From the NCBI GenBank assembly GCA_030641315.1, contig DAOWHR010000254.1, forward strand, positions 1 to 34,540: 34,540 nucleotides of DNA, in the 5' to 3' direction. Of the stretch, positions 1 through 34,540 are shown one piece after another. The notes beneath the pieces were generated by a model. The model ran no database searches. It had not been told where the DNA came from and saw only the letters and a program-made list of their open reading frames with translations. This DNA is from Anaerohalosphaeraceae bacterium (GTDB lineage: Bacteria > Planctomycetota > Phycisphaerae > Sedimentisphaerales > Anaerohalosphaeraceae). The position numbers and the translations under genes are program-made. The stretch's first letter is position 1. Every line of letters begins with the position of its first letter.

Positions 1-16
1 AAAAAGTTTAAGTGCT

Positions 17-889
17 CTAGCTTTGTACCAAGCCGGATTTGACGTGGATGTCCTGCTGCGGGTATGGAATTGACAGGCCGTTTGCTTCGAGGGCGACTTT
101 GACCTTTTCGGTAATGTCGAAATAGACGTCCCAGTAGTCAACTGATTTAGTCCACGGTCTTACGACGAAGTTTACGCTGCTGTCTCCAAGTTCTGAAACA
201 GCGACGGTTGGTGCTGGTTCATCGAGTACCCTTTCGTCTGCATCGAGTACTTCTCTGATTACTGTCTGTGCCTTTTGGAGGTCGTCATCATAGGAAACGC
301 CTACGACAAGGTCGACACGCCTTGTTCCGTTGACCGAGTAGTTTAAAATGTTGCCGCCTGTGACCTGTGAGTTTGGGATGATGACGCGAATGTTATCAGG
401 CGAGCTTAGTATAGTGTTGAAGATCTGTATCTTCTCTACGACCCCTTTGGCACCTGAAATCTCGACAAAATCACCAACCTTAAACGGCTTGAAGATGACC
501 ATAAGGATACCTGATGCGAAATTGGACAACGAACCCTGAAGAGCGAGTCCAATAGCAAAACCGGCAGCGGCAAGGGCTGCAACAAATGAAGATGTGTTAG
601 CACCAAGTCTATCAACAACGGCTACCAGTACAAACAACAACAAAACTACATAACTGAAATTCTCAACAAAATTGACCAAAGTTGTATCTACCTTTGCTTT
701 AGTCATTGCTTTTGCGATTAGCTTTGAGACGAGCTTTGCGAGCCATTTTCCTACAATAAATATGACTATGGCAGCAAGAATCTGTAATCCGTACTTTGCG
801 AGATAGCCATAGATCATTGTCAGAACTTCTTCGGCTTTACTGATAACATCAGTGTTTTCGGCAGTTGCTTCCGCTAATAATTGCCACAT
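17..889 (-). CDS. mscS: MscS-family small-conductance mechanosensitive channel
   Basis: This inner-membrane channel of 290 residues opens under membrane tension and releases solutes during hypo-osmotic shock. Its length is close to E. coli MscS (286 aa). Three hydrophobic segments are visible (about residues 30-55, 75-95 and 100-135). The third is the Gly/Ala-rich pore helix of the family (AALAAAGFAIGLALQGSLSN), followed by the hallmark FKPFKVGDFVEI at the start of the cytoplasmic beta domain. The C-terminal alpha/beta cage, with IPNSQVTGGNILNYS, is intact. The start is supported by an AAAGGGG Shine-Dalgarno just upstream. The gene lies 183 bp downstream of the exporter operon on the same strand and is probably a separate unit. 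The family assignment is very secure; the exact gating type is not shown by sequence. Confidence 0.95.
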   Translation of the reverse strand: MWQLLAEATAENTDVISKAEEVLTMIYGYLAKYGLQILAAIVIFIVGKWLAKLVSKLIAKAMTKAKVDTTLVNFVENFSYVVLLLFVLVAVVDRLGANTSSFVAALAAAGFAIGLALQGSLSNFASGILMVIFKPFKVGDFVEISGAKGVVEKIQIFNTILSSPDNIRVIIPNSQVTGGNILNYSVNGTRRVDLVVGVSYDDDLQKAQTVIREVLDADERVLDEPAPTVAVSELGDSSVNFVVRPWTKSVDYWDVYFDITEKVKVALEANGLSIPYPQQDIHVKSGLVQS

Positions 890-1071
890 ATTAATCCCCT
901 TTCAAAAAATTCAGCATTATTTGATTAACGCAGATCGATAATTAGAATTTGACAAACAATATCATTTTACCCCATTGAAATTTAATTTATTTCAACATGC
1001 GGGTAATAATACCGAATGACGGGGGAATGTCCAGTCTTTTTTTGCGAGATGAGTTGTGAATTAACGCATTG

Positions 1072-2697
1072 TTAATTTGTCTGGAACGGGAGTTTTGTTT
1101 CTGGCTGCCATTGAATTTTGGCTGCGCCGAGAACTGTTCCGGTAGCCTCGGCCATATCTACGAGTGCTTCCTGGTACTCAACTAATGCTGCTATTTCGAT
1201 GCTTTGAGCATTTGCTAAAGTTGCCTGTGCCTCGAGCACATCGGTGCTTGTTCTGAGTCCTGTTTTAAACTGCCTTATCTCAGCTTCGTATACCTGTCCT
1301 TGAAGTATTGCGGATTGTCTGCTAGCCAGAATTTGCTGCCATGCAGCTTTTGCCCTGTCTGAGGCCGCTAGAACCTCAAGCTCTATCATTGTTATTTTGC
1401 CTTGTTTCGTAGTTAGAGTTTGCATTCTTCGGTATTTTGCCTGAAGTAGAGCGCTTTTTGCAGCCTTGTTTCCAAGTGGAATCTGGAGATTTATACCGAA
1501 TCTGTGGTCTTCATAGTTTTTATCCCAGATCCCATCGAAAGAGTCTCTCCTCTTTATTCCAAGGCCATTTATCCTATACATGTAATCAACTGATAAAGCA
1601 GGAAGAGTCTGGTTCTTGAGGTAGTCTAAGCGGGTGGTATTTTGGGCAAGTTGTAGTTCTAATTCGAGCATATCCATCCTGTTTTCGGTCGCGGCGGCGA
1701 TGAGGCCTTCGGTGTCAAAATCGTAATCGACCGGATCGGGCGGGGTCATGGTTATGATCTTAGTTTGGCTGTCGATGTCGAGTCCGGGCATGTTGAGGGC
1801 CTGTTTGAGCTCTCTTTGTTTTTGCCTTACGAGGTTTTCGGTGGTAATGATGGCCTGTAGTGTTTGAGCTAGACCTGCTTCGGCGCGAAGAATCTCAATC
1901 TTTGGCAATTCTCCTACTTCGACAAAATGCTTTGCACGGTCAAGCTGGGCGTTTGCCAGTTCATATTCTTCTTTTCTTAATTGAAGCTGCCTTCTTGCAG
2001 CGTAGAGTCTCCAATAGGTACGTTCGACAGCTGCGAGTACACTTATGACCTGCAATTTTGTCTGTGCATCGACAATATGGCTATCGTACTGAGCCAGTCG
2101 AATCATGTATGAGTTATAGTTATTTTTACCCGCGCCCTTCAAAAGAGGCTGACTTATTGAAAACGTCAGGGCGTCTGAGTAAGATTCAGATAAAGCAGAG
2201 TCAGAGCGATCTGTTTCTACATGATTATCAACCAAATTAAAATTAATTTCACCTCCAGTCTGAAGGGGCATTTGCACTCCCAGATTGGTCGATCTGTTCT
2301 CACTCTGAGAACCAGACGTACTATAGAGTAATTCGCTGTCACCTATTGATTTTGACATACCAGCATTGAAGATCCATTCGAACCTTGCACGTTCCTGGTT
2401 GAGTTGTTCAGCCTGGATTGTCGGTTTAATTAGCTGTGCCTTCAGGTCAAGGTTATGTTTGAGAGCGGTAGCACGACAACTTTCCAGAGTCAGTTCCATT
2501 TCTTCCGTTGGTGTCGGTGGAGATATTTTTTCTTCGGTAACTTCGACAGTATTCTGTTGGGGTTTGAAGTTTTCAATCTGTCTTAGCTTTTGCTGAGGCA
2601 CCTCTGGCGTCTGATGGGTTGACGAATCGCATCCGCAAAATACAGTCAGGAAAAAACCATTTGATAATATTATTAAAGCTACTTTTGTTTTATTCAT
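1072..2697 (-). CDS. TolC-family outer-membrane efflux lipoprotein
   Basis: This 541-residue protein is the outer-membrane channel of a tripartite exporter. The N-terminus is a signal peptide ending in FCGC, a slightly atypical lipobox with Phe at -3, so lipidation at the last Cys is likely but not certain. A Pro/Gln/Glu-rich linker follows to about residue 65. Two TolC/OEP repeats follow, with long amphipathic helices (for example around AQLDRAKHFVEVGELPKIEI and TGLRTSTDVLEAQATLANAQ), the typical pattern of this fold. Its start overlaps the end of the permease gene by 8 bp, so it is the last gene of a translationally coupled four-gene operon. A 7-bp AT-rich inverted repeat spans its stop codon (1059-1077), but no U-run follows it. 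The substrate cannot be read from the sequence. Confidence 0.92.
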   Translation of the reverse strand: MNKTKVALIILSNGFFLTVFCGCDSSTHQTPEVPQQKLRQIENFKPQQNTVEVTEEKISPPTPTEEMELTLESCRATALKHNLDLKAQLIKPTIQAEQLNQERARFEWIFNAGMSKSIGDSELLYSTSGSQSENRSTNLGVQMPLQTGGEINFNLVDNHVETDRSDSALSESYSDALTFSISQPLLKGAGKNNYNSYMIRLAQYDSHIVDAQTKLQVISVLAAVERTYWRLYAARRQLQLRKEEYELANAQLDRAKHFVEVGELPKIEILRAEAGLAQTLQAIITTENLVRQKQRELKQALNMPGLDIDSQTKIITMTPPDPVDYDFDTEGLIAAATENRMDMLELELQLAQNTTRLDYLKNQTLPALSVDYMYRINGLGIKRRDSFDGIWDKNYEDHRFGINLQIPLGNKAAKSALLQAKYRRMQTLTTKQGKITMIELEVLAASDRAKAAWQQILASRQSAILQGQVYEAEIRQFKTGLRTSTDVLEAQATLANAQSIEIAALVEYQEALVDMAEATGTVLGAAKIQWQPETKLPFQTN

Positions 2698-3964
2698 GTC
2701 TTAATGCCTCAATCGGGTCAAGTCTTGCGGCTTTTATTGCTGGGAACATACCGAAGACAACTCCTACAATTGCTGAAAAACCAAACGATAAGATAATTGC
2801 CCAAAACGGTATATGTGCCTTGTCAAGCCCGTTGGGGATGATAGTCATTGACCAGGCAATCAGTTGGCCGAATCCGATACCTATCAGACCTCCGAACATA
2901 CATAGTATAACCGCTTCGATCAGGAACTGGAGAAGTATAGTTGTGGCTCTTGCGCCTACTGCTTTTCTGAGGCCTATTTCTCTTGTTCTTTCCGAAACAG
3001 AGACAAGCATAATGTTCATAATTCCAACGCCGCCTACAACGAGCGAAATCGAAACAATTCCACCTGCAATAGCTTTCATTACCGCAGAAATCCGTTTAAA
3101 ACCTTCTACAATTTTTTCCACAGCTTCGAGTCTGAAAGTATCCGGTTCTCCGGGCTTTAGTTTTCTTACCCGGCGCAGATAGAATTTAATTTCTGCCTGA
3201 GCTTCTTCAGAAAGTTGGGGGGTTCTGCTTGATGCGACGACAAATATCCAGGGCTTTCCGAGAATTTTGTAGAGCGTTTCAAACGGGACAAATATTTCTC
3301 CCTGCGGTGCCCTGTCGCCTATCATTCCAAACAAGGAGGGCTGATCCTTTTCTTCAACGAGACCGATAATTTTATAGGATCTTTGGCCGGAAATAATGTT
3401 CTGACCTGTGCAGTCCCGGTCGAGATGCAGTTTGTCCCTTAGTGTCGGAGTGATCAGGCAAACCTGCCTTGCGTGTTGGGCGTCTATTGCTGAAAATGGC
3501 CTTCCCATAATGACTGCCCTGTTTTCGACATTGTGCCATGCTTTGTCAATGCCAGTTATCGAGACGGATTCAAGTGTTTTATCTCCGAATCTGGCGGACT
3601 GGCTGGACTGGCATGTTCGAGCAAATTGTTCTACCGAAGGACAATTTTCGAGCATGTCTTCAAACTCTTCAGGTTTTAAAATGATGTTGCGCCATGAGGC
3701 ATGCCTGTGTGGTCCTGTATCGGGACGATTTGCCATGATGAAAATGCTGTTTGTATTTGCCATTGTCTCAAATTCGTCGAGCACCTTTGTTTGCAGTCCT
3801 GTAAGAGCGGCTATCACACCTGTTACCGAAGCTACTCCTATTACCAGCCCTACTGTTGTAAGGGCTGATCTTATTTTGTTGGCACGTATCTGGCCCAGTG
3901 CAAGCAGAACGCTTTGTATGAATAGTCTGATCAAGGCGGCAATGCCGTATAAAATTGTTTTCAT
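2690..3964 (-). CDS. macB: MacB-type ABC transporter permease
   Basis: This 424-residue membrane subunit has the MacB/FtsX layout: one N-terminal transmembrane segment (about residues 35-60), a large periplasmic MacB_PCD domain (about 60-290), then three transmembrane segments forming the FtsX domain. The family signature SVSERTREIGLRKAVGAR lies just after the second transmembrane segment, and the last segment ends in FGMFPAIKAARLDPIEALRHE. Unlike E. coli MacB, the ATPase is a separate upstream gene, which overlaps this one by 4 bp. MacB proteins are mechanotransmitters that drive substrates from the periplasm through a TolC-like channel without carrying them across the inner membrane. The adjacent adaptor and TolC-like genes fit that mechanism. 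Substrates of known relatives include macrolides, lipopeptides and peptide toxins; none can be chosen here. Confidence 0.93.
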   Translation of the reverse strand: MKTILYGIAALIRLFIQSVLLALGQIRANKIRSALTTVGLVIGVASVTGVIAALTGLQTKVLDEFETMANTNSIFIMANRPDTGPHRHASWRNIILKPEEFEDMLENCPSVEQFARTCQSSQSARFGDKTLESVSITGIDKAWHNVENRAVIMGRPFSAIDAQHARQVCLITPTLRDKLHLDRDCTGQNIISGQRSYKIIGLVEEKDQPSLFGMIGDRAPQGEIFVPFETLYKILGKPWIFVVASSRTPQLSEEAQAEIKFYLRRVRKLKPGEPDTFRLEAVEKIVEGFKRISAVMKAIAGGIVSISLVVGGVGIMNIMLVSVSERTREIGLRKAVGARATTILLQFLIEAVILCMFGGLIGIGFGQLIAWSMTIIPNGLDKAHIPFWAIILSFGFSAIVGVVFGMFPAIKAARLDPIEALRHE

Positions 3965-4683
3965 ATCTGTTCCCTCCTTTCGGCGGATTCGTCAGAAACA
4001 ATTTTTCCGTCAACCATTCTTATGACACGTCTGGTGTGACTTGCAACGGTTTCTTCGTGTGTGACCATTATGATGGTCTGACCCTCGGCGTGGAGCTTGT
4101 CGAAAAGCGCGAGTATGCTGTCGCTTGTTTTTGAGTCGAGGTTGCCTGTCGGTTCGTCAGCAAGCAGTATGCTCGGTTTGCAAATGAGGGCGCGAGCGAT
4201 TGCGACCCTCTGTTTTTCTCCGCCTGACATCTGGTTTGGTTTGTGTTTTATTCTTCCAGTAAGTCCAACACGTTCCATGACGTTGTTCACCAGCCCCCTT
4301 CTTTTATGCCACTTTCCTGTCTTGGAATAGACCAGGGGCATTTCAACGTTTTTGAAGGCGTTTAGTCTCGGCATAAGTTCAAACGACTGAAAGACGAAAC
4401 CTATTCGTTCATTTCGCACATCGGCAAGTTCGGCTCCTGAGAGCTTTGACATATCCCTGCCAGCGAGGGAATATTTCCCTGAAGTTGGGCTGTCGAGACA
4501 TCCCATGAGATTCATCAGCGTACTTTTTCCGGATCCGCTCGGCCCCATGATGGCCACGTATTCATTTTCTCCAATGCGCAAATCAACGCCGTCAAGGGCA
4601 TGGATGTATTCTACTCCTACCTTGTATATTCTCTTGACATTATCAAGGGTTATCAGTGAGGTGTCCATAGTGCGATCCATCAA
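3961..4683 (-). CDS. MacB/LolD-type ABC transporter ATP-binding protein
   Basis: This 240-residue ATPase powers the neighbouring MacB-type permease from the cytoplasm. It has Walker A GPSGSGKST (about residues 50-58), the signature MSGGEKQRVAIARAL, Walker B ILLADEPTGNLDS and an H-loop in MVTHEE. All residues needed for ATP hydrolysis are present. The signature begins with Met rather than Leu, a common change. The NLDSKT D-loop is typical of the LolD/MacB/FtsE group. The ATG overlaps the adaptor stop as ATGA, and the gene end overlaps the permease by 4 bp, so subunits are probably made in fixed ratio. Downstream in-frame Met codons (residues 2 and 6) are possible alternative starts. Confidence 0.95.
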   Translation of the reverse strand: MMDRTMDTSLITLDNVKRIYKVGVEYIHALDGVDLRIGENEYVAIMGPSGSGKSTLMNLMGCLDSPTSGKYSLAGRDMSKLSGAELADVRNERIGFVFQSFELMPRLNAFKNVEMPLVYSKTGKWHKRRGLVNNVMERVGLTGRIKHKPNQMSGGEKQRVAIARALICKPSILLADEPTGNLDSKTSDSILALFDKLHAEGQTIIMVTHEETVASHTRRVIRMVDGKIVSDESAERREQI

Positions 4684-6077
4684 GATTTCTCCGCTTTTTC
4701 CAACTCGGCAGAGATCTTATCTTTTTCCGCCTTTGCAGCTTCTTCTTTTGCTTTTACTTCCTGTTCATCCTGTATGACCTGGTCATGCTTTATGGTATCG
4801 AGAACCTTGTACGGTCCGACAACTATCTTGTCATCTTCGGTTATTCCTGCCTCGATCATGATATGAGTTATGTCGCTTTGTCCGGTCTTTACGGGTGTAA
4901 CAACCGCTTTTCCGTCAATGATCCTGTAGACAGCCGAGAGTATTGTTTTATTCATATCAATGTGATCGCAGTTTTCCCTGATCTCAAGCGGGAGCGAATC
5001 GACTTCTCTTGGAACGACAGCCTGGCTTGGCACTTTCAGGACGTTGTCATGAATTTTTGTCACAATATCAACGTCGGCAGTGAGTCCCGAATACAATTGC
5101 CTTGTTCCTTTATCAAGCATGATCTCTGTCTTGAAATATTTCGAGCCGTTCAACCCTCGATCATAGGTCAGTGCTATAGTATCGACAACTCCTTCAAATT
5201 CTTCGTCCTGAAAAGCCTGTACCTTAATCTTTGCCTTTTGCCCGATCCTGAGATTCCCGATGTCCGCTTCGTCAACCTGAGCGACAAGAAGCATTTTTGA
5301 CAGGTCCGCAACTTCCATGATAACCGTTCCAGGATTATTCATCGTTCCTGTCATAACAAGTTCGCCTACTTCGGCATTGACGCGGGTTACTATACCATCG
5401 ATGGGCGATGTTATGACCGTGTAACTTAGTGTCTCGATCGCTTGATCGATCCTTGCATCGGCGACTTCGAGGTTGTGATCCAAAACGATGAGGCTCAGTT
5501 CGGCTGCCTTTAAACTGTATTGGGCGTTTGCATATTGTGATTCGAGTTCTTCACATCTGCATTGTGCCTGGTCGAATGCTGACTGGCTTACATCGCTGGA
5601 TTCCAGGAGTTGTTTTTGTCTTTGAGCATCTTTTCGTGCCTGTTTGAGGGTCGCATCAAGTCCTTTTATATTTGCCTTTTGAGCATCAATACGTGCCTTT
5701 TCAACATCTAACTGGGCGGCTTGTGAGGCCCGCTGTGCCTTTGCCGAGCGGAGGTTGCTTTCCATGTCTTTCGCGTCGAGACGGACCAGGACGGAGGCCG
5801 GTTCATTTTCGTTTCCCTTTGTTACCCGCTGGCCCTCGTCGAAAGGAAGTTCCACAATGCGTGAGGCCATCTTGGCACTGATCGAGACCTTTGTCTTTGG
5901 TTCGATCTCGCCCGGGGCACTGACGATCTCTTTCAGTGAGCCAATCCGCGGCTGTTCAATGCGGACCGTAGTGATGTTTTTGTGGGATTTTGATTTTTTC
6001 TTCGCTATGCTGCCTACGATAAGGGCGGCGACGGCCAGGACTATAATAATGATTAGAAGCTTCTTAACAATACGCAT
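4680..6077 (-). CDS. HlyD/MacA-family periplasmic adaptor of the exporter
   Basis: This 465-residue membrane-fusion protein links the MacB-type permease to the TolC-like channel. It has an N-terminal membrane anchor (about residues 4-24, rich in Ile and Val), a first half of a lipoyl/barrel-sandwich domain near IGSLKEIVSAPGEIEPKTKV, and a long Gln/Ala/Glu/Arg-rich coiled-coil hairpin (about 90-215). The second lipoyl half is at YTVITSPIDGIVTRVNAEVG, followed by beta-barrel and membrane-proximal domains, and a charged Lys/Glu-rich tail (last 30 residues). I chose the ATG at 6077 because GGAAAGG precedes it by about 10 nt; an upstream in-frame ATG at 6116 lacks such a site. It is the first gene of an operon of four overlapping genes. 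Confidence 0.92.
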   Translation of the reverse strand: MRIVKKLLIIIIVLAVAALIVGSIAKKKSKSHKNITTVRIEQPRIGSLKEIVSAPGEIEPKTKVSISAKMASRIVELPFDEGQRVTKGNENEPASVLVRLDAKDMESNLRSAKAQRASQAAQLDVEKARIDAQKANIKGLDATLKQARKDAQRQKQLLESSDVSQSAFDQAQCRCEELESQYANAQYSLKAAELSLIVLDHNLEVADARIDQAIETLSYTVITSPIDGIVTRVNAEVGELVMTGTMNNPGTVIMEVADLSKMLLVAQVDEADIGNLRIGQKAKIKVQAFQDEEFEGVVDTIALTYDRGLNGSKYFKTEIMLDKGTRQLYSGLTADVDIVTKIHDNVLKVPSQAVVPREVDSLPLEIRENCDHIDMNKTILSAVYRIIDGKAVVTPVKTGQSDITHIMIEAGITEDDKIVVGPYKVLDTIKHDQVIQDEQEVKAKEEAAKAEKDKISAELEKAEKS

Positions 6078-6168
6078 ATATCTGGAACCTTTCCGCAATA
6101 TTAGGCAGATTATCAATCCACAAACCGCAACCGGCCGATGATAAACGGGCAGCGCTGAATGTCACAAT

Positions 6169-6174
6169 ATTATA
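6169..6174 (-). promoter_or_regulatory. Possible -10 box for the exporter operon
   Basis: A perfect TATAAT on the minus strand lies about 90 bp upstream of the adaptor start. The best -35 candidate upstream (TTGTAA) is 21 bp away, which is too far for an ordinary promoter, so recognition may need an activator or the site may be chance. Nothing else in the 164-bp gap (6078-6241) is recognisable. Confidence 0.3.
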
Positions 6175-6241
6175 GACGTAAAACAACCCAAACCGTTACA
6201 ACTTTTTTGAAAAAAAACTTAAGAACCCTGATCAGAAACGG

Positions 6242-7279
6242 TCATTTCTTCCTGAAGAACGATCTTTTTGGTTTTTTCGGTTTTTTCATTATTATTGTTT
6301 CGCTCTTTGTTTTCAGGTTTAGACTTTGAGTCCAGTTCTTTTGGGCGGACTCTTTCGATCTGGCGAATCCGTAGTTTAGCGATCCAGCCGATGTGAGGAC
6401 GTCGTTGCCTGACTCGTGGTCCTTTTTGCGGTATTGGCCAGCGATTGTCGCGTAGTACCAGCGGTACGGGAACTCGTGGCCGTGGATGCCGCCGTCTATG
6501 CCTGACAGATCGATGTTGCAGGCGTTGGTGAGGTTCTTGTGGGTAACGTATAGAGTGATGTCTTTTGTGTAGTATTGTTCGGCGAAGACAGTTTGTTTGT
6601 TTTGCGGAGTGATATCGCCCAGATCTTCCTGCGGCCATTTTGGGGGGACGTATGCATCGAGGAATGTCAGATGAATGTCGGCGGATGTTTTTTCGGCGAT
6701 GATCTTTGCAGCGGAATCGATGCCCCAGCAGCCTGCTGAGTGGGCGATGAGGTGGATGTGTTCAATTCCGTGGTCAAGAGAGAGTACGGCAGCGGCGAGT
6801 CTTGGGCCAGCGATGTCCCGTGAGTATTTTGCAGCTTCGATGGGGTTTGCGACCTGCGAACCACCCTTCCAGTCGAAGTATCCGCATATCCATTCGTTGG
6901 GGTCCACTGTTTCGCTTAGAGCGGCTGCGATGTCGGCTGGCCAGTCATCGGCGGCCTTGTCGAGCCAGCCGTGGGTAACTATGACCATGTTTTTTGCGGT
7001 TTTCGGCAATTCGCAGTCAAGTGAGCTGACGATGTTTGGTTCGCAGCTTCGCTGGGGTGTGAGCACCATGTACTGGATGAAATACGTGCCCTGGTCGGCA
7101 ATGGAAAGTAAAGAATTTTCATCGCGGGAAATAGTGACCGCAGCTTCAAGCTGTTCATCCATACCAGCGGACCGCAGGAACTTTATGAATTTTTGCCTGT
7201 TCTGTTCGATGTCAGCTATTACCGCTGCGTGCGATAATATTATCAAGGCAATGATCAATGCCTTTATACGTAATGCCAT
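6242..7279 (-). CDS. Secreted lipase-like alpha/beta hydrolase
   Basis: This protein of about 345 residues has an N-terminal signal peptide (hydrophobic, ending near SHAAVIA) and an alpha/beta-hydrolase fold resembling the pancreatic-lipase family. An oxyanion-region motif VIVTHGW is followed by the nucleophile elbow LIAHSAG (Ser near residue 180), an Asp in LTFLDAYVP, and a probable catalytic His in DGGIHGHEFPYRWY. That gives a full Ser-Asp-His triad in the right order. The C-terminus is a short, very basic tail (Lys/Arg/Pro-rich). The first in-frame ATG (7288) is directly against an AGG, while the ATG at 7279 has AGGA at normal spacing, so 7279 is preferred. It follows the acyltransferase fusion by about 78 bp on the same strand, which suggests release of fatty acid from an envelope or external lipid. 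Substrate unknown. Confidence 0.75.
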   Translation of the reverse strand: MALRIKALIIALIILSHAAVIADIEQNRQKFIKFLRSAGMDEQLEAAVTISRDENSLLSIADQGTYFIQYMVLTPQRSCEPNIVSSLDCELPKTAKNMVIVTHGWLDKAADDWPADIAAALSETVDPNEWICGYFDWKGGSQVANPIEAAKYSRDIAGPRLAAAVLSLDHGIEHIHLIAHSAGCWGIDSAAKIIAEKTSADIHLTFLDAYVPPKWPQEDLGDITPQNKQTVFAEQYYTKDITLYVTHKNLTNACNIDLSGIDGGIHGHEFPYRWYYATIAGQYRKKDHESGNDVLTSAGSLNYGFARSKESAQKNWTQSLNLKTKSETIIMKKPKKPKRSFFRKK

Positions 7280-7357
7280 AGTAATCATCCTATTGGTGTA
7301 AAGGTAAGTTAATTTTTGTCGGACTTTTCGGTTAAAATTTCCATAATATTTACTCCG

Positions 7358-10300
7358 TCAGGAATCATTTGGTTCTTTTGTGTTTAAGGCGATTTGCCTT
7401 ATTGACGCCAGGTCGAGTTTGCCGGAACCGAGCAGAGGCATTTTGTCTATTTGGACGTAGCTGGTCTTTCGGGGCTTCCACATGTTTGGGACATCGCTTT
7501 GGGTCATAATTTCGTGGAGTTTATCAGCGTTGCCTGCGGCGGGGAGATAGAGGACGACGAGTTCTTCGCCCTTTTTTGGTTCGGGAATGCCTATTACGGC
7601 TACGATCTGTTCGTTCGAACCGATGGCGCTGAGGTAGACTTCTTCGACGCCAATATGAGGTATCATTTCGCCGCCAATCTTGCTGAATCTTGAGAGGCGG
7701 TCAGTGATGGTAAGGAATCCGTCTTCATCGAGATGGCCTATGTCGCCGGTATTGTACCATCCGTCCTTTAGTACCTCGGCTGTTTTTTCGGGCATTTTGT
7801 AGTAGCCCTTCATTACGTTCGGACCCATGACCGTTATTAGTCCCGGCTGGCCGGTTTCGAGTGTATTGCCGGTGTCGGGGTCCACTATCTTAACGGCAAC
7901 GCCTGGTATTGGGTGCCCTACCGAGCCGGGTTTGTTGCCTGTCTGTTCAAGGTCGCCGCGATTGACGTCGGGAACATTCAGAGCGACGACGGGAGAAAGT
8001 TCGGTTGCGCCGTAGCCTTCGTAAAGCGTAATGCCGAAACGATCCTGATATGATTCTGTGAGACGTTTTTTAAGTTTTTCGGCTCCGACGGCGACAAGTC
8101 TTAGAGAGGCGAAGTCTTGAGGTTTGGCACGTCTTAGGTACGCAAGCAGGAAAGTCGGCGGCGCGAAAAGTATCGTCGAGTGATTATTGCGTACGGCATC
8201 GGCAACGGCGAGTCCGTCGATCGGTTGAGGTATATAATTTGAAGACACGCCCGTAATGATCGGCAGCCATAGGCCGCAGGTAAATCCAAACGAATGGAAG
8301 AACGGCAGGACGACACAAAGATCGTCATCGCTTTCTATCTGAATGATCGACCTTATGGATTCGGCATTTGACAGAATGTTGTGTTGAGAGAGCATGATCC
8401 CTTTTGGGGTGCCGGTGCTGCCCGATGAGAAGATGATCGTCGCGGTTGAGTCGGCGGTGACATTTTTCAATCCTGAGAAAGAATTAAGCGGTGCTGCTCT
8501 GGCTTTGAGGAAAAGTGACAGCTTCCTTGTCACAGGCATATCTTTTGGCAGGTCGTCAAGAAAGATGAGACCGTTGAGATCGGCGAGGCCCTCAACCTTT
8601 TCGAGGATAACTCTGGCGGTTATGATATGCTTAATTTCACACTGGTCGAGGGCGTACTGTCTGGCTGATGGACTTGCTACGTAATTAAGATTTACCGAAG
8701 TTCTGCCGGACAGGGCAACGGCGATATTGGCTAGTACACCCCCTACCGACGGCGGTATACATATCCCGATCATTTCCTGATCCGGGGCGATCTTATCGAT
8801 ATGTTCGGCCAGTACCATCGCTGCCATGAGAGTTCGGCCATAGTTTAGTTTTTTGCCGGTTACATCTGTGATGCAGTCCCTGGACCAGTATCTTCGTGCG
8901 GTTTTTATAAAGCTGCCTGGGAGGGTGTCGGACGGCTTTCTTTTGTATTGGTAATACTCAGATGAAAGCTGCTGAATCCGCAAGCGTATTTCGGATACGG
9001 TTGAGTCAGCAGGCATTGCGTTTCCAAAATGTATTGCTACCGGGTATGGAAATTTTGTGGGCATGCCTGCAAGCAAAGAGCCGTGGTAATAGCTGAAAAT
9101 GCTGCCCCATGCGCCTCCTATATAGACGGGGATAACAGGGTAGTCAGTCCCTTTGACGATACGCTCAAAGCCTGGTCTGAACTGGCGGAGCAGGCCGTTT
9201 CTGGTGATCGACCCTTCAGCGAAAATTCCGACGAGATAGCCATCGTCCATTGCCTGTCGAGCGGCACGGAGGGCTTCGATAATCTTTTTGGGGGGATCTT
9301 CGGAAGATATTGGAATGACACCCATAAGTCTGAAAAACCATTTGAACCGAGTTTTTTCGGCCATATCACGGTACATCAGGAACCTGATACGGCGTTGCTG
9401 TGTTACGCCGATAAGAAGAGCATCGATCCATGAGACATGGTTGGAGACGAGAAGTGCGGGGCCTTCGATCGGTACGTTATTCGCACCGTGAACTTTTATA
9501 CGGTAACATATTTTTGTTACAATCAAGGCGACGAAACGGACGAAGAAGTCGGGGAGCATTTTGACAGTGATGATGCAAAGTGCCAGCATCAGCACGCTTA
9601 GTACAATGAACAGATTTGCGGCTGACATTGAGAAGTATTTTACCAGCACCGGCACCATGATCGAGGCTATGAGGACACCGAACCAGCCGATCCAGTTTGA
9701 TGCAGCGAGTACCTGTCCCCTTGTGGCGTGGGGACTTTTGAACTGGACGAAGGAGTGCATTGGTATTATGAACAGACCGCCGCTGACACCGATGATGAAA
9801 ATCAGGGCAACAGCAGCAATAACAGATCCGTTGATAACAGGATCGTTGATCCCAGGTTTATTAATACAGCCCAGGCCAAGAGTGGATAAGGGTAATCCTA
9901 TGGCACCAATCTGAACTATGCCAAATTCAATGTTGCGGCCCGATATTTTTCCAGCCAGATACGAACCGACTCCTATGCCGAAAGCTGCTGCAAAGAATAA
10001 ATATTCGCTTTGAATCTTGTCCAGTTGGAGATTGTCCATTCCGTAAGGTCCTAGATTGACGTAAAGGAAACCTCCAAAGAACATAAAATAGGCAGCGCCC
10101 AGGACGGCCATTAGAAGTTCCCTGTCCTTACGTACATGAGCCATAGTATGCCAAATATCACGTAGGAAGAAGATCGACGGTCGAATTTTTCCGCCTGCAG
10201 GTGGTGTTTTGAAGATCGGCTTAGAAGTGAACAGGCCAACAATTGCGACAACGACGCAGATGGCTGCAATGGGACTGTAACGGCCTCCAAATACCTTTTG

Positions 10301-10792
10301 AATGAGGAATGGAGTGCTTGCGGTTCCTATGATTATCGCAAGATATGTGAAAGATTCAATAAGGCTGTTTGCTTTTGAGAGCTTGTCCCGTGTGACCAGT
10401 TCGGGGATTATGCCGTATTTGGCAGGTGCGAAAAAAGTGCTTTGAGCGGCCATGGCAAACAGAAGGACGTAGAGCATTATGGTGCTGTGTAAATAAAAGG
10501 CGATCAGGCCGCCGACCATGACCAGTATCTCTGTAAACTTGACGGCGACAATAACCTTCCGTTTGCTAAACCTGTCGGCGACAGTGCCAGCAAAGGCTGA
10601 AAAGAGCAGGAACGGAACAACAAAGACCGCGCCGGCCAGTGCCCTGGTGAAGAATGCGGAATCAGGGTCACCGCTGGTTGTGAGGAACAGTATGATAGCT
10701 ACTTTGAAAATGTTATCATTAATCGCGCCGAGGAACTGGGTGGCGTTTAGCCATGCGAAAGAATGACCGGTTGACTGTGCTGCATTTGACAT
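7358..10792 (-). CDS. aas: LplT-PlsC-Aas fusion: lysophospholipid flippase, acyltransferase and acyl-ACP synthetase
   Basis: This 1144-residue protein joins three activities of phospholipid repair. Residues about 1-415 are a 12-helix MFS transporter like LplT, which flips lysophospholipids inward. Residues about 425-625 are a PlsC-type 1-acyltransferase with the HX4D motif in NHVSWID (near 448) and FAEGSITRNG. Residues about 630-1144 are an AMP-forming acyl-ACP/acyl-CoA synthetase, with P-loop SSGSTGTPKG (near 787), GYGATELSP, the YNTGDIG hinge region and the catalytic Lys in LLGSGKLDL (near 1117). E. coli has the last two domains in Aas and the flippase as a neighbouring gene; here all are one chain. 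The ATG at 10792 has GGAG 6 nt upstream, so it is chosen over the ATG at 10822. Lipases on both sides fit a lipid recycling cluster. Confidence 0.93.
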   Translation of the reverse strand: MSNAAQSTGHSFAWLNATQFLGAINDNIFKVAIILFLTTSGDPDSAFFTRALAGAVFVVPFLLFSAFAGTVADRFSKRKVIVAVKFTEILVMVGGLIAFYLHSTIMLYVLLFAMAAQSTFFAPAKYGIIPELVTRDKLSKANSLIESFTYLAIIIGTASTPFLIQKVFGGRYSPIAAICVVVAIVGLFTSKPIFKTPPAGGKIRPSIFFLRDIWHTMAHVRKDRELLMAVLGAAYFMFFGGFLYVNLGPYGMDNLQLDKIQSEYLFFAAAFGIGVGSYLAGKISGRNIEFGIVQIGAIGLPLSTLGLGCINKPGINDPVINGSVIAAVALIFIIGVSGGLFIIPMHSFVQFKSPHATRGQVLAASNWIGWFGVLIASIMVPVLVKYFSMSAANLFIVLSVLMLALCIITVKMLPDFFVRFVALIVTKICYRIKVHGANNVPIEGPALLVSNHVSWIDALLIGVTQQRRIRFLMYRDMAEKTRFKWFFRLMGVIPISSEDPPKKIIEALRAARQAMDDGYLVGIFAEGSITRNGLLRQFRPGFERIVKGTDYPVIPVYIGGAWGSIFSYYHGSLLAGMPTKFPYPVAIHFGNAMPADSTVSEIRLRIQQLSSEYYQYKRKPSDTLPGSFIKTARRYWSRDCITDVTGKKLNYGRTLMAAMVLAEHIDKIAPDQEMIGICIPPSVGGVLANIAVALSGRTSVNLNYVASPSARQYALDQCEIKHIITARVILEKVEGLADLNGLIFLDDLPKDMPVTRKLSLFLKARAAPLNSFSGLKNVTADSTATIIFSSGSTGTPKGIMLSQHNILSNAESIRSIIQIESDDDLCVVLPFFHSFGFTCGLWLPIITGVSSNYIPQPIDGLAVADAVRNNHSTILFAPPTFLLAYLRRAKPQDFASLRLVAVGAEKLKKRLTESYQDRFGITLYEGYGATELSPVVALNVPDVNRGDLEQTGNKPGSVGHPIPGVAVKIVDPDTGNTLETGQPGLITVMGPNVMKGYYKMPEKTAEVLKDGWYNTGDIGHLDEDGFLTITDRLSRFSKIGGEMIPHIGVEEVYLSAIGSNEQIVAVIGIPEPKKGEELVVLYLPAAGNADKLHEIMTQSDVPNMWKPRKTSYVQIDKMPLLGSGKLDLASIRQIALNTKEPNDS

Positions 10793-10853
10793 TGTTAATC
10801 TCCGTAAATTTCCAATGTACAATTAGAGCAATTAAATTTTTAGTGCTCTAAAA

Positions 10854-11804
10854 CTATTTTTTCAGGTGATCGATGATGCCTCCAAGTACGTCCTCGCGCA
10901 GTTCGGCAGTTTCGTTCAACAGTTCATGTTTTGCCCCAGCGAGCATGTATATTTGAGCATTTGTAAACCTGGATCTGATGTACTTAAGGTTGTATTTCCA
11001 ATCAATAGTGCTGTCCCTTTGGCCCTGAATGACAAATATTTCTTTATCGCATGGATCAGCTCTTTTAATGCGGGCATTCCATTTGTATAGAGCTTTGACC
11101 CATTTTAACGGCACTTTTTTGATATTCAGATAGTCATCATCCCTGGTGAATTTCAGGAAGGATGTATCACCGGAATTATTTCGACAAAGCCGCGGTACCG
11201 AAGTTCTGAAAGGTTTGTAGAGCATATAGCTTAGTTTTGATTTTATCCAGGCTACGGGTCGAACGAGAGGTGAGACGAGGATGACTTTGTCAAACAGGTC
11301 CGAATCGCCATTTAGAAGGATGGCGATCGGGGCACATGCGCCAAGGCTAAACGCGACGATATGAACAGGTGTATCGGTATAGCCGGCGACGAGGTTTCGG
11401 AAGGTTTTCAGTACCGAACCATATTGAGCGAAATCTTCTATGCTGCCTTTTGGTCCGGTGGAGAGGCCGTGGCCAGGCATGTCGTAGAGAGCAACGGCAT
11501 ATTGATTTGCGATAAGGGTGGCGATGATGTGCTTTAACTGGCCGCTGTGGCTGAGGTAGCCGTGCATGAGGATGACGGTTGCTTTGTGTTGCGGCGGGAT
11601 GTAGATATGGGCGGCAATATCAAAGGCATCGGCCTTGAATGAACCGAAGATGTGCTCAACGGCGGGGTTTGGGACATCCAAGCCGTAGTGCGCGAAGTAG
11701 TCGAGTACGGGCTGTGTGTACCGGTTCAAATCGACCGCATCGAGTGGTACAACGCCCTGCCTGATTTTATCAATGTCGTTTGTCATTGTACTAATGCTCA
11801 CCAT
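10854..11804 (-). CDS. Monoacylglycerol-lipase-like alpha/beta hydrolase (serine aminopeptidase S33 type)
   Basis: This cytoplasmic-looking hydrolase of about 316 residues belongs to the lysophospholipase/monoacylglycerol lipase group. Motifs in order are ILMHGYLSHSG (oxyanion region), YDMPGHGLSTGPKG (the GHG.S.G motif of this group), the nucleophile elbow AFSLGA (Ser near residue 153), the acid in GQRDSTID and the His in AGAKHELLNE. The elbow has Ala-Phe in place of the usual Gly-His before the Ser, but the triad is intact. No signal peptide is visible. GGAG lies 10 nt before the ATG at 11804; an ATG at 11786 is an alternative. Its end is 61 bp upstream of the Aas fusion on the same strand, which suggests it supplies fatty acid or degrades lysolipid. 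The substrate is inferred from context only. Confidence 0.8.
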   Translation of the reverse strand: MVSISTMTNDIDKIRQGVVPLDAVDLNRYTQPVLDYFAHYGLDVPNPAVEHIFGSFKADAFDIAAHIYIPPQHKATVILMHGYLSHSGQLKHIIATLIANQYAVALYDMPGHGLSTGPKGSIEDFAQYGSVLKTFRNLVAGYTDTPVHIVAFSLGACAPIAILLNGDSDLFDKVILVSPLVRPVAWIKSKLSYMLYKPFRTSVPRLCRNNSGDTSFLKFTRDDDYLNIKKVPLKWVKALYKWNARIKRADPCDKEIFVIQGQRDSTIDWKYNLKYIRSRFTNAQIYMLAGAKHELLNETAELREDVLGGIIDHLKK

Positions 11805-11881
11805 TTTGTGTAAACTCCACACCAGATTAACATAAGATCGTTAAAATGGCCAATATTATTCGTCTTTTAATGGGCAGCTAA

Positions 11882-12433
11882 TTAATGTTTCGAGTGGTCC
11901 ATGTTGTCGAGCTCATCTTCTGTTAGAGGTTTGTGCTTTTTAATACCATCGATCCATTTTAAAGCTCTGTCGTTTGGTTTGAAAGGCTTTACGATCTGAT
12001 CGGTAATATCTATCAATTCGGCATCTTCGGCCTGATAGATCATATCCCATTTAGAAATGATGATGTCAACACCAGCATCCTTTGCGATTTTTGGTATGTC
12101 CTTTTCGATAAACTTCAGCATGTCGTCAACAGGTGCGGTGCCGAAGCCCTGACGGTGTCGTTTTTCCTGCCTTGCGGAACCCCATGCAACAAGCTCGGCA
12201 AGTTTTTCAGTATCACCGTCAGCCTTTGCTTTGTCTCGTTCAGCCATTTTTGCTTTCAGCTGTTTATCATTGAAATCTGATGCAGCAAAAGCAATTGCGA
12301 CAGCTCTTGAGTCGAATATGCCGACACGAAGGAGTTCTTTTTTTGCCTTTTCCATTTGCCCCATTGCCAAGACTGTTCCGATTGAACAGACTGCCAGTAG
12401 AAGCAACATTACGTTGACTTTTTTGTTCTTCAT
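11882..12433 (-). CDS. Secreted OmpH/Skp-like protein
   Basis: This small protein of 183 residues has a clear signal peptide (KNKK then a Leu-rich core ending near VLAMGQ). The mature part begins with a short beta segment (LLRVGIFDSRAVAIAF), continues with a highly charged helical stretch rich in Lys, Glu, Asp and Ala (about 50-105) and ends with DVIISKWD- and DITDQIVKPF-like elements (here VDIIISKWDM and IDITDQIVKPF). The beta start, charged helix and DITD end resemble OmpH/Skp periplasmic chaperones, but similarity is weak by eye. The ATG at 12433 has GGAG just upstream. It lies 27 bp after the B12-radical SAM gene, so the two are probably co-transcribed. It is best treated as a secreted OmpH-like protein of unknown role. 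Confidence 0.6.
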   Translation of the reverse strand: MKNKKVNVMLLLLAVCSIGTVLAMGQMEKAKKELLRVGIFDSRAVAIAFAASDFNDKQLKAKMAERDKAKADGDTEKLAELVAWGSARQEKRHRQGFGTAPVDDMLKFIEKDIPKIAKDAGVDIIISKWDMIYQAEDAELIDITDQIVKPFKPNDRALKWIDGIKKHKPLTEDELDNMDHSKH

Positions 12434-12460
12434 TTTAATCTCCGGTAACATTTGATTCTA

Positions 12461-13855
12461 TCAATTTTGTGTTAACAGTTTTTGGGGCCGTTTACGAAAC
12501 GCCGAGAAATATTTGGCCAACGAGATTGAAGACTTTTCTTTGGCTGGGTCGTATCCTCGTATTTTGAAACTTTTCACCCTGCCATAGTACCCTATATTGA
12601 TGACGAAGGGGTAGATAATATTAACCAGTCCGCACGGCTGGGTGATGCGTCTTAACATCCTTTTGGCAATGGCAGTACGTGAATAGAATTTGCGAATCAT
12701 CCAGTCGGAACCTGCCTGGAGTTGTTCTGTCGTCATCTGTTTGGGTTGGAAAACAACATGGCGGTAGTCATAATTTTCAAGATCGTCATCAATGATACGG
12801 TGTTTCATCTGGTCATGAAGGACAGTGCCTGGCAAGGGTGTCATTATTGCAAGCTGTATCGCGTCTATGCCAATTTTGTTTAACATATTCAGTGTTGAAC
12901 TGAATACTGTGACATCATCATTGTCAAAACCAACGATTATTCCTGATTCGACCATCATTCCAAAGCTGTGGAACCTTGCGATCGCATCGTGATAGTGCTG
13001 GGCGGGTTTGATGGCTTTGTCCTGCATTGCGAGTGTAGTATCGTTGAACGTTTCAAGGCCAACGAAAACGCCGATACAGCCGGATTCCTTCATAGCAATG
13101 AGAAGCTCCCGGTCATCGGCCAGTTCGACCGAGGCCTGTGTGCCCCATTGCTTTTTGAGAGGCGTTAGTGCCTTGAATAACTCTATGGCGTATTCTCTGT
13201 TCTGGGTAAGGTTGTCGTCAACAAACATGAAGAACTTTTCTTTGAATGAACTTATTTCGGCAACTACGTCTTCTATTGGCCTGGTGAAGTGTCTGGCTTT
13301 GTGAAAAGCACTGATCGAACAGAAATGACACTTGTTCTTACAGCCGACTGTGGCGAATGTTGAGTTTGCCGTTATGTAATTTTTGCTGCTGACCAGATGC
13401 CTTGGCAGTGTTTTTGGTACAACAGGTTCCGGGGCACCGTGGTAAATATTTTTGAGCTTGCCGTTTTTGACATCCTCAATGATTTTCTGCCATGCGCCTG
13501 AGGCTGACCCGATGACTATCGCGTCAGGGTGTATTGAGGCCTGCTGCGGGTTCAGGGTGGGGTAGAAACCGCCGAAGACAACGGGCACGCCTTTGGCCTT
13601 GAAATGCCTTGCGATCTCATTTGCACGGGGCAATGTCGCAGTCATTACGGTTACGCCGACAAGATCGAACTTAATGTCTGAAGGAATATCGTCGAGTTGT
13701 TCGTCGATCATTGTTATTTCTGCGTCATCTGGTGAAAATTTAGCGACTGAAAGCAGCGACAACATTGAAAAGCGAAAGGGTTTGCCGTTAAAGAATTTTC
13801 GTTTGCCGATCTTTTTCCAGTTTCCTGAAGCCGGTGATATTAGCAGAATCTTCAT
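12461..13855 (-). CDS. B12-binding-domain radical SAM protein
   Basis: This 464-residue enzyme has an N-terminal cobalamin-binding Rossmann-like domain (about 1-140, with DLVGVTVMTATLPRA and VPVVFGGFYPTLNP) and a radical SAM barrel beginning at the cluster motif C-KNK-C-HF-C (near residue 170). That spacing, CX3CX2C, ligates the SAM-binding 4Fe-4S cluster. The following DDNLTQNREYAIELF and GVFVGLETFND elements are typical of the BchE/P-methylase class. No DXHXXG B12 motif is evident, so cobalamin is inferred from fold. Members methylate or rearrange carbons in hopanoids, phosphonates, peptides and chlorins. Here its neighbours on the same strand are an envelope protein and lipid enzymes, so a lipid substrate is a reasonable guess but unproven. 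AAGGAG precedes the ATG. Confidence 0.88.
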   Translation of the reverse strand: MKILLISPASGNWKKIGKRKFFNGKPFRFSMLSLLSVAKFSPDDAEITMIDEQLDDIPSDIKFDLVGVTVMTATLPRANEIARHFKAKGVPVVFGGFYPTLNPQQASIHPDAIVIGSASGAWQKIIEDVKNGKLKNIYHGAPEPVVPKTLPRHLVSSKNYITANSTFATVGCKNKCHFCSISAFHKARHFTRPIEDVVAEISSFKEKFFMFVDDNLTQNREYAIELFKALTPLKKQWGTQASVELADDRELLIAMKESGCIGVFVGLETFNDTTLAMQDKAIKPAQHYHDAIARFHSFGMMVESGIIVGFDNDDVTVFSSTLNMLNKIGIDAIQLAIMTPLPGTVLHDQMKHRIIDDDLENYDYRHVVFQPKQMTTEQLQAGSDWMIRKFYSRTAIAKRMLRRITQPCGLVNIIYPFVINIGYYGRVKSFKIRGYDPAKEKSSISLAKYFSAFRKRPQKLLTQN

Positions 13856-13917
13856 TTTTTCATCTCCTTATATCTTATGTTTTCATTTACACACGTTTAA
13901 AAATCATTCTCAGCAGG

Positions 13918-13952
13918 AGCCGGTGACGGTATTGAACTTGCCGCCACCGGCT
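13918..13952. promoter_or_regulatory. GC-rich inverted repeat between the radical SAM gene and the AAA+ regulator
   Basis: Arms 13918-13929 and 13941-13952 form a stem of about 12 bp with one mismatch and an 11-nt loop. It lies in the probable 5' leader of the B12-radical SAM gene, about 65 bp before its start, and upstream of the divergent AAA+ gene. No U-run follows on either strand, so it is not a normal intrinsic terminator. It could be a leader hairpin or protein-binding site. The rest of the 283-bp gap (13856-14138) shows only the promoter of the regulator. Confidence 0.35.
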
Positions 13953-14102
13953 TACGGAGATTAATACCAAACTATTATTCCAATAAATCCATAAGACTTA
14001 AAGCAATACGCGTACCAGAAGAAGATGTCTCACTTAAGGGCTCTATTGGCAAGGACTTAGACTCAGACGCCCCAGAGAATGTAAATATTCATTAAAACGC
14101 TA

Positions 14103-14137
14103 TTGACAATTAATGCACACATCAATTACAATTAATG
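14103..14137 (+). promoter_or_regulatory. Leaderless-type promoter with a 10-bp direct repeat
   Basis: TTGACA (14103-14108) and TACAAT (14127-14132) are separated by 18 bp, a near-consensus sigma-70-type promoter. The expected transcription start, about 7 nt past the -10, falls on or next to the A of the ATG at 14139, so the mRNA would have no leader; in keeping with this there is no Shine-Dalgarno. The 10-mer ACAATTAATG occurs exactly at 14106-14115 and 14128-14137, 22 bp apart (about two helical turns), covering both promoter elements. That arrangement suits a direct-repeat operator. Confidence 0.55.
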
Positions 14138-14138
14138 T

Positions 14139-15623
14139 ATGGCAAAGACGCTGATCAAATCCAAAAACATGGAATTCTTTTCGCTTGTTTCTCAGGCGGC
14201 ATTTACTAACCCATTCAGCCAACAGCGGTTTGAGATAGATCGTAGAATTTCAGGTGCCGATCCCGACAGTTCGTGGCTGGAAATAATGCCCGAAGCAGTA
14301 CGTGAGATAGCCAGGCGTATCGGGGAACTTGACAAGGACGGTTCCGCCAGAATAGAGGACTTCCCGAAAAAAGACCAGCGAACAATGGAACATGTGTTTT
14401 TGTTCGACATATTCCACATGTTCAACGAGCAATTCGATCAGTTGATACTCGACCAGATCAGTGCCGGTGAAGAATCTATCGAAGTACCATTTGCAGTAAA
14501 GGCGATCTCGCTGCTAATGGACAGAGGTTTTACGGGTTCGAGAGCCTGCAGGTATTTCGCTTTGTTCTACCAGATACGAAGGGCTTACTATTTTATCCAG
14601 CAGGGCCTGACGGGCAGATGTGCTTCGATGCGTCAACTGAGGATGAATCTCTGGAACAATATTTTCACACATGACATTGTCAGCTACGAGCAATACTTCT
14701 GGGACAAGATGGAAGACTTCTCAACGCTGTTTCTGGGGCCTACGGGGTGCGGGAAAGGCGCTGCGGCAGCGGCGATAGGCAGGAGCGGATTTATTCCGTT
14801 CGACGAAAAGAAACATAGATTCGTCGAGAGCTTTACAAAGGCTTTTGTGCCTATAAACCTATCCGAGTACCCGGAATCTTTGATCGAGTCAGAACTGTTC
14901 GGCCACAGCAAAGGAGCATTTACCGGTGCGGTATCGTCGCATGAAGGTCTGTTCGCGTTGTGCGGTGTTCATGGATCGATCTTTCTGGATGAGATCGGCG
15001 ATGTCAGCGGACAGGTGCAGATCAAGCTGCTTCGTATATTGCAGGAGAGAACATTCAGTCCCGTCGGCAGTCACAAAAAGCTGCGTTTCGAAGGCCGGGT
15101 GATCGCCGCAACGAACAGGTCCATCAACGAGCTTCGATCCGAAGGCAAATTTCGAGACGACTTTTACTACAGGCTGTGCTCTGACTGCATCGAGGTGCCC
15201 GGGCTTGCTCAGCGAATCGCCGAAGACCCTGAAGAACTCGATGAACTTATTGTAAGTGTGATAAACCGTATCACGCAAACAGGCTCTAAAGAACTTGCCG
15301 ACAAGGTCAGTGATGTTATAGATAAGAGGCTTGGAAGAGAATATCAGTGGCCCGGAAATGTGCGGGAACTTGAACAGTGCATACGGAGTGTTATCATTAA
15401 GCAGGACTATCAGGGCGATAACCGCAGCAATTTCGATGGCGACAAAAGCCTGATGCAGATAGAAATTGATTCAAAAGTGCAGACAGCGGAGGAAATTTTG
15501 GCCAAATACTGCACAATTCTCTACGAAAAATTTGGCACTTATGAGCAGGTCGCACGGGCTGCAAATCTGGACCGCCGGACGGTCAAAAAATACATCCTTC
15601 GAACGAGCCTGAAAACCGAATAG
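14139..15623 (+). CDS. Sigma-54-dependent-type AAA+ transcriptional activator
   Basis: This 494-residue regulator has an unrecognised helical N-terminal domain (about 1-190), a central AAA+ domain and a C-terminal Fis-like helix-turn-helix (about 452-490, EEILAKYC... and RTVKKYIL). The AAA+ domain has Walker A GPTGCGKG (near 200), the sigma-54 contact loop GAFTGA (near 260), Walker B GSIFLDEIGD (near 280) and the arginine region FRDDFYYRL. The usual LRER after the arginine finger is changed to LAQR. No receiver, GAF or PAS domain is seen, so it is not an ordinary two-component regulator; the N-terminus may sense something directly or bind a partner. I found no convincing -24/-12 promoter in the window by eye. 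A nested inverted repeat and a strong promoter follow directly after the stop codon. Confidence 0.9.
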   Translation: MAKTLIKSKNMEFFSLVSQAAFTNPFSQQRFEIDRRISGADPDSSWLEIMPEAVREIARRIGELDKDGSARIEDFPKKDQRTMEHVFLFDIFHMFNEQFDQLILDQISAGEESIEVPFAVKAISLLMDRGFTGSRACRYFALFYQIRRAYYFIQQGLTGRCASMRQLRMNLWNNIFTHDIVSYEQYFWDKMEDFSTLFLGPTGCGKGAAAAAIGRSGFIPFDEKKHRFVESFTKAFVPINLSEYPESLIESELFGHSKGAFTGAVSSHEGLFALCGVHGSIFLDEIGDVSGQVQIKLLRILQERTFSPVGSHKKLRFEGRVIAATNRSINELRSEGKFRDDFYYRLCSDCIEVPGLAQRIAEDPEELDELIVSVINRITQTGSKELADKVSDVIDKRLGREYQWPGNVRELEQCIRSVIIKQDYQGDNRSNFDGDKSLMQIEIDSKVQTAEEILAKYCTILYEKFGTYEQVARAANLDRRTVKKYILRTSLKTE

Positions 15624-15688
15624 GAAAGACTCAACATAAAGCCTTTAGTGACAAGTGTTTACAGAAAAGGCTTGCTTGGAAGTCTTTC
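15624..15688 (+). repeat. Nested inverted repeat overlapping the next promoter
   Basis: Two 8-bp perfect stems nest inside each other: GAAAGACT (15624-15631) with AGTCTTTC (15681-15688), and AAGCCTTT (15639-15646) with AAAGGCTT (15666-15673). The repeat starts at the base after the AAA+ gene stop codon and its right arms cover the -35 and spacer of the promoter at 15672-15700. It may end the upstream transcript or be an operator; there is no clean U-run. Confidence 0.5.
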
Positions 15689-15700
15689 TTGTGGTATAAT
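15672..15700 (+). promoter_or_regulatory. Strong sigma-70-type promoter with extended -10
   Basis: TTGCTT (15672-15677), a 17-bp spacer and a perfect TATAAT (15695-15700) preceded by TGG (extended -10). The predicted start is near 15707. Nothing long is encoded downstream before the terminator at 15918-15951, which argues for a small RNA or small-protein gene. Confidence 0.7.
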
Positions 15701-15721
15701 ACAACTCTGTTATCAGGTGCT

Positions 15722-15856
15722 ATGACATCCTGTTTCTTTGAGATTTTTTATAAAAAAAGTGATTTTTCCGAAAATTTACTTGCAAAAAACAGGTTATCGG
15801 AGTACACTTTAGTTGTAGTAAATGCTCTTTTTTCTTTTATCTCTATCTCTCTTTAA
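15722..15856 (+). CDS. Possible 44-aa small membrane protein
   Basis: A short open frame starts with ATG 15 nt after the predicted transcription start and ends in TAA just before the strong hairpin at 15860-15917. The product begins MTSCFFEIFYKKSD and ends in a hydrophobic stretch (TLVVVNALFSFISISL), as in small single-span membrane proteins or toxins. A weak AGGTG lies a few bases before the ATG. Staying open for 44 codons in very AT-rich DNA is mildly unexpected, but no homologue is recognised, so it may be chance. Confidence 0.25.
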   Translation: MTSCFFEIFYKKSDFSENLLAKNRLSEYTLVVVNALFSFISISL

Positions 15857-15917
15857 AGAGCTGAGACGAATATATTATAAGTTTGATATAATTAGAATAT
15901 TTTTGTGTTGTCTCAGC

Positions 15918-15951
15918 AAGGCCGTTACCGATTGGTGACGGCCTTTTTTTT
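15918..15951 (+). terminator. Rho-independent terminator of the small RNA locus
   Basis: AAGGCCGTTACC (15918-15929), loop GATT, and GGTGACGGCCTT (15934-15945) form a 12-bp stem with one G-U pair, followed by eight T residues in all (15944-15951). It is about 90 bp before queA, so it separates the two units. Confidence 0.85.
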
Positions 15952-16043
15952 GTTGTTCTTTTTTGATCTATCAAGATTGAAAATAGGCCATAATCTCACC
16001 AAAATCATTTGTCTTTAGCTCAATCATCTGTTACCTTTCGGCC

Positions 16044-17093
16044 ATGCTTACAGAAGAATTAAATTATGACCTTCCGCCTGATCTGATCGCTCAAAGCCCT
16101 GCTTCGTGCCGCAGCGAGTCAAGGCTTCTTGTGCTTGACCGCGGTGAAGGTAAACTGACAGACACTCATTTCGGCGGGATCGGGGAGTACCTTAGAGCAG
16201 GTGACTGCCTGGTGCTCAACGATACGAAGGTGCTGCCTGCGAGGTTTTTCGCACGCAGAGAAAGCGGAGCCAAACTGGAAGGATTGTGGCTAGGCGAAAG
16301 TGACGCGGGGCTCTGGCGAGTTATGCTGAAAAATTCTCGCAAGATCAAGCCGGGTGAAACTATCATACTTACTGACCGGGCCGGAGGCGATCACAGTGAG
16401 ATAAAGGCTGTTGAAAAAACAACAGACGGCCAATGGGTGCTGGATGTTGGTGAGTCGCGGTCTAGCGAGGAGGTCTTACAGAAAATAGGTTTTGCCCCCC
16501 TGCCGCCATATATTAAACGGGGTCAGGATCCGGAGAATTTCCAAAAAGATATCGAAAGGTATCAGACCGTTTACGCAAAACAAACGGGTGCTGTCGCCGC
16601 ACCGACGGCGGGGCTGCATTTTACGGAAGACCTGCTCGCTGGATTACAGGAACAGGGTGTTAATCTTGCTCATGTTACGCTTCATGTAGGTGCGGGGACT
16701 TTCAAGCCGGTTACGGCAGAACGGATCGAGGACCATGACATCCACAGTGAGGAGATCAGCCTGACTGAAGAGGCAGCGACAAGGATCAACGAAACAAAAG
16801 CTAACGGCGGCAGAATTATCGCGGTGGGGACAACATCGGTGCGTACACTGGAGTCTGTCGCAGTGGACGGACGTGTAATACCATGCGCAAAAGCTACGAA
16901 ACTGTTCATCCAGCCGGGCTATGAGTATAAGATCGTTGACGCGATGGTTACGAATTTTCACCTGCCCAAATCAACGCTACTGGCCCTTGTGGGCGCATTT
17001 GCGGGTATGGATACGGTTATGGAGGCGTACAGGCACGCCATTGAGCAACGGTACAGATTTTTCTCGTACGGCGACGCAATGCTTATCATCTAG
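16044..17093 (+). CDS. queA: S-adenosylmethionine:tRNA ribosyltransferase-isomerase QueA
   Basis: QueA transfers and rearranges the ribosyl part of SAM onto preQ1 in the wobble base of tRNA (Asp, Asn, His, Tyr), making epoxyqueuosine. The 349-residue product has normal length and is colinear with the family: ELNYDLPPDLIAQSP at the N-terminus, the LVLNDTKVLPARF motif, PLPPYIKR, QTVYAKQTGAVAAPTAGLHFTE in the catalytic core, HVTLHVGAGTFKPV and the C-terminal MVTNFHLPKSTLL plus RYRFFSYGDAMLI. No strong Shine-Dalgarno is seen. No other queuosine gene is nearby. Its TAG stop overlaps the stop of the convergent pyrophosphorylase gene in a single CTAG, leaving no room for a terminator between them. 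Confidence 0.97.
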   Translation: MLTEELNYDLPPDLIAQSPASCRSESRLLVLDRGEGKLTDTHFGGIGEYLRAGDCLVLNDTKVLPARFFARRESGAKLEGLWLGESDAGLWRVMLKNSRKIKPGETIILTDRAGGDHSEIKAVEKTTDGQWVLDVGESRSSEEVLQKIGFAPLPPYIKRGQDPENFQKDIERYQTVYAKQTGAVAAPTAGLHFTEDLLAGLQEQGVNLAHVTLHVGAGTFKPVTAERIEDHDIHSEEISLTEEAATRINETKANGGRIIAVGTTSVRTLESVAVDGRVIPCAKATKLFIQPGYEYKIVDAMVTNFHLPKSTLLALVGAFAGMDTVMEAYRHAIEQRYRFFSYGDAMLII

Positions 17094-18517
17094 CCCAGAT
17101 AGATGCTGTCACCCGACTTTATCCGGGGAACAGTCTCAACCTTTGCTTTTGCATCATCGGCGCAGACGGCGAAATTTGCGGACATCTCGATAACGCAGTC
17201 TATGGTTCTGTCGGCTTTTCGGGGAACTTTTATGCCAGCTTTTTCGAGCCAAGCAGCTGCACGGTCGGTCATCATCTTCCTTGTAACATCCGGTGAATCA
17301 TCGCCTGACGCGTTTTTGACGGGGGCAAATTCTTCCTGCCGGAGGGTTTCGAGAATGATCGACTTTGAGGCAAGGGGCAAGGCGTCGAAAACGAATGTCT
17401 CAAGCTTTACGCCATTGGGTTTATCGGGATTGACTGTGTTGCCGGATGGATCAATATATGGTATCTTTTTGACAGCGCGGTGGATTGGCAGGGCAAAGCC
17501 GGCACTGTTAAGTTTGTCGATGAACGATGTGCTGACGATATGTATGGCTATCGAACCAAGTTCGAATACGTAAGAGCCGTCTGGATTTTGCCTGTGGGCC
17601 TGATCGTCGGGCAAGTCGCTGTACTCAATGACCGTGACCTTGTCGTCAACGAGACAAAAGTTGCCGACCTTTTCAGTTGGGTGAGCCTTAATCAGTGCTC
17701 TTGACGACATACCAGCGTCTTCGAGAGCGTGGAGTCCGATGAAAAGCGGATCAAACAGATGTACGAGCGGGTTGTCAACCTGCCAATAGCTTAGCTGCTC
17801 GATTCCTCGCTGCTGCATGTCCTGAAGGGCCTTGCTTTTGTAGATGGCTCTTAGACTTCCGCCGTGGCCATCGGGGCTGGAGGCCAATGTGCATTTGTCA
17901 GCAAGGAGTATCCTGCCATCAAGTGAAAAGTTGATGTTGGTGCCCTGCTGGAAAATAAATACGTCATTTTTGTCCATGCCGTAGTAGGTGTTTCGTTCAA
18001 ATAATTCCAGAGTTGCGCTGTGGTTTAGCGGGCTGGTCATTATGTACCATGGTATTTTTGCGCCGTATTTGGCTGAAACGGCGAGGATGTGCTCGGCAAA
18101 CAGCCTGAAAAGCGTTTTTTTCCTGATCTGGCTTATCTGATAGTTCCCTTTGGGGCCATCGAAACCAAGCCTTGTTCCCTGACCGCCAGCGACAACAAAG
18201 CCAGCGACCTTGCCATCGGAGAGCAGTTTTTTTCCGAGATTGACTGCGTTATCATAAATTTGAGCCTGGTTGTCGTCTTTTGGGTCGACAGGATAATATG
18301 ATGCGGGGTCGAAATTTGTGGGAACCTCAAGCGGGGATTCGTTAAGGACATAATCGCGAATCCATGAGTTAATCTCCGGAAAATCAAGGCTTTCGACCTG
18401 GCAGAGCAGGTTTTCCCTGGAAATGTTGTCCAGTTGATCATAAAACGCCAGCAAATGCTGCTGGTTATTTTCAGTGAGATCGGCTATCGCCTTGTTGTAT
18501 CTTGCAGTGCTATCCAT
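17090..18517 (-). CDS. UAP1-type UDP-sugar pyrophosphorylase (UDP-GlcNAc pyrophosphorylase-like)
   Basis: This 475-residue cytoplasmic enzyme belongs to the UDPGP family, joining UTP with a hexosamine- or hexose-1-phosphate. The nucleotide loop is VVAGGQGTRLGFDGPKG (near residue 110), followed by IPWYIMTS, the YWQVDNPLV region, IEYSDLP and KLETFVFDALP, all in the order seen in eukaryotic AGX/UAP1. This type is unlike bacterial GlmU. The GlmM-like mutase at 29-30 kb could supply the sugar-1-phosphate. GGAG lies 8 nt before the ATG, and a TTGTCA/TATTAT promoter lies about 85 bp upstream. GlcNAc-1-P is the likeliest substrate, but Glc-1-P or GalNAc-1-P cannot be excluded from motifs alone. Confidence 0.9.
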   Translation of the reverse strand: MDSTARYNKAIADLTENNQQHLLAFYDQLDNISRENLLCQVESLDFPEINSWIRDYVLNESPLEVPTNFDPASYYPVDPKDDNQAQIYDNAVNLGKKLLSDGKVAGFVVAGGQGTRLGFDGPKGNYQISQIRKKTLFRLFAEHILAVSAKYGAKIPWYIMTSPLNHSATLELFERNTYYGMDKNDVFIFQQGTNINFSLDGRILLADKCTLASSPDGHGGSLRAIYKSKALQDMQQRGIEQLSYWQVDNPLVHLFDPLFIGLHALEDAGMSSRALIKAHPTEKVGNFCLVDDKVTVIEYSDLPDDQAHRQNPDGSYVFELGSIAIHIVSTSFIDKLNSAGFALPIHRAVKKIPYIDPSGNTVNPDKPNGVKLETFVFDALPLASKSIILETLRQEEFAPVKNASGDDSPDVTRKMMTDRAAAWLEKAGIKVPRKADRTIDCVIEMSANFAVCADDAKAKVETVPRIKSGDSIYLG

Positions 18518-18599
18518 GCAGACGGCTCCATAAAAAACTTGTTATTGTTAATCAGTATTGCTAAGGTAGCGATATATTGTTTTTTTTCAAGAAGGTTCG

Positions 18600-18628
18600 A
18601 TAATATTTTTTCGGAATTTTCTTGACAA
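18600..18628 (-). promoter_or_regulatory. Promoter of the UDP-sugar pyrophosphorylase gene
   Basis: On the minus strand TTGTCA (18623-18628) and TATTAT (18600-18605) are 17 bp apart, a good sigma-70-type promoter. Predicted start is near 18593, about 75 nt before the coding start at 18517. The -35 overlaps the -35 of the divergent promoter by 5 bp. Confidence 0.6.
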
Positions 18629-18651
18629 TCCCGGCGGTCTTGTGGTATTGT
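18622..18651 (+). promoter_or_regulatory. Divergent promoter toward the pseudopilin-like gene
   Basis: TTGACA (18622-18627), an 18-bp spacer and TATTGT (18646-18651) with an upstream TGG (extended -10). The segment TCTTGTGGTAT around the -10 is identical to that of the promoter at 15672-15700. Predicted start is near 18658, giving a leader of about 355 nt before the coding start at 19013. Confidence 0.55.
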
Positions 18652-18657
18652 TTATAG

Positions 18658-19012
18658 AGGAATGTGGTAAGGGAATACTAGCAGGTGTTACAAGTTATTA
18701 TATTTTCAGACAGCAATTATAAATAAGTAGTGCCAGTATTATTTTTTAACCCGCTTGTTTTTCATTTCTTCAATCCTTTTTTGGCAACGCTTTCGTTGCT
18801 GAGAGACTGCATCTTGTGATAGCTCCATCGTTGTGTCTTTAAAAAATGGATCATGTGACCGCTCTTCGGGCAAAATTAATGTTAATTGAGGTTTGCTCGT
18901 TCAAGTGCTAATTTGCGCCCTGCGTAGGGACGTAAGAAACTGTAATTATTGTACTTGTATGACCGTTGAGCGGTTTGAAACAGCAAATCTCATAAGAAAA
19001 AGGAGAAACGAA
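18658..19012 (+). other. Long, probably transcribed leader with short hairpins
   Basis: This 355-bp stretch between the promoter and the pseudopilin-like start has no supported gene. It holds short perfect hairpins: GCAACG-CTTT-CGTTGC near 18784-18799, a stem around CCCT-GCGT-AGGG near 18918-18930 with flanking pairs, and ACCG-TTGAG-CGGT near 18962-18974. An in-frame upstream extension of the pseudopilin ORF exists but has no ribosome site. I do not recognise a riboswitch class. Confidence 0.35.
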
Positions 19013-19993
19013 ATGAAAAAGAAAGGTTTTACACTGATCGAGCTGCTGGTAGTAATCGCGATCATCGCTATGCTTTTGGCGATCCTGATGCCGGCACTTG
19101 GCAAAGTCAAGAGACTTGCTGAAAGGCTTGTCTGCGGAACCAACCTGAAAGGCATGGGAACTGCACATAACACTTACGCGTTTGACTACGATGACGAATT
19201 CGCAGTTCAGGGCGGAAAGAGGCCGGTAGTATGGTCAAGAAGGACAAGTGTCTGGAACATACCTGCAACCAACTTTAACGACGGCACCTTAGGAAACGTT
19301 GAATTGACAGTTGGAGCAAGTCTTTACCTTCTGGTAAGAGAAGCAGATGTTGATCCGAAGAGTTTTGTTTGCAAAGGCGGCGGCCAGAGGGTTTATGAGG
19401 GTGAATGTAATATAGTCGCTGACCTTGTTGATCTTTGGGACTTTGGCAGTTGGTCATGGCCTACACCAAACACTGCTGCTTCAACAGGTCCGGAAAACTG
19501 TGTTAGCTACTCATACCAGCAGCCATACTCTCTTGGCGGTTTCGCGGCACACCCTGCAAGTGGTTCTTCAACTGCTTCAATGGCTATTATGGCTGACAAG
19601 AATCCATTCTACGATTCAAAACTTACTCGTAACGACTCTCCCGATGAGACAAACTGGACAGGCGTTGCAGGCGTGCTTGCATGGAACACCAGCACATTAG
19701 AGCCAGTCAGCAATCCGAAGTACAAGGTTCAGGTTAACAACTCAGACGCACACAGTCGCGAAGGACAAAATGTTCTGTTCGGTGACGGTCACGTTGATTG
19801 GACCAAACGGCCTAACGTAGGTATGGAAGAAGATAACATCTACACCTCATGGTATGGCAATCCTACAGCTCCAGTAAGATCACCTGAAAGCTATCAAAAG
19901 GGTTTTGGTCCTAGTATACTTGGTGAGGGTGTACCACGTTCAGGCAGCGACTCACTGCTTGCTAATGATGACCAGAACGGTGGTTTTAATTAA
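19013..19993 (+). CDS. Pseudopilin-like secreted protein with prepilin cleavage signal
   Basis: The 326-residue product begins MKKKGFTLIELLVVIAII, a class III (type IV prepilin) signal with cleavage after Gly and methylation of Phe by a prepilin peptidase. The single hydrophobic helix is followed by a globular extracytoplasmic domain, with the VCGTNLKGMGTAHNTYAFDYDDEF segment and a late NVLFGDGHVDW motif. This H-X9-DG-like layout is found in large paralogous families in planctomycetes and related bacteria and is often linked to type II secretion or pilus-like fibres. I chose the ATG at 19013 because AGGAG stands 7 nt before it; the longer upstream frame has no such site. A strong terminator follows at 20026-20061, so it is probably transcribed alone. 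Confidence 0.9.
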   Translation: MKKKGFTLIELLVVIAIIAMLLAILMPALGKVKRLAERLVCGTNLKGMGTAHNTYAFDYDDEFAVQGGKRPVVWSRRTSVWNIPATNFNDGTLGNVELTVGASLYLLVREADVDPKSFVCKGGGQRVYEGECNIVADLVDLWDFGSWSWPTPNTAASTGPENCVSYSYQQPYSLGGFAAHPASGSSTASMAIMADKNPFYDSKLTRNDSPDETNWTGVAGVLAWNTSTLEPVSNPKYKVQVNNSDAHSREGQNVLFGDGHVDWTKRPNVGMEEDNIYTSWYGNPTAPVRSPESYQKGFGPSILGEGVPRSGSDSLLANDDQNGGFN

Positions 19994-20025
19994 CTGAATG
20001 TTTGATTAGTTAGCTAAAGATTTTC

Positions 20026-20061
20026 AAGCGGCTTTTCGCATTTGCGGAAAGCCGCTTTTTT
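20026..20061 (+). terminator. Rho-independent terminator after the pseudopilin-like gene
   Basis: Arms 20026-20039 and 20044-20057 form a 14-bp stem with one G-U pair and a 4-nt loop, followed by T residues to 20061. The 200 bp between it and the radical SAM gene (20062-20266) contain no gene that I can support, only a short tandem GTATGTCG repeat near 20115. Confidence 0.9.
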
Positions 20062-20266
20062 GTGCGGCGGGCATGTTTTGCAGCTCGTGGGTTTTAAGTA
20101 CTTGGGCTTGTCAGTATGTCGGTATGTCGGTAAGATGGAAGGTGCTGCAAGACAGGTCATAGGAAACCCGCCTTGGTGCCGATTAGGATGCCGGGGGAGA
20201 GAGGCAGGGACTGCAAAATCCCCGTCAACTCGATTTCAGCCGATTGTTAGGCAAAAACTAATAATC

Positions 20267-21331
20267 TCATGTGTCGTGCCTGAGAGATTTATTTTTAAGC
20301 ATCTCTGAATAAACAAGAAGTGGATTTACATCTGTATTACGGTCAACATTTTTAAGAAAAGAGTACATGTCTAAACACGCACAGCTTTTCATAGGACACG
20401 GTGCTGGACCAACGAATGTAGGTGGCAGACTATTCTCAAAAAAACTTCCTGATATCTGAGGATGGCAACCAACTTGAATTTGTCCGGTTTGATCCATTTG
20501 ATAAGCTAAGGATGGAAACAGGCATTTTTTCCCAAATGGTGATACCGTCTGAGTTCGATATTGATAATCTGCAAGAGGAAGTTCTTCTTTCAAAATTGAC
20601 AAGTCTTCTTCTGAATACTGTCCTTTTGAATCCCACAGAGGGTTTGGATGTAAAGGTATTCCTAATTCAAACATCTCTTGTTTGATTTTTTTAAAAATAT
20701 TGAAATTTTCGCTATTCATTACAAAATTTACCATCCCAATTTTGTATCCAAAATCTAATAATCGTTTGATGGAAGCAAAAAATGACTCTTTGGATACCTG
20801 GGCAGGGTGGTAAGTACACATGAGGATTATTTTTTTCGGGTCGACTCCCTTGTAATTATCAGGTTTCCATGATATGTTCGTATCAATACGAATACACTCT
20901 ACTGTTGGCATAGAAGTCAACTCTTTAAGTAGTGGTCCCATATTCTTTCTATCAAGCATTGGTTCCCCACCTGTGATAAGCAATGATAAACGCCGGTCAT
21001 GAAAATGCCGATGAAAAGAATCACACCATTTTCCTAAGGGAGAGTTATCAAAAGCATGAGCAGTATATTTGCCTTTACGTGCAGAACGATCGTGTGTTTG
21101 GTCACAATAAGAACATTTGTAGTTACACCATTCTGTAATCATCCACCTAAGAATAAATACCTTCTTATCGTCTTTTGGTCGCCATATTGAGAGTACTTTG
21201 TTGAAGGAATTGCGATCACTATCTGAAATTCGTTTATAGGGTCCCCATGGAGCTAACAATTGAATGGATTGAAGGCATCGCACTCCCCTCTTAGTTATAG
21301 ACTTTAAGGTTGATATTGCTGTATTATTCAC
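20267..21331 (-). CDS. Radical SAM enzyme of the polysaccharide locus, with C-terminal Cys cluster
   Basis: This 354-residue protein has the radical SAM cluster motif C-NYK-C-SY-C (near residues 70-77), preceded by ILRWMITEW and followed by LLITGGEPMLDRK, the GGEP motif that binds the SAM amino group. The last 90 residues carry at least five more Cys (KKCLFPS, QVGCHP, PCPMKSCACLDMY), suggesting an auxiliary Fe-S cluster as in SPASM/twitch proteins. The start is a GTG with GAGG about 8 nt upstream. A TTGATT/TATAAT promoter (21379-21407) lies just ahead, so it can be expressed apart from the flippase operon. The neighbours suggest modification of a sugar or surface peptide, but the substrate is unknown. 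Confidence 0.85.
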   Translation of the reverse strand: MNNTAISTLKSITKRGVRCLQSIQLLAPWGPYKRISDSDRNSFNKVLSIWRPKDDKKVFILRWMITEWCNYKCSYCDQTHDRSARKGKYTAHAFDNSPLGKWCDSFHRHFHDRRLSLLITGGEPMLDRKNMGPLLKELTSMPTVECIRIDTNISWKPDNYKGVDPKKIILMCTYHPAQVSKESFFASIKRLLDFGYKIGMVNFVMNSENFNIFKKIKQEMFELGIPLHPNPLWDSKGQYSEEDLSILKEELPLADYQYRTQTVSPFGKKCLFPSLAYQMDQTGQIQVGCHPQISGSFFENSLPPTFVGPAPCPMKSCACLDMYSFLKNVDRNTDVNPLLVYSEMLKNKSLRHDT

Positions 21332-21378
21332 AATTTACCTCTTGTAAAAGGCTTTATATGTAACAATCCATTGAACGA

Positions 21379-21407
21379 ATTATAACCAAATGGCTGGAAT
21401 TAATCAA
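21379..21407 (-). promoter_or_regulatory. Promoter of the radical SAM gene
   Basis: On the minus strand TTGATT (21402-21407) and a perfect TATAAT (21379-21384) are 17 bp apart. The predicted start is near 21372, about 40 nt before the GTG start at 21331. Confidence 0.65.
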
Positions 21408-21488
21408 TTGTAAAAGAGATCAACTATTTTATACAACAGGCTCTGATGTGCTATTGCAGAACGTCTGCCTTGAGGATCGTCGGCTTCG

Positions 21489-21578
21489 TCACTCTTTACA
21501 GCAGTGAAGTCCAATTCGATCTCCTTCGGTATCCTGCACTATGGCAATAAATCCATACTCATCTATGTTTATTCTGAC
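21489..21578 (-). pseudogene. Tail fragment of a VOC/glyoxalase-family gene
   Basis: Directly after the flippase stop codon and in the same frame, 29 codons run to the next stop, encoding DEYGFIAIVQDTEGDRIGLH near their end. This strongly resembles the C-terminal strand of VOC (glyoxalase/bleomycin-resistance) proteins, where a EYGF-A---D-EGNRIGLHS-like end supplies a metal ligand. The rest of the gene is missing and there is no credible start. It is probably a remnant left when the flippase region was joined to this site. The match is recalled by eye, not computed. Confidence 0.45.
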
Positions 21579-23003
21579 TCAGTTACCAGTTGCGATATCG
21601 ATTTTCTGCTTTATCATTTCTACCAGACCAGTATCAAAAAACTTGTCACAGATAACGCTTACCGTAATATAAACAGCTGTCGCAAGAGCAGCTAACACAA
21701 ATAGGTTTACAAACGATATTTGGTCGAAGTAATACAGCCTAGCGTAGATTGTCACAACAAGCATCGCGAGAAATGAAATCAAATAAGAAAAAAGCACTTG
21801 CAGAATTTCTGAAACTTTACAGTCAATATTCTTTCTCAATACATACAGATCTGTCGGTATCGTCACAATACTGGTAATCACAATCGTAAGAGCGGTACCG
21901 CTAATCTGCCACTTTGCAGTGAGCGGCCAGATCAAAACACCAATAATAATCAGCCTGATTATCTGCATATATGTTGTCCAGTGCGGATTCCCGGAAGCCA
22001 ATGAAATTGGCCGTAATCCACATTTAAGTATCTTTAAGATCGTAAGAGCGGCTAGTATCTGCATCGGAGCGACTATCGGAATCCATTTTGCCTTCAAGAA
22101 CAATAATACAAAATCAAGAGAAAGTATCAGTACCAGCCCACCGATCAAAAACGACAGAAATCCAGCAAAATTGAGCACTTTCAGATACGCTTCTTTAATC
22201 CGTAAGGGCTGGTCCTGTATTTTTGAGTAAGCCGGAAAAGTAACTTGAGCCAGTACTCCTCCAATCTCTAAAGCAGGAATTGAAGCCAGTTTATATGCCA
22301 TCTGATAAAACGCAAGCGGTACCCATCCAAGGTAGGCCCACACAAAATAATCATCCCCCTGTATTACCAGAAAATCAAGAGCGGTTGTGACAAAAATCCA
22401 TTTACCAAAGCGCCACATCTCTATTAACTTGACTTTATCGAATGAAAACCTTGGCCTATAGCTGCTAAGCCTATAGCTTGCAATACATCCGAATGTTTCA
22501 CCTATAAGCTTTCCAATAACTAAAGCCCATATTGACTTCCATATTAACGCCAGAGTGATCGTTATTATAGTTTTGATTAAAGAAGTGATAATCTGGTAAG
22601 CAAATTGCTTATGAAACTCAAGATCCTTCTGAAAATAAAGGATTCCAATATTTGTAAATGCTCCGAGAAAAATCGATAATCCCATAACTCTTATGATTTG
22701 AGGAGCCATTTCAAGATTTGATTTTGCCAGTGCTTCGATCGGAACTTTAACCATTGCCACATAAGGCGCAAGTAGAAAAAGCAGCAAATAGAGCAAAGCA
22801 GCTCTTGCCAGGCCGAAAGTCCATGCGGTATTGAGGTAGTCATTTATAGCTCCTTTTTTCTGTATCAGAACTGTCTGAAAACCAGTCTGCGTAAATGCTC
22901 CCAGTGTTTGAATCAGCAGCATTGAAAGCCCCAACAGCCCAATGTCACTGATTTGAAGCACCCTTGCCAAAACGATATACTGCGCAAACGCAAGAACCTG
23001 CAC
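21579..23003 (-). CDS. Wzx-type polysaccharide/lipid-linked oligosaccharide flippase
   Basis: This inner-membrane protein (474 residues as called) has about 12-14 hydrophobic segments and the family's early pattern YIVLARVLQISDIGLLGLSMLL. It resembles Wzx/PST (MATE/MOP superfamily) exporters, which flip undecaprenyl-linked glycans. The only canonical start is a GTG at 23003, but the frame stays open upstream to 23105. Those 34 codons encode KRSIKGALWLAALRVVV, the usual first amphipathic part of these flippases. The real start therefore probably lies upstream, at a non-standard codon such as ATT (23100-23102) or behind a frameshift. It follows the glycosyltransferase by about 60 bp and belongs to the same operon. 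Confidence 0.88.
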   Translation of the reverse strand: MQVLAFAQYIVLARVLQISDIGLLGLSMLLIQTLGAFTQTGFQTVLIQKKGAINDYLNTAWTFGLARAALLYLLLFLLAPYVAMVKVPIEALAKSNLEMAPQIIRVMGLSIFLGAFTNIGILYFQKDLEFHKQFAYQIITSLIKTIITITLALIWKSIWALVIGKLIGETFGCIASYRLSSYRPRFSFDKVKLIEMWRFGKWIFVTTALDFLVIQGDDYFVWAYLGWVPLAFYQMAYKLASIPALEIGGVLAQVTFPAYSKIQDQPLRIKEAYLKVLNFAGFLSFLIGGLVLILSLDFVLLFLKAKWIPIVAPMQILAALTILKILKCGLRPISLASGNPHWTTYMQIIRLIIIGVLIWPLTAKWQISGTALTIVITSIVTIPTDLYVLRKNIDCKVSEILQVLFSYLISFLAMLVVTIYARLYYFDQISFVNLFVLAALATAVYITVSVICDKFFDTGLVEMIKQKIDIATGN

Positions 23004-23165
23004 GACTACCCTTAAAGCTGCCAGCCAGAGAGCACCCTTTATGGATCTCTTAAAAAGATTAGGGTGAGTCTTTTTTGATTCCGATGAGTTCGTTTTAACA
23101 ATTCCTTAATACTCAAGATAAAGTGCCTGTGGATAAGCTACTCTGGTTTATCAACAGGACACTCA

Positions 23166-24140
23166 TTATAGCTTTTTTGAAAACAGCTTTCTTTTTATTT
23201 TTTTATAAACGTTGAAAAGTCCGATTGTAGGCGGAAATATGGCACATAGATAGATTTCCAATTGATATCGCTTCGATAAATATTCTTTGAATTTATGCAG
23301 TAAACGGCGGATGTCAGTGTATCGTTTCTGCTTAAAAAGAATCTTTATCTCATAATTGAGTAACTGCGGCAAGCACGGCTTAAGTTCCTCGAAGCTATTA
23401 TGCTTTCTGGCCATTTCAGTGTACCGGTCCATTCTCATGTATATTACCGAAAGCGGTTCGTCTGCCTCTGTAAGACTGCCCTGCACACTGGCGTCATATA
23501 CAGCAAGCGGTTCAGGTATATAACCGATCTGGGGGCACTTGAAGGCGATTCTGAACCACATGTCCGTATCTTCACCATGTGACATTGTCGTGGTGAACAT
23601 TCCAACCTTTTCAAATATATCTTTTCTTACAATAATACTTCCCGTCCAGGCCTCAACCGTTTGTGTGTATCTTGCGTGGAAATAATTATCAAAATACTCA
23701 TTGCCGCCCATTTTCATTTTAGTGAAATCGTGATTAGAATGAATTCCTTTTCGTTGCTGTGAACCAGTCTCAATAAAGAAGTTCGTTGCCGACCATGCCA
23801 GATCGGGATTCCTCTCCAACAGTTCGATCTGCTGAGTCAAATAGTCTTTCATCCAGAAGTCATCAGCATCAAGAAAGGCAATCCATTTTCCTTTTGCTTC
23901 GTTAATGCCTCTGTTGCGTGCGGCGCTTACTCCGGCGTTTTGCTGTTTGATGAGCCTGATCCTGCTGTCTGAAACAGCTTCGACTTTGGACGGGCCGTCG
24001 TCAGTGGAACCATCGTCAATGACTAAGAGTTCGAAGTTAGTGTAAGATTGCGCAAGTACAGATTCTACAGCACGGACGACGTATTGGGCCTTGTTGTAGA
24101 GAGGCATTATGACACTAACATTTATTTGGGAATCTGTCAT
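23166..24140 (-). CDS. Family 2 glycosyltransferase
   Basis: This 324-residue cytoplasmic or membrane-associated GT-A enzyme transfers a nucleotide-activated sugar during surface glycan assembly. The N-terminus has VSVIMPLYNKAQYVVRAVESVLAQSYTNFE in pieces typical of GT2, then VIDDGSTDDG (UDP binding), NAGVSAARNRGI, and the metal motif in FLDADDFW (near residue 93). The later GEDTDMWFRIAF element has the ED catalytic-base type motif. The C-terminal 80 residues are basic and helical. The ATG overlaps the stop of the pyruvyltransferase-like gene by 4 bp, so translation is coupled. Donor and acceptor sugars cannot be read from the sequence. Confidence 0.93.
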   Translation of the reverse strand: MTDSQINVSVIMPLYNKAQYVVRAVESVLAQSYTNFELLVIDDGSTDDGPSKVEAVSDSRIRLIKQQNAGVSAARNRGINEAKGKWIAFLDADDFWMKDYLTQQIELLERNPDLAWSATNFFIETGSQQRKGIHSNHDFTKMKMGGNEYFDNYFHARYTQTVEAWTGSIIVRKDIFEKVGMFTTTMSHGEDTDMWFRIAFKCPQIGYIPEPLAVYDASVQGSLTEADEPLSVIYMRMDRYTEMARKHNSFEELKPCLPQLLNYEIKILFKQKRYTDIRRLLHKFKEYLSKRYQLEIYLCAIFPPTIGLFNVYKKIKRKLFSKKL

Positions 24141-25246
24141 TTTGATATTAGCTGCCTGTAAACTTGCCCGGCTTTTGTTCGCTGGGCGTCGGCTACCGGT
24201 TTGATAGCTTGATACAGCGATTTCGTGAACTCCATTCTGTTGGTATTGAAGTGTTCAACAGTCTCCCATACTTTTTTAGCATCGAATTCATCTGTCCTGA
24301 CGGTCGCGTGTTCCTGACCGACCGAAGCCATGTAGTCACGGCATTTTGGCCTGTATTCGAGCATGACAGACGGTACATAGGCGCAAGTGGCAAGAGCTAC
24401 TGCATGTAATCTTATGCCTACAAAGACGCTTACCGAACGCACCTGATCCATGTAGGCTTTATAGTCCTGGTACACGTTGCAAATCTGCTCATCAGTGCCG
24501 GTTCTTTTTGCAATATCTTCAGTGATCTTAACATCTTCCGGTGAGAGTACAAACCACTTGATCGTCCATCTTTCTTTTTTTGCGATTGAGGCTAAGGACT
24601 CAAATTGTTTGGCAACGCGGGCCATACTGCCCCATAATCCTCCCCGGATGCTGGCGATATTCAGTCCGAGGACCGAAGGTTTGTACGCAGACTCATCCGG
24701 CAAAGACTTATCGGCAAAGACAAGTACCGGATCGCCGACAACTTCGACATTTTTCAGGCCTGCCTCGGTTAATATGCGCGCGGAGATCGGCCCACGGACT
24801 CCGATATATTCGCTATGGGCGAGCAATTCGACCCATTGGGATAGAATCGATCGCCAGTCGGACCGGTCTTCTGAGAAGCATGGTTGGGCGACACCGGTTC
24901 CGAATACAAAATGCTTTTTGCATACTTCCATACAATTCTGTGTCTGCTTCAACAAATATTCTGAGGGCTTTATTATAGTTCCGCCTGCCACCATTCCGAA
25001 GTTGAAAAGTCTTAGAACCTTTGCTGGAATGGTTATTTCTTTTCCACCCCAGTGGGGAAAGACAATAAAACCGAATTGGGGAAATAGCAGTTTAACTGCA
25101 TCGAAAAGAGCCTCATCACCGAGATTTTGGTATCCCATCCAGTGACCGGCGTAGGTGACACGCGGTTTTTTTGCGGAGCATGAGTGCCTAATTATATCCG
25201 AGGCCATCCTGATCTGTTTTATTCTTTTCTTAATTTCCAGAGCCAT
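24137..25246 (-). CDS. Polysaccharide pyruvyltransferase family protein
   Basis: This 369-residue protein matches the PS_pyruv_trans family, which adds ketal-linked pyruvate from PEP to sugars of exopolysaccharides or cell-wall polymers. Family elements are AGHWMGYQNLGDEALFDAVK (near residue 33), VAGGTIIKP, VFGTGVAQP, IGVRGPISARIL and VEVVGDPVLVF, and late VSVFVGIRLHAVALATCAYVPSVMLEY, where the IRLH-A element is typical. The glycine-rich GGG of some members is AGG here. It is the first gene of an operon with the glycosyltransferase (4-bp overlap) and the flippase. Some family members have related roles (for example CsaB or AMIN-linked transfer), so the pyruvyl donor reaction is inferred. Confidence 0.87.
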   Translation of the reverse strand: MALEIKKRIKQIRMASDIIRHSCSAKKPRVTYAGHWMGYQNLGDEALFDAVKLLFPQFGFIVFPHWGGKEITIPAKVLRLFNFGMVAGGTIIKPSEYLLKQTQNCMEVCKKHFVFGTGVAQPCFSEDRSDWRSILSQWVELLAHSEYIGVRGPISARILTEAGLKNVEVVGDPVLVFADKSLPDESAYKPSVLGLNIASIRGGLWGSMARVAKQFESLASIAKKERWTIKWFVLSPEDVKITEDIAKRTGTDEQICNVYQDYKAYMDQVRSVSVFVGIRLHAVALATCAYVPSVMLEYRPKCRDYMASVGQEHATVRTDEFDAKKVWETVEHFNTNRMEFTKSLYQAIKPVADAQRTKAGQVYRQLISK

Positions 25247-25298
25247 ATATTTTTTGCTGTGCGAATTTATTAGACCTTCATGTATATTTCCGGTTTTT

Positions 25299-25326
25299 AT
25301 TATACTTAAAAAATGTTAATTATACA
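25299..25326 (-). promoter_or_regulatory. Possible promoter region of the polysaccharide operon
   Basis: Two TATAAT boxes occur on the minus strand at 25299-25304 and 25319-25324; the latter is preceded by TG at -1/-2 of the box. Neither has a good -35 at 16-18 bp, so assignment is weak. They lie 50-80 bp before the pyruvyltransferase start. Confidence 0.35.
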
Positions 25327-25435
25327 CTTAGTTTCGTCATTTTTTGAGTATAAGAGCAAGAAAACTGCGGAAAATGCTGGACAAAAGGCAATTTGCGCAG
25401 ATACCAGTTCAATAAAAATTTGTCAAACCAACTTG

Positions 25436-25457
25436 ACGAACTAGCCTGCCAGTTCGT
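25436..25457. repeat. 7-bp inverted repeat upstream of the dockerin-like gene promoter
   Basis: ACGAACT (25436-25442) and AGTTCGT (25451-25457) are perfect arms with an 8-nt centre, ending 28 bp before the -35 at 25486. The position suits an operator, but a 7-bp repeat could be chance. Confidence 0.3.
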
Positions 25458-25485
25458 GCATATTGTCTTCATTGCAATATTACAA

Positions 25486-25515
25486 TTGACTTGAATCAAG
25501 CGGTTTAGGTATAAT
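25486..25515 (+). promoter_or_regulatory. Promoter of the dockerin-like secreted protein gene
   Basis: TTGACT (25486-25491), an 18-bp spacer and a perfect TATAAT (25510-25515). The predicted start is near 25522, giving a 30-nt leader with GGAG ahead of the ATG at 25554. Confidence 0.65.
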
Positions 25516-25553
25516 GCTTATTTAAGTGTGTAACTTATATTGGAGAATGGGAA

Positions 25554-26369
25554 ATGAATAAGTCATACCTGATTGCATGTCTAGTCTTTGTTTTTTCCAC
25601 AAACGCACTTTGCACGACCTACTTTTATAGCGATACAATTGAACCGAATGAGATACATGACAATGTTTATGTTTACTGCATTGATTATGTTCCAACTGTG
25701 ATAGATATGTATGGCGGAGAGATACAAGATTGTGCACTTCTTTACGATTTCAGCATATTAAATTTACATAACGGGACACTGAATTGTTTAGCGTCACTTG
25801 AAGACACAGTGTCAAATATATATGGTGGTACAATTAACTCTTTGGAGGCCCAGGAAAATTCTACTTCTAATATTTATGATGGCGTTTATTATGGCCATTT
25901 TAGTGACGATTCGTCTGGGGTAATTTATGGCGGTGAGATGGATTATTTGCTACTTTCAGGACGGTCAACAGTTATTATAAATGGGGGGAAATTCGTTAAG
26001 GTTTATAGTCTAATTGGAAATTCTTGTACCCCTGCTCTGCATATCAATAAAGCTGAAATTGCAGACTACCTTGATTTCCAAAGCGGAGAAGTTCATATTT
26101 ATGGCAACAACTTTTTCTATGATGAATCGGGGGGAGTTTATGAGCAAGGACAATTGACTGGTCAGTGGTATGATGGAACTTCATTTTCAATTGATTTCTA
26201 TTCTAAAGAAACCTTTGACCACTTACACCTTCACTATCCCGAAGAAATAATATGTGAGCAGCCTATCCCTGCCGATCTAAACAATGACTGCAAAGTAAAC
26301 CTTGAGGATTTAAGTATCTTTTGTTCGTATTGGCTTCAATGTAACCTGTATCCGGCAGATGCTTGTTAA
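25554..26369 (+). CDS. Secreted repeat protein with C-terminal dockerin-like motif
   Basis: This 271-residue protein has a signal peptide ending near STNALC. The middle (about 45-160) contains irregular repeats of 17-20 residues centred on N-I-YGG-type turns (DMYGGEI, NLHNGTL, NIYGGTI, NIYDGVY, VIYGGEM, IINGGKF), as expected for a right-handed beta-helix-like ladder. The C-terminus (about 240-271) reads ADLNNDCKVNLEDLSIF, which fits one dockerin-type calcium loop (D-x-N-x-D-x-x-x-N-x-x-D), followed by a short Cys-containing tail. Planctomycete secreted proteins often end in such single dockerin-like repeats. GGAG precedes the ATG. Function is unknown; surface display or glycan binding is a guess. 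Confidence 0.8.
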   Translation: MNKSYLIACLVFVFSTNALCTTYFYSDTIEPNEIHDNVYVYCIDYVPTVIDMYGGEIQDCALLYDFSILNLHNGTLNCLASLEDTVSNIYGGTINSLEAQENSTSNIYDGVYYGHFSDDSSGVIYGGEMDYLLLSGRSTVIINGGKFVKVYSLIGNSCTPALHINKAEIADYLDFQSGEVHIYGNNFFYDESGGVYEQGQLTGQWYDGTSFSIDFYSKETFDHLHLHYPEEIICEQPIPADLNNDCKVNLEDLSIFCSYWLQCNLYPADAC

Positions 26370-26700
26370 GAGGCAAACAACCCACCTTTTGAGTCCACAA
26401 TTTTTGTGTTTGGTGAAGGTTGGCGGAGAGGAAGGTTCTATTTGCTTCTTGCCTACCCCGCCTTCCGACCCCCTACCCGCCTGTTGGAAAAAGGGTTGCT
26501 TTGGTTCTTTGGATACTATCCGAAAACTTGAAGATTTTCGCTTGCATAACGCTATGGAGTTGTTATATTACCACCTTCAATATTGGCCTGAAAAGCCTTG
26601 TTGGTATACCCTACCGTTTCTTGTGGGATAAGTAGAAGGTTAAGTTTGCTATTTTAGCCTCAATACAATATTAGCATAAACCTTTCAAAAACAACAACTT
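26370..26700 (+). other. Intergenic stretch without a supported gene
   Basis: This 330-bp gap lies between the dockerin-like gene and the tRNA. Short frames here (for example 26359-26631) have no ribosome site and look like chance. It holds a possible tRNA promoter at its right end and no clear terminator hairpin. Confidence 0.5.
26646..26674 (+). promoter_or_regulatory. Possible promoter of tRNA-Arg
   Basis: TTGCTA (26646-26651) and TATTAG (26669-26674) are 17 bp apart, both weak matches. The predicted start near 26681 would be 20 nt before the tRNA. Confidence 0.35.
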
Positions 26701-26774
26701 GCACCTGTAGCTCAATTGGATAGAGCATTGGTCTACGAAACCAAAGGTTACACGTTCGAATCGTGTCAGGTGCG
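26701..26774 (+). tRNA. tRNA-Arg, anticodon ACG
   Basis: A full cloverleaf is seen: acceptor GCACCTG/CAGGTGC, D stem GCTC/GAGC, anticodon stem TTGGT/ACCAA with loop CTACGAA (anticodon ACG, to be read as ICG), 5-nt variable loop and T stem ACACG/CGTGT with TTCGAAT. All stems are perfect. The 3' CCA is not encoded, and a T-rich run follows at once. It is 29 bp upstream of pta. Confidence 0.98.
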
Positions 26775-26803
26775 TTTTTTTCATTTTCGGAAACCTAATC
26801 ACA

Positions 26804-27805
26804 ATGACTCCATTCTTAAAGAAATTAATAGCTCGTGCCCGTTCGATACCTAAAACGGTTGTGCTGCCCGAATCATCCGATAAACGAATCCTTGGTGCAT
26901 TGCCGACGCTTGTCGAGCAGAATATCGCAAAGCCTGTGCTTATCGGCAATGTTGACAGGATCGCTGAGGACCTAAAAGCAATGGGTTTGTCGCTCGATCA
27001 GGTGCCGGCAGTGGATCCGTGCAAGGGCGAGGCGGCAGAAGAATACGCACAGGTTTTCTATGAAATACGCAAATATCGTGGTGTTACTCTGGAAAAAGCC
27101 AGGCAGTTGATGGCCGATCCGGTTTATTTCGGCACTATGATGGTTAAGCAGGGAGACGCTGACGGGCTTATTGCCGGCGCGTGTCACTCGACGGCTGACA
27201 CTATCAGGCCTGCACTTCAGGTTATCAAGGCCGCTGTCGGCTTTAAGACAGTATCAAGTATGTTCTTTATGTGTATGCCTGACGGTGAGATATTCATCTT
27301 TGCCGACTGCGCACTGGTGCAGAACCCGACTTCGGCACAGATGGCTGATATCGCAATATCCACGGCGATCACCGCTCATCAGTTTGGTATCGATCCGAAG
27401 ATAGCAATGCTTTCATACTCAACTAAGAGTTCGTCGAACAGCCGGGACGCTTACAAAGTCGCCAAGGCAACCGATCGGGCACGGGATATCGCATCGGCAC
27501 TGTTTGGGTATGGTGGAGCAGTTGTCATTGACGGTGAACTTCAGTTCGATGCGGCGTTTGTGCCTGAGGTAGCTGCATTGAAATGTCCCGACAGCCCGCT
27601 CAAGGGCAAGGCAAAGATATTCATATTTCCCGATCTTTCATCGGGTAATATAACATACAAAGCTGTACAGAGGATGGCGAAGGCAGAGGCGTACGGGCCG
27701 GTTCTTCAGGGACTTGCCAAGCCTGTTAACGACCTGTCAAGAGGATGCAGCATCGAAGACGTCATAGCGACAGCAGCTATTACCGCTATCCAGGCACAGG
27801 GATAA
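26804..27805 (+). CDS. pta: Phosphate acetyltransferase
   Basis: Pta interconverts acetyl-CoA and acetyl phosphate in acetate metabolism. The 333-residue product is the short form, made only of the PTA_PTB catalytic domain and lacking the N-terminal regulatory part of long Pta enzymes. Family elements are KTVVLPESSDKRIL, KPVLIGN, MMVKQGDADGLIAGACHST, VFMC-like FFMCMPDGEIFIFADCALVQNPT, IAMLSYSTKSSS and the late IFIFPDLSSGNITYKAVQR and GLAKPVNDLSRGCS. No acetate kinase gene is in the window. No clear Shine-Dalgarno is seen, and the tRNA-Arg gene ends only 29 bp upstream, so a shared transcript is possible. The next gene starts 6 bp after its stop. Confidence 0.95.
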   Translation: MTPFLKKLIARARSIPKTVVLPESSDKRILGALPTLVEQNIAKPVLIGNVDRIAEDLKAMGLSLDQVPAVDPCKGEAAEEYAQVFYEIRKYRGVTLEKARQLMADPVYFGTMMVKQGDADGLIAGACHSTADTIRPALQVIKAAVGFKTVSSMFFMCMPDGEIFIFADCALVQNPTSAQMADIAISTAITAHQFGIDPKIAMLSYSTKSSSNSRDAYKVAKATDRARDIASALFGYGGAVVIDGELQFDAAFVPEVAALKCPDSPLKGKAKIFIFPDLSSGNITYKAVQRMAKAEAYGPVLQGLAKPVNDLSRGCSIEDVIATAAITAIQAQG

Positions 27806-27811
27806 ACCGCA

Positions 27812-28189
27812 GTGACAGAGGCGAAGTCAAAACAGCAGAGTGAATTTGTGATACACAAACACACACGCTGCGATGATGTTCACTGGGACCTGATGCTGCG
27901 TGTCGGTGAAGCGCTGCTTACGTGGCGGCTTGATATCGAACCCGATAAACTTACCGACAGGGAAACGTTGGCGATCAAGATCGCTGACCATGACCTGAGA
28001 TTTCTCAAGTATGAAGGCCCGGTAAATAACGGGGCAGGCTCAGTTGAGATGGCTGCCAAGGGTTCATGCCAACTGCTGTTCGTAAATGATGGGGAAATTG
28101 AGATCGATTTTGACAGCCCAAGTCTGGCTGGTCAGTTTATACTGCAACGCATTGTCGGGGACGAATGGCGATTGCGATCACTTGCGTAA
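27812..28189 (+). CDS. Stand-alone LigD-type 3'-phosphoesterase domain protein
   Basis: This 125-residue protein resembles the DNA ligase D N-terminal 3'-phosphoesterase domain (PF13298), which trims 3'-phosphate or ribonucleotide ends in bacterial NHEJ. The motif FVIHKHTRCDDVHWDLMLR corresponds to the catalytic H-x-x-x-x-x-H-x-D region, though the Arg usually found two residues after the Asp (HYDFR) is Met here. LLTWRL and FLKYEGP also match the fold. It starts with GTG, with AGGGA about 11 nt before, and lies 6 bp after pta, so it is likely co-transcribed. No ligase or Ku is in the window. Its 3' end overlaps the convergent CDF gene by 12 bp. Activity is uncertain given the changed residue. 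Confidence 0.78.
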   Translation: MTEAKSKQQSEFVIHKHTRCDDVHWDLMLRVGEALLTWRLDIEPDKLTDRETLAIKIADHDLRFLKYEGPVNNGAGSVEMAAKGSCQLLFVNDGEIEIDFDSPSLAGQFILQRIVGDEWRLRSLA

Positions 28190-29089
28190 CTCAGGAATGT
28201 CAGGCTCAACGTGTATGGTTATGTTGACCGGTCTATTGAGCTGATCTCGAATCGTATCGCTAAGCGAATCTGTTATGTCGTGTGCCTGTGTCACTGTCAG
28301 AAGCGGGTCGACGAGAATGTGGAGGTCGAGAAATATCTCACGGCCTACATTTCTGGTTCTGAGTTTGTGCCACTGCTTTACATTCGTTTCAGCATTGATC
28401 ACACTTTCGATCTGGCAGAGTGTTTTGGAATCTACGGCGCGTTCTACAAGCTCGTCCAGACAACCTCGGATTATCGTTACCGCTACCCAGATGATCATCA
28501 ATCCGACAACTACTGTGGCGAACTGGTCGGCATAGACGTAGCCTGATCTGTGAGCGATAAAACCCAAGACAACCACGACCGAACTTAAGGCATCGCTTCG
28601 ATGGTGCCACGCGTTTGCGTACAGGGCGGGGCTGTGGCCCTTGACAGAGACGATCTTTGTTACCCGGTAAAGCAGCTCTTTGAATACCACCGAGAGCATC
28701 GCTGCCCAGAACACTATCCAACCGATAGTATGATCTTCTTGCTGATGTACCTTTATATCAGCTATTACCATGATCGCACGATAGCCCATCGCCAGTCCGA
28801 CAATGGCAAGAACCGCAGCTACGAACATGGCAGAGAAAGTCTCGATCCTTCCGTGGCCGTACTGGTGTTCGAGGTCGGGTTCTTTGGAACCGTAATATGT
28901 TCCAACGAGAACAGCAACGTCAGTTGCCAGGTCGGAAATCGAATGAATGCCGTCAGCGACCAGGGACATCGATCCCGCTATAGAACCGACAACGACTTTT
29001 ATAACCGAAAGTACAAGGTTGACGGCTGCACCTAGATATGTTACCCGGCGAATTTGTCGATTGTCATTATTGATCCGGTCAACACCCAT
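28178..29089 (-). CDS. Cation diffusion facilitator (CDF) metal exporter
   Basis: This 303-residue inner-membrane antiporter exports divalent metal (zinc, iron, manganese or similar) against protons. About six transmembrane helices are visible, with metal-site residues in MSLVADGIHSISDLATD (helix 2) and ANAWHHRSDALSS (helix 5). The cytoplasmic C-terminal domain (about 205-303, GREIFLDLHILVDPLLTVTQAHDI, ending in VNITIHVEPD) is the regulatory metal-binding fold. The start overlaps the stop of the phosphohexomutase by one base (TAATG), so they are probably translated together. The exact metal cannot be predicted safely; the D/H pattern is compatible with Fe/Zn-type CDF proteins. Confidence 0.93.
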   Translation of the reverse strand: MGVDRINNDNRQIRRVTYLGAAVNLVLSVIKVVVGSIAGSMSLVADGIHSISDLATDVAVLVGTYYGSKEPDLEHQYGHGRIETFSAMFVAAVLAIVGLAMGYRAIMVIADIKVHQQEDHTIGWIVFWAAMLSVVFKELLYRVTKIVSVKGHSPALYANAWHHRSDALSSVVVVLGFIAHRSGYVYADQFATVVVGLMIIWVAVTIIRGCLDELVERAVDSKTLCQIESVINAETNVKQWHKLRTRNVGREIFLDLHILVDPLLTVTQAHDITDSLSDTIRDQLNRPVNITIHVEPDIPELRK

Positions 29090-30465
29090 TATTTCACTAT
29101 TTCGCTCCTGATGGATGCTACGATGTCGATATATTTTTTTGCTGCCGCTTCAGTTTCAGTCTCTACGATGACTCGCATTACCGGTTCGGTGTTGCTGGTA
29201 CGGAGATGGACCCAGCCGTCTTCAAAATCGAATCTGCAGCCGTCAAGTGTATTTATCTTCGCCTGAGGAAATGCCAGTTTGGCTTTTTCGATTATAGCAT
29301 CAGCTGTTGCCTTGTCAGCAGCGAACTTTGCTTTGTCGACATAATAGCATCCCACCTGATCTACCAACTGACTAACGGTTTTGCCGGTCTCGGCCATAAG
29401 TTCAAGCACAAGAGCCATTCCAACCAAGCTATCACGTACAGGGCCGACTCTCAGGTCGATTATTCCGCCGTTGCCTTCTCCGCCTATTACGCATTTGTTG
29501 TTTACCATGGCTTGGGCTACATTTGCCTCGCCTACCGCAGTTCGCAGAACATTGCAGCCAGCTCTTTCTGCAACGTCATCTATCATTCTTGAAGTTGAGA
29601 GATTTGCAGCAGCGTTTCCTTTGGTTTTGCTGAATACGTGCATCGCAGCCATCGCCAGGGTATATTCCTCGCCGATATAGGTGCCCTTCTGGTCGACTAT
29701 GGCAAGTCTGTCGGCGTCCGGGTCCTGTGCGAAACCGATGTCGGCTCCCACTTCGTTCATTTTGTCGCAGAGACTGACAAGGTTGTCTTTAGTGGGTTCG
29801 GGAGTATGTGCGAAGATGCCTGTCGGGTCGATGTTGATGCCGATAACTTCGCAGCCGAACCGCTCGAGCAGCATTTCACCAATCCGGCCCCCTGCTCCGT
29901 TTACGCTGTCAAGAACTACTTTGAATCTCTTAGCGATGATAGTTTCCGGGTTGACGATGGCACGGACCTTGTCGATATGCACTTCATTTGTTTTGTCAGT
30001 ACAAGCGATAGAGCCGCAATCTACAGAGCCAACGGTGTCGAAATCTTTATCGAAATAGCACTGGCGAATCTTCTGGGCCATATCTGCTGGCGGAGCGATG
30101 CCATTGCCGAGTAAAAGCTTGATCCCGTTGTACGGAACCGGGTTGTGCGATGCGGTTATCACTACGCCGCCTGCGCAACCGAGGTGTGTGATCATAACCC
30201 CAACAGAAGGTGTCGGGACAATACCAAGATCAACGACATCGATTCCTGCCGAGCAAAGACCGCTTGCAACGGCAGACAAAATCATCGGGCCGGAGACACG
30301 GGAATCTCTGCCTATACAGACCTTGAGTTTTTCGTCCTGATCCCCTGCCGAGCGTTTGAGGAATGTTCCGAATGCACAACCATAATCGGCGGCAATTGCC
30401 GAGGTAAGATTTTCACCAATTATTCCGCGCATTCCGCTAATGCTGATAATAAGCTCTTCGGGCAT
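29089..30465 (-). CDS. glmM: Phosphohexomutase, probably phosphoglucosamine mutase
   Basis: This 458-residue alpha-D-phosphohexomutase has all four active-site loops: the phosphoserine loop VVITASHNPVPYNGIK (near residue 103), the Mg loop QDPDADRLAIVD (near 248), the sugar loop in GGEGNGGII (near 325) and the phosphate loop RTSNTEPVMRVI near the C-terminus. GEGNGG with the short length points to GlmM, which makes GlcN-1-P for UDP-GlcNAc, rather than phosphomannomutase, but the split is not certain by eye. The UAP1-type pyrophosphorylase in the window fits the same path. It follows the PEGA lipoprotein by 68 bp and precedes the CDF gene with a 1-bp overlap. Confidence 0.85.
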   Translation of the reverse strand: MPEELIISISGMRGIIGENLTSAIAADYGCAFGTFLKRSAGDQDEKLKVCIGRDSRVSGPMILSAVASGLCSAGIDVVDLGIVPTPSVGVMITHLGCAGGVVITASHNPVPYNGIKLLLGNGIAPPADMAQKIRQCYFDKDFDTVGSVDCGSIACTDKTNEVHIDKVRAIVNPETIIAKRFKVVLDSVNGAGGRIGEMLLERFGCEVIGINIDPTGIFAHTPEPTKDNLVSLCDKMNEVGADIGFAQDPDADRLAIVDQKGTYIGEEYTLAMAAMHVFSKTKGNAAANLSTSRMIDDVAERAGCNVLRTAVGEANVAQAMVNNKCVIGGEGNGGIIDLRVGPVRDSLVGMALVLELMAETGKTVSQLVDQVGCYYVDKAKFAADKATADAIIEKAKLAFPQAKINTLDGCRFDFEDGWVHLRTSNTEPVMRVIVETETEAAAKKYIDIVASIRSEIVK

Positions 30466-30533
30466 ATTGTTCCGTTCCTAAAAAAATATCTGTAAAACCA
30501 AACCTTACCGCTTTGGGAAAACCGTTATAGTTG

Positions 30534-30980
30534 TTATTCGGCTTTTTGGGCGGAGTTGTCCAGTTCCGGCGTTGCCTGTAACTGCATTTTGTTTGCCTTA
30601 TCGATGAGTTCGTCCCGGTCCGCGGCCTTGTACGGGGTAAGAGTGAAATCCCACTGGTGTTCGTCTTCGATGGTTTTGGGCCATAGAACCTGGGCGAAGA
30701 AGTCGAACGGGAACTTGTCATGAAGCGGACGGGCAAGCTCTCTATGCGTGTTGAGCGTTTCATAGCCCTGCTTGCTGATGCTGACGCGGTAATCGCCGTA
30801 CCAGTTAAAGCCAACTGTTACGGGTGAATTACCGATCTGCTCGTCGTTTAGTGTGACCAAAGCTCCCGGGGGAGATGTGTTTATGGTCAGGTGCCTCTCA
30901 ACGCAGCCAGCTATGGGGATCATTAGAAAAACTGTTATTAACAGGGCAGTTAGTTTGACACAAGTGCTTTTATTGTACAT
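30534..30980 (-). CDS. PEGA-domain lipoprotein
   Basis: This 148-residue protein has a signal peptide with a lipobox ending IAGC, so it is a likely lipoprotein. A PEGA domain follows at about residues 29-75 (LTINTSPPGALVTLNDEQIGNSPVT..., shortened here), a small beta-sheet repeat found in surface and cell-wall-associated proteins. The second half (LHDKFPFDFFAQVLWPKTI) recurs in planctomycete PEGA lipoproteins. GAGGG precedes the ATG by about 7 nt. It is the first gene of a possible operon with the mutase and CDF transporter. Function unknown. Confidence 0.82.
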   Translation of the reverse strand: MYNKSTCVKLTALLITVFLMIPIAGCVERHLTINTSPPGALVTLNDEQIGNSPVTVGFNWYGDYRVSISKQGYETLNTHRELARPLHDKFPFDFFAQVLWPKTIEDEHQWDFTLTPYKAADRDELIDKANKMQLQATPELDNSAQKAE

Positions 30981-31174
30981 TTTTATCCCTCAATGCATAA
31001 CTGTAACGGTAAGGACGTATAAATTCGACGGTCATGTAAACAAATTACCACTATTCGGAATGTAAATCAACTATGCAATTGACATTATATGCCTTAGATT
31101 GTAAGTTATTGGAACGTTTTTGTTCGCATTGCGCGTTAATCAGGTCAGATAATACATTTATTACGGTTGGTTGT

Positions 31175-33190
31175 ATGAAGATTTCTATTGATTGGTTAAG
31201 TGATTACGTTGAGTTTGATAAGAGTGGTCCTGAGATAGCTGATATTCTGAGCGATCTTGGATTTCCTCTTGAGGGTATTGAAGAGGTTTACGGCGATACC
31301 GTTATTGATATTGAAGTATCAAGCAATCGCGGTGACTGCCTAAGTCATATTGGTGTAGCTCGGGAAGTTGCGGCTTTTCTGGGTAAGGAGCTTAAACTAC
31401 CAAAATTTGAACTGCCTGAAGATGAGACGCAGGCATCTGATAAGGTTAATATTCAAATCGACGAACCTGAACTTTGCGGGCGGTATACTGCAAGGGTAAT
31501 CATCGGGGCCAAGATCGGGCCGAGTCCTGAGTGGATGAGCAATCGGCTTGAGTCTGTCGGGGTGCGCAGCGTTAATAATGTTGTTGACGCAACTAACTAC
31601 GCGATGATGGAGACCGGGCAGCCACCACACGCATTTGACTGTGACAAAATATCGGGGGGCAAGATCATTGTTCGCAAAGCAGTCAAGGGCGAACGGATTG
31701 TCAGCATCGATGAGACGAAGTGTGAACTCGAAGACGATATGCTTGTGATCGCAGATGAGAACTGCCCGGTAGCAATTGCCGGGGTTATGGGCGGGCCGGA
31801 TACGGAGATAAGCGAGTCCACGAAGGCAATTCTTCTGGAGGAAGCACAGTTCAACCCGGTCACTGTTAGAAGAACAGGCAGAAGGCTTGGAATCAGTTCC
31901 GAAGCATCTTTCAGATTTGAAAGGTTCGTTGACACTGAAATGATTGACTGGGCATCTAAACGAACCGCGGATCTGATAGTGCAGGTCGCAGGCGGAACAG
32001 TTGCTAAAGGCGTGGTAGACGTTTATCCATGCAAGAGCGAATCTGAGACCGTGGGGATGAGGTTCTCTCGGATGAAGCATCTGCTCGGCATCGATATTGC
32101 TGTTGAAGATGTTGTCCGTATCTTTGCAGGACTTGGATTTAATCCTGAGGTCAAAAGTGACGATCTTATCGTCGCTACGGTCCCGACATGGAGACATGAT
32201 ATATATCGCGAGGTTGACCTGATCGAGGAAGTGATAAGAAGTTATGGTTTAAGCAATATTCCCGTCGAGCAGAAACTTAATATTGAAGTTATTCCGGTCG
32301 ATGAGCGTGAGAAAGTTTCCGGGGATATAAGAACATATCTTAACAGCTGCGGATTCTACGAAACTATCAATGTTACTTTTGTCGATGATGTCGCAGGCAG
32401 TATATTTAACTCGGCTAAGGATGGGGGAAATATCTGTGTAAAAGACGACTCGCGGAAGTCTGCGAATCTGCTGAGGCAGAGTTTGCTCGGTTCACTTCTT
32501 GGAGTGATGAAAAGTAATCTTAACGCACGCAATACCCCGTGCAGGATATTTGAAATTTCAAATACTTTCAAGCCATCGTCTGACAGTCAACTGCCGTTAG
32601 AGCGAACTAAAGTTGCACTTATGTACGACGGTGATTTCCGGGAACTGAAAGGCGCGATTGAAGGCCTTGTTCGAGCAATGAACAAGGATGTTGAATTTTT
32701 GGTGAAACCTGCTGACATAAATTGGTATATGCCTGGAGGAGAAATCTACTGCGGCGATAAACTAATCGGTTCGTGCGGTGTGATACCTTCCGATGTTGCC
32801 GGGAAATTTGATATTAAGGGTGTTGAAATTGTTGCCGCTGAGCTGGACTTTGAAGAACTGCTTTCACTTTCCGGGGCAGTGACGACGTTTAAACCTATAC
32901 CAAGATTCCCATCAATTACCCGTGATCTGTCGCTGATACTGGATGAAGCTGTTTCATGGAGCGACATTGAAAACGCAGTCAGACAAAAGGGTCCGGCTGA
33001 ACTTGAGGAAGTTCAGTTTACGGGTATTTATCGCGGTAAACCCATCGAAAACGGCAAAAAGAGTGTGACCGCTTCGCTGCGGTTCCGTGATGAAGACGGT
33101 ACCCTAAGGCATGAAGTCGTTGATGGTTTTGAGGCTGAAATCCTGAATGAACTTAAAAGTACGCTTAAGGCTAAGCTCCGAACAATTTAA
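31175..33190 (+). CDS. pheT: Phenylalanine--tRNA ligase beta subunit, short form
   Basis: PheT pairs with PheS to charge tRNA-Phe. The product from ATG 31175 is 671 residues, about 120 shorter than typical bacterial PheT. The missing part is the EMAP/tRNA-binding OB domain that normally lies between the N-terminal KISIDWLSDYV and DIEVSSNRGDCLS. The B3/B4 editing region (GRYTARVI, SVNNVVDATNYAMMETGQPPHAFD), the B5 domain (WRHDIYREVDLIEEV), the catalytic-like core and a C-terminal FDX-ACB anticodon-binding domain (about 575-671, FPSITRDLSLIL) are present. An upstream in-frame ATG at 31073 would add 34 unsupported residues. pheS is not adjacent, unlike in many bacteria. Confidence 0.94.
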   Translation: MKISIDWLSDYVEFDKSGPEIADILSDLGFPLEGIEEVYGDTVIDIEVSSNRGDCLSHIGVAREVAAFLGKELKLPKFELPEDETQASDKVNIQIDEPELCGRYTARVIIGAKIGPSPEWMSNRLESVGVRSVNNVVDATNYAMMETGQPPHAFDCDKISGGKIIVRKAVKGERIVSIDETKCELEDDMLVIADENCPVAIAGVMGGPDTEISESTKAILLEEAQFNPVTVRRTGRRLGISSEASFRFERFVDTEMIDWASKRTADLIVQVAGGTVAKGVVDVYPCKSESETVGMRFSRMKHLLGIDIAVEDVVRIFAGLGFNPEVKSDDLIVATVPTWRHDIYREVDLIEEVIRSYGLSNIPVEQKLNIEVIPVDEREKVSGDIRTYLNSCGFYETINVTFVDDVAGSIFNSAKDGGNICVKDDSRKSANLLRQSLLGSLLGVMKSNLNARNTPCRIFEISNTFKPSSDSQLPLERTKVALMYDGDFRELKGAIEGLVRAMNKDVEFLVKPADINWYMPGGEIYCGDKLIGSCGVIPSDVAGKFDIKGVEIVAAELDFEELLSLSGAVTTFKPIPRFPSITRDLSLILDEAVSWSDIENAVRQKGPAELEEVQFTGIYRGKPIENGKKSVTASLRFRDEDGTLRHEVVDGFEAEILNELKSTLKAKLRTI

Positions 33191-33287
33191 AATAAGCTTA
33201 ATGAAAAAAACTTTTGTTTGCTAACCGCCGTTCCTCAATGAATTTAGCCGTTACAGGTGTTTTGGTTTGAATTTTTACTCAAGAGAC

Positions 33288-33316
33288 TTGATTTCGTTTG
33301 CCGAATATGTTATAAG
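33288..33316 (+). promoter_or_regulatory. Promoter of the 6S-like RNA
   Basis: TTGATT (33288-33293), a 17-bp spacer and TATAAG (33311-33316). The predicted start is near 33323, just ahead of the rod-like RNA's closing stem at 33332. Confidence 0.6.
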
Positions 33317-33322
33317 ATAATA

Positions 33323-33547
33323 GTAGGCTGACCCCTGCGTAGAACGAGAGAGCGTGGTATTGAAAGAACCGATACGCCCTTCCGGGGAGGTCGGACCTGA
33401 CGGATCGCAAAACGCCCGCTTGCGGGACTTTCGGACGTCTGCAACGACCGCCCACTTTGAATTTAGGGTTTCTTTCATGATCGCTTTTACGTCTGTTGCG
33501 GAGGTTTCTACTAACAAAAAGATCTGTCTTTGGACAGATCTTTTTTT
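33323..33547 (+). ncRNA. Rod-shaped small RNA, 6S-RNA-like candidate
   Basis: Between a promoter and a strong terminator lies an RNA that pairs end to end. The pairs in order are CCCCTGCG (33332-33339) with TGCGGAGG (33497-33504), AGAGCG (33349-33354) with CGCTTT (33482-33487), TGAAAGAACC (33361-33370) with GGGTTTCTTTCA (33466-33477), and GGGAGGTCG (33385-33393) with CGACCGCCC (33445-33453), each with at most one mismatch or bulge. Between the last two is an internal bubble of 14 and 12 nt, about 49-62 and 132-143 nt from the start. A GC-rich hairpin (33415-33426) fills the end. Size, rod shape and bubble position match 6S RNA, which binds sigma-70 RNA polymerase; sequence identity to a known 6S was not checked. 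Confidence 0.5.
33516..33547 (+). terminator. Rho-independent terminator of the 6S-like RNA
   Basis: AAAAAGATCTGTC, loop TTTG and GACAGATCTTTTTTT form a long perfect stem flanked by A and T runs, so it could also act on the minus strand, although lon reads away from it there only after its own stop at 33621. Confidence 0.92.
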
Positions 33548-33620
33548 ATGCGCAAATAGTTCTGTTTAAGTTGTTAAGACTTTGCCGTATTTCGGATTCT
33601 ACAATTTTGGCTGCACAAAA

Positions 33621-34540
33621 TTAATCTCTCAGTGCTGCCCTTATAACTTCGTTGACATTTTTTACGAATTTAAAGTTTATTGTCTTTGCCTCTTTTGGCA
33701 GGTCGATCAGATCCTTTTTGTTTCTTGCAGGCAAAATAACCGTTTTGATACCTGCCCTTTTCGCAGCCAGTATCTTTTCTTTCAGCCCCCCTATCGGAAG
33801 CACGAGGCCCTTGAGTGTGATCTCGCCTGTCATTGCGATGTCCGGTCTTACGGGCTTGTTGAGAAGCAATGACACCAGTGCGGTAAAGATGGCGCAGCCA
33901 GCACTTGGCCCATCTTTTGGTACCGCACCAGCGGGTACGTGAACGTGGAAATCGAATTTCTTGAACGTGTCAGCCTCGATGCCGAATTTTTGGGCGTTTA
34001 CTTTGAGTACGGAAAAAGCAGCCTGGGCGCTTTCCCGCATCACATCGCCGATCTGGCCTGTGAGTTGGAAATCTCCTTTACCGGGCATTTTGGCAGATTC
34101 TATAAAGAGTATCTCGCCGCCAACCGGAGTATAGGCAAGTCCTGTCGCAACGCCTGGGGTCGCCGTTCTTAGAGCGAGTTCCGACTCATATATTCTTGGG
34201 CCCAATATATTTGCAAGTTTGGCCTTGTCAATTGTCGCACGGCGAATTTCTTTTTTGGCAATTTTTGTCGCAATCGCTCTGCATACCGCAGCGATCTTTC
34301 GTTCAAGGTTTCTGACGCCTGCTTCGCGTGTGTAGCCGTCAATTATCTCGCAGAGAGCGTTATCTTTTATGGTTAAGTTTGACTTCTTGAGGCCGTGCTC
34401 TTTAAGCTGGCGTGTTACAAGGTATTTTTTTGCGATCCTCAGCTTTTCATGTTCGGTATAGCCGGGCAGTTCGATCAGTTCCATCCTGTCCATAAGAGCA
34501 GGCGGGATCGGCTCGGTGTAATTGGCAGTCCCTATGAACA
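33621..34540 (-). CDS. lon: ATP-dependent protease Lon, C-terminal part (cut by window edge)
   Basis: This open frame continues past the window end; the visible 306 or so residues are the C-terminal third of Lon. The part beyond 34493 reads FIGTANYTEPIPPALMDRMELIEL, the end of the AAA+ domain (sensor-1 and arginine region). Next comes the small alpha domain (GVRNLERKIAAVCR) and the S16 protease domain with the catalytic Ser in KDGPSAGCAIF and the catalytic Lys in GGLKEKILAAKRAG, so the Ser-Lys dyad is intact. Lon degrades misfolded and regulatory proteins in the cytoplasm. An internal ATG at 34493 is not the start. The N-terminal substrate-binding domain and Walker motifs are outside the window. 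Confidence 0.97.
   Translation of the reverse strand, partial: FIGTANYTEPIPPALMDRMELIELPGYTEHEKLRIAKKYLVTRQLKEHGLKKSNLTIKDNALCEIIDGYTREAGVRNLERKIAAVCRAIATKIAKKEIRRATIDKAKLANILGPRIYESELALRTATPGVATGLAYTPVGGEILFIESAKMPGKGDFQLTGQIGDVMRESAQAAFSVLKVNAQKFGIEADTFKKFDFHVHVPAGAVPKDGPSAGCAIFTALVSLLLNKPVRPDIAMTGEITLKGLVLPIGGLKEKILAAKRAGIKTVILPARNKKDLIDLPKEAKTINFKFVKNVNEVIRAALRD

Follow-up and report, generated by a model that had tools for sequence, protein, structure and literature searches.

6S RNA is a widespread bacterial RNA that mimics an open promoter and restrains RNA polymerase at growth arrest. In E. coli, it is encoded by ssrS (RF00013 type) and forms a rod with a central bubble and an apical hairpin. 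Its pRNA starts at U44, and an extended hairpin in the 3' side of the bubble forms upon release (PMC8876501). B. subtilis 6S-1 is, in general terms, also a rod with a central bubble, and its pRNA starts at C40 with GTP. The extended 3'-bubble hairpin does not form in B. subtilis 6S-1, the release of which does not need it (PMC8876501). Ms1 of Actinobacteria, again a rod with a central bubble, is ~300 nt long, carries additional 5' and 3' terminal hairpins, and associates with core polymerase (PMC9130861). Among planctomycetes, 6S RNA was not found in Thermogutta (PMC5673643), and an earlier screen, as cited in the same paper, gave it as absent from Pirellula and Rhodopirellula.

A scan of the window (the whole stretch of DNA that was analyzed, 34,540 nucleotides) with 4227 Rfam families returned two matches, one to tRNA and one to RF00013, the 6S RNA family. 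The RF00013 match extends over the full model and scores 55.9 bits against a curated gathering cutoff of 46.4, with an E value of 1.1e-8 for the search of the entire window with the full set of 4227 families. Within the 3.9-Mb genome, this is the only match to the 6S model (E = 2.9e-10). At the terminator, STnc370, SpF36, and microRNA families match weakly, below their cutoffs; these matches were rejected as resemblances to a hairpin plus T-run. The core and the parts of its fold are as follows.

33329-33508, + strand: 6S/SsrS RNA core, 180 nt (Rfam RF00013, full model, 1-187 of 187)
33330-33347, + strand: closing stem (helix 1), 5' strand, with its partner at 33489-33506
33361-33370, + strand: helix P2 (downstream duplex), 5' strand, with its partner at 33467-33477; predicted pRNA template (Rfam structure)
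33371-33384, + strand: central bubble, 5' side, 14 nt (Rfam structure)
33373, + strand: predicted template U for the pRNA start, homologous to E. coli 6S U44 (aligned CCGAU, sequence homology only)
33385-33453, + strand: apical (internal) arm with a conserved terminal hairpin at ~33415-33426 (Rfam structure)
33454-33466, + strand: central bubble, 3' side, 13 nt; counterpart of the E. coli 6S -10-like region (Rfam structure; role from PMC8876501)

When the Rfam structure is mapped onto the window, 45 of the 49 pairs are standard, which agrees with the rod-like RNA and central bubble of the original prediction. The internal loop begins 42 nt into the core, near the ~50 nt from the start that had been proposed. 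Its dimensions had been given as 14 x 12 nt; the 14-nt side is correct, while the other side has 13 nt rather than 12 nt in the Rfam structure. The folding energy of the rod alone is weak evidence (z = -1.80, with 5 of 200 shuffles as stable), and the rod and terminator together give a folding z of -3.41. What establishes this RNA as real is the match to the covariance model together with covariation, not folding energy.

Covariation was analyzed in a 50-copy alignment made from sequence alone, and the structure that was tested came from Rfam and is independent of the alignment. Standard pairs occupy 78.3% of cells compared with 73.7% in shuffles, two-sided changes are present at 33 of 49 pairs compared with 23.4 in shuffles, and the covariation score is 0.238 compared with 0.151. 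None of 500 shuffles equaled the observed pairing, two-sided-change count, or covariation score; such comparisons should not be read as probabilities, because kinship among sequences can by itself push values above those of shuffles. The case for covariation rests on a control in which partners were slid by 1 to 3 columns and on the spread of changes over the helices. Sliding, which keeps relatedness, reduced pairing from 78% to 39 to 46% and the score to 0.055 to 0.104. Helix 1 is paired in 86.3% of cells, with two-sided changes at 12 of its 17 pairs, and the corresponding pairing values are 84.4% for helix P2 and 98.5% for helix 6, the apical hairpin. Helices 4 and 5, which make up the apical arm below its tip, fit the Rfam register poorly (53% and 45% of cells paired), and for this region RNAalifold gives a shifted neighboring register with many two-sided changes. 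At two pairs that hardly vary otherwise, the window sequence itself carries a compensatory change on both sides: U-A has become A-U (13/190), and U-G has become A-U (15/188).

The transcription signals and the probable ends of the transcript are located as follows.

33288-33293 (-35, TTGATT) and 33311-33316 (-10, TATAAG), + strand: promoter with a 17-nt spacer (sigma-70-like sequence motif)
33322-33512, + strand: probable mature 6S RNA, ~191 nt (ends placed by -10 spacing and outer closing pairs)
33322-33326 (AGTAG) and 33508-33512 (CTACT), + strand: outer closing pairs (sequence)
33516-33545, + strand: intrinsic terminator, 13-bp hairpin with a TTTG loop and a T-run at 33541-33547 (fold and sequence)

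Promoter elements and a strong terminator had both been predicted here, and both were found in place. Most of the 50 relatives have a similar promoter equally far upstream, with a best-fit mean of 8.96 out of 12 compared with 7.55 for mononucleotide shuffles. The pairing of a copy's own 5' and 3' flanks exceeds that of swapped flanks (mean of 5.52 versus 4.96), and none of 200 controls equaled it. The span from promoter to terminator permits an RNA of at most ~226 nt (33322-33547). A generic promoter and terminator scan detected neither the promoter nor the terminator of the 6S locus. The scanner overlooked the promoter because its rules want T as the last base of the -10 element, which is TATAAG in the window, and it probably overlooked the terminator because the T-run sits within the stem. 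With an A-run on the 5' arm, the terminator hairpin is also terminator-like for lon on the - strand, the transcripts of which it could end.

The window RNA has the size, rod, central bubble, apical hairpin, and CCGAU pRNA start of E. coli ssrS, the sequence of which was verified against annotated genomes before use. Covariance-model matches between the two are reciprocal, in that a lineage model (R1) built from the 50 copies matches E. coli ssrS from end to end (E = 2.3e-9). The A and U of the CCGAU around E. coli U44 are invariant in 50 of 50 copies, and the predicted pRNA start is AUCGGUUC in the window compared with AUCGGCUC in E. coli. The base homologous to C40 of B. subtilis 6S-1 is a U in the window, and a start with ATP is therefore predicted, as in E. 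coli.

By homology with these systems, the RNA would be transcribed from its own housekeeping promoter and would fold into a rod, the central bubble of which would mimic the melted promoter strand. It would bind polymerase carrying the main sigma factor, so that promoter use would be blocked at nutrient shortage. When nucleotides return, polymerase would use the bubble and helix P2 as the template for a short pRNA, initiated at U33373 and predicted to begin 5'-AUCGGUUCUUUCAA..., and this copying would open helix P2 and free the enzyme. In contrast to E. coli, no extended release hairpin is predicted in the 3' side of the window bubble (-1.5 kcal/mol, compared with -13.4 kcal/mol for E. coli), and when such a hairpin was sought in all copies it was strong in only a few (L009 and L012). 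Because the segment folds at just -1.5 kcal/mol, release of the window RNA is probably independent of a hairpin of this kind, as is release of B. subtilis 6S-1. The missing hairpin is not disqualifying, as it is a gammaproteobacterial feature that is neither universal nor family-defining.

While E. coli ssrS has as neighbors zapA and the 5-formyltetrahydrofolate cyclo-ligase gene (fau/ygfA), the upstream neighbor in the window is pheT, on the same strand as the 6S gene (TIGR00472, 549.8 bits, above cutoff). The convergent downstream neighbor is lon, represented by its 3' part (TIGR00763, 388.3 bits); as the gene is truncated by the window, it scores short of the full-length cutoff. These models confirm the location between pheT and lon that had been assigned from the sequence. 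Within the available flank, pheT is upstream on the same strand in 27 of the 50 copies, including that of the window; at several of the remaining loci, the flank is too short or another gene is adjacent. Among 38 named pheT loci, a complete 6S RNA follows pheT on the same strand at 27, and at 1 more the 6S RNA is cut by a contig end; this set was selected through pheT and shares some genomes with the 50-copy set. The named relatives reached in this way are mostly metagenome bins of Sedimentisphaerales and other Phycisphaerae, and the window is assigned to that group on this basis. A conserved lon neighbor was considered and rejected, since lon was seen solely in the window and at one other locus (L015, in G005), with flanks that are short for many loci. 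We consider it improbable, though worth stating, that the order of pheT and the 6S gene is functional, with read-through or shared control that might tie the supply of 6S RNA to expression of phenylalanyl-tRNA synthetase. If true, this coupling would connect aminoacylation with global transcription, and in the 6S literature examined we found no description of such a connection via 6S RNA.

In the window and in many relatives, pheT lies just ahead of the element on the same strand, as would be expected if the element belonged to the pheT 3' untranslated region and acted in cis on the pheT message. The element has a promoter of its own at a conserved position and the full 6S structure, and some copies in the lineage lack pheT in the available flank or lie at a varying distance from it, all of which makes this reading extremely unlikely. 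It is very unlikely that the RNA is a 6S-shaped RNA that binds core polymerase rather than holoenzyme, as Ms1 does. The rod and bubble are common to Ms1 (PMC9130861), but at ~190 nt, within a span that permits no more than ~226 nt, the window RNA does not reach the size of Ms1 with its additional terminal hairpins; the end-to-end RF00013 match and the predicted E. coli-like pRNA start argue against it as well.

The weak folding energy of the rod and the presence of overlapping open frames of 71 aa (+ strand) and 80 aa (- strand) could be taken to mean that there is no RNA gene here at all, only a chance hairpin or a coding region. This is contradicted by the strong covariation, and we regard its probability as negligible. 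Conserved coding in one frame had been named beforehand as an observation that would count against an RNA; no frame is stop-free in all 50 copies (the best is stop-free in 13 of 50), copy lengths fall in all three classes modulo 3, and coding over the 6S locus was therefore rejected. Two further checks that had been proposed, the Rfam 6S model and covariation across homologues, both came out in favor of 6S RNA. Based on the RF00013 score above the gathering cutoff, the covariation, and the lack of a conserved frame, we conclude with near certainty that a Phycisphaerae (Sedimentisphaerales-like) planctomycete carries its only 6S RNA gene (ssrS) at this locus. Of the two possibilities named in the original prediction, a divergent 6S RNA and a new class, the first holds and the second is not supported; the divergence appears mild, as judged by the margin of the RF00013 score over its cutoff. 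The window 6S RNA is a clear yet ordinary planctomycete member of the 6S family and is of low surprise.

Among 59 genomes of the same family and order, RF00013 finds one copy each in 51, and R1 adds four that RF00013 missed (G001, G021, G036, and G056), for a total of 55 by the two models. The other four (G009, G028, G031, and G034) have no 6S match with either RF00013 or R1. R1 matches are present in 79 of 120 genomes of a class sample, and RF00013 matches are present in 86 of 199 genomes across a phylum sample, 53 of them above the curated cutoff; the numbers for distant genomes are minimum values, as filtering was stricter there. 6S RNA is thus the rule in the order to which the window belongs and is present in many other sampled planctomycetes. 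The main use of the annotation is to correct the impression of 6S absence left by the reports on Pirellula, Rhodopirellula, and Thermogutta (PMC5673643), and the 50-copy alignment could underpin an improved planctomycete 6S model.

Several genomes in the wider sample differ from this pattern. Four members of one genus in the same class (G060, G092, G152, and G226), which are 98 to 100% complete, have no 6S RNA detectable by RF00013 or the lineage model, and either true loss or strong divergence is possible in this genus. Genome G295 has two separate lineage-model matches (C129:49846-50003 and C84:12700-12858), possibly a 6S duplication or a mixed bin. Some matches in distant Phycisphaerae of the class sample (e.g., in G284, G265, G294, and G334) span ~230 to 240 nt, compared with the usual ~180 nt, which suggests that they are 6S RNAs with expansions.

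Three further observations concern other genes in the window. The pheT frame (31073-33190, + strand) opens at 31073, but in many relatives the match begins at residue 35 (MKISIDWL...), which puts the probable true start of pheT near 31175. A tRNA-Lys (ttt) is called by ARAGORN at 12878-12963 (- strand), inside a 464-aa radical SAM/B12-type frame (12461-13855, - strand); the Rfam tRNA model gives no support to this call, which is probably false. The phosphoglucosamine mutase at 29092-30465 (- strand) matches the archaeal-type GlmM model TIGR03990 with 478 bits (cutoff, 439), while the bacterial GlmM model scores below its own cutoff.
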